DNA of 64,000 bases from Moorena sp. SS36440bin_2 (GTDB taxonomy: Bacteria > Cyanobacteriota > Cyanobacteriia > Cyanobacteriales > Coleofasciculaceae): assembly GCA_011524395.1 (NCBI GenBank), contig WTKN01000171.1, forward strand, positions 1-64,000. Reading direction: 5' to 3'. The position numbers were made by a program, and so were the translations under genes. Shown here in pieces: positions 1 through 64,000 of this stretch (the first letter of the stretch is position 1; each line of letters begins with the position of its first letter). The notes below the pieces were generated by a model that worked only from the letters and a program-made list of their open reading frames with translations, did not search any database and was not told the origin of the DNA.

Positions 1-130
1 GTGATGGGGTGATGGGGTGATGGGGACAGAGTTATATCAGCAGCACCAGTTAGATCACCGTCTCAGTCCCCAGTCCCTTTTTCCCCTTTACCCTTTACCC
101 TTTAACCTTTGAATCCAACCGTGCAAGCCT
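1..130. repeat. Intergenic tandem repeats at window edge
   Basis: Three copies of an 8-bp unit (tgatgggg) lie at about 2-25, and a T/C-rich run of cccttta units lies at about 83-110, just past the stop codon of the minus-strand dehydratase. No gene is visible here. Such low-complexity tracts are common in intergenic DNA of repeat-rich cyanobacteria. Confidence 0.6.
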
Positions 131-1096
131 TTATTTAGGCAAACTCTCCAACCGAGCTTCCACCATCATTCGCACCACATCCGGCATTTTGTATTGGGCT
201 TGCCAGCCTAACTTATCCCTTGCCTTACCTGGGTTAGATTTCCCTAAAGCCAAATCAGTTGGTCGGAATAATTTGCTATCGGTCACCACATGGTCTTGCC
301 AGTCCAAGTCAACTGTAGCAAACGCCGTTGCCACGAAATCTTCTAATTTATAACTCTCCCCTGTTGCAATTACATAATCATCTGGCTGGTCTTGCTGTAG
401 CATTAAATACATTCCTTGAACATATTCAGGAGCCCAACCCCAGTCACGCTTAATTGCCATATTGCCCAAACGAAGCTTCTCTTTACTACCGTTAGCAATC
501 TGACAAGCAGCACTGACAATTTTTTGGGTAACAAATCTTTCTGGTCGTAGGGGAGACTCATGATTAAATAAAATACCAGAGCAGGCAAATAAACCATAGG
601 CTTCACGGTAATTAGCTACTTCCCAAAACGCTGCTGCTTTAGCAACACCATAGGGACTTCTGGGACGAAAGGGGGTTTGTTCATCAGCGGCTTGTTCTCC
701 AGTATCCCCAAAGCACTCACTAGAACCAGCGTTATAGAGTTTAATGGGAGCACCAGTAAAGCGAATTGCCTCTAATAAATTAATCGTGCCAGTCGCTATG
801 CTTTCTAGGGTTTCTACCGGTTGTCCAAAAGACAACCCCACTGAACTTTGCCCAGCCAAGTTATAAACTTCATAGGGTTGGAATTTTGTCAGCACTTGCA
901 ATACACTACGAAAATCCGTGAGTGTCATTGATTCCAACTTAATTTGGTCTCGGATACCCAAATACACCAAGTTCCTAAAGGAGGACATTTGAGCATCCCG
1001 TGACGTGCCACAGACAGTATAGCCTTTGTCTAAGAGCAACTTTGCTAAATACGCTCCATCCTGACCAGATACTCCACAAACCAGTGCCTTTTTCAT
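131..1096 (-). CDS. gmd: GDP-mannose 4,6-dehydratase-like NAD-dependent sugar epimerase/dehydratase
   Basis: This 321-residue extended-SDR protein belongs to the GDP-mannose 4,6-dehydratase type, which makes GDP-4-keto-6-deoxymannose for fucose, rhamnose or perosamine units of surface glycans. The N-terminal nucleotide-binding motif GVSGQDGAYL (residues 8-17) is typical of Gmd. The catalytic set SSE (125-127) and YGVAK (149-153) is present, as is the Gmd-like stretch NHESPLRPERFVTQKI. It is slightly shorter than the usual 340-370 residues. It is divergent from the Wza-type export gene about 0.9 kb away, which fits a polysaccharide locus. The exact sugar product is inferred; a related GDP-sugar epimerase is possible. 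Confidence 0.85.
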   Translation of the reverse strand: MKKALVCGVSGQDGAYLAKLLLDKGYTVCGTSRDAQMSSFRNLVYLGIRDQIKLESMTLTDFRSVLQVLTKFQPYEVYNLAGQSSVGLSFGQPVETLESIATGTINLLEAIRFTGAPIKLYNAGSSECFGDTGEQAADEQTPFRPRSPYGVAKAAAFWEVANYREAYGLFACSGILFNHESPLRPERFVTQKIVSAACQIANGSKEKLRLGNMAIKRDWGWAPEYVQGMYLMLQQDQPDDYVIATGESYKLEDFVATAFATVDLDWQDHVVTDSKLFRPTDLALGKSNPGKARDKLGWQAQYKMPDVVRMMVEARLESLPK

Positions 1097-1973
1097 TAAC
1101 TTTTCTCAGGAAATAAACGATTCATGTCATGTTACGATTAACTATCCATGTTAGATATCACGAATCGATGTGTACAATAAATAAAGAAGAATAATGCGAA
1201 TTTATAGCCCTCAACAACGACAGTCTTTTAAATTCAGTTAATTATCCGAGATTGTCGTTAAGGTATTGGTAATTATAATTTATTTATGGATAGTATAAAT
1301 AAGTATAAATTGAATGAAATATTAACGTTAATATCTGCAAGCTTTAAACCCGATGCAAGCTCTAAATATAGATAGGATGAAGCTGATTAAATCAATTATA
1401 GGGAAATCGAACCATAACTTATAGTATAACTTAGAATTATCTTTGATGATAACTCTTATTTAAAAACTGTTTTGTTTAGAATACGGTTTTCGCCAATTAT
1501 TATTACCTTTTACCTGTTTGAGACAACAGGGACGAAGTCTATTGTATTATTCAATAACTTTAGTTCTATTTTAAATCGTCACAAAATAAAAATAAGACCC
1601 CCTTCTGCCTTGATGAATGGCAAGCTACTAGTTAATTATAACCTGCTGACTTAGAGTTGACAAAGAGGAACAGATTGGCGTCAGTGCTATTATGTAGGTA
1701 TTAATAATTAACTATGACTAATTCCTTATAGCAGCAGTTGGTCAGATGGGGAACTTTCCAGCTACGAGTATCCTCTAAGTAGAACAAACCGATAACGGCT
1801 TTTTAAGAATGTCCCTCTACAACTAATAACGAATTACCAATTACAAATGACAGGCCAAGATAAGCGTTAATGAACCCTAAACAACCCTAAACACAGTCGT
1901 GACGTGGCTTGAGTGACAACATATTCCGGATTTTCTGAACAATTTATTGTGTCTTTATCTAGCAAGAGTCAAT
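1097..1973. other. AT-rich divergent intergenic region
   Basis: About 0.88 kb separates the minus-strand dehydratase from the plus-strand export gene. It is very AT-rich to about 1650 and should contain both promoters, but no clear -10/-35 pair, operator or RNA could be assigned by eye. A 60-codon open frame at 1472-1654 has no family resemblance and is probably chance. Confidence 0.5.
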
Positions 1974-3620
1974 ATGTTTATGATCAATACAGTTAAACCA
2001 GGGAAAAACAGACCCCTTGATATATTTAGCGAAATTGCTAAGAATCACAGTATTACACCACGACTGACTAGACCAGTTGTGGGTGTAAGCTTACTGGTGG
2101 TTTCTGCTATTACTCTACCTACACCTACCCTAGCTCAAATTCCTTCAATCAAAGTACCAGCTTCACCATCCCCGATCGAGGTACCAGCTCAAACATCCCC
2201 GAAGGAGGTACCAGCTCCACCATCCATTGCTGACTTCGTTCAGGTGAATCAGGGTAACACTGTATCAGCCGCCACACCACCTGTGCGTAACTCTTTACCA
2301 CCAGATAGACCTTATACCCTTGATGCTGGAGATGTTCTGACCATGAATATCTTTGATGTTGATGAATACAGTGGTCAGTATCAAGTACTGGTGAACGGTT
2401 CCCTTAACTTACCCTTGATTGGTAGTGTATTTGTCAGAGGGAAAACCCTTGATCAAGCTAGCGAACTCGTTACCAGTGCCTTCTCTGTTTACATCAAACG
2501 CCCAGTCGTTTCTTTGGGTCTGGTCAAAGCCCGTCCTTTAAAAATTTCCGTGGCTGGGGAAGTGAGTCGCCCTGGAGCCTACACCATGGGTCTGAATGAA
2601 GGACAGCAATTCCCCTCCCTGACTCAAGCCATTAATTTGGCTGGGGGAGCTACCCTAACAGCAGACGTTAAGCAAGTAGAACTCCGGCGTCGTGAAAGCT
2701 CTGGGCAGCGCAATACTTATTATATCAATCTCCAGCAATTGATTAATAGAAGTGATATTAGGCAGGATGTGACCTTGCGAGATGGGGATGAAATCTTGCT
2801 CCGAACTACTACTGCTATCAACCCAGAGGAAACTCGTCAATTATCCAATGCCAGTTTTGCCGCTAATGCCAGCCGTCCCATTCAAGTGGCTGTGGTGGGG
2901 GAAGTGGTTAACCCAGGAGCTTATGTGGTCAAGGGAGAAACTCTGGGTAATAACAACATTAACATTGGTAGTGCTGATATCCGTAGCACTAATGCACCAC
3001 CAACTGTAACCCAAGCGATCGCGATCGCTGGAGGCATTACCCAAGACGCTAATGTTCGCCAGGTTAAAGTGCGACGTTTGACCCAAGGGGGTACACAACA
3101 AGAAATTGCCTTGGATTTTTGGCAATTGTTGCGACAGGGTGACCTAACTCAGGATATCCTCTTAAAGGAGGGAGATACAATTCTTGTGACCAAAGCTGAC
3201 GAAATTGCTCCAGAGGTAGCATTGGCATTAGCAGATTCCAACCTTTCTGCTGATGCCATTCCGGTCAATGTGGTTGGTCAAGTTAAACAACCTGGTAATA
3301 TCCAAGTCAAGCCCAATGCTCCTCTGAATGAAGCGTTGCTTGCTGCTGGGGGATTTGATGACGTTCGTGCTGAAAAGGGTTCTGTGGAATTAGTTCGCCT
3401 GAATCGCAATGGCACAGTTGAAAAAAGAGAAATTCAAATCGATTTTACTGCTCCAGTTAACGAGGAAACTAATCCCACCTTGCAGCCTAATGATGTGATT
3501 ATTGTTAAACGGGATGGTGTCGCAAAAACTGCGGACAATGTTGAAAGGATCTCGAGACCTGCTAGCGGTATTTTCAACCTAATTGAATTACCAATTAGAT
3601 TATTTAATCTTCTATTCTAG
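1974..3620 (+). CDS. Polysaccharide export protein, Wza/SLBB family
   Basis: This secreted or outer-membrane protein (548 residues from the chosen start) is of the Wza/OPX type, which forms the export channel for capsular or released polysaccharide. An N-terminal hydrophobic segment ending near LAQ looks like a signal peptide, followed by a Pro/Ser-rich linker. A Poly_export domain begins at PYTLDAGDVL and runs to KRPVVSLG. At least three SLBB-type repeats follow, each opening with a V-GEV/GQV-PG pattern (VAGEVSRPGAY, VVGEVVNPGAY, VVGQVKQPGNI). The frame is open upstream to a TTG at 1947, but the first ATG is at 1974 (another at 1980). The dehydratase across the divergent promoter supports a glycan-export role. 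Confidence 0.88.
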   Translation: MFMINTVKPGKNRPLDIFSEIAKNHSITPRLTRPVVGVSLLVVSAITLPTPTLAQIPSIKVPASPSPIEVPAQTSPKEVPAPPSIADFVQVNQGNTVSAATPPVRNSLPPDRPYTLDAGDVLTMNIFDVDEYSGQYQVLVNGSLNLPLIGSVFVRGKTLDQASELVTSAFSVYIKRPVVSLGLVKARPLKISVAGEVSRPGAYTMGLNEGQQFPSLTQAINLAGGATLTADVKQVELRRRESSGQRNTYYINLQQLINRSDIRQDVTLRDGDEILLRTTTAINPEETRQLSNASFAANASRPIQVAVVGEVVNPGAYVVKGETLGNNNINIGSADIRSTNAPPTVTQAIAIAGGITQDANVRQVKVRRLTQGGTQQEIALDFWQLLRQGDLTQDILLKEGDTILVTKADEIAPEVALALADSNLSADAIPVNVVGQVKQPGNIQVKPNAPLNEALLAAGGFDDVRAEKGSVELVRLNRNGTVEKREIQIDFTAPVNEETNPTLQPNDVIIVKRDGVAKTADNVERISRPASGIFNLIELPIRLFNLLF

Positions 3621-3721
3621 TTTAGCTGTCAGCGATCAGCACTAACCATTCAGCTTATTTGTTGATCGCTGATGCTTTCGATCACATTAGTATTTTAATA
3701 CTGAGTTTAGAGATAAGTCTG

Positions 3722-3922
3722 ATGAAATGGAGAGTAATTCTTGAGCCTGATCTAGATAACGGAGACTGGGCAGCTTGGTGCCCCGAACTTCCTGGTTGTA
3801 TTTCCTGTGGTGAAACGAAAGTAGAAGCAATAGAAAATATGCGTGAGGCTATTGAACTCTACCTTGAACCTACCCCCCTTGAGCTACCGGAAGGTTCTGT
3901 GACTTGTGAGGTTAGTATCTAA
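3722..3922 (+). CDS. hicB: HicB-family antitoxin
   Basis: This 66-residue protein matches the compact HicB antitoxin fold: the start MKWRVILEPD, then DNGDWAAWCPELPGC and the ETKVEAIENMREAIELYLE helix, the hallmarks of the partially degraded RNase-H-like HicB domain. HicB binds and inhibits the HicA mRNA interferase and usually autorepresses the operon. The frame is open upstream to 3659, but family conservation starts at this ATG. Its TAA shares one base with the ATG of the following hicA (TAATG), so the pair is translationally coupled. The order is hicB then hicA, the reverse of the classical E. coli arrangement. Confidence 0.88.
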   Translation: MKWRVILEPDLDNGDWAAWCPELPGCISCGETKVEAIENMREAIELYLEPTPLELPEGSVTCEVSI

Positions 3923-4146
3923 TGGGCGATCGGATTCGCCGAATGAATGCTAGACAAGTTGAGACCATCCTTGCTCGGTACGGTTTCGATCTGATTAGCC
4001 AGAAGGGTAGCCATCGGAAGTGGCGTAACTCTCAACAAAACCTTCAAGTTATTGTTCCTTATCACAAAGGACGAGACTTACCGATTGGAACACTGAGGAA
4101 TATATTTGTGAGTGCAGATATTCCTGAATCAGAGTGGAAAGGCTAG
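3922..4146 (+). CDS. hicA: HicA-family mRNA interferase toxin
   Basis: This 74-residue protein is of the HicA/YcfA type with a dsRNA-binding-like fold. The active-site region QKGSHRKWRN carries the catalytic His, and VIVPYHKGRDLPIGTLRNI is the conserved C-terminal half. HicA toxins cleave mRNA and are neutralised by HicB, which is encoded immediately upstream with a one-base overlap. Both genes look intact, so a functional type II toxin-antitoxin module is likely. It sits at the left edge of the accessory island. Confidence 0.9.
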   Translation: MGDRIRRMNARQVETILARYGFDLISQKGSHRKWRNSQQNLQVIVPYHKGRDLPIGTLRNIFVSADIPESEWKG

Positions 4147-4180
4147 GAAGGCTCTAGTAGCTAGAGCCTCTGGCCCCGTT

Positions 4181-4573
4181 TTAGCAATCGATCAGTTCTG
4201 GTGTCTGGTTCAGAATTTGACTGCGAATAGAAATAAAGTCCTGATAAGCCGGTGATTCTAAAGCTTCTGGACGAAATATAGCGGTTTTGTGGCAGTTTTG
4301 AAAGGCTAACTTGATCCCAAAATAACGTTCCACTGCACCACGAATCGCATCCCCACCGATCATCCGCAATAGCTGGGCTCGATCTTGTTCAGTTGGTGGT
4401 GGTACCGAATGCTCTACCCATTCCGCTTCACCCTGTGCCAAGCGCTTGGCCAGGTCTTCCACAATTCCAAAGGCATAAGGTAACGATTGCCTAATGCTGT
4501 CAATAAAAGCTTCTTGATTAACCTCACCCTCCTGTGCCTGCTTCAACAGCTCTGGAGTAATGTTCAGTGACAT
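4181..4573 (-). CDS. Conserved hypothetical protein
   Basis: A 130-residue soluble, mostly helical protein with no signal peptide or membrane segment and no domain I can name. The start at the ATG at 4573 is preferred over the upstream ATG at 4603 because GGAAAA lies about 7 bases before it and the MSLNITPELL start looks natural. A near-palindromic AT-rich site resembling a Fur/Zur box lies about 90-125 bases upstream, so metal-responsive control is possible. It is convergent with hicBA and not obviously part of an operon. Function unknown. Confidence 0.6.
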   Translation of the reverse strand: MSLNITPELLKQAQEGEVNQEAFIDSIRQSLPYAFGIVEDLAKRLAQGEAEWVEHSVPPPTEQDRAQLLRMIGGDAIRGAVERYFGIKLAFQNCHKTAIFRPEALESPAYQDFISIRSQILNQTPELIDC

Positions 4574-4664
4574 AGGCTTTTCCTGAATATCCCTAATGAA
4601 CAAAATAGTGATCAGAGGTTCACACTTAGTTGGCTGAACCTCCCAGGGAACAGTATATGGTGAT

Positions 4665-4696
4665 AATGATTATTTTTATTGTTAATAATAATCATT
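4665..4696. promoter_or_regulatory. Candidate Fur/Zur-like operator (inverted repeat)
   Basis: A 10-bp perfect inverted repeat, aatgattatt ... aataatcatt, separated by 12 bases. The left arm lies within gataatgattat, close to the GATAATGAT half of a Fur box. It lies upstream of the minus-strand gene that starts at 4573. Whether it binds Fur, Zur or nothing is inference. Confidence 0.35.
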
Positions 4697-4782
4697 TTTA
4701 GTAAAGAAATATTACAATGCAGGCAGTTATAGACGTACTATGCTATTCCAATGGGCTTGGTCAGTCTTGGGAGAATGCGATT

Positions 4783-4817
4783 AGCCCGAAGGGCTACGCT
4801 GCGCGATCGCGTAGCAA
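4783..4817. repeat. Short palindromic repeat with HIP1 core (gttcgcgtagcg-type relative)
   Basis: Contains the palindromic halves cccgaagggctacgctgcgc and gatcgcgtagc, including the cyanobacterial octamer GCGATCGC. It resembles the roughly 28-bp palindrome family seen at 23143, 34844, 46069 and 58110. It is intergenic, just beyond the vapC remnant. Confidence 0.45.
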
Positions 4818-4927
4818 AAAGATGACGCGCCAGTAAAGCGACTTGCAATGCAGCCAAACTCTCCGCTACTTGGGGAATATCTCACTGAAACTCGATCAAA
4901 AACTCCAGCTCTTCCACTCCAGCATGT

Positions 4928-5014
4928 TTATAGCTGCCGCGAGTTTTCGGTCTGTAAACCAGCTTCACCTTTAATGAAGTCGCTGATGACACAAGTATCG
5001 AGAAGATATCGCAT
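4928..5014 (-). pseudogene. vapC-type PIN toxin, internal deletion remnant
   Basis: Immediately after the antitoxin stop (TGATG overlap), the minus strand reads a canonical PIN-toxin start, MRYLLDTCVISDFIKGEAG, with the first active-site Asp at residue 6. It then jumps to LQTENSRQL and stops after 28 codons. That tail resembles the extreme C-terminus of FitB-type toxins (RV-GL-x-x-ENW). The simplest reading is an in-frame deletion of roughly 100 codons that joined the first beta-strand to the last. The product lacks the other acidic residues and should be inactive. It is too short for routine gene calling. Confidence 0.7.
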
Positions 5015-5256
5015 CAGAATAATTCCGGTTCACGAGGTGGCAGAAGTTGATCACGATAGGACTCGAAAGCCGGGAAATCAGGAATTCCTTCATAAGACAA
5101 GACGAGATCCGACCACTGGGGAATAGAGCTAGGTGCCGTTTGGATTAGCTGGCGTAACCCTTGCAGAACGAGGGTTTGGATTGGGACATTTGATTGAACC
5201 GCTTGGCGGATGAGGTCTTGTTCGAGATCTGGAGGTAGGTCGATTGTGATTTGCAT
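5014..5256 (-). CDS. VapB-like antitoxin, orphaned
   Basis: This 80-residue protein begins MQITIDLPPDLEQDLIRQAV, typical of small cyanobacterial antitoxins with an N-terminal beta-strand/helix DNA-binding arm. A C-terminal Pro/acidic tail (FPAFESYRDQLLPPREPELF) would thread into the partner. Its stop overlaps by one base the start of a vapC whose middle has been deleted, so the cognate toxin is gone. Retention of an intact antitoxin could reflect recent toxin loss or an anti-addiction role against a related toxin elsewhere. Confidence 0.7.
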   Translation of the reverse strand: MQITIDLPPDLEQDLIRQAVQSNVPIQTLVLQGLRQLIQTAPSSIPQWSDLVLSYEGIPDFPAFESYRDQLLPPREPELF

Positions 5257-5394
5257 AGGTCAGATTCTTGGTATTAAAGTTTTGAATTTTTATTGAAGTT
5301 GAGAAGCTTGCGCTCTATAAGGCATTATTGTCCAAGAGTTAGTTCTATCAGTAAAGTTCCTAACCTTCCATACAAGCAAATTAATGCTGCTCTG

Positions 5395-5530
5395 TAACCA
5401 GACGGATCGATAGTGCTTCGTAAACGGAGTAGCCAGATTCTAAATGCTTCCCTCAAGGGCATTTTTAATGTAGCTTCGGTGGCAGAAGCCCACCACAGAT
5501 CAGCTAATCCTACTTATGTTATCTATGATA
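5395..5530. other. Gap 5257-5687: structured intergenic segment, possible transposon-end or RNA remnant
   Basis: The gap between the antitoxin and the TnpB-like gene holds no coding frame. Around 5447-5500 the plus strand can fold into two adjacent hairpins (aaatgc...gcattt, then gcttcggtggcagaagc). This layout is reminiscent of the scaffold RNA at the right end of TnpB elements. It is on the strand opposite to the neighbouring TnpB-like gene, so if real it would belong to a lost element. Low confidence. Confidence 0.2.
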
Positions 5531-5603
5531 GTGACACAAACTAGGTAATCTTGCCGCTAGTGGAGTACGAGATACTCTTAAACCGTAATTAATCGGGATA
5601 ATC

Positions 5604-7231
5604 CGGTATAAAACGGTCAAGGTTCATTTTATTGTTGCCTGAGTGAGGAGCGGTCATTCAGCAATTGGAGTTAAGCCTGCCGCTCATCTATCTAGGCGTT
5701 CCTGGCATCTCGACCAGGAGTTGCTTAAAAGCCCGAGTTTTAGTATGCTTACAGTCAAGCCAGCCAAGCTCAACCGCATCTAGTAGACTCAGTCCCATAC
5801 CTTTCAAGTAACGCGCGGTACGACGCAATAACACTGCCTGCACCTCGGTTTTACTCATGTACCGGGTGATATCCTTATCCGTACCTCTGCTAAGAATATT
5901 TCTGGCAGCATTGTAGTCAGCCTGTAACACGACCCCATCAAATCCGGTAAAGTTGTCCCCAGTCCTTTTCCCTAGAAGGGTTCCATTCCTGGAGTCAACT
6001 TGCGACGTGTAACTAGGTTGAACTTCTGTAACAACCGAGCTAGTCCAATTAGCCCATTTCTGTAATGAATCTCGAAGCTCTCCTTTCATCCAACTATTGA
6101 GCTTACGAGACAGAGGTTTGGACTGGCGTTTATTTCGGATTGGTTGTGTTAAATCTTCAGCAAATACTTTTAATGACTCACCATTAAAAACAGACTTGGA
6201 GGCTGCTCCTATGATGGCTTTAATCTCTGATTGGTTCTGCCTATAACACTTATTTTCTGTTTTTCTAGCTAAATTGTTTTTTAATACCCGAGCAGACTTC
6301 ACTGGGTCTATTTTTTCGAGCTTTCTGTGGAGTGCCCAGAGTTTTCCTCTCTTTCTGTTTTTCTCGCAGATACGATCGGATTTTTGGGTGGCTGCTTTGC
6401 CTAGTCCTTTTCCATGGGTCTGGCCGTCTGAATCATAAAAAGCCTCGGTGTATCCTTTGTCTAGCCCTATGCTGCGACGTTCAGCAGGGATTCTAACATT
6501 GCCATGATCTACTAAAAAGTGAACCTCAAACTTTTGCAATAATTGATTGTATATTAGTCTAATCTGACCTTTTATTTTTCGATTAGACTTGACGATTATT
6601 TTATTTCTTTTTCCTCTAGTAAGGCCAGCTAATTCTAGCTGGTAATTATTTTGAGAAAGTCTCTTACAGTTATATCCTACTTGTTGATAGACTATTTGAT
6701 TTTTGACCCAAGAATGTCCTCTCTGAAATTGTTTTCTAACAAGTCTATGAAGGAGTGGATTTTTTATAAAAGCTAAGGTCTTAAGCTGCTTGCAAAATTC
6801 TTTCCTAGTCTTTTGATCTTTTTTCCCAGAAAACCTTTTGTAAATTTTTTTTATAACTGCATCGATACAGGCAGCTTGTTGAGCTGTAATGGCTTTCGCT
6901 ACATCATTGATAGTCCAGTCCATTAATTTGGCAGGCAGCCCCAAGGTATCGGGAGTTCTAAAACTTTTTACTTCCGGAATAGCCTTTTTCCAGTCTAATC
7001 TCCAATAGTTGATGCTTCCTAGCTTGTTGTAAGACTCAGCCCGAACAATGCCCAGCTTTTTCATAGTAGATAGTAACTCAGCCTCAACCGATTCAGTCAT
7101 CCCTACTACTGGGACAATCTGAGTTGATATCTTCTTTGTTACTCCTACTTTTTTGGGCATCATCAACTAGGGTGTCTTCTTTCCTCAGTATACTCTAGTG
7201 CTAGAAAAAGGTCAATGTCGGTTTTATACCG
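5604..7231 (-). mobile_element. Putative TnpB-only element with short inverted ends
   Basis: The TnpB-like gene is flanked by an imperfect inverted repeat: cggtataaaacgg at 5604-5616 and cggttttataccg at 7219-7231 (the first 11 bases of each arm match). No tnpA is present, so it would be a non-autonomous or domesticated element. IS200/IS605 elements normally end in hairpins rather than inverted repeats, so the boundary is tentative. Confidence 0.35.
5688..7166 (-). CDS. TnpB-related RuvC nuclease (IS200/IS605 accessory type), zinc finger absent
   Basis: A 492-residue TnpB-like protein. RuvC-I is at IGLDKGYTEAF (Asp236), RuvC-II at VFAEDLT (Glu337) and RuvC-III at ADYNAARNIL (Asp417), so all three catalytic acids are kept. 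The CxxC...CxxC zinc finger that normally lies between RuvC-II and -III after the YTSQ motif is missing. It is replaced by a glycine-rich loop (SRNGTLLGKRTGDNFTGFDG) without cysteines. The protein is longer than typical TnpB (about 400), with extra N-terminal sequence and about 70 residues after RuvC-III. TnpB proteins are RNA-guided nucleases that promote retention of their element. No partner transposase is adjacent. Confidence 0.75.
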   Translation of the reverse strand: MMMPKKVGVTKKISTQIVPVVGMTESVEAELLSTMKKLGIVRAESYNKLGSINYWRLDWKKAIPEVKSFRTPDTLGLPAKLMDWTINDVAKAITAQQAACIDAVIKKIYKRFSGKKDQKTRKEFCKQLKTLAFIKNPLLHRLVRKQFQRGHSWVKNQIVYQQVGYNCKRLSQNNYQLELAGLTRGKRNKIIVKSNRKIKGQIRLIYNQLLQKFEVHFLVDHGNVRIPAERRSIGLDKGYTEAFYDSDGQTHGKGLGKAATQKSDRICEKNRKRGKLWALHRKLEKIDPVKSARVLKNNLARKTENKCYRQNQSEIKAIIGAASKSVFNGESLKVFAEDLTQPIRNKRQSKPLSRKLNSWMKGELRDSLQKWANWTSSVVTEVQPSYTSQVDSRNGTLLGKRTGDNFTGFDGVVLQADYNAARNILSRGTDKDITRYMSKTEVQAVLLRRTARYLKGMGLSLLDAVELGWLDCKHTKTRAFKQLLVEMPGTPR

Positions 7232-7493
7232 TTAAATACTGTTTTATCCCTATTTATTAGGGTTTGATTGCGAGACTATCGTGGAGTACGACTATCAAAG
7301 TACCTGTGCTGGGATGATTGACAAGGGTTTACCTGCTATTTTAGCTTAGTGTTTGGCTAGGGGGTTAGAGTTTGCAGATAAAGCTGAAGGTTCTAGCCAT
7401 GTTTGCTAGACATAAGGTGCAAGGAGAAGATGGTAAACCGATTATAGAGTATGACTGTTGCTAGTTTTCTCTACCTGTCTAGGCTACAGTTCC
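7167..7493. other. Intergenic region, no gene seen
   Basis: This 327-bp stretch lies between the start of the TnpB-like gene and the end of the reverse-transcriptase gene. Apart from the putative element end at 7219-7231 it shows no coding frame and no strong terminator. It is the 3' flank of the RT operon, so a small RNA template, if one exists, could lie here. Confidence 0.4.
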
Positions 7494-10400
7494 TTAATAC
7501 ACTTCTTGATCACTATCATTTGGTGCTTGTCCACTGTAGTACTTTTGTCGAATGATTTTAGGCTCTGGTAAATCAAATATGGCAGATGGATTACCTTCAA
7601 GAGCAAGATTTTTAGCACTAACGAGCATAGGATCATTTCTATTAACCTGGAACTGTTCAACAGCTTTAGGTTCAAACTGTCCCAAAATCAATAGATAGTT
7701 TTTCTGTAATCTTTCTGGTGGTTCAGAGTCAAGAGCATTCTTTACTGCTTTAATATGATCGTTTTGTTTAAAGTTATTATATTTGTGCCCTAGATATAAC
7801 CAGGTTTCAGTTGCCATCAGCTTTTCTGTAAAACTAACTGAACTCTCTAAACTAGTACCAAATTTAACAATCAATTCCCATTCTTGAGCATCGATATTTG
7901 GCAGGAAGCGCATTGCTCTGATTGTAACTGCTTTTAGATACTCAACAGGCTGATCAAGCTTTTGATAATGTGTCAGTAAGCTTCTGATTTCAGCTAGATA
8001 GCCTTGCTTGGCTAGATTCTCCAGCACATTGATGGGATTGCGAATAATCCAAAAAGCTTGGCGCAAAATATCCATTAAGGTGCTAATTATATCCTCAAGT
8101 CCTAAAATAGAAAGCCTATTGAGGGCAAAACGAATATCTCTCTCCAATTTCCGTGTCTGATTTGGATTACTACCATTTAACTCGCACAGTTCTTGCCAGC
8201 TATCCTCGAATAATTTTACTAGGTCTTTACGCAAATTATCTCTATTTTCACTCCAAACATTATTAGAAGTAAGAAAAGAAGCAGACCACTGACGAATTGC
8301 CTGAAAAGATTCATCATCTGGCGGTTGTGTATACTTTAATTCTCCTTCTAATCCAAAAACGTCTTTCTGTTTTGCCAAGTCTCGCTCACGGCTTTTGTCA
8401 TTATACAAATACTTATATATTTTGTGACTTAGATCTGTATCATTTATATAAATTTTTATCTCTCTTAGGCATTGTTGATAATGATGAATATGATGCCACC
8501 ATAGTTCATCATTGTGAAAGTAACTCTTAAAAATATCGCGGTGTTTTAAATTCATTATCCACAGTGGGTTGACCACACAATCAAAGCGATCGCTCAATTT
8601 ATCTAGACGTTGATCTTGATCAGATTTCTCTAAAAACGAAGAAACCTCGTATATTCTCTCTGTTTTGTTTTCGTTGAGATTTAGTCCTCGCTTTTGTAAC
8701 TCATCTTTTACAGTATTTTCAATTATATCCATATCTTCTGGGTTGGGAATGACGAAAATCATATCATCTACATAACGATGTAGTTCAACTCCCCATTCAT
8801 TACCACTGCCAAATTTGGCATCCACTGAAGTTAAATAAATATTTGCATAAAAGGCCGAACCAATATTTCCCTGAGTAATCCCCTGACCTAATTCATGTTC
8901 ATCAATAGTTTTAGAAAGTAATAACCTAATCAGCCAACGTACCCGTTCGCTTTCTGTTAATTCCCTATAAAGTTCATGACAAAGCTTTTCTTGAATAATT
9001 TTTGTATAAAATGATTCAATGTCTACTCTTAAAATTGCCCCATTAGGATAGTTTTTAGCACTACCACGTGCTTTTTTAAGGTAATTACGATAAGCTTTAA
9101 AATAATACTCATAAAGATATTCTGTATCTCGTTGTTTACCAGAGATTCTGTAGGCGTAGCTACTACCTCTTAGTTGAGATGACTTGTCACCTAATTTCTG
9201 AATAATTGCGACGGATAAAATTTCTTCTTCAATTCGTGACAGTCCTCTTGGACGAGTCTTTTCCACATTCTTAGAAAATTTATAAGAGATGGTTTGATCT
9301 ACTAAGGCAACATCACTAGCATAAGCACATAATTGTTCTTGTAATTTGGCAATATTTGAATCTAAATTAGTTTCAAAAAGACGCAATTCAGTCTCATCAC
9401 ATAAAGACTCCGATAAGAGATTGCGACGTGCCCTGGCCCAGGCTAAGTTGAGATTATCAGGACTGATAACTTCATTCCAATCTTTATCTTCTGCTCGATC
9501 TGCACTCGATATTGTCTGAAAATCAGCATAGAATAATTTTGTTTTATACTCTATGATGCCTTGATTATCTCTCCAATAGCTACTTTTAGGATTAATAAAA
9601 TATATTTCGTTATTAGCGTTATATATTTGTTCAACTGTATGACGCTTTCCTATACTTACTCTAAAAGTACATGCCATTTCTCTAACTCGTTCTTCCAAAG
9701 TTATTTCACTATCAGTATTTCTTTGAACATGTTTTTCAATATTTTTAGTTGCAATAGTTAAAACATGCATTGTATCAACTGGAACATCCTCAATTATTTC
9801 CTTATAAGCCTGAGCCTCAGCATTACCAAATTTCTCAGGAATATCTGTAATAAACTTGCACATTTCAGGATCTATCTCCAGCAAGGCATTATAATCAGAT
9901 TCTTGGTTTCTGAAAACTTGGCTTAGTGGAGAAATAACATTTAATTGAATTGTTAAAAGATTTGAAATACAAGGTAATTCTAAGATATCAAGTTCTTCTT
10001 TAAGATTTTGGATAATCCCAAGAGTAGCTTCTGGAAATCCACTTTGAACACATTTAAAATCAAGCCCTATTGTCTCTAAAGTATAAGATTGACATTTCTG
10101 CATGAGTTGTTTGTAAAGAAGAACTGAGAATTTATTTGGATCTACACCAATAGCAAAAATTTTGACATCATTTGGAATTTTATCTTGTTCTTTCAGGGTA
10201 AGTATTGCTTCGATACAAGCAGCAGTACCGGCTCCAGCACCACATCCAATATCTAGAATGCACAATCTTTGCTTATGCCTAAGCCAGCTTATTAATCTGT
10301 CTTCTCCAATCACATTTTCTAAAATGTGTGCAGCTTTAAAGTAGTGTGTTGGGAAAAGATAGTAATACTGAAAAGCCACACTCTTTAGATCTTCTCCTTG

Positions 10401-10544
10401 TAGTATCTTTTGCCACTTTCCACGAGGATCTATTGATTTGTATCCCTTGGCTAGCTCAATACCATCAAGCCACTCATGTACAGCAGTGTAAGCATCGGCA
10501 ACAATAGGATGAAAACGACGATATGTACGTGGTTGTTCAGTCAC
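7494..10544 (-). CDS. Methyltransferase-reverse transcriptase fusion protein (UG/DRT-like)
   Basis: A 1,016-residue fusion. Residues ~55-270 form a class I SAM methyltransferase-like domain: motif I LDIGCGAGAG at 97-106 and the acidic GVDPN near 135. Residues ~430-640 are a reverse transcriptase: motif A RVDIESFY (506-513), motif B QGITQGNIGSAFYANIYL (554-571), catalytic YVDD (591-594) and a motif D/E-like LNLNENKTERI. About 375 mainly helical residues of unknown function follow. There is no maturase, HNH or msr/msd, so it is neither a group II intron nor a retron. It resembles the unknown-group (UG) or defence-associated RTs, but I cannot assign a named subtype. The start is the GTG at 10544, which overlaps the helicase stop as GTGA with AAAGGAG 8 bases upstream, so the two genes are translationally coupled. 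A GTG three codons earlier overlaps the ribosome-binding site. Confidence 0.85.
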   Translation of the reverse strand: MTEQPRTYRRFHPIVADAYTAVHEWLDGIELAKGYKSIDPRGKWQKILQGEDLKSVAFQYYYLFPTHYFKAAHILENVIGEDRLISWLRHKQRLCILDIGCGAGAGTAACIEAILTLKEQDKIPNDVKIFAIGVDPNKFSVLLYKQLMQKCQSYTLETIGLDFKCVQSGFPEATLGIIQNLKEELDILELPCISNLLTIQLNVISPLSQVFRNQESDYNALLEIDPEMCKFITDIPEKFGNAEAQAYKEIIEDVPVDTMHVLTIATKNIEKHVQRNTDSEITLEERVREMACTFRVSIGKRHTVEQIYNANNEIYFINPKSSYWRDNQGIIEYKTKLFYADFQTISSADRAEDKDWNEVISPDNLNLAWARARRNLLSESLCDETELRLFETNLDSNIAKLQEQLCAYASDVALVDQTISYKFSKNVEKTRPRGLSRIEEEILSVAIIQKLGDKSSQLRGSSYAYRISGKQRDTEYLYEYYFKAYRNYLKKARGSAKNYPNGAILRVDIESFYTKIIQEKLCHELYRELTESERVRWLIRLLLSKTIDEHELGQGITQGNIGSAFYANIYLTSVDAKFGSGNEWGVELHRYVDDMIFVIPNPEDMDIIENTVKDELQKRGLNLNENKTERIYEVSSFLEKSDQDQRLDKLSDRFDCVVNPLWIMNLKHRDIFKSYFHNDELWWHHIHHYQQCLREIKIYINDTDLSHKIYKYLYNDKSRERDLAKQKDVFGLEGELKYTQPPDDESFQAIRQWSASFLTSNNVWSENRDNLRKDLVKLFEDSWQELCELNGSNPNQTRKLERDIRFALNRLSILGLEDIISTLMDILRQAFWIIRNPINVLENLAKQGYLAEIRSLLTHYQKLDQPVEYLKAVTIRAMRFLPNIDAQEWELIVKFGTSLESSVSFTEKLMATETWLYLGHKYNNFKQNDHIKAVKNALDSEPPERLQKNYLLILGQFEPKAVEQFQVNRNDPMLVSAKNLALEGNPSAIFDLPEPKIIRQKYYSGQAPNDSDQEVY

Positions 10545-12997
10545 TGAATGCACTCCTTTGGGATTTGATTAATAAAGTTACTAATTTTTTTGGAAAAACC
10601 GCTGGCATCTTGGGAATAAGCTGATATAAATAACCTCTGTTTTGCCCTAGTCATAGCTACATAAAACAACCGCCTTTCTTCTTCAAGATTATTATCGCGA
10701 ATACTAAAATAACTAGGGAATTCATTTTGAACAGCACCGGCAATGAAAATACTGTCAAACTCTAAACCTTTGGATTGATGAACTGTGATAATTGGAACTT
10801 GATTATTGTCTTGAGAAACTCGATCTAAGTTTTTAGCAAGAGCGGTAAATTCAAGAATGCTACGTAAAGCTGTGTCAGGGTGCAAATTTAGATCGTCTTG
10901 TGCTTGGAAAAACCCTAAAAGATGGTGGATATTTTGCAGGCGTTTCTTTTCAGATTTATAATAATTGTATAGTCCAGATTCTACCAATAATTTATCCAGC
11001 AAATCGGAAGGTCTTAATGATTGGCTAACATCGCGCCAGTGCTCTACCTGTTCAGCAAGTCCTTCAAATAGCTCACCATAACGGTACACTAAAGCTTGAC
11101 GATAATCCGCTCTTCGTTCCACCAAAGGTATGAGTAGCCCCAACAAATCAATCGTGGTTTCCACATCATCCATTGCCTTATGGCTAGGTAGGTGGGTAAG
11201 ATTGAGATGCTCTGCCAAAACTTCCAAACTGTAGCGTTCAGATTCAATGAAACGATTCGCTAGTTCTAGGGTGTCCTCCCATTGCAGCTTTTTTGGATAA
11301 CTAACACCAGCTTTTTGAGCTTGAGCTGCCACCATCTTAATATCAAAGCCCACATTGTGTCCAACTAGCAGAGAATCCCCGATAAACTTGAAGAATTCAC
11401 CAAATACATCCTTAGCATTTCTACCATTTTCTGCCAAAAAGCGATCGCTATGTCCGTGTATTCTTTCCGAGTCACCAACGCTAACGGTATTAGTAATATA
11501 AGCGTGAAATCTAGCTTGTGGTTTCCCATCAACTAGACGAATTGCTGCAATTTCAACCACTTCATCTTGACTCACTGAAAACCCTGTTGTTTCCACATCA
11601 AAAACTGTTACGACTCCAGATGAATAGGCGCTTACAAGTTCACTAAAAGGATCTCCATCTGTAAATGTGCGGCTTGATACCATGTCAGTTAAACTAAAGC
11701 CACAATTTTTGCCTTCTTCAAGAAGAGCTTTAATCGTCCCATCACCAATTCCACGACTTGGACGTAGCAACATCCGACGCATTGCCCCTGCATCAAAAGG
11801 ATTTATAATCAGACGTAGGTAAGCAAGAGCATCTTTGACTTCCTGTCGCATGAAAAATTGGAATCGCTCAACTGTAATACAAGGAATACCCATGGGTTCC
11901 AATATCTGACTGATAATCTCTGTGCGTTTATGGTTACGAGCAAGAACTGCTACTCGACTATAAAAAAAATCCTTTTGCTTACTTGCTAGTTGCTGGATTT
12001 GTTCACCAATCCACTCTGCTTCTTTCCACTCATTATTTGCTAAATGGAATTGAATCAACTCACCATCTTTACACTCAGGCGCTGGTGTAATGTTTGTTTG
12101 TCGATTTTCAAAGGAATCGGCAAATCCAGAAGCAGCATTAAGCAGGACTTTTGTTGCTCGATAGTTCCAGGTTAAAGAATAGCTTGTAGGATTGAAATCA
12201 TGATAAAATTGTTTAACTACCTTCTCTGGTTCAGAGCCTCGCCATTCATAAATCGTCTGATCTAAATCTCCAATCATCCCTAAATTACCACTGTTGGCAG
12301 CCAAGTGCTTGACAATACCATACTCTGACAGATGGGTGTCTTGAACTTCGTCAACTTGAACAAAATCAAACTTATCTGCCCAACGTTGGCTAATCTCTGG
12401 TTCATGGTGTACCATGAGACGAACATAAAATATCAGATCTGCAAAGTCTAAGGCATGACGCTTTTGAAGGATAGTTTGATACTGAGCAGCACGTTGAGCG
12501 TAGTTATTCCCTAATGGGGCATATAGATTTTCAACCAGATTATCTAGAGATAATTGATATTTTTCAGCCTGAATTTTGCACTTAACTAAGCTAGAAAACA
12601 ACTGCTGGGCATCTCTATCTTTCAATACATGGAAAACTTCCTTAACCAATTCGAGACAATCATTATCGTCATAAATCACGAAATCTGTTGGCAGTCCAAT
12701 CTGACGAGCTTCCATGCGTAGTATGGAGGCACACAAACCATGAAAAGTCTTAATTGTTAGGTGCTGTAGTTGTTCTGGACAATACTGAGATAATCGCCCG
12801 CTCATTTCCTTGGCAGCTCGATTGGTAAAGGTCAGGCATAGAATTCGTTGAGGAGAGATACCCTGATTAATTGCACATAAAACCCGCTCTGCTAAAACAC
12901 GAGTTTTGCCTGTACCAACCGGAGCAAGTACCAAAATTGCGCCTTCTACGTGGCTAGCGATCGCATTTTGTTCTGCGTTAAGCTCGTTGCTGAACAT
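10541..12997 (-). CDS. UvrD/PcrA-type superfamily 1 helicase with inserted DnaQ-like 3'-5' exonuclease
   Basis: An 818-residue SF1A helicase. It shows Walker A APVGTGKT (25-32), motif Ia LTFTNRAAKEM, Walker B VDEVQD (215-220), motif III GDLDQTIYEWRG (243-254), motif V VHQSKGLEFD (739-748) and motif VI LFYVAMTRAKQ (777-787). Between helicase subdomains, at ~462-630, sits a complete DEDDh exonuclease: Exo I FDVETTG (466-472), Exo II LVGHNVGFDIKM and Exo III SHKAMDDVETT (605-615). Helicase and 3'-5' exonuclease could unwind and degrade one strand. It is the first gene of a two-gene operon with the methyltransferase-RT fusion, overlapping by 4 bases. It is neither the housekeeping UvrD, which lacks DnaQ, nor DinG. 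Confidence 0.9.
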   Translation of the reverse strand: MFSNELNAEQNAIASHVEGAILVLAPVGTGKTRVLAERVLCAINQGISPQRILCLTFTNRAAKEMSGRLSQYCPEQLQHLTIKTFHGLCASILRMEARQIGLPTDFVIYDDNDCLELVKEVFHVLKDRDAQQLFSSLVKCKIQAEKYQLSLDNLVENLYAPLGNNYAQRAAQYQTILQKRHALDFADLIFYVRLMVHHEPEISQRWADKFDFVQVDEVQDTHLSEYGIVKHLAANSGNLGMIGDLDQTIYEWRGSEPEKVVKQFYHDFNPTSYSLTWNYRATKVLLNAASGFADSFENRQTNITPAPECKDGELIQFHLANNEWKEAEWIGEQIQQLASKQKDFFYSRVAVLARNHKRTEIISQILEPMGIPCITVERFQFFMRQEVKDALAYLRLIINPFDAGAMRRMLLRPSRGIGDGTIKALLEEGKNCGFSLTDMVSSRTFTDGDPFSELVSAYSSGVVTVFDVETTGFSVSQDEVVEIAAIRLVDGKPQARFHAYITNTVSVGDSERIHGHSDRFLAENGRNAKDVFGEFFKFIGDSLLVGHNVGFDIKMVAAQAQKAGVSYPKKLQWEDTLELANRFIESERYSLEVLAEHLNLTHLPSHKAMDDVETTIDLLGLLIPLVERRADYRQALVYRYGELFEGLAEQVEHWRDVSQSLRPSDLLDKLLVESGLYNYYKSEKKRLQNIHHLLGFFQAQDDLNLHPDTALRSILEFTALAKNLDRVSQDNNQVPIITVHQSKGLEFDSIFIAGAVQNEFPSYFSIRDNNLEEERRLFYVAMTRAKQRLFISAYSQDASGFSKKISNFINQIPKECIQ

Positions 12998-13144
12998 GAA
13001 GAGGTCTAACTAAATTTTAATTACAGGTAATTCTTTGGTGTTGCGTCAGTAGTGGAATGGTTAACCAGAAAGGCAAATTTGTTTATACTTTAAAAATAAC
13101 TAATCAGCCTGATTGATTACTGCATCACCACATTCGTTACATTT

Positions 13145-13170
13145 AGGTGCGACCCGTGGCGAATTTAATT
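13145..13170. repeat. 26-bp interspersed repeat, inverted exact copy at 36487-36512
   Basis: The 26 bases starting aggtgcgacccgtggcg are the exact reverse complement of 36487-36512. At the distant site the sequence is joined to a copy of the 50-bp palindromic repeat. Here it stands alone, about 150 bp upstream of the helicase start. Confidence 0.7.
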
Positions 13171-13435
13171 CTTAATGGGTCAAGCGCACCGTTTCAAATA
13201 TGAGATGCACCGAATTACGGCATGAATGAGGGATAGACAGGTATGTGCTTTGGTGGCACCGGCACCTGCCAAAACTTCAGGTAATTCACTAACAGTCGTA
13301 TCGAATACTTCAGTATTTATACTGACAGAGAATAATACAAAATCTTGGGATGTAGCCGAGCTAGATCGTGCCTCAATCGAGTTAAATCACCCGAACCTCA
13401 GGTCATATAGCACTACCCATTCAGATGTTTGACAT

Positions 13436-13458
13436 TGTCTTGATGCAGTCGCTCATGG
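13436..13458. repeat. Partial copy of the 50-bp 'cttgatgcag' palindromic repeat
   Basis: tgtcttgatgcagtcgctca matches the left arm of the repeat that interrupts the IS4-like transposase at 58997-59048. The right arm is missing here. Confidence 0.6.
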
Positions 13459-13571
13459 TTTGAATTTACCGTAAGACAGTTGAGCCTTAATCAATAAGTT
13501 TTACCCCTTTTCTCCATAGCCTAGCAACCATAAAGGCTCAACTGTCTAAGGTTTCGTCTCCGGGGGAAACC

Positions 13572-13635
13572 ACGGCAGTCGCTCATGGGGGGAACCCCCA
13601 AGACCGCGCTGCCTCCCCAAGACCGCGCTGCATCG
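13572..13635. repeat. Copy of the 50-bp palindromic repeat with duplicated right arm
   Basis: Reads gcagtcgctcatgggggg, then aacccccaagaccgcgctgc, followed by a second ccccaagaccgcgctgcatc segment. The ends can pair as a hairpin around the G-run/C-run centre. It belongs to the same family as 36436 and 58997. Confidence 0.65.
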
Positions 13636-13956
13636 CTCCTAAACTCCGAAACTTAGTCATAGCTTACGTTTGACTTCTGACGTAAGAACCTTTCTGACTT
13701 GCGCGTAGCGCTATATCTGTGGGATTGGCTGCTAAAATCAAGATTCTTTTCATCGCACTCTTTATGAAATTTATGAAGCGTACTTCATAAAGATACAATT
13801 GACAACTGTATGATTCGGGAAAATTTATACAAATTTGCCGTCAAAGATTACCAATCTGCAGTCGTGAACAGCATCTGTGTACTTCTGCATTGCTTCAGTG
13901 TAGACTAGGGCGCTGTTTATGGCGTTGCTTAATAATGGAATGATTTTAAGAGTGAG

Positions 13957-14050
13957 GTGGAATAGGCATCTTGCTGTAGAATGGGCATCTTGCGTGGAAC
14001 TGGCATCTTGCCAGTTCCAATATATTTTCGGGCGGGCAGGATGCCCACTC
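13957..14050. repeat. Interspersed 'ggcatcttgcc' repeat cluster
   Basis: Repeated ggcatcttgc units and an inverted aggatgcccactctacga arm give a hairpin-prone tract. A related copy lies at 61308-61372 (gaacgggcatcttgcccgtt). Translations of this family account for the spurious plus-strand frame here. Confidence 0.6.
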
Positions 14051-14346
14051 TACGAATATTCATTCAAAGACTGACGCAACGCCCTGTTGATAATATGATT
14101 AGCTCCACAGCTGTAGCGGATAGCATCTATCAAGGTGCCGCTGCGGACTTCATACAGAATTTCCTGGTCTGCAAGCACTGGTGCCTTAATGCAGTGGTGT
14201 CGGTCGCCAGGGTTTTTGTTCTCGCCATCATCAGAAACCACTGGTGGCTGATGCCGCCCTGGTTGACTGACAACCAAAGGCGATCAAGCATATTCTTTTA
14301 TCAATGATTATCTGGACTTATCAATGATTACCGGGACTTTAAATAC

Positions 14347-14664
14347 TTAAAGCTTAACTTCAATATCAACTCCAGCAGGCAAATCCAATTTCATCAGAGC
14401 ATCAATAGTCTTTGAAGAAGGCTGATAAATATCAATAATCCGTTGGTGAGTACGTGTTTCAAAGTGTTCCCGAGAATCTTTATCAACGTGGGGCGATCGC
14501 AAAACACAGTAAATACGACGTCGAGTGGGTAAGGGAATCGGGCCAATAGCTGTAGCATTTGTGCGGTTTGCTGTATCTACAATCTTCTCACAGGAAGTGT
14601 CCAGCAAGCGTCGATCAAAGGCTTTTAGTCGAATCCGAATTTTCTGCTGTTGAATAGTTGCCAT
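14347..14664 (-). CDS. rpsJ: 30S ribosomal protein S10
   Basis: A full-length 105-residue S10 protein, part of the 30S head and also the NusE antitermination factor. It begins [17 protein letters not shown] and contains the family segments [29 protein letters not shown] and the C-terminal [11 protein letters not shown]. It is the last gene of the str operon, 98 bp downstream of tuf, as in many cyanobacteria. A hairpin in that gap may modulate its expression relative to tuf. Confidence 0.97.
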
Positions 14665-14713
14665 TTTTTTAATTTTCTAGGTTCTTTTCTTAGCTAAAAT
14701 AAACATGAATAAA

Positions 14714-14741
14714 GAGCAGAGAAGCTAGAGCTTCCCTGCTC
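14714..14741 (-). terminator. Hairpin between tuf and rpsJ (internal terminator/attenuator)
   Basis: The transcript of the minus strand folds into a 13-bp stem (gagcagggaagct / agcttctctgctc, one G-U pair) with a 2-base loop, followed by a T-rich stretch (tttattcatgttta). It could partly terminate after tuf, lowering rpsJ transcription. Confidence 0.5.
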
Positions 14742-14762
14742 CTACTCTATATTAGAGTACTG

Positions 14763-15992
14763 CTATTCGAGAATCTTACTGACCACACCTGAGCCGATGG
14801 TGCGACCACCTTCACGGATAGCAAAGCGCATTCCTTGTTCAATCGCAATGGGGTTAATCAGGCTCACCGTCATTTTGATGCGATCGCCTGGCATCACCAT
14901 CTCAGCTGTAGAGCCATCGTCAGCAGTAAAGGCATCAATAGTGCCAGTCACATCAGTGGTTCGTACATAGAACTGAGGGCGATAGCCAGAGAAGAAGGGA
15001 GTATGACGTCCACCTTCTTCTTTCTTCAGGACATATACCTCAGATTCAAACTTGGTGTGAGGGGTGATTGAACCGGGCTTGGCAAGTACCATACCCCGCT
15101 CAATGTTCTCTTTTTGGATACCCCGCAGCAGTAGCCCAACATTGTCTCCAGCCATCCCTTCGTCTAGGGTCTTCTGGAACATTTCCACACCAGTTACGGT
15201 GGTGTTACGGGTCTCTTTAAGCCCGATGATTTCTACCGTCTCACCAACTTTAACCTTACCCCGCTCGATTCGACCGGTGGCAACAGTTCCCCGACCAGTG
15301 ATGGAGAAGACATCTTCCACTGCCATCAGGAATGGCTTATCCACATCCCGCTCTGGTGTGGGAATGTATGAGTCTACATTCTCCATCAGTGATAGCACCA
15401 CATCAGTCCACTCATTGTCACCTTTGGCAATGCTTGGATTCTCGGTCAGGGCGTTTACAGCCATTAAGGCTGACCCAGCCACAATCGGGATATTGTCCCC
15501 GTCAAAGTCGTATTCGCTCAACAGTTCCCGAATTTCCAGTTCTACTAGCTCTAGGAGTTCTTCATCATCTACTTGGTCTTTCTTATTTAAGAAAACCACG
15601 ATGTTAGGAACTCCCACCTGCCGAGCTAGGAGGATATGTTCTTTAGTTTGTGGCATGGCACCGTCAGCGGCAGAAACCACCAGAATTGCCCCATCCATTT
15701 GCGCCGCACCCGTGATCATGTTTTTCACATAGTCAGCGTGGCCTGGGCAATCTACGTGGGCATAGTGGCGATTTTCGGTTTCGTACTCCACATGAGCAGT
15801 ATTGATGGTAATCCCCCGTGCTTTTTCCTCAGGAGCTGCATCAATTTCCTCGTAGTTCCTCGCTTTTGCCTTCCCTTGAGCCGCCAATGTCATAGTAATC
15901 GCAGCTGTTAGGGTAGTCTTGCCGTGGTCTACGTGACCAATCGTGCCAATGTTGACGTGGGGTTTATTCCTTTCAAACTTTTCGCGTGCCAT
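14763..15992 (-). CDS. tuf: Translation elongation factor Tu
   Basis: A 409-residue EF-Tu, the GTPase that delivers aminoacyl-tRNA to the ribosomal A site. G1 is GHVDHGKTT, the switch region is [11 protein letters not shown]3 is [12 protein letters not shown] and G4 is NKKDQ. The C-terminus [15 protein letters not shown] is intact. The length equals that of other cyanobacterial EF-Tu proteins. It is 23 bp downstream of fusA and co-directional in the str operon. Confidence 0.98.
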
Positions 15993-16015
15993 GAATTACA
16001 TGTTCCTTTTTTTTG

Positions 16016-18091
16016 TTATGCGTTCCCTTGATTCTTAGCAATGATGGCTTCTGCCACATTGCGAGGTACTTCATCATAGGTTTTAAACTCCATAGAGAAA
16101 ATACCCCGACCTTGGGTCTTAGACCGGATATCCGTAGCATAACCAAACATCTCTGCTAATGGAACTTTAGCAGTTACTTTGGCAATGCCGTCTTCAGAAC
16201 CCATACCTTCAATCTGGCCACGGCGGGAGTTGAGGTCACCCATGACATCCCCAAGGAAGTCTTCCGGCACTTCCACCTCAACTTTCATCATAGGCTCTAG
16301 GAGTACTGGGGCAGCCTTCATCACAGCATTCCGCATGGCCATAGAACCAGCAATCTTAAATGCCATTTCTGAAGAGTCTACGTCGTGATAAGACCCATCT
16401 ACTAGGGTAACTTTGACGTCGATCACTGGATACCCTGCTAGAATTCCCGATTCACAGGCTTCCTTCATCCCTTGTTCAGCAGGAGAGATGTACTCTCTCG
16501 GTACAGAACCACCTACGATCTTGGAGACGAATTCAAAACCACTACCAGTATCTCCTGGTTCCAATTCAACAATAACGTGACCGTACTGACCTTTACCGCC
16601 ACTTTGACGGATAAATTTACCTTCCGCCTGGACTGATTTACGAATCGTCTCTCGATAGGCTACCTGGGGAGCGCCCACATTCGCTTCTACCTTAAACTCT
16701 CGCAGCATCCGGTCTACCAGGATTTCCAAGTGCAGCTCACCCATGCCCGCAATCACGGTTTGGTTGGTTTCTGGGTCAATGCTGACCCGGAAGGTAGGGT
16801 CTTCTTCAGATAGGGCTTGGAGGGCTTTGGATAGCTTCTCCATATCCTGCTTGGTTTTTGGCTCTACTGCCACCGAGATTACTGGTTCTGGAATAAAGAG
16901 GGATTCCAAAATAATGGGAGACTCTTCGTCACAAATAGTATCCCCAGTGATAGTATGCTTTAAACCAACGGCAGCACCCAAGTCTCCAGCCCGCAACTCC
17001 TCTACTTCAATGCGGTCATCAGCCTTCAAGACAATCAACCGAGATATCCGTTCCTTCTTACCCTTAGTGGAATTGAGGATATAACTCCCCTTCTTGAGTA
17101 CCCCAGAGTATACCCGCAGGAAAGTTAGGCGACCATAGGGGTCTGCCATAATCTTGAATGCCAGAGCTGACATAGGAGCTTCGTCATCAGCCACCCGCTC
17201 GACGGTTTCACCCTTAGGCATAGTACCTTGAATGGGCGGAACATCAATCGGAGCTGGTAGGTAATCAATAACCGCATCCAACAGCAGCTGAACCCCTTTG
17301 TTCTTGAATGCAGAGCCACACAACATAGGAACGATTCTGCCCTCAATGGTTCCCTTGCGCAGGGCTTCACGAATTTCGTCTTCCGTGATTTCCTCTCCTT
17401 CAAGGTACTTCTCAATTAACGCCTCATCAGTTTCAGCCACCGATTCCACTAATTTGGCACGGTATTCTTCGGCTTGCTCTTTGACCTCTTCAGGAATTTC
17501 TGTATCTTCGATGTCAGTTCCCAAGTCATTGGTGTATATCTTGGCTCGCATCCTCACCAAGTCAACAATGCCTCTAAATTCGCTTTCACTACCAATCGGG
17601 ATTTGGATGGGAACAGCATTGGAGCGCAATCGGTCACGAACTTGCTCATAGACCTTGAAGAAGTTTGCTCCTGTCCGGTCCATTTTATTAACAAACGCAA
17701 TTCGAGGTACCTGATAGCGGTCTGCTTGCCGCCAGACGGTTTCAGACTGAGGCTGGACACCACCTACAGAGCAAAACACAGCAATCACACCATCCAATAC
17801 CCGCATGGAGCGTTCCACTTCAATGGTGAAGTCAACGTGACCGGGAGTATCGATAATATTAATCCGATGCTCTCGCCAGTTGGTGCTAATCGCAGCAGCA
17901 GTGATCGTGATTCCCCGCTCCCGCTCTTGCTCCATCCAATCAGTTACAGCTGTACCTTCATGGACTTCACCAATTTTGTGAACAATTCCGGAATAAAACA
18001 GGATTCGTTCAGTTGTTGTTGTTTTGCCCGCATCAATATGAGCTGCAATGCCAATATTGCGTGTTTTCTCAAGCGGGATGGTGCGTGCCAC
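16016..18091 (-). CDS. fusA: Translation elongation factor G
   Basis: A 691-residue EF-G, the translocation GTPase that also acts in ribosome recycling. It shows [20 protein letters not shown] (G1), [27 protein letters not shown] (G3) and NKMDRTGA (G4), then domains II-V ending [12 protein letters not shown]. The frame is open to an upstream ATG at 18127, but the correct start is the GTG at 18091: AAGGAGGTAACC precedes it directly and the encoded [12 protein letters not shown] is the family N-terminus. Second-largest translation gene of the str operon, between rpsG and tuf. Confidence 0.97.
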
Positions 18092-18231
18092 GGTTACCTC
18101 CTTTGTCTGGTGCCACCATTTCCTCACCAGGTAGCTATCTATTTACAATTTTATACTTTTTTTAAGTTTTTTAGGCATTTGTGGACATTGTCAGAGGGCT
18201 ACCAGGTTGTTGTTCTGGGCTTTTAGGGTGA

Positions 18232-18702
18232 TTAGTACCGATAGTGGGCAAAAGCTTTATTTGCCTCTGCCATTCTATGGGTTTCTTCACGCTTGCGCAT
18301 GGCATTTCCCGTTTCATTGGCAGCATCCATCAGCTCATTAGCCAATTTGCTAGCCATGCTGCGACCGGAGCGACTTCTGGAGAATTTAATCAGCCAGCGT
18401 AGGGCTAAGGTAGTCCCTCGCTCAGCCTTCACTTCCATAGGAACCTGATAGGTTGCCCCACCAACCCGACGAGCCTTGACTTCCACTAGAGGCGTTAGGT
18501 TACGCACAGCTTTTTCAAAGGTTTCTATGGGATCAGCGCCAGTTCTTTCTTCAATGATTTTCATTGCGTCATATATAATGCGGTAGGCAAGGGATTTCTT
18601 GCCATGACGCATTAGTCTACACCCCAACATACAAATCAGGCGACTGTTGTAGAGTGGATCGGGGGGGACAGGACGCTTTTTAACAACTGAGCGACGAGAC
18701 AT
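18232..18702 (-). CDS. rpsG: 30S ribosomal protein S7
   Basis: A 156-residue S7, primary 16S rRNA-binding protein of the 30S head and, in E. coli, the translational repressor of the str operon. It begins [20 protein letters not shown] and contains [32 protein letters not shown] and the C-terminal [13 protein letters not shown], all typical. It follows rpsL after an unusually long 343-bp spacer that contains a four-copy tandem repeat. Confidence 0.97.
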
Positions 18703-18773
18703 AAGTAAGCTTAAGAAAAAATCAACAATAAAGTGTACTATTAAAAATTACCCAAGGCAAACAACTACACTCC

Positions 18774-18833
18774 TGTGATTAACCCTGGTCTGATTAACCC
18801 TAGTGTGATTAACCCTAGTGTGATTAACCTTGG
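18774..18833. repeat. Four 15-bp tandem repeats in the rpsL-rpsG spacer
   Basis: Four consecutive 15-base units of the form tgtgattaaccctag (variants end ctgg or cttgg) lie within the 343-bp spacer 18703-19045. No gene is visible in the spacer. The repeat lies inside the str operon transcript, so it would form part of the mRNA between rpsL and rpsG. Confidence 0.75.
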
Positions 18834-19045
18834 TGATACGGTTAGCTTATGGTTGATCGTCTAAGTCCTGTTTTTCTTTATGGGTTTTACGAGAAGCTAA
18901 TCAATTCAGCTTTCTAGTATTCCTTGGCTTCAGGAATTGAATCTTTCTTTGGGCAACGACCAAGCGCTATTTATCGGCATGGGTGAGATTACAGCAACTT
19001 TATTGCTGGAAGTCTCTTAATGTAGAGGGGTTAATTCTCGTGAGT

Positions 19046-19417
19046 TTACTTAGGGCGCTTTGTCCCATACTTAGAACGACCTTGACGCCGATCCTTAACT
19101 CCTGCCGTATCAAGGGTACCCCGAATAATGTGATATCGCACTCCAGGTAAATCCTTAACACGACCGCCTCTGATCATCACGACGGAGTGTTCTTGTAGGT
19201 TATGACCAATACCAGGAATATAGGCTGTTACTTCAAATCCTGAAGTCAGACGAACCCTTGCCACCTTTCGTAAGGCTGAGTTGGGTTTTTTGGGTGTAGT
19301 TGTGAACACCCTAGTACAAACACCACGGCGCTGGGGACATTGTTTCAGCGCTGGGGACTTAGTTTTCTTCTTAGCTTTGAAGCGCTCGCTACTAATGAGC
19401 TGCTGGATGGTGGGCAT
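19046..19417 (-). CDS. rpsL: 30S ribosomal protein S12
   Basis: A 123-residue S12, decoding-centre protein and the site of streptomycin-resistance mutations. It reads [20 protein letters not shown], then [26 protein letters not shown], then the [16 protein letters not shown] loop, ending [14 protein letters not shown]. The TPKKPN and DLPGV segments, where resistance changes arise, are wild-type. It is the first gene of the str operon; an IscA-like gene follows on the same strand upstream. Confidence 0.98.
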
Positions 19418-19505
19418 GAGTTACGGCTTAATAAACATTGGTTGATTTAGCTTAATCAACTACAAACAAACCAATGCTAATTATACCAATAATAACACTC
19501 TGGTG

Positions 19506-19850
19506 TCAATCTTGCTCCTTTGATGGCTCTACACGAAAGGAATTACCGCAACCACAGCTTTCTGAGGCGTTAGGGTTATGGAAGCGAAACCCTCCTCCCA
19601 TCAGGTCTTCTGAGTAATCTAGAGTTAAGCCATTGATAGTTTTTAGGCTTTCGGGGTCTACTATGACACTGATGCCATCACAGTCATAGACCTGATCCTC
19701 AGAATTGATCACTTGCTCAAAGTCAATAGTGTAGTAAAAATCCGCACACCCACCCTCACGGACACCTAAACGCAATTTGGCCTCTGGCTTTTGACGCTTG
19801 GACTGTACACGTCTAATCTCACTCGCAGCAGCTTTACTGAGTTTAATCAT
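19506..19850 (-). CDS. Iron-sulfur cluster assembly A-type carrier (IscA/SufA/HesB family)
   Basis: A 114-residue A-type carrier that binds an Fe-S cluster or iron and passes it to apoproteins. The three conserved cysteines are at 35 (REGGCADF) and 99/101 (ESCGCGNSF), and the LMGGGFRFHNPNA segment is typical. It lies 88 bp upstream of rpsL on the same strand, and so may be co-transcribed with the str operon. The family name is secure; the choice between IscA, SufA and ErpA-like roles is not resolved from sequence. Confidence 0.9.
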   Translation of the reverse strand: MIKLSKAAASEIRRVQSKRQKPEAKLRLGVREGGCADFYYTIDFEQVINSEDQVYDCDGISVIVDPESLKTINGLTLDYSEDLMGGGFRFHNPNASESCGCGNSFRVEPSKEQD

Positions 19851-20025
19851 TAACGATACTAACTATACACAACAACTAGCACCAGCTAATGTTACCTCAA
19901 AAAGGAATAGTCATTAATCATTAGTCATTTAATTTGCCACTACCAAAAGGCTTTTTTGGCATCCTAAATATTTATAACTAATGACTAATGACTACTAACT
20001 AAAGACTTACAACTAATGGCTTAAT

Positions 20026-20454
20026 CTATTTGCTTTCTGGTTTGCTGCGGGCATAGTCATCTTCAAAGCGAATAATGTCATCTTCTCCGAGGTATTCTCC
20101 ATTCTGAACTTCAATTAAAACTAGGGGAATAACACCAGGATTCTCTAGTCGATGAGCATGGCCTTGGGGAACATAGGTTGATTGATTTTGATGAATGATC
20201 TCTTCGTTATCGCCACAAATAACTTTAGCTGTACCACTGACAACAATCCAGTGTTCACTCCTATGGTAGTGCATCTGTAAACTTAAGCGATGACCAGGCT
20301 TGACTTCAATGCGCTTGATTTTGTATCCCCGTCCTTCTTCTAGGACAGTGAAAGACCCCCAAGGTCGTAGTTCGGTAGCGGCAACGCCTTCAGCTACTCG
20401 GGATGACTGTAGGGTAATGGCCGAAACTTGAGAAACTTCTTTTGACTGAACCAT
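20026..20454 (-). CDS. Cupin, mannose-6-phosphate isomerase type II-like
   Basis: A 142-residue single-domain cupin of the type found at the C-terminus of bifunctional mannose-1-phosphate guanylyltransferase/phosphomannose isomerases. The segments RPWGSFTVLEEGRGYKIKRI, PGHRLSLQMHYHRSEHWIVV (metal-binding His and Glu), TYVPQGHAHRLENPG and EVQNGEYLGEDDIIRFEDDY are all conserved. It would interconvert fructose-6-phosphate and mannose-6-phosphate, feeding GDP-mannose synthesis, which links it loosely with the Gmd-like gene at the window start. It is free-standing, without the nucleotidyltransferase domain. Confidence 0.85.
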   Translation of the reverse strand: MVQSKEVSQVSAITLQSSRVAEGVAATELRPWGSFTVLEEGRGYKIKRIEVKPGHRLSLQMHYHRSEHWIVVSGTAKVICGDNEEIIHQNQSTYVPQGHAHRLENPGVIPLVLIEVQNGEYLGEDDIIRFEDDYARSKPESK

Positions 20455-20763
20455 GGTTTTGTTCCTGAAAACGTCTAGCTAAGTTATTTTGGGAAAGTTT
20501 ACTAATTTGTTACTACTTCTAGGTTAGACAAAATGAAACAGGATTGACTATCGCAAAATCTAGCAAACTATAACTAAATTTTTCAGGCAAAATTAGTGAA
20601 TTACCTTAATTTATATAAACTCTTTACACTATTCTATACTTATCTTTACCTAAGTATCAGCTGAATAAACCTATAGTTAAGGGATTCGTGATTTCCAAAA
20701 ATCTTAATAAATCTGAGCACTTCATACTTCCTTCATAATTAATACTTAATACTTCTTAAACTA
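20455..20763. other. AT-rich intergenic region, nothing recognised
   Basis: About 310 bp between the cupin start and the stop of the glycosidase gene, both on the minus strand. It contains the cupin promoter presumably, but no motif, repeat or RNA could be assigned. Confidence 0.4.
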
Positions 20764-22827
20764 TTAGGGAACAGGTGTAAAAAAGATGCCCAGACCGTTG
20801 TTAACTGGTGCTGCTGTATAGGGAGACCGATCTAGGAGTTGACCACCTAGATAAAGTCCAGTTGAGCTACCCCCATCGAGATTGAGGGCATTAATAGCTC
20901 CCAATTTTTGCATCAACTGAGCTGTTTCCCTTAATGTTGGGCCACGTCGAGTATGACTATGGTGAAAAGCAGCAATAATCAATCTGCCATTAGCAGTAGT
21001 TCCGATAGCACTGCGTGGAGCAGACTGCTGAATAAAGGCATCACTAAATTGTTCCGATTTGCCATCTAAAACAATTTTTCGATCTTGTACTAGCAGTGGT
21101 CCACCACCGAGAATATGGGGGTAGCCATTGAAGTCAGGGGGAAACGTACTCCCCTCAATTCGGACTTGGGTACCAATACTGAGATCATTAACCGCTGTCC
21201 TGTTGGCTCTAAGGGTAACTAGATAGCCATTGTCGGGAATACGAAAGGCTTGCTGACCCGCAAGTCCTCCAGGCAAGAGATCGCTGACCAAGTTATTCTG
21301 GACAACTACGATGATTTCATTATCAATTAAGGGAGTGTAGGTTGGTCCGAAGGCACGAGTGTAGCGGGCAATGCCAGCTTTGACATAACCACTGTTGAGG
21401 AATAGTACTGGCAAACGCTTTCGGTTTGAGGTAACTAAGGTTTCGCTGAGGCTGAGTCGTCCTAGTTTAACGTGACCGCGATCATTCCAAGCGATCGCTC
21501 CCCGATTCAAAATTGGACCGGATAACCACCGACTATCACGGCGAATTGCTCCTAAGGGCAATTGGTTGTTACGGTTGAAAAAGCCAGCATTAATCGCAGC
21601 AGATGCTTGCCACCACTGAGCAGCTTTAATTAGTGGAGCTGCTCCCACTTGAGTTGTAGCATTACTGCCAATTGGTCTGAGCCGCAACCGCTGAGATTTG
21701 GGATCAACCTCCAACCACACCACTGGAAAACTAGTATCTTTGAGACTAATCAACTGCTGACGCCACTGGATGCCAGGTGCCCAGAGAATATCTTTCTTGA
21801 CCATGGCATCAGGTCGCAAATCAATCACCAATCGAAAAGGGTTAGGCAAGGTGAAAACTCTCAGACCTTTACCTTTGGGGAAATCCACCCGCAGCCTAGT
21901 TTGGTTCTGATGGCTTTCTAAGCGGATCACTGGTTTATCCATAGGAGCCCCCACGGAAATGGGAGCTACATCTTCAAGCCCTTGGAGCTTGGCAGCCTCT
22001 AGAGCATTAAAACCCTTGAGTAGTGACGGGTCGGCTGAGGCAGCTACTGTAATTACAGCTTCGGTGCGTCGGTCATTGACTTGCCAGAAGGTTGGGCGGT
22101 CTAAATCAAGAACAATACGATTACCCCAAGGCTGACGTCCCTGGCGAATAGCTTTCACCCTGGCTGGCATGGAAGAGATATACAGCTTATCCCCCTGAAC
22201 TTGCAACTGCCAACCTGCTGTTTTGGCAAAATCGGTAATATCTAGATATCGATAAGCACCACTAAGTTGGCTGGGGAAAACTACTGATGTACTTCGGGGT
22301 TTAGAAAACCACCGGATCGGTTGCTTGGTATAATCTTTACTGTTGAGCATTTCTATGCCCAAGGTTTGCATCGCTCCTACATCACTGATGCCAGTGCGCA
22401 CTGAGGTTCCCACTAACCATTGCTGCCAAGGTAAGTTGATATGTTGACCATTTAAATACACTTGAACCCCTTGTCGGATCACCTGGGGTGGGACAGAGAA
22501 CAACTCCACCTCTAAGGTGTTATCAGGCATGGGGGGTAGCTCTTCCAATAGTTTCTTGCCTTTTAAAACTAGGATGTTCTCCTGGGTCGTTTGGGATAAA
22601 CCTTGAACTAGGACAGGGGTATCTTCAGCTGCTGGGGGCAACTGGTTCAGTAACTCTTTAAAGCTATTTAAGATTAGGGGTTCAATTGCTTCAACTCTCC
22701 TATTTGCCGTAGCTACGGATGCTGGGAATAGAATTACGAGCAAGAGAGTAATGACTAGCTTGGAGATCTGAGTCCACACTTTTGTAGTATCAATTCTGGT
22801 CTTTGGTGTTACTCTAGTCACCATCAA
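20764..22827 (-). CDS. Secreted phosphodiester glycosidase family protein (NAGPA domain)
   Basis: A 687-residue exported protein. A hydrophobic signal segment (KLVITLLLVILFPASVATA) lies near residues 23-41. The N-terminal ~350 residues contain beta-rich modules, with NGQHINLPWQQWLVGTSVRTG resembling copper-amine-oxidase-N-like or AMIN-type wall-associated folds. The C-terminal ~300 residues are a phosphodiester glycosidase (NAGPA) domain: INAGFFNRNNQLPLGAI, HILGGGPLLVQDRKI, APRSAIGTTANGRLI and the hallmark NALNLDGGSSTGLYL. Such domains cleave sugar-phosphodiester links on exopolysaccharide or cell-wall glycans in the periplasm. Substrate unknown. Confidence 0.82.
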   Translation of the reverse strand: MMVTRVTPKTRIDTTKVWTQISKLVITLLLVILFPASVATANRRVEAIEPLILNSFKELLNQLPPAAEDTPVLVQGLSQTTQENILVLKGKKLLEELPPMPDNTLEVELFSVPPQVIRQGVQVYLNGQHINLPWQQWLVGTSVRTGISDVGAMQTLGIEMLNSKDYTKQPIRWFSKPRSTSVVFPSQLSGAYRYLDITDFAKTAGWQLQVQGDKLYISSMPARVKAIRQGRQPWGNRIVLDLDRPTFWQVNDRRTEAVITVAASADPSLLKGFNALEAAKLQGLEDVAPISVGAPMDKPVIRLESHQNQTRLRVDFPKGKGLRVFTLPNPFRLVIDLRPDAMVKKDILWAPGIQWRQQLISLKDTSFPVVWLEVDPKSQRLRLRPIGSNATTQVGAAPLIKAAQWWQASAAINAGFFNRNNQLPLGAIRRDSRWLSGPILNRGAIAWNDRGHVKLGRLSLSETLVTSNRKRLPVLFLNSGYVKAGIARYTRAFGPTYTPLIDNEIIVVVQNNLVSDLLPGGLAGQQAFRIPDNGYLVTLRANRTAVNDLSIGTQVRIEGSTFPPDFNGYPHILGGGPLLVQDRKIVLDGKSEQFSDAFIQQSAPRSAIGTTANGRLIIAAFHHSHTRRGPTLRETAQLMQKLGAINALNLDGGSSTGLYLGGQLLDRSPYTAAPVNNGLGIFFTPVP

Positions 22828-22992
22828 AGGGTTCCATTGAGCATTAATTGCTGGTAGTAGCCTGTTTCCTGAAAGGACTAATTTAGCTCAAAGCTATCCT
22901 TTCATAACCTAAATCAGTCAGCAAAAACTATACATAAGGTCTAAGTTCACATACTCTTCAACTAAGTTATAGGTAAGCATTCAGCTATCAGC

Positions 22993-23045
22993 CATTAGCT
23001 TAAGCGCTACGCGCACGCGTGCGCTTAAGCTAATGGGCTATGGGC
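22993..23045. repeat. Palindrome with 15-bp perfect stem
   Basis: cattagcttaagcgc (22993-23007) pairs perfectly with gcgcttaagctaatg (23031-23045) across a GC-rich centre made of acgcgc and gtgcg elements. It is flanked by direct repeats of tatgggc/atgagc words. It is an intergenic cyanobacterial-type REP. Confidence 0.75.
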
Positions 23046-23142
23046 AAGCTAGTTGATGTGCTTATGGGCTATGAGCACGCTACACCGAACAGCTTTTGAA
23101 TCAAACAGCTAAGCATTCGTTTAATCTGAATTACCGAAAGCT

Positions 23143-23170
23143 GTTCGCGCAGCGTGAGCCAAAGGCTCAC
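23143..23170. repeat. Copy of the 28-bp gttcgcg-type palindrome
   Basis: gttcgcgcagcgtgagccaa followed by aggctcac. It has the same plan as the copies inside tnpB genes at 34844-34870 and 58110-58137: gttcgcg(t/c)agcgt, then an inverted ggcc/agcc pair. Confidence 0.6.
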
Positions 23171-23706
23171 GGCTGACCGCTGACGGCTGAATGCTTACAG
23201 TTCTAGGTATTTAGGCTCTAGGCATTTAGGCTAAGGGGGTTCTAAAAAAGGATGAAGCGCTCCGGGTCAAGCACGGAAGCTCTCAACTCCCCCTGTTCTA
23301 AGACCTAAGACCATGAGCCTAATACCTAGGCATTTAGGGAGGAGATGCCACCTGGTCTAAACTAATACTGTGATGAAGGCTACTTTGACAAGATCAAGTC
23401 CTGTCAGTGCGTGCATAGTCGTTAAGAAAGCTATTTTGAGTTTCGCTCAATGGTCTTGATCTCTGCTACGGTAAATCCACCAATTTCTTCCCGAGTAAAA
23501 TTTTCAGTAGGTTTATGGAGAAATTAGGTATTGCTCTGGCTAACCTATTTCTTATATCATGGCTATCCACCTATCTATGTAAGTTTCTAGGATTTATGCC
23601 AGCGTCATCGAACCCTGGTCACTTTGGTCATCAGCTAGGTAGTTAGTTGCATGGCATTGTTGAAGCACGCTTGCGTGTTGCTACTGGTAAAACCTGTAAT
23701 GGTTAA

Positions 23707-23745
23707 CTACATCCGTTGGTCTGTGTCGGAGGATGTAGCTTTTTT
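23707..23745 (+). terminator. Rho-independent terminator upstream of gltS
   Basis: An 8-bp perfect stem, ctacatcc (23707-23714) with ggatgtag (23731-23738), extended by a near-adjacent C-G pair and followed by cttttttg. The T-run orientation marks termination of a plus-strand transcript about 200 bases upstream of gltS. This suggests either an attenuated leader or an independent small RNA starting somewhere in 23400-23700. Confidence 0.65.
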
Positions 23746-23946
23746 GTCAGCAGCTGACCAGATTTCATTGGATACTCAGGATAGGAGTTTCTAAGGGAAA
23801 AAGCTTGATAGATTGTTTCACCCAGGGAATCGGGATTAGACCCAACCAACTTCTGGCTCACCATTAATGGTAAATCATTGTTGATTTTTCCAGCCTAGTA
23901 GCAGTCTATAGGTCACTGCTACTAGGTTAATAGTCCTCAATCTGTA

Positions 23947-26900
23947 ATGAAAGCATCACTAAACATCGTGAATAATAATTGGATGAATAATATCGATAAC
24001 CAGAAAAACCAGGAAGATCTACAACAGTATCACACAAGGATACCGTATCCAGGTCAACGTTGGTTGGTGGAGGAACGAGATGCCTGTGGGGTTGGCTTTA
24101 TTGCGTCTGGGCAGGGTATAGCTACTCATAAATTGATTGAACAAGCTCTAGTGGCATTGGGTTGTCTAGAACACCGAGGGGGGTGTAGTGCTGACCAAGA
24201 TTCAGGGGATGGTGCAGGCTTATTGACTGCTATTCCCTGGAAACTGTTGGAAAAATGGTTCACCGAACAAGGCATTGACCAGCCTCCTAAGGAACAGTTG
24301 GGAGTTGGGATGGTATTCTTGCCGTTTGATAAGAGCTTGGTTAGCCAAGGTAAGTCAATTGTTGAGGAAGTCCTTGCTCAAGAAGGCTTAAAGGTTTTAG
24401 GCTGGCGTGTGGTACCAGTATGTTCAGAGATCCTGGGTATCCAAGCGAAAGCCAATCAACCCCATATGGAACAGTTGATCGTAGCCTCTGAAGGGGAGAT
24501 AGGAGATGAACTGGAGCGTTTGTTGTTCAAAACTCGCTGTCGCATTGCTAAGGCACTAAAATCTCAGAGTACCATCCGAGTGCCTGAAGATTGGTATTTT
24601 TGCTCTTTTTCCAGTCGCACGATTGTCTACAAAGGCATGGTGCGCTCAGCGATACTTGGAGAGTTTTATTTAGATTTAAAAAATCCTGATTACCAGAGTG
24701 GTTTTGCTGTCTATCACCGACGCTTTAGCACCAATACTATGCCCAAGTGGCCCCTTGCTCAACCGATGCGCTTGTTGGGACATAATGGTGAGATTAACAC
24801 TCTGTTGGGCAATGTCAACTGGATGATAGCCCGGGAGGCTGACTTGGCTCATCCGGTTTGGGAAAAAGGGTTGAAGGCAAATAACCTTGAAGCTGCAACT
24901 GACACTAACCTGAAACCACATAACTCCTTAGATGAGATCAAGCCTATTATCAATCCAGAAAACAGTGACTCAGCCATCCTAGATAATGTATTCGAATTAC
25001 TGGTGCAATCTGGACGCAGTCCTCTGACCGGATTAATGATCATGGTTCCGGAGGCTTACCAAAATCAGCCGGATTTGGATAACTATCCGGAAATTGTTGA
25101 TTTTTATGAATACTACAGTGGAATTCAGGAAGCTTGGGATGGTCCAGCGCTATTAGTATTCAGTGATGGGAAAACAGTGGGAGCCAGCCTAGACCGAAAT
25201 GGATTACGACCGGCTCGTTATAGCATTACCCGGGATGGCTATGTGGTGGTGGCATCAGAAGTGGGGGTAGTGGACTTGCCAGAATCTGAGATTGTGGAAA
25301 AGGGCAGACTCGGACCAGGGCAAATGATTGCTGTTGACCTCGAAAGCAACGAAATTCTAAAAAACTGGGACATCAAGCAACGGGTGGCAGCTCAAGAACC
25401 CTATGGTGAGTGGCTCAAACAGTACCGTGTAAAATTGGAACCCCAACCTTTTACTGAGGGTCCTGAACAAGAGGCGGCTGAGTTACTGCGTCAGCAGAAC
25501 GCTTTTGGCTACACTGCTGAGGATGTGGAGATGATCATCCAACCGATGAGCACCCAGGGGAAAGAACCTACTTTCTGTATGGGAGATGATATTCCCTTGG
25601 CGGTACTCTCCAATAAGCCTCGGCTTCTCTATGACTACTTCAAACAACGGTTTGCCCAGGTCACTAACCCACCCATTGACCCTCTACGGGAAAGTTTGGT
25701 GATGTCCTTGAGTATAGACCTGGGTAAGCGAGGGAATTTATTAGAGGCTAAGCCAGAGTACGCCCAGTTCTTAAAGCTCGAAACCCCAGTCCTCAATGAG
25801 GCGGAGTTGGCAGCGGTGAAAGGGTCAGGGTTTGAAACAGCTGAACTGTCTACTCTATTTGAAATTGCTACTGGTCCGGGGGGGCTAGACGTAGCTGTCA
25901 AGGGTCTGTGTGACCAAGCCGCTGATTTGGTAAGGGCTGGTAAAACGATTCTGATTTTGAGTGATAAAACTGTTGGAGGGCTTTCTGAAAACTACACCTA
26001 TATTCCACCAATGTTGGCTGTAGGTGCGGTTCACCACCACCTGATCTCTCAAGGATTAAGGATGAAGGCATCGATTATTGTGGAAACGGCTCAATGCTGG
26101 AGTACTCATCACTATGCTTGCTTAATCGGTTATGGTGCATCAGCAGTTTGTCCCTATTTGACTTGGGAATCGGTGCGGAATTGGTGGGCTAATCCTAAAA
26201 CTAAAAAATTGATGGCCCAGGGCAAACTGGAAAGCCTGACTATAGACCAAGCTCAGAAAAATTATCGCAAGGCAGTAGAAGCAGGTTTATTGAAAATCCT
26301 ATCTAAGATGGGAATTTCCCTATTATCGTCTTACCATGGCGCTCAGATTTTTGAAGCAATTGGCATTGGTGGGGATTTATTGGCACTAGCCTTTAAGGGA
26401 ACTACATCTCGGCTGGGAGGTTTGAGTATTGCTGATTTAGCTCAGGAAGTGATGGAGTTTCACAAGCGGGCTTTCCCCCTGACTGCTAAGAAACTGGAAA
26501 ACTTTGGCTTTATCAATTACCGTCCTCGGGGCGAGTATCACATGAACAGCCCTGAAATGGCTAAAGCCCTACACAAGGCGGTTTCCTCTTTCGTCCGTGA
26601 CCAATCCTCTAACAATGGTAACGGTAAAAATCACAAAGAGTTGGAAGTTAGCAAGTTGCAGGTTAAACCTTCAAGCCTTAACGCTAACAAAGAAGCTTAC
26701 GACCACTACGATGTGTATCGGAAACTGTTGGAAGAGCGTCCAGCAACTGCACTACGAGATTTGTTGGACTTCAACAGCGACCAACCTACTATTCCGATTG
26801 AGGAAGTAGAACCTGTTGAGGAAATTGTCAAGCGTTTCTGTACTGGCGCGATGTCCCTAGGCTCTCTATCCCGAGAAGCTCACGAAACTCTAGCTATTGC

Positions 26901-28791
26901 GATGAACCGGATTGGCGGTAAATCCAACAGTGGTGAAGGAGGAGAAGACCCAGTGCGCTTCAGCATTCTGAATGATGTGGATCACACTGGTCATTCTCAG
27001 ACTCTACCTCACTTAAAGGGGTTACGTAATGGGGATGTTGCTTCCTCTGCGGTTAAACAAGTAGCATCTGGTCGCTTTGGAGTAACACCAGAGTACCTGA
27101 TGAGTGGGAAGCAGTTAGAAATTAAGATTGCTCAAGGTGCTAAGCCAGGGGAAGGGGGTCAGTTACCAGGTAAGAAGGTTAGTCCCTACATTGCTAAGCT
27201 GCGGCGTTCCAAGCCAGGAGTAACCCTAATTTCCCCACCACCCCATCATGATATCTATTCTATTGAAGACCTAGCGCAGCTGATTTTTGATTTGCATCAG
27301 ATTAACCCTCAAGCTAAGGTATCTGTGAAGTTGGTGGCAGAAATTGGGATTGGAACTGTTGCGGCTGGGGTAGCAAAAGCTAATGCGGATGTAATCCAAA
27401 TTTCTGGTCATGATGGGGGTACTGGAGCATCTCCGCTGAGTTCGATTAAGCACGCTGGAACGCCTTGGGAACTGGGAGTAACTGAAGTACATCGGATCTT
27501 GATGGAAAACCAACTACGCGATCGCGTTTTGCTGCGGGTAGATGGTGGCTTAAAAACTGGTTGGGACGTACTGATGGCTGCCTTGATGGGAGGACAAGAG
27601 TACGGTTTCGGTTCGGTATCGATGATTGCTGAAGGTTGCATTATGGCACGGATTTGCCATACCAATCAATGTCCCGTAGGGGTTGCTACTCAGCAAGAAC
27701 GCCTGCGCCAGCGCTTTACTGGGGTTCCAGGCCACGTGGTCAACTTCTTCTACTTTGTGGCTGAGGAAGTGCGATCGCTTCTTGCCAAACTAGGTTACCG
27801 TTCCTTAAAAGATATCATTGGTCGGGCTGATCTACTCAAAGTCCGAGAAGACCTTGAGTTGACTAAGACATCTATGCTGAATCTAGATTGTCTTACTCAG
27901 CTGCCTGATACTCGCACAGACCGCAGTTGGCTAAACCATAACGATGTCCACAGCAACGGACCAGTGCTAGATGATCAACTCCTGGCTGACGCTGACCTGA
28001 CGAATGCTATTCAAAACCATGGGTCTGTGACTAAAGATGTTGACATTGTCAACACTGACCGTACTGTAGGGGCTCGAATTGCTGGGGTAATTGCCAAGCA
28101 GTATGGTAACACTGGTTTTGATGGACACATTACTCTCAACTTCAAGGGGGCTGCCGGTCAAAGCTTTGGTGCCTTTAACCTCCCCAGTATGACCTTGATT
28201 TTAACTGGTGAAGCGAATGACTATGTAGGCAAAGGGATGCATGGTGGTGAAATTATTATCAAACCACCGGCTGATGCCACCTATGACCCAGCTAACAATG
28301 TAATTGTAGGTAATACCTGCCTCTACGGTGCCACTGGCGGAACATTATTTGCCCATGGCGGGGCTGGTGAGCGGTTTGGTGTGCGCAACTCCAAGGGGTA
28401 TGCTGTGATTGAGGCAGCTGGTGATCACTGCTGTGAATACATGACTGGTGGTGTAATTGTAGTCTTAGGGAAAGTGGGACGCAATGTCGGTGCTGGTATG
28501 ACTGGTGGTTTAGCCTACTTCCTAGATGAAGAGGAGAGTTTTCCCGCCAAAGTGAACCAGGATGTCAAGATTCAACGGGTAATTTCAGCCGCTGGAGAGC
28601 AACAGTTGAAAGGCTTAATTAAAGACCATGCCACTCGGACTGGTAGCCCGAAAGCTAACATGATTCTGGACAACTGGTCTGAATATCTGCCCAAATTCTG
28701 GCAAGTGGTACCACCTTCTGAGGCGGATACTCCTCAAGCCAATCCTGATTTGGTAGAAGAACGGGAGTTAGTTTCTTCGACAGTAGGCTAA
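23947..28791 (+). CDS. gltS: Ferredoxin-dependent glutamate synthase
   Basis: A 1,614-residue Fd-GOGAT, which makes two glutamates from glutamine and 2-oxoglutarate using reduced ferredoxin. A short propeptide precedes the N-terminal nucleophile Cys47 (RDACGVGFI) of the class II amidotransferase domain. The FMN-binding synthase domain contains the 3Fe-4S cysteine cluster in [15 protein letters not shown] near 1230-1243. The C-terminal GXGXG beta-helix domain ([22 protein letters not shown]-like turns) is complete. The length and lack of a separate small subunit fit the plant/cyanobacterial type. The start is the first ATG, though Met13 is also possible. A hairpin/terminator lies in the leader region and a 24-bp perfect hairpin follows the stop. 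It is the main ammonium-assimilation enzyme together with GlnA. Confidence 0.96.
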
Positions 28792-28834
28792 AGCAGTTAA
28801 AGCTTAAAGGTTCCAGGTTGGCTTGGGTTACCAG

Positions 28835-28890
28835 TTGCAGGTTAGAAGGTTAAAGGTGGGTTTGATCACCTTTAACCTTCTAACCTGCAA
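28835..28890. terminator. 24-bp perfect inverted repeat after gltS
   Basis: ttgcaggttagaaggttaaa (plus ggtg) at 28835-28858 is perfectly repeated in inverse at 28867-28890 with an 8-base loop (ggtttgat). Such a long perfect stem 43 bp after the gltS stop is likely a terminator or an mRNA 3'-end stabiliser for convergent transcripts. No clear T-run follows. The minus-strand small ORF 28880-29056 has its stop codon inside it. Confidence 0.6.
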
Positions 28891-29056
28891 CGTTCTCTAG
28901 CTCAATCTTTTCGAGGCAAAATTCATTCACAGACCCTTGACCACGAATCATCATTTCCCTTACCCAATCACGATTACCTTGCTTAATATACTCTTCGATG
29001 CAGTAAGCAGAATACCCAATGTGATTAGACTCATCACTGATGAATTTATCGGACAT
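28880..29056 (-). CDS. Small hypothetical protein (58 aa)
   Basis: This 58-residue minus-strand frame starts MSDKFISDESNHIGYSAYC and ends KIELENVAG. Its amino-acid mix is protein-like (balanced charged and aromatic residues, helical periodicity), unlike shadow frames. I do not recognise a family. It is convergent with gltS, and its TAG lies within the long gltS hairpin. The ribosome-binding site is weak. It could be a genuine small gene or the tail of a decayed one. Confidence 0.45.
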   Translation of the reverse strand: MSDKFISDESNHIGYSAYCIEEYIKQGNRDWVREMMIRGQGSVNEFCLEKIELENVAG

Positions 29057-29563
29057 GCTTCGGTCAGAAGATTAGTATAATTCTCAAAAGTCTGATTTTT
29101 ATAACCTTGAATATATGCGATCGCTAATTCGCGCTATATAGCTCATAACTGTATTTTTGTTAACTGTATTTTTGTTAATTTTTGACCCTTGACTAAAGAC
29201 CGGGTCATTTTCAACAACTTAACTCTATTGCGAGAGAGTTATAGGAGATTATAGGGGTTTCGAGCCACGATCAACGGATATACACCCAATGCACATTGGG
29301 AGCTATTTTTTATTGCGCTTACCCTGGTTTAAATAGTTTAATTTAATAAAAATTTAACTATTTAAATTGGCTATACCGAACTGGCTGTGTAAAAATGTTA
29401 TCAAATTATTATAGCAGTCCTAAATAATTCGTGAAATATATTGGCCAAAGCCATCGCTATAACCCTTGCCCAGCAACGATTCCAGATGCTGATTTTACAA
29501 ATAAATGATTTAGGATTGCTGTAGTATAATCCTGATTGGGCGGTAATTTGAGTTTTTAATAGA
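29057..29563. other. AT-rich intergenic region, nothing firm
   Basis: About 500 bp before the aminotransferase. It contains imperfect self-complementary words (tatagcagtcctaaat near 29410 versus atttaggattgctgta near 29508) that form a long imperfect inverted repeat, possibly a degraded small element. No gene seen. Confidence 0.35.
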
Positions 29564-30763
29564 ATGATTTTTTCTAAAAACCCCATCCAATCAGAGCTAG
29601 TCGGGAATAAGCGCGGTTTTATAGACACTAGGTTCGGTAGAGCCAAAATTCCCTTTGAAGGGTATAGTCTTCGCTTTGAGTTTCTCAAAAACCAGATTCT
29701 TGAGTTATTTGACGAAGTAATTTTATCTGGAAAATATACAGGACGCGGAAATCGTGTTATTGCTCTTGAAAAATCGATAAAAGATTTATGGGGGACAACC
29801 GGAATTGCCACATCATCTGGAACTATCTCTTTGCAAATAGCACTCATGTGTGCTGGAATCAATCCAGGTGATGAAGTAATAGTACCTTCATTAACATTTA
29901 TTTCAACAGCTTATGCTGTAAATGCAGTCGGAGGTATTCCAGTATTTGTAGATATAGACCCCAAAACATTAACCATTAATCCAGATGCAGTCTTGGATTC
30001 TATTACTAGCAAAACCGTAGCGATTATCCCAGTACATATGTATGGCCAAATGGCTGATATGGACAGATTACTGGATATAGCTAAAAAGTACAATCTAAAA
30101 ATTATTGAAGATTGCGCACAATCACATGGGGCTACTTATCATGGCAACTATGCTGGTAGTATGGGAGATTTTGGTTGTTTTTCTTTCTATAATGGCAAAA
30201 ATATAGGCGGATTAGAAGATGGTGGCATGATAACAATGCAAGATGCAAAGAATGTATCACAAGTCCTTCGTTTATGTGATTTAGGTAGAATCCCTGGAAA
30301 TCGTTATAATCACGAGGTGTTTGGGCTAAGAGGGCGTATGGGAGAGTTTACAGCGGCATTAATAAATTTAGAATTAAAATTCTTAGAAGAGTGGAACCAA
30401 CGTCGTAATTATATTGCTAATTATTACAATGCTCATTTTGAGGGTTTACCACTACAGATTCCTTTTGTTGCTCCAGGGCGGACTCATGTTTATTATCTAT
30501 ACACTGTTATAACGGATTCAGTCCAGACAAGACAGAAATTAGAAGACCACTTAAATTCTGTTGGCATCGAAACTATGAGAATATATCCGAAATTGATTCC
30601 AGATCAACCTGTTTATCAAAATGGTTTACCTCATCGGGTAGGACGATTAACAATAGCAAAGCAAATCGTGGAAAAGTTATTATCTTTACCAGTCTATCCA
30701 GAATTGGAGATGACCGATCTTAACAGAATAGTTAAAGCAGTGCAGCAAGTATTTTGCCAGTAG
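29564..30763 (+). CDS. DegT/DnrJ/EryC1/StrS-family PLP-dependent sugar aminotransferase
   Basis: A 399-residue fold-type I aminotransferase of the ArnB/DesV group, which transfers an amino group to a nucleotide-linked keto-sugar. ATSSGTISLQIAL binds the PLP phosphate and DCAQSHGATY carries the Asp/Gln contacts. The Schiff-base Lys sits in FSFYNGKNIGGLEDGG, with Asn where Pro/Gly is common. The extra ~35 N-terminal residues before IPFEGYSLRFE are unusual. It is a single gene with long AT-rich flanks and lower GC than gltS, so lateral acquisition from a glycan cluster is plausible. Substrate unknown. Confidence 0.85.
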   Translation: MIFSKNPIQSELVGNKRGFIDTRFGRAKIPFEGYSLRFEFLKNQILELFDEVILSGKYTGRGNRVIALEKSIKDLWGTTGIATSSGTISLQIALMCAGINPGDEVIVPSLTFISTAYAVNAVGGIPVFVDIDPKTLTINPDAVLDSITSKTVAIIPVHMYGQMADMDRLLDIAKKYNLKIIEDCAQSHGATYHGNYAGSMGDFGCFSFYNGKNIGGLEDGGMITMQDAKNVSQVLRLCDLGRIPGNRYNHEVFGLRGRMGEFTAALINLELKFLEEWNQRRNYIANYYNAHFEGLPLQIPFVAPGRTHVYYLYTVITDSVQTRQKLEDHLNSVGIETMRIYPKLIPDQPVYQNGLPHRVGRLTIAKQIVEKLLSLPVYPELEMTDLNRIVKAVQQVFCQ

Positions 30764-31447
30764 TCGATAGTCATACCAAATCCCCTTGATTGAGGAGGTG
30801 TTCTTTGTAGAGCAATGTATCAAAAAGGTTGGTAATCGGAGTATACCTGAGGAGTATACCTGAAAGGTATTTGAGAGGGCTTCTGGACTATGAGAGCAAG
30901 CGTAAGGATGATTTTAGCGATAGCGGTGGCATTCTCGCTTACTTAAGTTAGGTTGGGAGGGGAGCATGTCAAATTTGCAGAACACATGTACTAAAATAGC
31001 TCATAACTGCTACTGACGCCCCAAAAACACTGTAATTCAAGCGTTTGTAGTTCAAGTTTTCTTACAAAATTGACCTGCTTCCTGCCGTTATTAAGGCACG
31101 CTACTAGATAACTAAATAAGCGCGTTTGGTGCCAAGTTTTGGGTAAGTCGTGAACAATTAACCGTTAACTTCTCAACAGTTAACAATATTGTCTTGGTTC
31201 AAGATTTTTATCTTGGTTTCCTAGGTTAATTTGGGTAGATAACTTATCAAATAGGATAACTAAATTTCATCAAGGTATGTCGCCATTTTGGCGGAAAATT
31301 AATAATAAAGGATACCAAGGTTAACCATCAAAGCCTTCAAGGTTAGGTTAAACTCAAGTGGATTATAACTGATTACCTATTTATGGGTTTAAAGTTGACC
31401 CTTGACTGTCAAAAGCTAACGGTTAACCGTTGATAAATAATTAAATA
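30764..31447. other. Intergenic region, no gene seen
   Basis: About 680 bp between two convergent genes. A direct repeat of gtatacctga occurs at about 30840-30862. The rest is AT-rich with no coding frame, tRNA or clear terminator. Confidence 0.4.
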
Positions 31448-32389
31448 TCACTTCTGTTCTTTTTGTGCCATCTCCAACTCTTTTTGTGCCATCTCCAACA
31501 ATTCTGGTACGGTCACAAACTGGTAACCTTGCTTTCTCAATTCAGTAATAATTACCGGTAAAGCTCGTATGGTCTTGGAACGATTACCCCCACCATCATG
31601 GAGTAGCACAATTCCTCCCGGTTTCGCTCTGCGGAGCACATTATAGGTCAACCGACGTTGGTTTACCGAGTAATCCTCTGAGTCAGCTGACCATTTTACA
31701 ATCACGTAATTTTTTTTTCGGGCGTAAGCCACTAAGCCATTGTTCATGATCCCCCCAGGGGGTCTAAACAAAGAGGTCTTAACGTTAATAGTTTTGTAAA
31801 TCCGTGCTGTGGTGTTATCAATTTCCTTAGCAGCTGCTAAAGGATTATGATAATAATAAGCATGGTTCCAACTATGGTTGCCAAGAGCATGACCATGGTC
31901 CACAATTTTCTGAAGCTCTTGTGGATATAGATAAACATTTCTCCCTACCACGAAGAAAGTTGCCTTAACATTATATTTTTTAAGGATGTGTAGCACATCG
32001 TTGGTCATCTTCGGCCAAGGACCATCGTCAAAGGTTAAGGCAATGACTTTCTGTGGAGTTTTAAGCTCAACTTCCTCGATATATTTTCCCCGAAATTGGG
32101 GAGGAACATAGTTAATCCGCTTGCCTCTCTCTTGCTCTGCCCATTTAGCAATACCTTGCTCCAAAGCTTTATCTGGCTGCTTAGTTAACGTTTCAACTTT
32201 CTTTGAGTCAGTTTGCTGCTGTGGCATTTGCCTAGTGATTAGTGCAGCAATATTTTGGTTAGCCCATCGACCTGTTTTCAAGTTGTAGGCAGCCATACAA
32301 CTTAGAATAGCAGCAATTATAATCCATGTACTGCGCGACCAGAATAAGCCCTCACGTTTTGCCAAAATTGGTCTCCTTTGCTCCTGCAA
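31448..32389 (-). CDS. Polysaccharide deacetylase (NodB homology domain), membrane-anchored
   Basis: A 313-residue carbohydrate esterase 4 protein. An N-terminal hydrophobic segment (WIIIAAILSCMAAY, about 22-35) anchors or exports it. The NodB domain shows LTFDDGPWPK (catalytic Asp-Asp), HALGNHSWNHAYY (metal-binding His pair), FRPPGG and IVLLHDGGG. It likely deacetylates peptidoglycan or N-acetylated polysaccharide outside the membrane. The last ~15 residues repeat LEMAQKE, encoded by a 21-bp tandem duplication at about 31458-31500. Confidence 0.88.
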   Translation of the reverse strand: MQEQRRPILAKREGLFWSRSTWIIIAAILSCMAAYNLKTGRWANQNIAALITRQMPQQQTDSKKVETLTKQPDKALEQGIAKWAEQERGKRINYVPPQFRGKYIEEVELKTPQKVIALTFDDGPWPKMTNDVLHILKKYNVKATFFVVGRNVYLYPQELQKIVDHGHALGNHSWNHAYYYHNPLAAAKEIDNTTARIYKTINVKTSLFRPPGGIMNNGLVAYARKKNYVIVKWSADSEDYSVNQRRLTYNVLRRAKPGGIVLLHDGGGNRSKTIRALPVIITELRKQGYQFVTVPELLEMAQKELEMAQKEQK

Positions 32390-32482
32390 AAATACCAGGA
32401 AAGTAAATTATCATCTTTAACTAACCATCATCTTATAGAGTGGTGGCTAGCTGTTGCCTAATTGTCTGTTTAACATTAGCGG

Positions 32483-34039
32483 TCAGCTATCCGGTGACAA
32501 TTGCTGATAGTAGATATTGACAAGATAATTGGTAACTTCTGCAATACTCATACCATCGGTTTGTACTTCAATAGCATCAGCTGCCTTGCGCAAGGGGGCT
32601 ACAGCACGGGTGCTGTCCTTGAGATCGCGCTGTTGAATCTCCTGCTCCAGCTGTTCTAAGCTCACCTCTTGCCCCCGGTTTTTCAGGTCTTGGTGACGGC
32701 GACGCGCCCTTTCTTGGACAGAAGCTGTTAAGAATAGTTTGACTTCTGCATTGGGAAAGACATGGGTGCCAATGTCACGACCTTCCGCCACTACTCCTCC
32801 TTGACGACCCCAGCGTTGTTGTTGTTTGAGTAACTCACGGCGTACTGAACTCAGGGCAGCCACCGTAGAAACTTTGGCAGTAACGGACTGTGAACGAATT
32901 ACCTGGGTAACTTCTTCTCCATCAACCCACACCTGAATCCCAGACTCTCCTGGTTGATCATTAGTCAGATTAATTGTAATTTTACTGACTAATTCTGCGA
33001 TCGCAGGCTCATCCTCCAAGTCAATACCTGCTTTGAGCACCCGCCATGTCACAGCCCGGTACATAGCACCAGTATCAAGATACATCAATCCTAATGCTTT
33101 GGCTACTAAACGGCTAACGGTAGATTTTCCAGCTCCAGCTGGACCATCAATGGCCACAATGGGTTTACGGTGGGACAGGAGTATATTGTCAATTAAACGA
33201 GTTGTACCTAAGTGAACTGCGATCGCTAATAATCCTTGCTCTTCAACCTGTTCGAGGGGGGTTAGAGTAACAGGATCTACTAATTCCACATACTCGACCT
33301 GGATATCCTGGGTTCCAGCTAATTCTGACTTAACCCTCTCAATCAGATTGATGCGATCGCATAATCCATCTTGAAACGCTTTCTGAGCGCTAAGCAACCC
33401 TTTATAGAGTAATGATCCTTGGGCTTTTTGCTCTGGTGTCAGGTATTGATTGCGAGAACTACACGCCAGTCCGGACTTTTCCCGCACTATCGGACAAGGC
33501 ACAATGGTCACTGGTAACTTAAAATCTGCCACCATACGCTGGATGATTGCCAACTGTTGGGCATCCTTTTGACCAAAATAGGCTCTGTTTGGTCGTACCA
33601 GATTCAACAGCTTGAGCACGACAGTTGCCACACCCTGAAAAAAACCAGGACGAGAGACACCACATAGAACAGAGGTCATGGCTTTGGGTGGAATTACTTG
33701 AGTCAATTCATCACCCTTGTCCGCAGTGGGCATTGAATTATCACCATACAACTGGTCTATAGTGGGAGCAAAAATTGCATCAACTCCGACCTGTTGGCAA
33801 AGTTCTTGATCCTGAGCCAATCCACGGGGATACTCCTGAAAATCTTCTGTTGGTGCAAACTGAAGAGGATTAACAAAAATGGTAACAATGACCAGGGAAT
33901 TTTCTCGTCTTGCCCGCTCAATTAAGCTTAAGTGACCTTTGTGCAAGGCTCCCATAGTGGTTACTAGACCCACTTCCTTGCCAATACCTTGACCTTCTAA
34001 GTAGCAGCGTAATCCAGCAGTTGTTGTAAACAGGTGCAT
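32483..34039 (-). CDS. panC/cmk: Bifunctional pantothenate synthetase / cytidylate kinase
   Basis: A 518-residue fusion found in cyanobacteria. Residues ~1-280 are PanC, joining pantoate and beta-alanine with ATP: VTTMGALHKGHLSLIERARR is the HxGH-type adenylation motif, with FVNPLQFAPTEDFQEYPR and YFGQKDAQQLAII. Residues ~290-518 are CMP kinase: P-loop AIDGPAGAGKSTVSR, YLDTGAMYRAVTW, GRDIGTHVFPNA and DSTRAVAPLRKAADA. It links coenzyme A and pyrimidine nucleotide supply in one polypeptide. It is the only gene in its transcription unit on the minus strand. Confidence 0.95.
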   Translation of the reverse strand: MHLFTTTAGLRCYLEGQGIGKEVGLVTTMGALHKGHLSLIERARRENSLVIVTIFVNPLQFAPTEDFQEYPRGLAQDQELCQQVGVDAIFAPTIDQLYGDNSMPTADKGDELTQVIPPKAMTSVLCGVSRPGFFQGVATVVLKLLNLVRPNRAYFGQKDAQQLAIIQRMVADFKLPVTIVPCPIVREKSGLACSSRNQYLTPEQKAQGSLLYKGLLSAQKAFQDGLCDRINLIERVKSELAGTQDIQVEYVELVDPVTLTPLEQVEEQGLLAIAVHLGTTRLIDNILLSHRKPIVAIDGPAGAGKSTVSRLVAKALGLMYLDTGAMYRAVTWRVLKAGIDLEDEPAIAELVSKITINLTNDQPGESGIQVWVDGEEVTQVIRSQSVTAKVSTVAALSSVRRELLKQQQRWGRQGGVVAEGRDIGTHVFPNAEVKLFLTASVQERARRRHQDLKNRGQEVSLEQLEQEIQQRDLKDSTRAVAPLRKAADAIEVQTDGMSIAEVTNYLVNIYYQQLSPDS

Positions 34040-34093
34040 AAGACTCTAGAGTTTGGATTCTTATCGATGTTAGCAACATCGTCTTAATAAATA

Positions 34094-34132
34094 GAAATCT
34101 CCAGGAATTGGCAAGTAATTCCTGGAGATTTC
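34094..34132. terminator. 16-bp perfect hairpin terminator between rlpA remnant and panC/cmk
   Basis: gaaatctccaggaatt (34094-34109) pairs perfectly with aattcctggagatttc (34117-34132), loop ggcaagt, with tttt following on the plus side. It probably terminated the former rlpA paralogue transcript. Confidence 0.6.
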
Positions 34133-34154
34133 TTTTGACTAATAATTAATCAAT

Positions 34155-34323
34155 TTAATCAAGAATCTCTATACGCACAGACCCAGTGCCAGACCTGACC
34201 AATCCAATTATTCTGGCAGCTCCTCTGGACAAGTCAATAATCCTACCTCTGACAAAAGGTCCACGGTCATTAATCCGCACAATGACAGAGCGACCATTTC
34301 TGAGATTATTGACACTCCCCACG
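34155..34323 (-). pseudogene. rlpA paralogue, 3' remnant
   Basis: The minus strand encodes [17 protein letters not shown] and then IIDLSRGAARIIGLVRSGTG up to a stop at 34155. This matches closely the C-terminal double-psi beta-barrel of the intact RlpA at 37164-38249. The 5' part of the gene is missing here because an IS200/IS605 element abuts it. The matching 5' remnant is at 36176-36338, on the other side of the element; about 250 intervening codons have been deleted. Confidence 0.85.
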
Positions 34324-34324
34324 A

Positions 34325-35560
34325 TTAGAAATCGGGGGATTCTTGGTTCAACGAACTGACTTGCTTAACCAGACCGGAATCAGGTTTAGTAGAGGCCAGA
34401 TCTCCCCAAGCGTTTCTGAAAGTTTCGGTGTGCCCCACCGTACTCAAGGCTCTATTAAGTATGTTCTTGGCGGCATTGTGGTCGCGATCTAAATTACAAC
34501 CACATCTGCAAACATGAGTCCTAGTTGATAAAGACTTTTTGACTACCTCGCCACATTCGGAGCAATTTTGACTCGTATAGGCAGGATTAACTGCAACAGT
34601 GATCCTGCCAAACCTTTGACCAAAATGCTCTAGCCACTCCCGAAATTGACGCCAACCAGCATCATTAATAGATTTAGCAAGGCAATGATTCTTTACTAAA
34701 TTTTTTACCTTCAAGTCTTCGTAGGCGACCAGGTCGTTAGACCGGATTACGCAACGCGCCAGTCTCTTGGCGTGTTCTTTACGTTGTCTACTTATTTTGA
34801 GGTGCGCCTTACCTAATCTATTTCTCGCTTTCCTTCGGTTGACTGTTCGCGTAGCGTGGCCTACGGCCTTGCCTTTCTTTTTTCGGGAAACTCGACACTG
34901 ACAGAACTTTACACGTTTTTCGCTTTTGCGATAAAACCTGGGATTGGGTTCAGTGTTACCCTCAGAGTCTGTATAAAACTCTTTCAAGCCTACATCTAAC
35001 CCAACAGCACATCCAGTATTTTCTAATTTTTCAGGGTTAATTACTTTGACGCAAAACTGAACGTAATAGCCATCAGCTCTTTTTAAAATTCGTACTCGCT
35101 TTATTAGCTTTTGGTCAAACCACCACAAGTCCCAGGTTCCTTTGAGTTTCACCTTGCCAATGCCTTTTTTATCTGTGAACTTAATATATTTATTATCTGG
35201 CGACAGCTTCCAGCCAGACTGTTTGTATTCGACAGATCGGCAATGCTTCTTGAATTTCGGGAAACCTTTCTTTCCAGAAACCTTTTTCTTGCAGTTATCG
35301 AAGAAGCGCTTGATAGCTCGTTCTACGTTTTCGACAGAAGCCTGACAGGCATGACTATTAAGGTCTTTTACGAACTTAAACTCGTCTCTTAGTTGAGTGT
35401 TGTAGCGGTAGAGTTCTTTCTTTCCGATTCCCTTGTTATCGATCCAATAACGGAGTACCTTGTTTCGCACAAATTTGGACGTACGAATAGCTTCGTCTAC
35501 AGCTTTCTGCTGGGATTTTTTGAGAACGGCCTTGAACTCCATCACTAGCACTATAATCAC
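34325..35560 (-). CDS. tnpB: IS200/IS605-family TnpB RNA-guided nuclease
   Basis: A 411-residue TnpB. Its N-terminal helical region begins MEFKAVLKKSQQKAVDEAIR (Met7 at 35542 is the more family-like start). RuvC-I is AVGLDVGLKEFYTDSEG, RuvC-II is LVAYEDLKVKNL, the zinc finger is YTSQNCSECGEVVKK...HVCRCGCN, and RuvC-III is LDRDHNAAKNILN. All catalytic residues are intact. Compared with relatives, about nine extra residues (KAVGHATRT) lie between SRKKKG and VNRRKARNRLGKAHLK. They are encoded by an in-frame 27-bp palindromic insertion (34844-34870). It may remain functional as a nuclease even though its tnpA is broken. Confidence 0.92.
   Translation of the reverse strand: MIIVLVMEFKAVLKKSQQKAVDEAIRTSKFVRNKVLRYWIDNKGIGKKELYRYNTQLRDEFKFVKDLNSHACQASVENVERAIKRFFDNCKKKVSGKKGFPKFKKHCRSVEYKQSGWKLSPDNKYIKFTDKKGIGKVKLKGTWDLWWFDQKLIKRVRILKRADGYYVQFCVKVINPEKLENTGCAVGLDVGLKEFYTDSEGNTEPNPRFYRKSEKRVKFCQCRVSRKKKGKAVGHATRTVNRRKARNRLGKAHLKISRQRKEHAKRLARCVIRSNDLVAYEDLKVKNLVKNHCLAKSINDAGWRQFREWLEHFGQRFGRITVAVNPAYTSQNCSECGEVVKKSLSTRTHVCRCGCNLDRDHNAAKNILNRALSTVGHTETFRNAWGDLASTKPDSGLVKQVSSLNQESPDF
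34844..34870. repeat. 27-bp palindromic repeat inserted in frame in tnpB
   Basis: tgttcgcgtagcgtggccta, then cggcctt, encodes KAVGHATRT on the minus strand inside a conserved basic helix of TnpB. Removing exactly 27 bp restores the usual SRKKKG-x-NRRKARNRL spacing. It is the same family as the palindromes at 23143, 46069 and 58110. Confidence 0.75.
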
Positions 35561-35735
35561 CTCCTTGACGTTATCTTGCGTGTACCTTTATAGTATGTAT
35601 ATACACAATACCTAAGCAGGTACACAAAATTAATTACACATTTTCCAAAACTCAAAGCCTTGCAGGGCAAGGGTTACAGAGATTGGGAGTAGGAAATTAA
35701 TTCTGTATAGGTGCTTAACTAATGTAGAGGGCAAA

Positions 35736-36158
35736 ATGAAAAATAAATTCAAGTACAATAAAAACATTGTCTAATTTTGTAAATACAACTTTAAATGGTG
35801 CCCCAAGTACCGCAGGCCAGTACTAGTAGAAGAGGTGGAAGTAAGACTAAAAGAACTCCTCTACCAAATAGCAAAGGAGATCCAAGTCGAAATTATCGAA
35901 TTAGAGGTAATGCCTGATCATGTTCATCTCCTCTGTGAATGCGATCCACAGTTTGGTATTCACAGAGTAGTAAAACGATTTAAAGGGGCGACCAGCAGGT
36001 ACCTTAGAGAGCAGTTTCCTCATCTGAAAAGCCGACTACCTACTTTGTGGACTAATTCCTACTTTCTCTCCACAGTTGGAGGTACTCCACTTGAGACGAT
36101 TAAACGGTATGTGCAAAATCAAAAAGAGGTAATGGGAATAAATTCCTGTTCGAGCTAA
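35736..36158 (+). pseudogene. tnpA: IS200/IS605-family TnpA (Y1 transposase), nonsense mutation at codon 13
   Basis: The frame from the ATG at 35736 reads MKNKFKYNKNIV, a TAA at 35772-35774, then FCKYNFKWCPKYRRPVLVEEVE in the same frame, the normal start of a Y1 transposase. The body contains the HUH motif MPDHVHLL and the catalytic-tyrosine helix TIKRYVQNQK. Only the single in-frame stop separates the N-terminal strand from the rest. Translation from a GTG or ATG further down (for example 35835) would give a truncated, probably inactive enzyme. Confidence 0.85.
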
Positions 36159-36175
36159 CTCCATAAATAGAATTT

Positions 36176-36338
36176 AGGGGCTTGCGCTCTCAGGGTTTTC
36201 GGTCATCAGTGGTAAGTCAGGGCTATCTTTAACAGTGTAGTCAAAGCCCTTAGCTGATGAAATCTCAGTTGATAACAACGTACCCAAAAGTGTTGTTATC
36301 AAAGAACCGGTGATGCAACTCCAACTTTTTTGAGTCAT
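36176..36338 (-). pseudogene. rlpA paralogue, 5' remnant
   Basis: The minus strand from ATG 36338 reads MTQKSWSCITGSLITTLLGT, a signal peptide closely parallel to that of the intact RlpA ([20 protein letters not shown]). It continues to KDSPDLPLMTENPESA and ends at the IS200/IS605 boundary. With the 3' remnant at 34155-34323 it proves that a second rlpA once stood here. Confidence 0.8.
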
Positions 36339-36435
36339 AGTTAGGGTAGATTAAACATTATGATTCCAGGCATTTTGGTGCTAAATCAATCTGAATTATC
36401 ACTCAAAATTGCATAGGTGCGCTTTCCGTGTCTTG

Positions 36436-36512
36436 ATGCAATAGCGAGTGGGGGAAACCCCCAAGACCGCGCTGCATCGCTAGGCGAATTAAATTCGCCA
36501 CGGGTCGCACCT
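36436..36512. repeat. Composite palindromic repeat: 50-bp element plus 26-bp element
   Basis: gtcttgatgcaatagcgagt through aagaccgcgctgcatcgct is a full copy of the 50-bp palindrome that interrupts the transposase at 58997. It is followed directly by the 26-bp sequence whose exact inverse is at 13145-13170. The internal hairpin is gggggaaaccccc. Confidence 0.7.
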
Positions 36513-36632
36513 CTGGATTTACTCGCTTAAAGTAAACTTGTTTAATATTACACTACCAACTAAAGACTATTCTAAAGTTTAGAATAATAAATTCAAGTTT
36601 AGTACTAAGCTGATGCGCATTTAAATTGGTTT

Positions 36633-36665
36633 TTCCCGATTCCCGATTCCCGATTCCCGATTCCC
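36633..36665. repeat. 7-bp tandem repeat (ttcccga)
   Basis: Four full copies of ttcccga plus a partial fifth, in tandem. Low-complexity intergenic repeat prone to copy-number change. Confidence 0.8.
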
Positions 36666-37163
36666 TTTGAGCAATTTAGGTATCCCAATCTAAATACTGA
36701 ACAGCTTACTTTAAATCCTCAAGCGAGCGAATTATTTTTGTTTACGAATACCTCAAACTTAAGCCAGGAGTGAGTTTATAGATTTTTAAAGTTTAGTTAA
36801 AGTTGAAGTTTATGAAACGATAATTAAACTGTTGCCCATTTAAATTGCCGATTTTTGAGTAACCAGTAAAAATGCCACAACCCTTTCTTTTGTGCCTGAA
36901 CGCCCCTACCTATTTTCCGTTCAATAGATAAATTCTAAGCCTCATAGCTTAGTTGCGCTTAGGCGATACACCATTAAAATAAGCATTCAGCTAACCCCCT
37001 AGGCTGAATGCTTATTTTAAGCAGGGAGACAAATGATACTAAGACTAATTCTCGTGTCTACCTGCAACAAATTTTTTCTCAGATTTGGTAATGGGGAATT
37101 GGTAATTGGGAATTAGATTACAATTAGCCATTACCCATTACCGATTAGTCATTACCGTTCAAG

Positions 37164-38249
37164 TTAATATAAAACCTCTAGACGGACAGCACCAGTACCG
37201 GATCTTTCAACTCCGATAACTCGGGCTGCTGCTCTGGAAAGGTCAATGATCCGATTCCTCGTGTGCGGTCCACGGTCATTAATTCGCACAATTACGGAGC
37301 GACCATTTCTCATGTTAGTCACCCGCACCCTAGTCCCAAACCGCAAGGTACGATGAGCAGCAGTCAGGGCGTATTGATTAAATCGCTCACCACTGGCAGT
37401 GCGGCGGCCATGGAAACCCGGACCATACCATGAAGCCATACCCCTCATCTGACTTCTTACTCGCCGACGAGTGGTACTCCTAGCTACTTTCTGTACTGTT
37501 CGTGGTTTTGGTGCTGGCGGTAAGTCCGCAATTTCTTTGAGAGGGGGAGCGTAACCGATCAGCCTTCGCAATCGATTAGTAGCTTGTAGAGCATCTTCAG
37601 CCAGGTCTTTGGTGGTATCTGGCAGAATTGTATTCTCATCAACTTGGACTAATTCTTCGCCATTGACTTGGATGCTGTAGCTTTTGTAGGAACCATTCCA
37701 ACGGACAGTGATTGACTCAGCATTGACATTTTTGCCATGAAGTTCATTGATCCGAGCAGCAACCACTTGAGCCCGCCGGATTGAGTCATTTTCTGACCCA
37801 TTAGCATCCGATATCGTAGCGTTGCCTGGGGCAACAGAAGACGGAGTTGCTATCTTTTCAACCTCAGTAGCAACTATGTCTTTGGTAGGGTCAGCATTGA
37901 TTTCCTGTGAACCTAGGAAAGTCAGAACAGGAATACTACGGACATACAGTGTAGCTGCCTGACGTCCTGCAAGTTCATAAGCATAAATATTGGTAATGAT
38001 TTCATCAGGTTTAGCAGTTCTCAGTTGCTCTGGAAACTCAGCGACTTGAAACTCTGGTGTTGGCTGAGCTGGTAGTTTTTCTATTGCTGCAGTTGCGCTA
38101 GATGGCAATTCTTCTGCCAGTTGAGCATCAGAATTTCCTGTCACAGTCTGAGTAACTGTCTCAGCGGATGAGACAGGAATTGATATTGTTGCACCGAGAA
38201 CTGTTGTTAGCACAGAAACGGTGATGCCACCCCAAATTTTTTGATTCAT
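37164..38249 (-). CDS. rlpA: Septal ring lytic transglycosylase RlpA family protein
   Basis: A 361-residue exported protein. A signal peptide (about 1-29, ending SSAE) is followed by a long low-complexity linker, with a middle region containing [19 protein letters not shown]. The C-terminal double-psi beta-barrel covers about 265-361: [19 protein letters not shown] (catalytic Asp position, if any, not certain), [20 protein letters not shown] and [20 protein letters not shown]. RlpA proteins bind or cleave glycan strands lacking stem peptides at division sites. A decayed paralogue lies about 0.8-3 kb away, indicating a former tandem pair. Confidence 0.88.
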
Positions 38250-38827
38250 AGGTCTGTAATCTAAGATAATTGGCAGTTTTAGGTATTATGGTGCTGCAAC
38301 AAACGCAGTAACATAACTTAAACTTGCCCATTAACTCCTCACAAATGGTTATTTCCTCACAAATGGTTATTAGTTAGATCACTAATAATCCTGAAACAGA
38401 CTACCATGAACTTTCTGATGGTGGAATCCCCATTTTATGAAGCTGTTACTAATAATTTGTCAAAATCGACGGTTGTAGATTCACCACAAACTAAGTTATA
38501 ATAGTAGTTATAGCTTTTGTGAACTTTTTGTGAAGTAACGCCAATAATAGTTAATTCTTATCAATCCCATCAAGATCTGTGAAATAACTAATGAATCACA
38601 TTCAACAAATTTCCTCGATAAAGTAAACTTGAATACAGACTAGGTGCAAGCAATTCTGGTAAATAAGGGCACTTACCACAGCGTTTACCACGGCGCTTAC
38701 CACAGCGCTTACCACTACCTTCCTCAACACACTACTGATCTCACGCTATTTGCCCCCTAGGTCTTGATCGACGCTACGCGGTAAAATACATCCTGCATTT
38801 CTAGCTCAAAAGCATTTGTGTGTTCCC
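38250..38827. other. Divergent intergenic region with 12-bp tandem repeats
   Basis: Promoter region for rlpA (-) and purM (+). At 38669-38716 there are four 12-bp units of the form gcgcttaccaca. No small gene or RNA is evident. Confidence 0.55.
38669..38716. repeat. 12-bp tandem repeat x4 upstream of purM
   Basis: Units gcacttaccaca, gcgtttaccacg, gcgcttaccaca and gcgcttaccact in tandem, about 110 bp upstream of purM. Possibly affects the purM leader; no function is known to me. Confidence 0.8.
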
Positions 38828-39868
38828 ATGGATTATCGAGACGCTGGTGTTGATATTGAGGCAGGTCGAGGATTTGTTAAGCAAATCCGTAGCCTGGTAA
38901 AAAGTACCCACCGTTCGGAAGTATTAGGTGGACTGGGTGGCTTTAGTGGTTGCTTTCAGCTGCCAGTGGGATATACTGAGCCAGTGTTGGTATCTGGAAC
39001 TGATGGAGTTGGTACTAAACTCAAATTGGCTCAAGACCTTAACCGCCATGACACTGTTGGCATTGATTTGGTAGCCATGTGCGTCAACGATGTCTTGACT
39101 GTTGGTGCAGAACCCCTGTTTTTCTTGGATTATTTAGCCACTGGCAAGCTCAATCAACAACAACTGACTCAGGTTGTTGCCGGTATTGCCCAAGGTTGTC
39201 GTCTGGCTGGCTGTGCTTTACTAGGAGGGGAAACTGCAGAAATGCCTGGTTTCTACGAACTGGCAGAGTATGACCTAGCCGGATTTTGTGTAGGAATTGT
39301 GGAAAAGAGCCGCATGTTGGACGGTTCCCAAGTCCAAATTGGAGATGTGGCAATTGGTTTGGCCAGTCAGGGCGTCCACAGCAATGGTTTTAGTCTGATT
39401 CGGAAAATTGTTCAGGATTCCCCAGACAACGCTCTTTCCTGGGATATAACTCCGGAATTGTTAGCTGGTAAAAGCTTAGGGGAGGAATTGTTGACACCAA
39501 CACAGATTTACGTGAAACCGGTGCTTGATGCTCGTAGGGCTGGTATCGAGATTCACGGTATGGCTCACATTACCGGCGGCGGTATCCCAGAAAACCTCCC
39601 TCGTTGCCTAGGTGCTGGACAATCCGTCCAGATTTATCCCAACAGCTGGGTGATTCCACCAATTTTTCAGTGGCTAGCCCAGACTGGTCAGGTTAGTGCT
39701 CAGGCAATGTTTGATACCTATAATATGGGGATTGGTTTTGTGCTGATTGTTCCTCAACAGCAGGTTGAGCAAACCCTAACATCGTTTAATTCACAGCAGG
39801 TAAATGCATGTAAAATTGGTGAAGTAATCCCAGGGGATGGTGGTGTTGTTGGTCTACTCATCCCGTGA
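38828..39868 (+). CDS. purM: Phosphoribosylformylglycinamidine cyclo-ligase (AIR synthetase)
   Basis: A 346-residue PurM, which closes FGAM to aminoimidazole ribotide with ATP in purine synthesis. It begins [20 protein letters not shown] and contains [52 protein letters not shown] and [16 protein letters not shown]. The frame is open four codons upstream to a TTG at 38816, but the family N-terminus starts at this ATG. It is a single gene, divergent from rlpA. Confidence 0.96.
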
Positions 39869-39921
39869 TCGGATCAGGCTTCTGGGTGGGGAGTCTCTCA
39901 ATCATTCTCTCAATCATAAGG

Positions 39922-41562
39922 TCAGAAGGGTGGCTCAGTTATTGAGGGTTCTGCCTTGAGTATTGCTATTCCCAAATCTGTAGTGGACAGTGATCGCGCT
40001 TCAAACAATGCCATCATGTCACGAGGCTTGGGATTACCCCGAGATGCTCCTGCTAGACCTCTGGCAATAACTAAACCACAATATCCCTGATTTTCACAAC
40101 CCTCCTCCCACTGCTGGCGGGCAGCAGCATGGTTGGTATCGGTTTCAGAAAACTCTCCTAACAAATAAAGACTGCTGTTTTCTGTTTGGATAATGCCGAG
40201 GTCGTAGTGTGTGCCTTCAAAGGGGTCTTCCCCTGAATTAAAGCAAATCCCTTTGAGTCCACCAGCGGTCTCGATCTGTTCTATCAACACTTGTGCCTTT
40301 GGTCGGGTGGTTTGAATCAAAATAACTGGCATGCCTTCCCCGATTGCCTTGATATTCTGAGACTGATAGGATTTGACACCAGAGCGAATAGATTCTATTG
40401 CTTCCCAAGACATCATGCCCAGCTTGAGGAAAGCATCCTTTGGCACAAGGTCATCCCGTAAGGGTATGGTCATCGACTCTGTATCGAAATCATCTTCCTC
40501 GCACTCAATTGCCATCTCTAACAACTCATCCGCCAGGTCAGGATGGGTGTTAACTTTAACGTTAACTGTAGATTTGGCTTCTAGGGGTACTGAGATGCGG
40601 TAACGCTTACTAATCTTGGGTAAGTTTTCGTCATCTAATTGCTCATGGTAATCGTGAACAAATCGCTGAATGGCTTCTAGGGCAACATAAATTGCGATCG
40701 CTTCTTCTTCATAAATATAAGGTCGCATTCCTTCCAAGGGATGGACTGTACCAAACCCAGGTACAATCTCTGATACTGGCAAATCAGCTAAATCAATATC
40801 ATCCTCTTCATCTTCATCTTCGGTATCATCACCAAACCGCCCGAAGGTTAAAAACAAACAATCTTGCCCTAAGAAAGCTTGTTCCATCTTTTCCCAGGAG
40901 TCATCTGCCAGCACTGATGATCGGAAGCGTTTCAGGGAATCCCAGGAGCGATATAGTAGTACCCCGTACTCCATACCCAGCATACCCATGACTGAGACGT
41001 ATAGGGTTTCCACATCCCAGCGATTTAATTCAATCGAGATAATCTGATGATCAGCCACTACTTCCCAAGCAGCTTCATGCCAAATTTCATAGGCTTTTTC
41101 TATAAGTAGGTCGGCATACTTAGGTGGTAGCTGGGGTTGTCGAGTAGCCGCCATTTCCTCAAATCCCCGAAACAGTTCGTCAATCAAGGGTAAATTGGGT
41201 ACATAATCAATCCCAATGTCTAACCCTTGAAGGACACCTCGCAAAAAAAACTGAATTTCTCGGTTACGAACAACAATCTTTGAAGGTCGTGCTGGTCTGG
41301 CGGGGCTTTGGGGATGTTCCATTGCTTGCATAAGGGCACGAACAATCGCTTCTGGTCCCATGGTTGGTGATACTAAATCCATTGCCCTGACGATGCCTTC
41401 CGAGCCATCCACCCAAAGAATGCAATCATTATGACCCTCACCATCCGGCTGTTGATGATTGTTACCAATAACTGACAGGGGACGGCGGTCTCCCTCCCAC
41501 ACGCTGGAAGTCTGTTGTAATTTATTGAGCCGACGACGAGTATTGCGATTCAAAGCAGACAT
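39922..41562 (-). CDS. Conserved cyanobacterial protein (DUF6930-like), unknown function
   Basis: A 546-residue soluble protein with no signal peptide or membrane segments. It has an acidic stretch (DDTEDEDEEDDIDLADLP, about residues 242-259) and an N-terminal domain starting CILWVDGSEGIVRAMDLVSP. The C-terminal half contains FNSGEDPFEGTHYDLGIIQT. The overall layout resembles large cyanobacterial proteins annotated with a domain of unknown function (DUF6930); I have no biochemical role for it. It is convergent with purM and separate from nadK downstream. Confidence 0.7.
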   Translation of the reverse strand: MSALNRNTRRRLNKLQQTSSVWEGDRRPLSVIGNNHQQPDGEGHNDCILWVDGSEGIVRAMDLVSPTMGPEAIVRALMQAMEHPQSPARPARPSKIVVRNREIQFFLRGVLQGLDIGIDYVPNLPLIDELFRGFEEMAATRQPQLPPKYADLLIEKAYEIWHEAAWEVVADHQIISIELNRWDVETLYVSVMGMLGMEYGVLLYRSWDSLKRFRSSVLADDSWEKMEQAFLGQDCLFLTFGRFGDDTEDEDEEDDIDLADLPVSEIVPGFGTVHPLEGMRPYIYEEEAIAIYVALEAIQRFVHDYHEQLDDENLPKISKRYRISVPLEAKSTVNVKVNTHPDLADELLEMAIECEEDDFDTESMTIPLRDDLVPKDAFLKLGMMSWEAIESIRSGVKSYQSQNIKAIGEGMPVILIQTTRPKAQVLIEQIETAGGLKGICFNSGEDPFEGTHYDLGIIQTENSSLYLLGEFSETDTNHAAARQQWEEGCENQGYCGLVIARGLAGASRGNPKPRDMMALFEARSLSTTDLGIAILKAEPSITEPPF

Positions 41563-41756
41563 AGAATAGTTTGGGTTGATTGCCTAAGTACCGACCGTGA
41601 ATAGCCAGTTGCTGGTGGATACTCCTATCTTACCGGGGCAAACGTTCCACAAGCCCCCCTGATCCGAAGTTGCGTTTCACCGATTAAATATTATGGATAT
41701 CGGATACCACCAGACACCACCAGAAACACCATTTTCTGGTTACATGGATTTAGGCT

Positions 41757-42680
41757 CTAAGGCAACTCCACAGAGGTAGGTTTAGCAATGTGCGGCAGTC
41801 CCCACCCCAACTTTTCTCGCAACACTCTGAAAAACTCTGGTGCTTGCAAACGGATAAATCGAGCAGAGTAAGGCGATCGCTTAACTTTTATTTTATCTTC
41901 TGGTATTACGTAGCAACCACCATTGCCATCAACCACCATCACCATAGGATTAGGAGTGGCGGGAAAAATGGTTAATTGCTCTGTGTCGGCAAAGACTAAT
42001 GCCCGAGATGCCAAAGAATGGGGACAGATGGGCAACAGTTGCAACACCGGTACCTCAGGAGTTAATACTGGTCCTCCAGCACTTAGAGAATAGGCAGTAG
42101 AGCCAGTGGGTGTGGAAACAATAATACCATCAGCTGCAATATCCACTGGTGCGTGATGTCCTATTTGTACCTCAAAATGGCACATACTCGTCAACGGTTC
42201 CCGGTGCAATACCATTTCATTTAAACAAAGTGCCTCCCACCAAATCCTCTCATCTCGCAGGATCTGGACAGAGAGCATGGACCGTTCTTCTATAGCGTAC
42301 TCTTGTGCCATGACCTGTTCCAAGACAGAAGGCAACTGATTGACATAGGTCTCTGTTAAGAAACCCATGTGACCTGTATTCACTGTTAGCACAGGGATCC
42401 CTTGGGGAGCCACTTGGCGAAAAGCGGCTAGTACTGTACCATCTCCCCCCAATACAATGGCGAAAGCCATCTGGTCATCAAAACCAGGGGGGGCTAGTTT
42501 GTCCATCGGTGTATGACACACTGGTGATTCAGGACTCGAATAACCCAGAATTCCCCCAACCCCTGTCGCCATACACACTTCCCAACCCGCAGTCCTCAAT
42601 TGGTTGTGCAACTCTTCAGCAACGCTACAAGCCATTGGTTTAAGGTCGTTGTAGATAATGCCTGCTTTTGGTATACTCAC
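41757..42680 (-). CDS. nadK: NAD kinase
   Basis: A 307-residue ATP-NAD kinase that makes NADP+. The diphosphate-binding GGDGT motif is in [16 protein letters not shown]. The conserved NE-x-x-x-x-R and [21 protein letters not shown] segments are complete, followed by [16 protein letters not shown]. Cyanobacteria often have two NAD kinases; this one reads as the group with an extended N-terminus. It stands alone between the DUF6930-like gene and ycf39. Confidence 0.95.
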
Positions 42681-42753
42681 CAGTCCCCGTCTTGAACTAC
42701 TTGGATTAAATTATCACCGAACATCATGGACAATTGTCATTTAATCAGGTCAT

Positions 42754-42779
42754 GTCTTGATGCAGTCGCGCTATGGGGA
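42754..42779. repeat. Partial copy of the 50-bp palindromic repeat
   Basis: gtcttgatgcagtcgcgcta followed by tgggga matches the left arm of the 50-bp family, with a diverged right side. Intergenic between nadK and ycf39. Confidence 0.55.
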
Positions 42780-42888
42780 CCGGCTGCGTACTCAGGCTTG
42801 CGTCTGCACTTTGTAAGCCCCGTTGAGAGCAAATGAATGCCCCACTGGCTCCCCAAAACCTCGCGCTTATGGATTTTCCAGGAAATAT

Positions 42889-43866
42889 CTAGGATTTAGA
42901 TTTAAAAGGAGTCCTCTTCTTAGACTTCTTTTTAGCTTTCTCGTAATCGATTTCTTTGAGCTTATTCATAATCCGGTTAAAGTATTCTTTTAGATATTCT
43001 TCCAAAGTTGTGGTTTCCTTAGGGTCTAGGCCAAAGACCTCATATACCTTTTCCATCGGTGCATCCAGAGGTTTACCGCTCACTAGCACCTCAGTAAAGG
43101 CAAGCCGATCTGCCACATTCCAGCCCCACTGAAAAAATCTCACGAATCGCCGCATACCCCGCAAAAAATTTATTGGGAGTCGGGCTATTTTAGCATCTTT
43201 ACCGGACAACCGCTCACACAGGTTAATGATTTCGTAGGTACTAAAGGCTCTGGTTCCCACAACCGGGAATGTCTGATTTACTGTTTCTGGAACTTCCAGA
43301 GCACGAATGCCAAACTTAGCAATATCCTGGGTGTTCATATAGGCGATGGGAGAGGTTTCTCCAGTAATCCAAACCGCCTGTCCATCCAAAATCGGGATCG
43401 CATACTGACCAATTAAGCCTTGCATAAAGCCACTTGGTTTCAAGATTGTGTGTGGCAATCCTGATTCTGCCAGAAATAGTTCTGTACAGTGTTTTATTTC
43501 CATTAGTGGGACATAAGGAAAATTCTCACTTCCCAGAATTGAGAAAAAGACATATCTTTCTATACCAGCAGCCACAGACGCTTGAATTAGGGCAACTTTA
43601 CCTTCCCAGTCTACCTGTCTGATGGTCAGAGAATCTGTTGGTCTCGATGTTGCCGCATCAATGACAGCTGTAATCCCTTCCAGAGCTTTTGGCAGGGTTT
43701 CTGGAACACAAAGGTCGCCTTGTACTAGTTCAGCTCCCCATTCTTTAAGGAAAGAGGCTTTTCGTGGACTGCGTACAAGACAGCGTACCTGATGATCCTC
43801 GTCCAGTGCACGACGAACCACCTGTCTTCCTAAGGTGCCAGTTGCACCGACGACCAACAAGTTCAT
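42889..43866 (-). CDS. ycf39: Ycf39-family NAD(P)-binding atypical SDR, photosystem II assembly factor
   Basis: A 325-residue atypical short-chain dehydrogenase. It shows the Rossmann motif VVGATGTLGRQVVRRAL, then VRCLVRSPRKASFLKEWGAELVQGD, ERYVFFSILGSENFPYVPLM and HTILKPSGFMQGLIGQYA. The basic C-terminal tail is KAKKKSKKRTPFKSKS. Ycf39/HCF244 proteins work with high-light-inducible proteins to deliver chlorophyll to newly made D1 during PSII assembly. The petM gene lies just upstream on the same strand, so both may be co-transcribed, linking PSII assembly and cytochrome b6f. Confidence 0.9.
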   Translation of the reverse strand: MNLLVVGATGTLGRQVVRRALDEDHQVRCLVRSPRKASFLKEWGAELVQGDLCVPETLPKALEGITAVIDAATSRPTDSLTIRQVDWEGKVALIQASVAAGIERYVFFSILGSENFPYVPLMEIKHCTELFLAESGLPHTILKPSGFMQGLIGQYAIPILDGQAVWITGETSPIAYMNTQDIAKFGIRALEVPETVNQTFPVVGTRAFSTYEIINLCERLSGKDAKIARLPINFLRGMRRFVRFFQWGWNVADRLAFTEVLVSGKPLDAPMEKVYEVFGLDPKETTTLEEYLKEYFNRIMNKLKEIDYEKAKKKSKKRTPFKSKS

Positions 43867-44088
43867 TATAGTAATTTTAGTAAGGAATCTTTAAGTTTCT
43901 ATAAGATTCTATCAGAAATTTTGTCTATCTCTCATTTTTCGGGTATTCCATAGGCTTTGCCCACGGTGAGGGGTGTGGGAGAATGGGTTGAGGCGGGCGA
44001 CAGCATCGGCCATAGATTTGGAAGAAAACAGTGAAAGAATTCTTGACCAAACCCCACAGCTGTTACCCCATAACCCATTCACTAGAAA

Positions 44089-44193
44089 CTATTCTGACAC
44101 TCCCTGGATTTTGAGTAATAAGAAGCCTAAGCCCAAACCCACCAGAATCAGGGTGAAGGACAAAAATGCTGCATTGAAAATTTCTGTACCCAT
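44089..44193 (-). CDS. petM: Cytochrome b6-f complex subunit PetM
   Basis: A 34-residue single-span membrane protein: MGTEIFNAAFLSFTLILVGL followed by a GLGFLLLKIQGVSE tail, which closely follows the PetM consensus (G-EIFN, then LVGLGLGFLLL-x-x-QG). PetM is a small structural subunit of the b6f complex in the thylakoid membrane. GGAG lies about 10 bases before the ATG. It is easily missed because of its size. It is 222 bp upstream of ycf39 on the same strand. Confidence 0.9.
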   Translation of the reverse strand: MGTEIFNAAFLSFTLILVGLGLGFLLLKIQGVSE

Positions 44194-44321
44194 TGTTTTA
44201 TGATCTCCTATGTACTTTTGTTACAAGGTATCATGACTAGGGTGCCACAATATAGCAATCCTATGGAAATCCTGAGCAAGAGTATTTCAGCAAAGGGGTT
44301 AGGATCCGGGAGTGTTCAGGA

Positions 44322-45455
44322 ATGATGTCAGACTTGTCAACAAACGATCAGAACATGTCTTTGACAAGAAAACTTAACTCACAATCAAGGCGTCCTCGGT
44401 TAGCGGTGACCTTGGGAGATCCGGCAGGCATTGGACCAGAAGTTGTCCTCAAGGCATTGGCAGATTCCCAAGTCACTAGTAATTGTGAGATAACGGTGAT
44501 TGGCAGTCGGTACCTCTTAAATGCGGCTTACACCCAGCTACGTCAGCAGGGAATTGAAGATGTAGCTACTTTAGCTTCCCCAGAGACATTATCAATAATT
44601 GACATTGAGTTGGATTATGGAAAACAGCCTCAAATAACCCCAGGTGTCGGTAATGCTGCTAGTGGTGCTCTTAGTTTTCTGTATCTGGAAAATGCGATCG
44701 CACTCACTCAAAGTGGTGAGTTTGATGCTATTGTGACCGCACCCATTGCCAAGTCTCTCTGGAAAGCAGCAGGCCATGATTATCCTGGTCAAACTGAAGT
44801 GCTAGCCCAGTACTCTGGTGTAAAACAATTTGGGATGCTATTCGTAGCGCGATCGCCCCATAGTGCTTGGGTGCTACGTACACTTTTAGCTACCACACAT
44901 ATTCCCTTAACTCAAGTACCAAACACCTTAACGCCATTATTGATGGGGAGTAAACTAGACTTACTAATCGCCTGCTTGGCTAGTGATTTTGGTATCAAGA
45001 AACCTCGAATCGCGATTTCTGGGTTAAATCCTCATAGTGGTGAGCAGGGTCAGCTAGGTTGTGAAGAACAAGATTGGCTGATTCCCTGGCTAGAGAAAGA
45101 GCGCCAGCAACGCCCGACTATCCAATTAGATGGACCAATACCTCCTGACACGCTTTGGGTAAAACCTGGTCAGGCTTGGTACGGCAACCACCAGCAGTAC
45201 GCTGATAATGCTCATGATGCTTATTTGGCGCTGTATCATGACCAGGGCTTAATTCCTGTCAAACTTATGGCATTTGACCGAGCGATCAATACTACCATCG
45301 GTTTACCCTTTGTGCGCACTTCTCCTGATCATGGCACAGCTTTTGATATTGCCGGTGTTGGCATTGCTAACGCTACTAGCATGAAGGCTGCAATTAGCCT
45401 GGCTACTGAACTGGTGAACCAAAGGTTGAGTAACCGTTTAGCTATCAGTGCTTAG
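44322..45455 (+). CDS. pdxA: 4-hydroxythreonine-4-phosphate dehydrogenase
   Basis: A 377-residue PdxA, the NAD-dependent oxidative decarboxylase of the DXP-dependent vitamin B6 pathway. [18 protein letters not shown] is the N-terminal signature. [25 protein letters not shown] binds substrate. [25 protein letters not shown] (metal-binding His) and the C-terminal [16 protein letters not shown] complete the fold. The first ~27 residues are a poorly conserved extension, so a start at a later Met (for example residue 12) cannot be excluded. Confidence 0.95.
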
Positions 45456-45475
45456 AACAAACTTTTAGTCAACCT

Positions 45476-45850
45476 TTATTCTCTTAGTGGAACCGCCAAC
45501 TGGACTTTTTGAGTATTACGATTAGTTGGGGATTGAGGAAACACATCCAGTTCTTCTTGCTGGATGGTATCCCCAAAAACTATGTCTACATTGTCCCTTG
45601 AACCAACCTTGAACTTAGGCTGTAAATTGTTACCTAAGCCTTCCGTTTCCTCTAGCTCTAGTGATGTTGGGAAAAAGGTGCCATAATCGTCTGAGACCGT
45701 GCGACCATTAACTTGGCGGAGGGTGTCACCAGACAGGGTTACTGAACCGCTTGGCTCACTAGACTGCGCTCCTGACTGAGCATAGGCAAGAGGTACCAAT
45801 CCCACAACTATCCAGCCGATTCCTACTATAACTAGTGTTTTACGGATCAT
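45476..45850 (-). CDS. Small secreted hypothetical protein
   Basis: This 124-residue protein has a clear signal peptide (MIRKTLVIVGIGWIVVGLVP, cleavage likely after AYA). The mature region is acidic and low in complexity, with repeated short Gln/Ser/Thr stretches (QSGAQSSEPSGSVTLSGDTL) and no cysteine. No family recognised. It is convergent with pdxA, with only 20 bp between the stops. Confidence 0.65.
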   Translation of the reverse strand: MIRKTLVIVGIGWIVVGLVPLAYAQSGAQSSEPSGSVTLSGDTLRQVNGRTVSDDYGTFFPTSLELEETEGLGNNLQPKFKVGSRDNVDIVFGDTIQQEELDVFPQSPTNRNTQKVQLAVPLRE

Positions 45851-46330
45851 CAGCTTTCTCCTGGTTTTTTTATTTACATTATTTTATTTATTTATTTTTA
45901 TTTTAGTAGTCATGACATTAATCTGGCATCCGAATACATCCTTATAAAAAAAAAATAACCGGTAGTAATTTTAACTATAGTTATTAACTAGACTTGGCAC
46001 AAGCATAACTTAAGCTATTAGCTATCAGCGTGTCGCGTATCAGCTTTTCAATAAAAGAGGTAAGCTTTGGCCTTGGCCTATGGTCACGCTACGCGAACGT
46101 TTAATGTGAGTGTAAGCATTAAGCTGTGCTACGCGCACGCTACTTGAGGTGCCAACGGCTGATAGCTGACGGCTGATAGCTGAACGCGAAGCACCGATCT
46201 AGTAGCGCATATGCTTACCTTAAGGTTTTAACCAACGCTATCTTGAAAAGCTACCCTTGCCAGCTATAAGCTCGACTAGCCTGTTTAGGCTGACTGCTAA
46301 AAGCTCACCGTAAACAATATCACTTACTTT
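45851..46330. other. Repeat-containing intergenic region
   Basis: A divergent gap between the small secreted protein and msrP. It has runs of A (46943-type poly-A near 45945-45957), several agctatcag / gctgatagct words in both orientations, and a copy of the gttcgcg-type palindrome at 46069-46099. No gene seen. Confidence 0.5.
46069..46099. repeat. Copy of the 28-bp gttcgcg-type palindrome
   Basis: ggccttggcctatggtcacg followed by ctacgcgaacg, the reverse-complement orientation of the copy at 34844-34870 with a few changes. Flanked by other short imperfect palindromes in the msrP upstream region. Confidence 0.6.
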
Positions 46331-47320
46331 ATGACCATCATTCGTGTACCAAAGTCCTGGGAACTGCCAGAGCAACAAGTCACTTCAGAAACGGCTTATT
46401 TTAACCGACGTCGCTTTCTCAAAAATTTAGTTGGTGCCAGCCTAGGCACTGGAATGCTGTCAATTCTTGGTTGTCAAGCTTCCTCTTCTGCCTCAGACAA
46501 AGCTTTTGTGGAAACCCTAAATCAACCCAAGTTCAAATCCTTAGCAACCAATCCAGCTTTTGCCAGTGTTGACAGACCCATCACTGATCAGGATCTCGCT
46601 GGACAGTACAACAATTTTTATGAATTTGGCGGCAGTAAATCGATCTGGCAAGCAGCCCAAAATTTACCAACCAAAGACTGGAAGCTAGAGGTGACGGGAT
46701 TAGTCAAAAATCCCCAAACCTATGACCTAGATGATCTGCAAACTCAATTTCCCATCGAAGAGCGGATCTATCGCTTCCGCTGTGTAGAGGCGTGGTCAAT
46801 GGTGCTACCGTGGATCGGATTTCCCATGAAAGCGCTGATGAAATCAGTAGAACCTACTTCAGAGGCTAAATTTGTGCGATTTACCTCCTATTATGACCGC
46901 AAAATTACTACTGGTCCAGGTATACACCTTGGTTCCTTACCTTGGCCTTATACGGAAAGTCTAAGTGTTGAGGAAATGGCTAACGAACTAGCATTTTTTG
47001 CTATTGGTATTTACGGTCATCTATTACCCAAACAGCATGGTGCTCCTATTCGCATGGTAGTGCCCTGGAAATATGGTTTTAAAGGAGCAAAATCTATAGT
47101 AAAAGTCGAGTTTTTAGCTAACCAGCCACCTACTTACTGGAATACTATTAATTCCTATGAATATGACTTTGAGGCAAATGTTAACCCCAATAAGCCTCAC
47201 CCCAGATGGTCACAAGCTACAGAAAAATTCATCAGTAGCGGTCCAAACTTATCCTGGGACAAACGACCCACCCTACTTTACAACGGTTATGGGGAATATG
47301 TAGGTGGGCTGTATAGTTGA
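46331..47320 (+). CDS. msrP: Protein-methionine-sulfoxide reductase catalytic subunit (molybdopterin)
   Basis: A 329-residue MsrP (YedY) that repairs oxidised methionines in periplasmic proteins. A Tat signal lies near the N-terminus (NRRRFLKNLVGASLGTGML), needed to export the folded Mo-cofactor enzyme. The Mo-ligating Cys is in IYRFRCVEAWSMVLPWIGFP, and the GAPIRMVVPWKYGFKGAKSIV segment binds the cofactor. A membrane heme partner (MsrQ) is not adjacent. A Cys in SILGCQASS may be a lipobox remnant or lipidation site. Confidence 0.92.
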   Translation: MTIIRVPKSWELPEQQVTSETAYFNRRRFLKNLVGASLGTGMLSILGCQASSSASDKAFVETLNQPKFKSLATNPAFASVDRPITDQDLAGQYNNFYEFGGSKSIWQAAQNLPTKDWKLEVTGLVKNPQTYDLDDLQTQFPIEERIYRFRCVEAWSMVLPWIGFPMKALMKSVEPTSEAKFVRFTSYYDRKITTGPGIHLGSLPWPYTESLSVEEMANELAFFAIGIYGHLLPKQHGAPIRMVVPWKYGFKGAKSIVKVEFLANQPPTYWNTINSYEYDFEANVNPNKPHPRWSQATEKFISSGPNLSWDKRPTLLYNGYGEYVGGLYS

Positions 47321-47394
47321 AGGCTATATATCAGATGGCCTTTACCCGTAAATATTCAGCTATCAGCCTATGCACTACGGGCATAGGCTTACCT

Positions 47395-48021
47395 TTACCC
47401 TTTCGTCACCTGAATCACCTGTAAACTACCACCTGCGTGCAAGGAGCGATCGCATACCTTAAACCCCACTTGCTCAAGCCCGTTGACCAAGTCAGTCTCT
47501 AGTAATTGCCAAGCTGTCTCAGTCTCAAACAACCACATAAATACCGCTAACCCTGGCCAAAACAAAACATTAGTTGGCTTGTGCAAATCCACCAGGGTAA
47601 ACACTCCTCCTGGTTTAAGCACCCGGTGAACCTCCTGAATAATCTGCTGCAACACCTCAGGGGTCATTTCATGGAGTGCTGCGCTGGTGTGAACTATATC
47701 AAATTGAGCATCTGGTAAGGGCATCTGTTCAGCCAACCCCTCTACATAGTTGGCTTGGGGAACATTCCGTTGTGCTCGCTGTAGGGATAGTGGCGAAATA
47801 TCTAAGCCAGTGACATGCTCAGACAATTCCACCAAGAACTGGGTAGCCTGACCACTACCGCAACAGAGATCTAGCACTTTGGTTCCTGAATGAATTGTTA
47901 AGCCCTGTAACGGTAGCTGGCGGAATCGTCTCTCTCCACCTACGCTCAAAGCCGCGATCCGAGAAATACTATCATACAGCCATTGGTACTGATAACTCCA
48001 AGCTCTAAGAACTGTTGCCAC
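47395..48021 (-). CDS. Class I SAM-dependent methyltransferase
   Basis: A 208-residue methyltransferase of the UbiE/type 11 group. Motif I is VLDLCCGSGQATQFL, motif II TGLDISPLSLQRAQ, motif III-like DIVHTSAALHEMTPEVLQQ and motif post-III VHRVLKPGGVFTLVDLHKP. The substrate is unknown; a role in quinone or small-molecule methylation is typical but not shown. It is divergent from hemH, with start codons 107 bp apart. Confidence 0.82.
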   Translation of the reverse strand: MATVLRAWSYQYQWLYDSISRIAALSVGGERRFRQLPLQGLTIHSGTKVLDLCCGSGQATQFLVELSEHVTGLDISPLSLQRAQRNVPQANYVEGLAEQMPLPDAQFDIVHTSAALHEMTPEVLQQIIQEVHRVLKPGGVFTLVDLHKPTNVLFWPGLAVFMWLFETETAWQLLETDLVNGLEQVGFKVCDRSLHAGGSLQVIQVTKG

Positions 48022-48128
48022 TACTCACTCCTTGGTAAAGATCTGTGTTTCTTGTTGCAAATTTAAGTTAAAAAATATATTGTTAAAATCAGTAACAAAT
48101 ATAAAAGTTATGGGAAGCTGTGTTAACT

Positions 48129-49292
48129 ATGGGTCGTGTTGGGGTATTATTGCTTAATCTAGGTGGGCCAGATCAGTTAAAGGATGTTCGTCCCTTTCTA
48201 TTCAACCTGTTTTCTGACCCGGAAATTATTCGCCTGCCTTTTCCGTGGCTGCAAAAACCCCTGGCTTGGCTAATCTCCACTAAGCGTGCTAAGATATCCC
48301 AGGAGAACTACAAGCAAATTGGTGGTGGTTCCCCTCTACGGAAGATTACAGACGCCCAGGCCGAAGCCCTCCAGGAACATTTGCAAACAAAAGGGCAAGA
48401 GGTCAGTGTCTATGTAGGAATGCGTTACTGGCATCCTTTCACAGAAGAAGCGATCGCAACCATCAAAGCGGATGGGATCGAACGCTTAGTCATTTTACCG
48501 CTTTATCCCCAATTTTCGATCAGCACCAGTGGTTCTAGCTTCCGTCTGCTAGAAAATCTGTGGACAGAAGACCCAGACCTCAGCAAGATTGAACACACAG
48601 TCATTCCCTCCTGGTACCAGCAGCCACAATATCTCGAAGCCATGGCTGACTTAATTGCTCAGGAACTCGATAAGTTTTCCAATCCCGATCAAGTTCATAT
48701 CTTCTTCAGTGCTCACGGTGTACCCATCAGCTATGTCACAGAAGCTGGAGACCCCTACCAGCGAGAAATTGAGGATTGCACTTCCTTAATTATGAAAACC
48801 CTCAACCGCCCCAATCCCCATACTCTGGCCTATCAAAGTCGGGTTGGTCCGGTAGAATGGCTCCAACCCTACACCGAGGATGCGTTGCAAGAACTCGGAG
48901 CTAACAATACTCAAGATTTGCTGGTAGTCCCGATTAGTTTTGTATCGGAACATATCGAAACCCTCCAAGAAATCGACATTGAGTATCGAGAAATAGCAGA
49001 GGAATCAGGGATTAAGCAGTTTGAGCGGGTACCAGCCCTCAATACCCATCCCCTATTTATTGAGTCTTTGACAAATTTGGTAGTTGACGCTCTTGAATCA
49101 CCCAGCCGTCAACTATCCGAGGTAATTCGTCCCCCAGAGACAGTCAAAATTTACCCTCCCGAGCGCTGGGAGTGGGGCATGACTACAGCAGCAGAAGTTT
49201 GGAATGGTCGTCTGGCTATGATTGGGTTTATTGCTTTACTGTTGGAGTTGATTAGTGGTACTGGACCGCTACATTTTGCTGGGTTGTTGTAA
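48129..49292 (+). CDS. hemH: Ferrochelatase with C-terminal chlorophyll-binding-like (CAB/HLIP) tail
   Basis: A 387-residue ferrochelatase that inserts Fe2+ into protoporphyrin IX. It reads [20 protein letters not shown] and [16 protein letters not shown], the catalytic His in [12 protein letters not shown], and [16 protein letters not shown]. After ~320 residues a linker leads to the cyanobacterial/plastid-specific hydrophobic tail [20 protein letters not shown], a chlorophyll a/b-binding-like ExxNxRxAM motif. This tail is associated with regulation at the tetrapyrrole branch point. The ATG at 48129 is preferred to the GTG three codons upstream because family alignment begins at [10 protein letters not shown]. 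Confidence 0.95.
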
Positions 49293-49411
49293 ATTTATTC
49301 AGGTTATAAGGGCAACCGGCAAGTCCAGATTTAATTGAGGGGGAGGCAAGTAATTGTCCCCCCCGACCGATATCAAACCTAAGCCACTATCTACCCACTC
49401 TACTAACCCGT

Positions 49412-49906
49412 CTACCAACCCATTGTTCCTGGTTCTCCCTTGAAAGGTCCAACAATATCCTTAGTGATCCAGCCACCATAAAATTCGCCAGCCTGGGGAG
49501 TGACTAACTCATCATCTACATAGCAGGCATCCATTAGACGAGCATAAAAGCAACAATATCCCTTAATCGGGACAAAATCAGGAGTTGGATCGAAGAAACA
49601 CCAAACGGCATTATTTGCTTCTTTTTCACCTACTGAAACCTTGTAATAACAAGCCCAGCCTTTCCACTCGCAAAAGGTTTTACGAGGTGTTTCGATCAGA
49701 TGTTCAACCTTGATGTCTTCTTGGGGGATGTAATAACTGGGAGGATGACTAGTTTCTAACACCCTCTTGGCTCGCCTGGTTTCAGCAAGAACTATACCAT
49801 TAAAGATGACCTTGATGTGCTTGCTAGTGTCTTCCCATCGGGCGGGACGGGGGTAATCCCAAACTGATTCTTGACCTGGCTTTGGAGGGATAGGGCTTGG
49901 TCTCAT
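49412..49906 (-). CDS. DUF427 domain-containing protein
   Basis: A 164-residue protein of the DUF427 family. The N-terminal SVWDYPRPARWEDTSKHIKV is the hallmark start. It continues VLAETRRAKRVLETSHPPSYYIP, a compact beta-rich domain with TFCEWKGWACYY and VWCFFDPTPDFVPIKGYC. No catalytic role is established for the family. The extra C-terminal ~40 residues (YVDDELVTPQAGEFYGGWIT) are typical of the cyanobacterial subgroup. Co-directional with the hydroxylase-like gene downstream, 66 bp away. Confidence 0.85.
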   Translation of the reverse strand: MRPSPIPPKPGQESVWDYPRPARWEDTSKHIKVIFNGIVLAETRRAKRVLETSHPPSYYIPQEDIKVEHLIETPRKTFCEWKGWACYYKVSVGEKEANNAVWCFFDPTPDFVPIKGYCCFYARLMDACYVDDELVTPQAGEFYGGWITKDIVGPFKGEPGTMGW

Positions 49907-49972
49907 GACTTATCCTTGGCTTTCCTACGTAGTTTTCCAACTTAGCGTTCCTACTTAAAGTTATCCTATAAA

Positions 49973-50803
49973 TTATTTAGACAACTTCATGGTGATCTTT
50001 TCCAGAGAAGCTGTAGGGAACATAATTCCCGACTTCTTGGTAGGAGGGTTCAACGTGTTAAATATCCTGTCCCAAAATCCTTGAATTCCATAGTTTCCTT
50101 TGAAACAAGTGTGATGAAGATCGTGAAAATCTGACGGAATGAAAAATATTGATAAGGAACTATGACCTTCTAGGTTGTAAGCATTACCTATAAGAGTCCA
50201 AGCCAATAGTTGAGTGATATCATATCCAAATATAAAGATCGGTAAAATGTCTGTAATGGTAACTATAATATATTCAATGATACTCTTATGACCAGCGACA
50301 AAACTTGAGGTATCAATAAACTCATGATGTTTAAGATGTATTTTTTGAAAGAACCTTCTGTGGAATAACCAGTGGGAGACATAAAAACAGAAATCAGCAG
50401 CAACTATTCTCATTAAGAACCATCCCAGATTTAGAAGCAAGCCATTGCCGCGATGCATCTCTGGTGCCAGATAGAGGATAACTAGTGCTGCGATGAAACT
50501 CTTGATTTCTCCAAGAATAATTCCTTTTGCGGTAAAGGCAGGGAATGGCTGTTTTTTGACTTTTTTAGTCCTGGCATTTAGTTTTTCTGTCAACTGGTCT
50601 TTCTTTTTAATCACCTTTTCGATGAAAAGACCAATGGCATAAAATGAGACAGAACCGACCAGCCAGTAAAGCACTACCTGGTTGATAAAGTTGAGTTCGA
50701 TATCCGGCAATACCCAGTAGAAAAATTGCTGAAAAATTGCACAAGTAATGGCAACTTTTATAAAAAATTCTACCTCAAAACATAAATTAAAAATTTGTTG
50801 CAT
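49973..50803 (-). CDS. Sterol desaturase/fatty acid hydroxylase superfamily membrane protein
   Basis: A 276-residue membrane protein with several hydrophobic spans at the N-terminus and middle. It has the di-iron histidine boxes of the fatty acid hydroxylase superfamily: HWLFHRRFFQKIHLKHHEF (HxxxH and HxxHH) and DFHDLHHTCFKGNYG. Members hydroxylate or desaturate lipids or carotenoids at membranes. The substrate is unknown. Its codon usage and AT content differ from the DUF427 gene, so the two may not form a true operon. Confidence 0.78.
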   Translation of the reverse strand: MQQIFNLCFEVEFFIKVAITCAIFQQFFYWVLPDIELNFINQVVLYWLVGSVSFYAIGLFIEKVIKKKDQLTEKLNARTKKVKKQPFPAFTAKGIILGEIKSFIAALVILYLAPEMHRGNGLLLNLGWFLMRIVAADFCFYVSHWLFHRRFFQKIHLKHHEFIDTSSFVAGHKSIIEYIIVTITDILPIFIFGYDITQLLAWTLIGNAYNLEGHSSLSIFFIPSDFHDLHHTCFKGNYGIQGFWDRIFNTLNPPTKKSGIMFPTASLEKITMKLSK

Positions 50804-51203
50804 ATTTTTTAATTGCTAATTAACTGCTTAATTATAATTATGTGATCTTAAAAAATAAATGCTATCTCTAAAACTAGAGCGCTCAATAATGCCAATCAAC
50901 TTCTAAAAATCAGTGATGAATTCATTATCTCATATTTGGTGCTGAATTTAACCTGGATGATTTAATATCACACTATTGATTATTTATCAAAATAATTTAG
51001 ATTAATTTTAGATGGCTTTGTCCTGCCCTCAGGAACAATCGACAAAGTATAGCTCCCTGGGTTCGCTGTCCAACGTAAGAGCTATTCAAAACTGGTAAAA
51101 ATTATGGTACTCTTAACCGGTGCTAATCCGATCATGGGTTAAGCAGTATAAATGTACTGTTTTTGAAAAACTGTTTTTGGAAAACTAAATTTAAAAGAGT
51201 ATT
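50804..51203. other. AT-rich divergent promoter region, no gene seen
   Basis: About 400 bp between the hydroxylase-like gene (-) and egtD (+). A direct repeat of the form tactgtttttgaaaaactgt/ttttggaaaact lies near 51153-51186, just upstream of egtD. No operator could be assigned. Confidence 0.4.
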
Positions 51204-52235
51204 ATGTCAACAACTTTTCAAGAGACCACAAAGAATCTGAGATTCAGTGAGGATCGCCTAGGAATTAACTATCTCGGGAGTGCCAACCTGCCTACTGCAA
51301 CAGATGATGGCAAAGATATCATTCGAGGATTAACCCAAACGCCAAAATCTTTGCAACCTCGTTACTTTTACGATGAAAAAGGCTCCCAATTGTTTGAGCA
51401 AATCTGCGAGTTACCGGAATATTATCCCACCCGCACAGAGGCAGAAATATTACAACAGTATGCTCAGGAAGTTGCCCAATTAACAGGAGCTTGCGAATTG
51501 GTGGAGCTGGGTAGTGGCAGTTCTACCAAGACTCGCTTGTTGTTGGATGCCTATGAAAGTCAGGGATATCCCTTGCGCTATGTTCCTATTGATGTGAGTG
51601 GGGAGATTCTTGAAGAGAGTGCCAAGCAGCTGTTGTTGGATTATCCCAAGTTAAAGGTTCAGGGTCAGGTGGGAACCTATGAACACGCCCTGAGCCAATT
51701 AACTCCAACACCATTACCTAGGCGGATGGTTTTCTTTTTGGGTAGTAGCTTGGGAAATTTTGCTCCTGAACAGTGCGATCGCTTTTTTGAGAAAATGACA
51801 GCTTTACTAGCACCAGGAGATTACTTTTTGCTGGGCATTGACTTACAAAAACCGAAGGAGATTCTGGAAGCTGCCTATAACGATACTCAGGGGGTGACTG
51901 CAGCATTTAACCTGAATATCCTGGCACATCTGAACTGGCGTTTCCAAGGAAATTTTGACCTCGATCGCTTTACCCATCAGGCGATTTATAATCAATCGGA
52001 AAGTCAGATTGAGATGTATTTACATTGCCAGGAAACCCATGTTGTGCGCTTAGCCAGCCTGAATTTAACGCTTGAGTTCCAAGCAGGAGAAAGCATCCTT
52101 ACAGAAATTTCTCGCAAATTCAATTTGGAGCAGATGGAGCACTATCTAAACGATCGGGGACTAAACACAGTTCAGGCTTGGACTGATACCAAGCAATGGT
52201 TTGGTTTACTCCTGTGTCAGATACAGGGTTTGTAA
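51204..52235 (+). CDS. egtD: L-histidine N-alpha-methyltransferase (hercynine synthase)
   Basis: A 343-residue EgtD that trimethylates histidine to hercynine, the first step of ergothioneine synthesis. It reads KSLQPRYFYDEKGSQLFEQI, CELPEYYPTRTEAEIL, the SAM-binding ELVELGSGSSTKTRLLLDAY, FFLGSSLGNFAPEQC and, near the C-terminus, SRKFNLEQMEHYLNDRGL. It is followed 194 bp downstream by the EgtB-type sulfoxide synthase on the same strand; the gap is filled with tandem repeats, so the pair may still be one unit. Confidence 0.95.
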   Translation: MSTTFQETTKNLRFSEDRLGINYLGSANLPTATDDGKDIIRGLTQTPKSLQPRYFYDEKGSQLFEQICELPEYYPTRTEAEILQQYAQEVAQLTGACELVELGSGSSTKTRLLLDAYESQGYPLRYVPIDVSGEILEESAKQLLLDYPKLKVQGQVGTYEHALSQLTPTPLPRRMVFFLGSSLGNFAPEQCDRFFEKMTALLAPGDYFLLGIDLQKPKEILEAAYNDTQGVTAAFNLNILAHLNWRFQGNFDLDRFTHQAIYNQSESQIEMYLHCQETHVVRLASLNLTLEFQAGESILTEISRKFNLEQMEHYLNDRGLNTVQAWTDTKQWFGLLLCQIQGL

Positions 52236-52249
52236 TCGACGTGTAAGCA

Positions 52250-52385
52250 TTTAGCTATCAGCTCTCAGTTATCAGCTCTCAGTTATCAGCTCTCAGTTAT
52301 CAGCTAAAGGCTGACGGCTGACCACTGACGGCTGACCACTGACCCCTGAGCGCTGACTGCTGACTGCTGACCGCTGACTACTGAA
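52250..52385. repeat. Tandem repeats between egtD and the sulfoxide synthase
   Basis: Three copies of a 14-bp unit (tatcagctctcagt) at about 52256-52300, then a series of degenerate 7-14-bp gctgac / cactgacggctgac units to 52385. These ctgac-type short repeats recur in other intergenic gaps of the window (for example 23170-23190, 46145-46180). Confidence 0.7.
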
Positions 52386-52429
52386 TATACACACCCCTAA
52401 GTTTAAGAATAGTATTTGGAACTCAAACC

Positions 52430-53782
52430 ATGGATACTCTCCAATCTACTCAATTCCCTCGCCTTGACACCTGTAGTCGCGAAACTATTCTCAATTACTT
52501 TAAGAATTCATGGGAACTCGAAGATGTTCTGATGAAAAGTCTGGTTGGGGAAGAAACCTTCTATATCAGTCCCGACCCATTAAGAAACCGTCTGATTTTC
52601 TATTTGGGTCACTCCGCTGTATTCTACATCAATAAATTCCTTGGGGTTGGGTTATTGGATAAACCCATTAATCCTAACTATGAAATCCTCTTTGAAATTG
52701 GTGTGGACCCGGAAACTCCTGAAGAACTCGATCAAGCAACCAAAGATATCCACTGGCCAAAAGTAGAAGAGGTTTGGCGGTATCGAGATCAAGTGTATGG
52801 GGTGGTTATAGAAACTATCGAAAAGACTCCTCTGAATCTGCCAATTCATCAAAATCATCCTCTTTGGGCGCTGATGATGGGAATTGAACACAGTCGCACG
52901 CACTTTGAAACCTCTTCGATGCTGATCCGACAACTGCCTGTAGAGCGGCTTGAACGTCCTAAGAGCTGGAATTATGCTGTGTCTAATGGAAAGGTTTCTA
53001 AGAATGAAATGCTCCAAGTTTCTGGGGGTTCGGTAGAACTTGGAAAACCAGAGGATTATCCTACCTATGGCTGGGATAGTGAATATGGCAATCGTTCGGT
53101 AGAGGTTAAACCGTTTTTCGCCAGTCAGTATCTGATTACCAATGGAGAATTTCTGGAGTTTTTAAATGATAATGGCTACGATAATCTAGATTACTGGGAT
53201 AAAGAATCCTGGATTTGGAAGACAACCTATAATATCAAGCACCCTAAATTCTGGATACCTACTAATAGTGGCTACAAGTATCGAGCGCTGTTTGACGAGA
53301 TTGACCTTCCTCTTGATTGGCCCGTTGAAGTTAATCACCATGAAGCCATGGCTTACTGTCGTTGGAAGGGGCAAGGGATTCGTTTGATGAGTGAAGCGGA
53401 GTGGAATCTTGCCACTGCTGGCAGGGATGAAAGTAGCACAACTCTCAAGCAAGACCCCTTTGCGATACAGGATTACAATCTAAATCTCAAGTTTGGCTCA
53501 CCTAGCCCAGTGGGTATGTTAGAAACTGCTAAAAGTCCTGCTGGACTCTATGACTTGCGGGGGAATGTATGGGAGTGGCTCAGTGATGAGTTCAAGCCGC
53601 TACCAGGATTCAAGCCCCATCGGCTCTATGAAGATTATTCGGCTCCGTTCTTTGATACCCAACATAACATGATGCTTGGTGGTGCTTGGGTGACTACTGG
53701 AACAGAAGCATCCACATTCTATCGTAACTGGTTCCGTCCCTACTTCTACCAACATGCTGGGTTTAGAATTGCGGCTTCATAG
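52430..53782 (+). CDS. egtB: EgtB/OvoA-type non-heme iron sulfoxide synthase
   Basis: A 450-residue DinB-plus-FGE-sulfatase (formylglycine-generating-like) enzyme that joins cysteine or gamma-glutamylcysteine to a histidine derivative. The DinB-like N-terminal domain has LIFYLGHSAVFYINKFLGVG and the metal-binding ALMMGIEHSRTHFETSSML. The C-terminal domain has SQYLITNGEFLEFLNDNGY and GLYDLRGNVWEWLSDEF, ending FYRNWFRPYFYQHAGFRIA. Sequence details follow OvoA rather than actinobacterial EgtB, but the OvoA C-terminal methyltransferase is absent and egtD lies next door. An ergothioneine role is therefore the likely one, consistent with published work that cyanobacterial EgtB arose from OvoA-like ancestors. 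A C-S lyase partner is not adjacent. Confidence 0.85.
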   Translation: MDTLQSTQFPRLDTCSRETILNYFKNSWELEDVLMKSLVGEETFYISPDPLRNRLIFYLGHSAVFYINKFLGVGLLDKPINPNYEILFEIGVDPETPEELDQATKDIHWPKVEEVWRYRDQVYGVVIETIEKTPLNLPIHQNHPLWALMMGIEHSRTHFETSSMLIRQLPVERLERPKSWNYAVSNGKVSKNEMLQVSGGSVELGKPEDYPTYGWDSEYGNRSVEVKPFFASQYLITNGEFLEFLNDNGYDNLDYWDKESWIWKTTYNIKHPKFWIPTNSGYKYRALFDEIDLPLDWPVEVNHHEAMAYCRWKGQGIRLMSEAEWNLATAGRDESSTTLKQDPFAIQDYNLNLKFGSPSPVGMLETAKSPAGLYDLRGNVWEWLSDEFKPLPGFKPHRLYEDYSAPFFDTQHNMMLGGAWVTTGTEASTFYRNWFRPYFYQHAGFRIAAS

Positions 53783-53912
53783 CTTTTTGTTGAAAAAAAA
53801 GGTGTAAGCATATGCGCTACTTGAGGGGCTACTTGAGGGGCTATCAGCTATCAGCAGCAGACCTGTGGCGCTTCTTTTAACATTGAGTTAAATAACACAA
53901 GAATAACAAACT

Positions 53913-54158
53913 ATGGACTATCGCCACATCATCACAATCGAGCCTGGTAAACGAAGTGGTAAACCCTGCATAAGAGGAATGCGCATTACGGTCTACGACA
54001 TTTTAGAATATCTGGCCGGGGGAATGACAGAAGCAGAAATTCTAGACGATTTTTCTGAACTAACCTCCGAAGATATCAAAGCCTGTCTTGCTTTTGCAGC
54101 AGAGCGTGAGAAAAAGTTAACGGCTCTCCCAAGAGACCCTCACCAACCACGAATATAG
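53913..54158 (+). CDS. DUF433 domain antitoxin-like protein
   Basis: This 81-residue DUF433 protein has a small winged/helix-turn-helix fold typical of VapB-like antitoxins: IEPGKRSGKPCIRGMRITVYDI, then LEYLAGGMTEAEILDDFSELTSEDIKACLAFA. In most genomes it precedes a DUF5615 PIN-like toxin on the same strand. Here the following 100 bp contains no such gene and then an IS607-type element begins in the opposite orientation, so the toxin has probably been lost. Confidence 0.85.
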   Translation: MDYRHIITIEPGKRSGKPCIRGMRITVYDILEYLAGGMTEAEILDDFSELTSEDIKACLAFAAEREKKLTALPRDPHQPRI

Positions 54159-54265
54159 CGTAGGACTTCTCGCCTAAAAGTTATCCGCTTCAGTCAGGAT
54201 TCTGGTCATGGCTTTGATCGCTGATACGGGAACGCTTCCGATACTTTTTAGCTACCAAAACCTAC

Positions 54266-55873
54266 CTAAGGCAAATTCTGGCTCGCCAATGCAAGCTGAT
54301 TTCTCAACCAGGGGGTATCTCCCAAAGCCCGCAGAAAAATTCCACGAGCGCCATTGATGTCCCTATCCATCACTTGGCCATCAATCTTTGATTTGATAAC
54401 TTTGTTACCACCAATATTGACTAACTCACCAGTCCAACTAACCGTTTTACTGGTATAAGCTTCACAGACATCAACAACGATTTTCCCATTCTCGGCTGCT
54501 TTATGCTTCAAAAACTCTTTAAACCGATAGTGAGCAAAAGAAAGCATATTGCGAACCGTTTTAGATCTAAGTTTTCGATTCGGCTTTTTGGACATTTTAG
54601 ATGTCTCGAAGGTAGGAAGTAATATTACATCAAAATTATCAACTAAAAACCTAGCCGCCTTGTGATGTAGCTCCTGAACTAGGTTCTGAATTCTAATTAC
54701 CATCCTCCTAGCGGCTTTTCTCATTCGACGTTTTTGCTTCCCCTTAGCCTTACTGATCTTTGAAATCAGATTGTCTAGGTGCTGACATAAGCGTTGAATC
54801 TGAGAAAAGTCGCCATGGCCAATTTTACCAACGGAAGTTTGACTAAAAAATGTCAAGAAATTCCTAACACCAGGATCTAAACTAACCACTCTACCTTGGT
54901 TTTCGGTTTTAACGTGAGCTGTTTTGTAAGGGACTACTAGGTAATAGTCCCCGTTGGTGCTAGTCAATCGACAATCACAGATGTTGTCGGGAAGTGTCTC
55001 AGTAAAGGTTAATTCACCTAGTTTTGTATGATAAATACCTTTTACTGAGACAGCTGATTTAGGAATATAGCAAGACTGAATGGGATTCTTACGAGACCTA
55101 AATCTAACCCGATTAACCTGTCCAATCTTCTTGTACTTTTTCTTGGCCTCCCTGACGGCGGTGCAAGCATCCTTAATCGCTATAGATTTGATTTGATAAG
55201 GTACTGCTTTGCACCAGTCTGGAAGGTCATTTAATATGTCAGTTTTAATGGCTTTCCAGTTGGCTTTGACTTCGCCATTTTTAAATATTTTTACAGTCTT
55301 ATTGAACACATAGCGTGACACTCCAAACCACTGTCGAACCATCGCTCGTTGTTCAGGGTTTAAGAACACTCGAATCTTCTTTGATTTTTTGGCTGTATTT
55401 TCTAAGTCCGTGGACGCGGCAAGAGAAGACGTTAATGATGGAGAGAATATCTGCGGTGAGTTCTGATTTTGGACAACTTTCAGCTTGGTCGAGAACCAAG
55501 ATTTTTCCACCGTTGAGACTGACCAGGTACTCAAACAGTTCAAACCCAAATCGGGTGAGTCTGTCTCTACAGGCAACAACAATTGTGAGCTGATCTCCGC
55601 GCATAAGTCGTTCCAATATGGCTCGAAGACCTTTTCTTTTGTAGTTGAGTCCTGACCCGATGTCGCGGATGATTTCCGCCTGTGGGAACAAGAAGTGCAT
55701 GTAGGCGACTTGTCTGGTAAGATCGTTTTTTTGCTTACTGCTACTGACTTGGCAGTAACAGATAGTGGCCGGTTGTCTCGGTCTTCGTTTCCCCAGGCTA
55801 AGCAGGCTTTATGTGTCAAAAAGCCTGTTTCCACTTGGGGTTCGTTCACATTTGATAGTGCCATTATTTCCAT
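54266..55873 (-). CDS. tnpB: IS607-type TnpB, possible loss of start codon
   Basis: The frame is 535 codons, but only the last ~380 residues are TnpB. The first ~155 are the out-of-frame shadow of the overlapping tnpA. Homology begins near KKSKKIRVFLNPEQRAMV. RuvC-I is VVSLDPGVRNFLTF, RuvC-II LPTFETSKM and RuvC-III MDRDINGARGIFLRALGD; the catalytic acids are intact. The zinc finger after YTSKT is replaced by a cysteine-free loop (VSWTGELVNIGGNKVIKSKI). The sister copy at 58-60.6 kb has an ATG where this one has ACG (55409-55411), so translation from the natural start may be lost and expression would depend on upstream ATGs. Element 2 of the IS607 family in the window. Confidence 0.85.
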   Translation of the reverse strand: MEIMALSNVNEPQVETGFLTHKACLAWGNEDRDNRPLSVTAKSVAVSKKTILPDKSPTCTSCSHRRKSSATSGQDSTTKEKVFEPYWNDLCAEISSQLLLPVETDSPDLGLNCLSTWSVSTVEKSWFSTKLKVVQNQNSPQIFSPSLTSSLAASTDLENTAKKSKKIRVFLNPEQRAMVRQWFGVSRYVFNKTVKIFKNGEVKANWKAIKTDILNDLPDWCKAVPYQIKSIAIKDACTAVREAKKKYKKIGQVNRVRFRSRKNPIQSCYIPKSAVSVKGIYHTKLGELTFTETLPDNICDCRLTSTNGDYYLVVPYKTAHVKTENQGRVVSLDPGVRNFLTFFSQTSVGKIGHGDFSQIQRLCQHLDNLISKISKAKGKQKRRMRKAARRMVIRIQNLVQELHHKAARFLVDNFDVILLPTFETSKMSKKPNRKLRSKTVRNMLSFAHYRFKEFLKHKAAENGKIVVDVCEAYTSKTVSWTGELVNIGGNKVIKSKIDGQVMDRDINGARGIFLRALGDTPWLRNQLALASQNLP

Positions 55874-55940
55874 ACTTCCGAAGAGTGTTCTTAGAGAGTC
55901 CCGTAAGTTCGACCGCCTTACGGAGTGGTACTAATGTCAT
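55353..55940 (-). pseudogene. tnpA: IS607-type TnpA serine recombinase with nonsense codon at position 44
   Basis: From the ATG at 55940 the minus strand reads MTLVPLRKAVELTGLSKNTL, a MerR-like HTH, up to PSGNRLFDT, a TAA (55809-55811), then SLLSLGKRRPRQPATICYCQ and VSSSKQKNDLTRQVAYM in the same frame. The serine-recombinase core continues with AEIIRDIGSGLNYKRKGLRAI and VACRDRLTRFGFELFEYL. Only the one stop separates the DNA-binding and catalytic parts. The equivalent gene at 60572-61219 is intact. Confidence 0.85.
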
Positions 55941-55993
55941 GGCTCTATCCTACGATTTTTTGGTAGTATCTGGTAGTATGTGTGACACTTTTA

Positions 55994-56551
55994 CTAACTG
56001 TCTACTTGCCCTCGAACATACCAACGATACCAATGCTTAGCACTACGAATCGCTAACCACAGTAGCAGTAAAGCAATTAATCCTCCTTGTTCAGGAGCAT
56101 CAAAAGCTAAGATTATCAAAACTATGCACAGAAAATCCTGAAGAAACACTACCCACAGAGGTAAGCCACGCAAACGGTAGAACCATCCTACTTGAACTAA
56201 CTGGAGTACAAAGGCTAATAAGCCGCCGACAATACCCACTACCCAGACAAATCCCGTTAGTTCTTCGGCAAACTGAGTCACAGCAATACCAAGAATTGCC
56301 CCCACTAGAGGACTCAAGACTAGCTGAACTATTTGCAAGACTCGCTGTCCTAATAGATTTTTAGAGGCAAATAGCTCCACCAATGACCAAGTTGTCAAGA
56401 TAGTCAGCAAGACTGGGGGATGAATCTGTGACAGTAACGGTACCTTCGACCAGAGTTGGTCACTGTGGAGCAAACCAATCACCAACAGGGGCAGGGCAAT
56501 TCTCATTCCTGCCGCAGCGGAAGCTGAGAGGGCGGCGAGGAGTGCAATCAT
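55994..56551 (-). CDS. DUF4126 integral membrane protein
   Basis: A 185-residue hydrophobic protein with about five membrane spans. The start MIALLAALSASAAAGMRIALPLL is the DUF4126 signature. It has LLTILTTWSLVELFASK and a final LIALLLLWLAIRSAKHWY, which leads to a short charged tail. Function unknown; members are common in cyanobacteria. Single gene divergent from the glutamate dehydrogenase gene. Confidence 0.8.
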   Translation of the reverse strand: MIALLAALSASAAAGMRIALPLLVIGLLHSDQLWSKVPLLSQIHPPVLLTILTTWSLVELFASKNLLGQRVLQIVQLVLSPLVGAILGIAVTQFAEELTGFVWVVGIVGGLLAFVLQLVQVGWFYRLRGLPLWVVFLQDFLCIVLIILAFDAPEQGGLIALLLLWLAIRSAKHWYRWYVRGQVDS

Positions 56552-56694
56552 GAGCGTTGTGACTTTGGTAAGAGGTATAGTGTAAACCAGTAAAGCTTAG
56601 CATAATGTAACAAAATATACAGTTTTTATGTGATTAAATTAAATAACCAAGACTGGGTAAATGGTAAATATTGATAGCTGGAGAAAATTTGGCC

Positions 56695-57978
56695 ATGTCT
56701 GAGTCATTATTTGCTGATGCCAGTAAACGATTGCAGAAATCATTGAAATATGTGTCAATTTCCGAAGATGCGATCGCACGCTTAAAATATCCCAAATCTA
56801 GTTTGAGCGTTTCCATCCCAGTCCGCATGGATGATGGCTCGTTACAGATGTTTCAGGGCTATCGGGTTCGCTATGACACCACCAGGGGACCAGCAAAAGG
56901 GGGAGTGCGCTACCATCCCAATGTTTCCTTAGATGAAGTCCAATCCTTAGCCTTTTGGATGACCTTTAAATGTGCCACCTTAAATTTGCCCTTCGGCGGT
57001 GGCAAAGGGGGAATTACTCTAAATCCTAAAGCCTTATCGAAACTGGAGTTGGAACGCTTAAGTCGTGGTTACATCGATGCGATCGCAGATTTCATTGGAC
57101 CTGATATTGATATTCTCGCTCCCGACGTTTACACCAATTCCATGATTATGGGTTGGATGATGGATCAATACAGCGTCATTCGCCGTCAAATCAGTCCAGG
57201 AGTCGTCACAGGTAAACCCTTGGCCTTGGGAGGAAGTATTGGTCGCGATACCGCTACCGCTACTGGCGCGTTTTTTGTGATTGAATCTATTTTGCCCAAA
57301 TTTGACCAGGTCCCTCAAAATACCACCGTAGCGGTGCAAGGATTTGGTAATGCTGGTGCTGTGATAGCGCAACTGTTAGCTCAAGCTGGTTATAAAGTTG
57401 TGGCTGTCAGTGATTCTCAAGGGGGTATTTATGCCAAAAAAGGGTTAGATATTCCCAGTATTCGCCAATATAAAACATCCAGTCAAGGCATTAAAGCTGT
57501 TTATTGTCGAGGTAGCGTTTGCAATATTGTTGAGCATGAAGTCATTACTAATCAAGACCTTTTAGCCTTAGATGTGGATGTCTTGATTCCCGCTGCTTTG
57601 GAAAATCAAATTACTGAAGAAAACGTTAATAATATCAGAGCAAATTATATCTTTGAAGTGGCGAATGGACCAGTAACCTCTACCGCTGACAATATTTTAG
57701 AAGAAAAAGGCATCTATGTTTTTCCTGACATTTTGGTTAATGCTGGAGGTGTAACGGTTAGCTATTTTGAATGGTTACAAAACCGGAGTGGACATTATTG
57801 GAAGCTCGATGAAGTCCATCAGCGTCTGAAAGAGAAAATGGTGGAAGAAACCGAAACAATTTGGTCCCTTTCTCAGGAACTAGCCGTTTCCATGCGCACA
57901 GCTGCTTATGTTCATGCTTTGAATCGCCTGGGAGACTCCCTGGATGCTAAAGGAACTAGAGATTATTATTGTAAATAA
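56695..57978 (+). CDS. gdhA: Glu/Leu/Phe/Val-type glutamate dehydrogenase
   Basis: A 427-residue hexameric-type glutamate dehydrogenase that interconverts glutamate and 2-oxoglutarate plus ammonia. It shows RGPAKGGVRYHPNVSLDEV (substrate binding), the catalytic Lys region NLPFGGGKGGITLNPK, DILAPDVYTNSMIMGWMMDQ, the Rossmann motif VAVQGFGNAGAVIAQLLAQ and ILVNAGGVTVSYFEWLQN. The frame is open upstream to a TTG at 56671, but the ATG at 56695 with GGAG ~11 bases before it is the better start. It complements gltS in nitrogen metabolism. An IS607 end lies 26 bp after the stop. Confidence 0.92.
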   Translation: MSESLFADASKRLQKSLKYVSISEDAIARLKYPKSSLSVSIPVRMDDGSLQMFQGYRVRYDTTRGPAKGGVRYHPNVSLDEVQSLAFWMTFKCATLNLPFGGGKGGITLNPKALSKLELERLSRGYIDAIADFIGPDIDILAPDVYTNSMIMGWMMDQYSVIRRQISPGVVTGKPLALGGSIGRDTATATGAFFVIESILPKFDQVPQNTTVAVQGFGNAGAVIAQLLAQAGYKVVAVSDSQGGIYAKKGLDIPSIRQYKTSSQGIKAVYCRGSVCNIVEHEVITNQDLLALDVDVLIPAALENQITEENVNNIRANYIFEVANGPVTSTADNILEEKGIYVFPDILVNAGGVTVSYFEWLQNRSGHYWKLDEVHQRLKEKMVEETETIWSLSQELAVSMRTAAYVHALNRLGDSLDAKGTRDYYCK

Positions 57979-58109
57979 ATCCGAAAGGGGTGCATCTGAT
58001 ACTTTTAACCCGGACAAACCATGACATCATAGACATTGCTGTCTATGGTGTCAGATACGCTGAGTACTACATCCCCAACATTGTTGAGGAAGGTGGTATC
58101 CCACATCGC

Positions 58110-58137
58110 CTTTCGGCAAAGCCGACGCTACGCGAAC
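58110..58137. repeat. 28-bp palindrome inserted near the 3' end of tnpB
   Basis: ctttcggcaaagccgacgct then acgcgaac. Its removal reconnects GIFL with RAMWDTTFL, matching GIFLRALGDTPWL of the sister TnpB at 54266. Same family as 34844, where the insertion kept the frame; here it introduces a stop (TTC GCG TAG). Confidence 0.7.
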
Positions 58138-58477
58138 AGGAATATCCCAACGGCTCCATTGAAATCTCGATGGATTTCATAATTACATTTTGGACATTTG
58201 AAATTCTTAGAACTACCAAGTTTTCTATGAATATGTCCACATTTTGTACAGGTTTTTGAAGTGTACTCTTCTGTCATTCTCACCAATCTGGAACCATACC
58301 GGTTACACAGATGTTCTAATATTTGCGAAAACTGATAAAATGCCCAGGTCATCATAGCCCTAGCCGTTTTACTCCTCAATTTACGCTTTTTCTTTACAAC
58401 CATCTGAGAAGTCTCAAATGTAGGCAAGATAATTACGTCATAGTTTTTGGCTAAATCTGGGGGGGCGACGAAATAAG

Positions 58478-59678
58478 TTAAAACGCAGACTCTATAAGCG
58501 ACCTAGCCCTTATACCTCGTTGATAATACTTTCGTTTATTAGGATTTAGTTTCATTAATTCGGTTGCTAATTCTAAACAAATATCCTTTAAAATTCCCCA
58601 ATTTTGGCCATATAAACCAATGTAAAAACTGCTATGTCTCCGCTCTATTCGACCAGATTCTTTGACACGACCAACATAGTTTTGTATTCCTTTACGTTTA
58701 ATTTTCCGACCCTGAAGTGTTGCGGAAGTGTAAGCTATCGCTATTAATAAAACTAGAGAAATAAACCGTTCACCATCAACTTTAGTCACCTCTAAATTAT
58801 AGCCACCTTTTTTAAAATCTCTAAACATTTCCTCTATATCAAATCTTTTTTTATAGGCGGAAATAGCTGAGTCGATTCTGTCGAAGTTTGTGAGTATAAA
58901 CCATCCTTCTTTGGGTGTTATTCCCTTGACTTTACGTTGCCACTTACAAGCAACATTAAAACTTGAAAATCCACGGGTTTTGGTAACTTTAACTCCTTGT
59001 CTTGATGCAGTCGCTCATGGGGGGAACCCCCGAGACCGCGCTGCATCGCTGGATAAATAAAGAAACTCCTGGTACTAAACCTAAGTCCTTAAGTTGAAGC
59101 CAATTATTTTTTTTATATTCAACAAATTCGTTCTTTTTTAAGCGTAAACAAAAAGACACGCCCAAATCCTGTAAGTACTTTCCTAATTTTACAGAACAAA
59201 ATTCTCTATCTCCCAACAGGCAGATTTTATAATTTTTAAAAATCGGTATAACCTTTGATAATATCCTTTGTTGTTCTGTTAAATTACTATTACCTAACTT
59301 TGGCAACAAAGTAAAATATATTGGAAACCCTCTTTTATCCCAAATTAGGCTAACCATGAATAAATTAATACGACTCCAACTTGTTCTGTCGATTGCTATA
59401 TAAATTAGTTCTTCCGAAGTAAAGTATGTTTGCAAAACTTCTTCAACTATTGGAAACCAAACTTTTTCAATGGTTAGATTTTGCAGCGATAAAAATCTTT
59501 GTATTCTTTTTCTTTTGCTTTCAAATTTAATAGGTAAAGGAAGAGCATTGGCTAATTTTTCCAAACTAACTTTTTTAATTGACTGTAAGAGATTGACGAA
59601 AATTTTTAAGAAAATATATTCGGCTAGAGTAAATTGACTTTTTAGGTGGTTTTGGTATAATGTGGGTAACATTGTCAA
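58478..59678 (-). pseudogene. IS4-family transposase split by a 52-bp palindromic repeat
   Basis: The N-terminal part (from 59678) contains the DDE acids in IAIDRTSWSRINLFMVSLIW and LLGDREFCSVKLGKYL. After LGLVPGVSLFIQ a 52-bp palindrome (58997-59048) shifts the frame to a stop. The true continuation is GVKVTKTRGFSSFNVACKWQ up to the IS4-type Y-R-E-K region YKKRFDIEEMFRDFKKGGYN and the C-terminus GIRARSLIESAF (58478). Removing exactly 52 bp restores a single frame of about 380 codons. The insertion therefore came after the IS4-like element landed. Confidence 0.92.
58997..59048. repeat. 52-bp palindromic repeat inserted in the IS4-like transposase
   Basis: ttgtcttgatgcagtcgctc through agaccgcgctgcatcg, with a central ggggggaaccccc hairpin and arms gatgcag/ctgcatc. 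Full copies or arms occur at 13436, 13572, 36436 and 42754. It is the clearest case here of a short repeat that has demonstrably moved, since the interrupted gene gives both junctions. Confidence 0.9.
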
Positions 59679-60571
59679 TAGGTAGGTTTTGTTGCAAATA
59701 GAACACCTACCTTTTTTTTACCATAAAATGGTACTACCTTTACATACCAAGCATTTCAGGCTGTTTCGTCGCCCCCCCAGGGCTAAATAGGAGGCAACTT
59801 GTTTATGGATTTCAGTTCTTAGATTTTTAATCTTAGTTCTGAGTCTTTCCATTGCCGCTTTTAGTCGATAACGTTTATGCTTGTTTTTGTGTCCCTTAGC
59901 CTGATCGTGATTACTTTTTATTTTGTCTAAATGATAGCAAAGTTTGGCTATCCTCTGAAAGTCATCAATTCCAAATTCAAGAAATTGATTTCCATCAAAT
60001 CCTGTCATGAATGTTCTGACGCCAGGGTCTAAAGCTACCACTTTTCTGGTAAGAGTAGGCTCTGTTGTAAATTCAACTGGAAAATGAGCGAACCATCTTC
60101 CTTTGTTGTAAGTCAGTTCCGTAGAACCGTCTGTCAATATACAGTGATTATTACCTTTAAACTTAGGCTTCGGTAAATGTTTAGTCGTGGAGACCATCCA
60201 TCTTCCCCCTTTGTAAGCTGTTGGATCAAACTGAATTGTTTGTTTTTGATCCCTTACACTACGGAACTTTGCTAACTTTAGACCAGCTTGTGGATTGGAC
60301 TTTCTTTTTTTACCAATACCTATGAACTTCGGTTGTTTAGCCGTTCCCTTCCAAGCTGTATAAGCTTCCATGGAAGCGTTATCTAGTATTTTAGAAACAT
60401 TTAGGCTTTTGCACCACTCAGGGATTAACCCAGATTGTTAAAACCCAAGTTCTAAAGCCATGTTTTCCTCCTTTCTTTCCTACCTTTGTATAACCCTGGT
60501 TCTTATTCAGTTGCTCGATTGATATGTTGTAAACTTTCCTGACAGCGGCGACCCACTTCTTCCATATTTTC

Positions 60572-61219
60572 TCAAGATCCTTGTTTGGATATACTCGGTA
60601 AGTCGTTGTCTTCAAGGATTTTGTTTTTATATTTCCTGAGTCCATACAATCGACAACTGAAGACATGGATGACCGCGAGTACATCTTCAACCATTTCTTG
60701 TTCTGGGCTGAGGTTCTTTTCGTCGAGAACCAGTATTGTGGTTTGGAATTTAGAACACAGCCATGAGATAAGATCGAACCCAAAGCGACAAAGCCTATCT
60801 TTGTGGGCAACGACAACATACTTGCAAGAACCGCCGATAACTCTGTCCAGTAAGGCTTGAAGACCTTTTCTTTTAAAGTTGAGTCCGCTCCCGATGTCTT
60901 TGATGATTTCTGCGTCTGGATAACGAGACTGGAGAAACTGTACTTGTTGTTCAAGATCGTTCTTTTGAGAGCGGCTTGAAACTCTGGCATACAAGATAGT
61001 AGATCGGTCTGTCCTAATTTTTTCTGATGGGATAGAGACAACTGAATTGAGGTCGTATCTTCTTTGTCCCCCAGGAGTTTTGATCCCTTGAATTTTACCT
61101 GACTCAAGCCATCGTTCAAGTGTTTTGGTACTAACCCCGAGCCTGTTGGAGGCGACTCGGGGAGGAACGTAATTGACTGATCCATCCATCTGAAGCTGTT
61201 TGATCTGTTTCTTGATCAC
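60572..61219 (-). CDS. tnpA: IS607-family serine recombinase (TnpA)
   Basis: A 215-residue transposase of the serine site-specific recombinase family. The N-terminal MerR-like HTH reads YVPPRVASNRLGVSTKTLER and ESGKIQGIKTPGGQRRYDL. The recombinase core has STILYARVSSRSQKNDLEQQ with the nucleophile Ser, DIGSGLNFKRKGLQALLDRV, and VAHKDRLCRFGFDLISWLC. The coding frame ends inside the start of tnpB (about 70 bp overlap), as usual for IS607. It looks intact and could act in trans on the other copy at 54.2-55.9 kb. Confidence 0.93.
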   Translation of the reverse strand: MIKKQIKQLQMDGSVNYVPPRVASNRLGVSTKTLERWLESGKIQGIKTPGGQRRYDLNSVVSIPSEKIRTDRSTILYARVSSRSQKNDLEQQVQFLQSRYPDAEIIKDIGSGLNFKRKGLQALLDRVIGGSCKYVVVAHKDRLCRFGFDLISWLCSKFQTTILVLDEKNLSPEQEMVEDVLAVIHVFSCRLYGLRKYKNKILEDNDLPSISKQGS

Positions 61220-61873
61220 TGTAGTCTAGGATGTCAGGAAATGTCAATTATGTCGGGGAAATTGTTTAACAGGAAGTACTCCTAAAAGCTGTTTGAGCTG
61301 GTGGGTGGAATGGGCATCAGGCGTGGAACGGGCATCTTGCCCGTTTCATTTCCGGCAGGAATGTCCCAACACTGGCTACCAATAAAATCAGGGTGAGCCG
61401 GTTCCTAACCTACCCTACGCCACATTTACTATAGCATTTCCAAATATATCATAAAAACTTATCACCAATCTAGTGACAAATCATGATCACATCTCTAATG
61501 GTTTGCTAATGCTAACGTTTGAGACTTTTATGATTTTAGCAACGGCGTTATTTAGTTAGCGATCGCATACAGCGCAGCAGAGCATATCACCAACTTTTAC
61601 AAACAACGATCAAAGGTTAATTTTACCTCTGCTATAGAAAGGCAAATTCCAAAATACAAATCACAGCAAGACCTTGGTGATTTAATTAAAATTTATCAAC
61701 AAATACTTGACAAATAGTATTGTTTATGAAAGCCTTGCCAAGGCTAGATTAGCGGTTTTTACCCTGACCATGAGCTGTTGCTGTAACCAACGGTGTATTA
61801 ATTATTTCCGACTAGTTATCCTACTGTAAACCTAGTATAAAATTGAATTTAGTCATCCCTGGATAAATTAATT
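61220..61873. other. Intergenic region with a repeat and a possible gene remnant
   Basis: About 650 bp. It contains the ggcatcttgcc-type repeat at 61308-61372. An open plus-strand frame at 61556-61717 without a start codon reads protein-like (HITNFYKQRSKVNFTSAIER, then QIPKYKSQQDLGDLIKIYQQ). This may be the decayed 3' end of a gene. No RNA gene seen. Confidence 0.45.
61308..61372. repeat. Copy of the ggcatcttgcc interspersed repeat
   Basis: gaatgggcatcaggcgtgga, then acgggcatcttgcccgttt, forms a hairpin-capable repeat related to 13957-14050. Confidence 0.65.
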
Positions 61874-62419
61874 ATGCTAACTGAATTTCAGAAGCAGAAA
61901 TTACCAAGATTATTTAAAATGTATGATGCCGATAATAACGGTTTCATTGAACAAGCGGATTTTGAGCGATTCCTAGAAACCTACTCCCAGGTTGGCGGGT
62001 GGCAACCTGGATCAACCAACTACAATTCTTTGCAATCGAAGTTAATGTCTCGTTGGGATAGTATGCAAAAGTTTGCAGACACTAATCGTGACAATAGGAT
62101 ATCTTTGGAGGAATGGTTGGTATATATCGAGAATATCCTTAAAGACCAAGGGGTTTATGAAGCGGAAATACGGGTCATCGCCGGTTTCGTCTTTAGCGTA
62201 TTTGATAGTAATGGGGATGACCAACTAGATTTGGAGGAATACAGACAGTTTTATCGCACCAGAGGACATGATGAAAATTTGGCTAATGAGGTATTTAAAC
62301 GGCTCAATTTCAAGGATGATGACTCCATTACTAAAGAAAAACATATCGAGTTAATTGATCAATTCTTCTGTAGTGAAGATCCAGAAGCACCTGGTAATTT
62401 TCTATTTGGGAAAGGGTAG
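61874..62419 (+). CDS. EF-hand calcium-binding protein
   Basis: A 181-residue protein with four EF-hand sites. EF1 is YDADNNGFIEQADF (about 17-30), EF2 ADTNRDNRISLEEW (about 68-81) and EF3 FDSNGDDQLDLEEY (about 108-121). EF4 is degenerate (LNFKDDDSITKEKH), with too few loop ligands. The organisation resembles calerythrin/CaSP-type prokaryotic calcium buffers or sensors. No signal peptide, so it is cytoplasmic. Single gene with its own upstream AT-rich promoter region. Confidence 0.88.
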   Translation: MLTEFQKQKLPRLFKMYDADNNGFIEQADFERFLETYSQVGGWQPGSTNYNSLQSKLMSRWDSMQKFADTNRDNRISLEEWLVYIENILKDQGVYEAEIRVIAGFVFSVFDSNGDDQLDLEEYRQFYRTRGHDENLANEVFKRLNFKDDDSITKEKHIELIDQFFCSEDPEAPGNFLFGKG

Positions 62420-62559
62420 ATAGAACTGCGTGCATCTAACTTTTGTAAGTGAGATGCACCTCCCTACTCCGAGCTCCGTTCCAGATCTGCTGTTCCCTGT
62501 TCCCTTTGCTAAAGCAATTTTTACCTTTTCCCTACTCCCTAAATTCCCAATTCATAATC

Positions 62560-63031
62560 ATGCAGGTGCCAACTAGTTCCTTCGACAAAATCAGCCCCAC
62601 AGCTTTACTAGTGCCTTATGCCAGACAGTTTACCGATATTCCTTATGCCCAAGCAATGGCACAATTGATGAATGCTCAAGCTTTCGTAGGGCAGTTACAA
62701 AAACAACAGTCCGATAAATTCTTTGAAGTAGCCGTTTTATTTGAAAGTCGGTATAAAGCTATCAATCAAGTTATGGCTCAATTTCAAACAACTAAAATCC
62801 TAGAACTAGCCTCCGGCTTGGTGTCACGGGGCATGGTAATGTATCGTGACCCTTATAGAACTTTTTAGGCAGTTTGTAAGGGAGCAAGGGTTTGAGCTTC
62901 AGCGGTATAGTATGCTCAATGTATTAGACCAACTAACTTGCTTGCAACCGTTGGGGATTAATGCTGCTGTTGCCGAATATATACTCGCGGATTACTGTGT
63001 ATTTGTGCTTACTCCATCGGAAGTTAAATAA
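62560..63031 (+). pseudogene. Leucine carboxyl methyltransferase-like O-methyltransferase, internally deleted
   Basis: The first 102 codons, from MQVPTSSFDKISPTALLVPY to TKILELASGLVSRGMVMYRD, match the N-terminus and SAM-binding motif of LCM-type methyltransferases. The frame then stops. In another frame from 62846, ELFRQFVREQGFELQRYSML through AAVAEYILADYCVFVLTP gives the family's C-terminus. About 100-120 codons between RGMVM and the C-terminal part are missing and the halves are out of frame. The product is inactive. Confidence 0.75.
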
Positions 63032-63170
63032 GCGCGTTTATCGAGTAATCAGGTACAGTATTAGTTTAAAATAATTCCCTTAAGATAATCTTTAATATTG
63101 CCTTTTGAATGGATGCCTTTTGCCTTCAAATGCTAAGCTTTGTACTGAGCAGTATCAGAATTGCTATAGT

Positions 63171-64000
63171 ATGTTAGATTGCATCGTGATTGGAGCAGGG
63201 CCAGCCGGTATAGTTACTACCAAAGAATTACTGGAGCAAGGAGTAGGCGAGGTAGTCTGTTTAGAGCAAGCAGAGGATGTGGGCGGGGTTTATGCCCATG
63301 CCTACGACAGTTTAGTGCTGACTACATCTTGTGCATTTAGTATGTTTTCAGATTTCTGGATAGGTGATGGTAATCAGCACAAATTCTGGACAAAGAACGA
63401 AGCAGTTGACTATTGGAAAAGCTATGCAAAACATTTTGGTGTGTTAGATAAAATTCGTTTAAACTCCAAAGTTGTAGCACTCACTCCTGAAGAAAATCAA
63501 GGGTGGGAAATTAAATTAGCCTCTGGAGATATTTTGCACTCAAAACGGGTAGCATTGGCAATTGGTAACAACAGTATATCAAATTATCCAGAGTGGAAAA
63601 ATTTATTATCTGAAGTGGAGTTTTACCATTCCAAAGACTATCGTAATGCTGATAACTTTGTGGGCAAAACTGTATTAGTAATTGGGGGAGGTGAGTCAGC
63701 TTCAGACATAGCCCTAGAAATATCTCGTGTCGCCAAAAAGTGCTGGGTCAGTCTTCGCAATTCAGCTGGGTGGATAATACCCAGGAAGAGAGGTGACTAT
63801 GCTGCCGATACTGCTAGCCATCGGGGTGTATACGGTCTACCAAGGGACTATGGACATGCTTTGAGCCAACTTATCTTCCGATTAGAGTTGAGCAAAAACC
63901 ATCCAGTTCATGATACTATAGTTGAGCTCAATCAAAAGGTTAAGGCTAAAAAAGGGGTCTGGGGGACCTACGGAACTAAAAATATCTCCTTACCCAAGGC
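63171..64000 (+). CDS. Flavin-containing monooxygenase-like protein (partial, runs off the window)
   Basis: An open frame of 276 codons to the window end. MLDCIVIGAGPAGIVTTKEL carries the FAD-binding GxGxxG. CLEQAEDVGGVYAHAYDSLV follows the second strand. KTVLVIGGGESASDIALEIS is the NADPH-binding GxGxxA/S motif. It fits flavin-containing or Baeyer-Villiger-type monooxygenases or related thioredoxin-reductase-like oxidoreductases. The C-terminus and substrate cannot be seen. The start ATG at 63171 is the only one compatible with the N-terminal beta-strand. Confidence 0.82.
   Translation, partial: MLDCIVIGAGPAGIVTTKELLEQGVGEVVCLEQAEDVGGVYAHAYDSLVLTTSCAFSMFSDFWIGDGNQHKFWTKNEAVDYWKSYAKHFGVLDKIRLNSKVVALTPEENQGWEIKLASGDILHSKRVALAIGNNSISNYPEWKNLLSEVEFYHSKDYRNADNFVGKTVLVIGGGESASDIALEISRVAKKCWVSLRNSAGWIIPRKRGDYAADTASHRGVYGLPRDYGHALSQLIFRLELSKNHPVHDTIVELNQKVKAKKGVWGTYGTKNISLPK

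Follow-up and report, generated by a model that had tools for sequence, protein, structure and literature searches.

In what order did the mobile elements of a nested locus arrive, and how much of that order can be read from the locus itself? The question is raised by a 64,000-nucleotide stretch of DNA (the window) from a Moorena-group cyanobacterium whose genome is a 7.75-Mb draft in 441 contigs (G000). A first-pass annotation, made from the letters alone, had described an IS4-like element inside an IS607 tnpB, a 52-bp palindrome inside the IS4-like transposase and a further palindrome in the tnpB tail, and had proposed that one locus gives a relative chronology of mobile-element activity. 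We compared the locus with other copies of its components in the same genome and in three congeners, G001, G002 (Moorena bouillonii PNG) and G003. The nesting itself is supported, with IS607 in the chromosome, IS4 in IS607 and the 52-bp palindrome in IS4; the reading of the tnpB-tail palindrome as a further local event is not supported. An ordinary mobile-element nest, in which IS607 was followed by IS4 and then by a 52-bp non-autonomous miniature element, is overall the best explanation and one in which we have good confidence. The nest is soundly observed yet ordinary, recording transposon activity of a routine sort. Of more use are the clean filled and empty sites obtained for the 52-bp hairpin, with exact ends, a target motif and no duplication.

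Components of the nest

The features of the locus are collected in Table 1. A search of Rfam gave no matches across 53.5–62.5 kb of the window.

Table 1 Features of the nested locus, in window coordinates
Feature	Positions	Strand	Evidence
IS607-family element (tnpA, tnpB, presumed RNA-bearing right end)	57996..61280	-	Empty sites in congeners
24-bp small dispersed repeat TTCGCGTAGCGTCGGCTTTGCCGA, probably SDR5-type	58113..58136	-	Inserted CCTG^AAGG; alignment of IS607 copies
tnpB C-terminal part (TNB domain, RuvC-III)	58128..58448	-	Pfam Cas12f1-like_TNB; alignment
Left copy of 8-bp target duplication GGCTAAAT	58449..58456	.	
IS4-family insertion sequence, 1,324 bp including the 52-bp insert	58457..59780	-	17-bp exact inverted ends, family match
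IS4-family transposase gene, split by the 52-bp unit	58478..59678	-	NCBIfam NF033591 on both pieces
52-bp REP-like mobile palindrome TGTCTTGATGCAG...CTGCATCGC	58998..59049	+	Exact insertion relative to palindrome-free copies
Right copy of 8-bp target duplication GGCTAAAT	59781..59788	.	
tnpB N-terminal part, frameshifted	59789..60580	-	NCBIfam guided_TnpB; alignment
tnpA, IS607-type serine recombinase, 215 aa, open	60572..61219	-	NCBIfam NF033518, Pfam Resolvase

The ends of the outermost element are fixed to within 2 bp, with an AG core dinucleotide at both junctions, and four further elements, namely C349, C342 and a pair from congeners, have the same ends. G002 and G003 contain the exact orthologous empty site, where window position 57,997 joins 61,279 directly with a 2-bp overlap, so that the element made no target duplication beyond the 2-bp core. 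The insertion point lies between a glutamate-dehydrogenase-like gene and an EF-hand-like gene. Because both congeners have the empty site, IS607 would have reached the locus after the split from G002 and G003, or was lost from both.

The element combines an IS607-type serine-recombinase TnpA (NCBIfam NF033518 transpos_IS607, E = 4.8e-59; Pfam Resolvase, E = 4.2e-16) with TnpB. The NCBIfam guided_TnpB model matches both tnpB pieces (E = 1.6e-16 on the downstream piece of the N-terminal part), and Pfam Cas12f1-like_TNB matches the C-terminal part with E = 1.2e-21. With tnpA matching the IS607 transposase and the pieces on either side of IS4 matching TnpB, the placement of the IS4-like element in an IS607 tnpB is confirmed. 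The start of tnpB overlaps the end of tnpA and is given here approximately. A lesion absent from the first-pass annotation is an additional base near 60,444–60,446, relative to C349, C342 and the G002 copy G002_654, which shifts the tnpB frame. The element thus resembles other TnpB-bearing IS607-family elements in its serine recombinase, its overlapping tnpB and a duplication of at most the 2-bp core; it differs in that the shared AG stands beside a GAG-type left flank and that tnpB is broken in three ways. Another IS607 copy, at 54.3–55.9 kb of the window, had been put forward for alignment. It turned out to be a distant relative with a single short 79% match and hence a poor comparator; we rejected it as too diverged and took C349, C342 and the G001 and G002 copies instead.

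The IS4-family element agrees with its initial description, having exact 17-bp inverted ends (CTGGGGGGGCGACGAAA) and an 8-bp duplication, GGCTAAAT. Its transposase is of the IS4 DDE type, with NF033591 matching the N-terminal piece at E = 5e-45 (above the cut-off) and the C-terminal piece at E = 3.5e-19. The transposase match, the terminal inverted repeats and the target duplication are all as in IS4-family insertion sequences. In contrast, the transposase is interrupted, and the window copy has an 8-bp duplication where the four congeneric copies with readable duplications have 9 bp each. Transposition may have produced exactly 8 bp here, or a base may have been lost from an original 9 bp.

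The 52-bp unit lies in the IS4 transposase at CTCCT^TGGATAA and causes a frameshift near residue 210. We aligned the element with six complete, palindrome-free congeneric copies, four from G002 and two from G001. Relative to these, the interruption is an insertion of exactly 52 bp, and the reported splitting of the transposase by the palindrome is borne out. When the flanks of the unit are joined, the frame is open over 395 codons from stop to stop, which makes the unit the sole frame-breaking lesion in this gene. An intact congeneric transposase (L078) has 382 aa.

A family of 52-bp hairpins with a target motif

The 52-bp palindrome is one of many. A strict asymmetric pattern of the unit gave 51 matches in the window's own genome (28 forward and 23 reverse), against none for the reversed-pattern control; a looser pattern gave 89, a figure that includes each fully symmetric copy once per strand. 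The hairpin is better than all of 200 shuffled sequences, and together with the count of strict matches this shows that the palindrome is not a product of chance. The single strand of the unit folds with its TGTCTT end unpaired (z -4 to -5). Among 388 genomes of the class, three others have a few strict copies, and the three congeners, which lie outside that draw, have many.

IS4 copies yielded pairs of filled and empty alleles with a difference of exactly 52 bp in the window, in G003 (C129) and at 2.666 Mb of G002, where the empty relative, 99% identical, is in G001. Further pairs lie outside IS4, in G001 (C8) and in a comparison of the C100 region with G001.

Target preference was analyzed at 56 distinct sites. 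Upstream of the unit, C occupies position -3 in 37 of the 56 and position -2 in 39, and T or C occupies position -1 in 46; downstream, T is at +1 in 55 of 56. Binomial P values range from 6e-7 to 5e-29. The target deduced from these sites is CC(T/C)^T, the unit inserting 3' of CC(T/C) and 5' of T. The +1 T belongs to the target and not to the unit, because empty sites show it. Apart from a T that fits on either side, the sites require no duplication, and some units start with CGTC and lack a T at that place. The tag at the end of the unit reads TGTCTT at 41 of the 56 sites and CGTCTT at three. By these features the unit behaves as a REP-like non-autonomous miniature mobile element with exact insertion.

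Order of the insertions

How far position in the nest reflects order of arrival depends on the histories of the two palindromes. The one in the tnpB tail, described at first as a 28-bp palindrome and a further local hit, is in an alignment of six IS607 copies a 24-bp insertion, TTCGCGTAGCGTCGGCTTTGCCGA, and four other IS607 copies share it: C342 in the same genome, G002_654, G001_C4a and G001_C4b have it at the identical nucleotide. It is thus common to five copies, the window's included, in three species, for which reason it most likely belonged to this IS607 lineage before the landing here and came with the element. The alternative, that the repeat entered each copy independently at a preferred site and struck late at this locus, is unlikely, although repeated hits are possible since its flanks are non-random: those read fit (C/T)G^A(A/T) or CG^A(A/T), and one is an exact HIP1 site (GCG^ATCGC), in agreement with the preference of SDR5, which the relevant part of PMC4390886 describes as inserting between the third and fourth bases of HIP1. 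The repeat is also absent from C349 (L136, own genome), as from three more distant IS607 copies, and in a tree of element bodies the window copy is sister to the rest of the ingroup, with C349 falling inside that group at weak support. Against independent entry, five of the six ingroup copies in which the region is preserved have the repeat at one nucleotide and in one orientation, and the motif is degenerate. C349 itself is probably recombinant or gene-converted at its right end with a break near the repeat, since it shares 99% identity with the window copy over its last 107 bp but ~78% over its body. Early presence of the 24-bp repeat in the IS607 lineage is therefore the reading we retain.

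The 52-bp hairpin calls for the same comparison, for the IS4 element could have carried it already on its way into tnpB, with an intact transposase from elsewhere acting in trans. The draft genome contains no near-identical sibling of the window's IS4 lineage, so whether the hairpin preceded or followed this transposition is not directly readable. Some IS4 copies elsewhere carry several units (L295), indicating that unit-bearing copies can persist, and a truncated fragment at ~866.7 kb of G002 (L143) carries the unit directly against the IS4 position that it occupies in the window. On its other flank, however, that fragment has non-IS sequence, with a 100-N scaffold gap ~54 bp further on, and its IS part resembles the C275/G002_43 lineage rather than the window's; given that the unit is site-selective, the fragment looks like an independent hit or a recombinant. 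A palindrome at the same transposase position in other copies had been named beforehand as the sign of earlier entry. The window's own genome and the six complete copies from congeners showed none, and 80 transposase relatives drawn from GTDB genomes are all uninterrupted at residue 210; nor does the draft assembly of the window's genome hold an intact IS4 copy that could help in trans. We regard entry before transposition as improbable, slightly more so than independent entry of the 24-bp repeat. With the six complete copies and all 80 relatives uninterrupted and the frame otherwise open, the hairpin is best seen as a late event, and the order of IS4 landing followed by the hairpin is very likely, though unproven from one locus. 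The same G002 fragment, having IS sequence on one side only of the unit, would also suit spread by recombination or gene conversion between repeats with no insertion at all. Such spread is very improbable, as filled and empty alleles at independent sites differ by exactly 52 bp with both flanks unchanged, and the clear target motif likewise speaks against it.

The nest would then have formed in three steps. An IS607-family element, most likely with the 24-bp SDR5-type repeat already in its tnpB tail, entered an intergenic site that is empty in two congeners. An IS4-family element transposed into tnpB, as the duplicated 8 bp attest. Finally, a copy of the 52-bp hairpin entered a CCT^T target in the IS4 transposase and shifted its frame; the insertion is evident from the alignment, and its timing after the landing of IS4 is the presumed part. 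The locus teaches that the place of a repeat in a nest needs checking against other copies, because one of the two palindromes here probably came in with its host element.

The 24-bp repeat, of which the window's own genome contains 16 exact copies, supplies a TAG stop; this lies past the DFNGA RuvC-III motif and shortens TnpB by ~37 residues. With one flank exactly at the HIP1 position and the other flanks read degenerate, it is probably SDR5-type. In G002_654 (L140), tnpB is otherwise open and yet ends at the stop from the repeat, which in this copy is also found within the region presumed to form the guide RNA; a TnpB shortened at its C terminus seems to be tolerated there.

Recurrent insertion into IS4 copies

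Across the IS4 family we counted 15 unit insertions at 9 residues, the doubtful G002 fragment being one of the 15. One of these, residue 116, has a unit in Moorena bouillonii, Calothrix elsteri (L313) and Mastigocoleus (L314), where the IS copies have diverged among the three hosts and their 52-bp units read the same. Coincident sites are expected from the motif alone, because the hit strand has ~16 CC(T/C)T motifs per element; a special homing process was considered for the repeated hits and rejected, 15 insertions falling on nine or fewer sites with P ~0.36.

Insertion next to a motif, with no duplication, of a hairpin with one unpaired tag is what is expected of REPs moved by Y1 enzymes (IS200/IS605, RAYT enzymes). 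The insertion pattern of the 52-bp unit resembles such mobilisation by analogy, and the unit would be comparable to REPs for which an HUH/Y1-type enzyme acts on single-stranded DNA; this enzymatic step is inferred. No mobilising enzyme was found for it at the Y1 loci of the four genomes: a unit or half-unit lies within ~1.5 kb of 3 of the 55 loci, and none of the 55 is flanked on both sides. As three neighbours are about what unit density predicts on a rough estimate, we rejected a RAYT/Y1 partner at these loci, and the arrangement typical of RAYT-mobilised REPs, a Y1 gene flanked by repeat copies, is absent from them.

A fuller reading can be advanced tentatively, at less than even confidence. 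The hairpin may be an actively moving, site-selective REP type of cyanobacteria (CC(T/C)^T, no duplication) with a TGTC or CGTC tag, its transposase not encoded adjacent to it, that repeatedly disables IS transposases at the same motif in diverged copies across genera.

One slightly diverged unit, at window positions 36,429–36,480, lies ~300 bp downstream of a Y1 transposase gene (35,775–36,122), and it is the sole such case among the 14 Y1 matches of the window's own genome.

Relation to known repeats

Like the SDRs of cyanobacteria (Elhai et al. 2008, Genome Res 18:1484), which we compared through the descriptions in citing papers, the repeats at this locus are very short, high-copy and precisely inserted, and one 24-bp copy lies exactly at the HIP1 position where SDR5 is so described to insert. 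On the same descriptions, the 52-bp unit is unlike SDRs in being longer, in forming a full hairpin and in having CC(T/C)^T instead of HIP1 as its target.

A closer likeness is to the CGTC-tagged REP superfamily, as presented in the sections of PMC3733652 drawn on here. Both have a hairpin, an unpaired 5' TGTC or CGTC tag and a short unpaired tail, and those sections report no dedicated transposase for CGTC REPs, as is the case for the 52-bp unit. The unpaired tag at one end of the hairpin is present in our unit. The other features given there, stems of 8–9 bp, loops of 4–5 bases and CCA-like tails, are not: the unit has a longer, interrupted stem made up of a 7-bp outer stem and an interrupted inner one, as well as a GC tail and a distinct sequence. 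For cyanobacteria, the same sections name GTAG-type REPs only. REPs and REPINs with RAYT genes (PMC3116915) are likewise non-autonomous palindromic mobile repeats; unlike the 52-bp unit, which flanks none of the 55 Y1_Tnp loci on both sides, they have GTAG tags and flank RAYT genes. The 52-bp family is likely a new addition to the REP/SDR kind, and its insertion data are unusually clean.

The cited part of PMC3733652 does not settle if CGTC-type REPs are still mobile or what moves them. The filled and empty pairs, above all tandem copies in Moorena bouillonii, make both questions testable. At 4.38 Mb of G002, two IS4 pieces in tandem, 739 and 791 bp long, show five mismatches and otherwise differ by the 52-bp unit. 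These ~99% identical pieces (L082; 4,381,000–4,386,000) are a candidate for a very recent insertion or a precise loss of the unit. Elsewhere in the window, positions 13,436–13,636 hold a composite of half-units of the 52-bp palindrome family around other repeat sequence.
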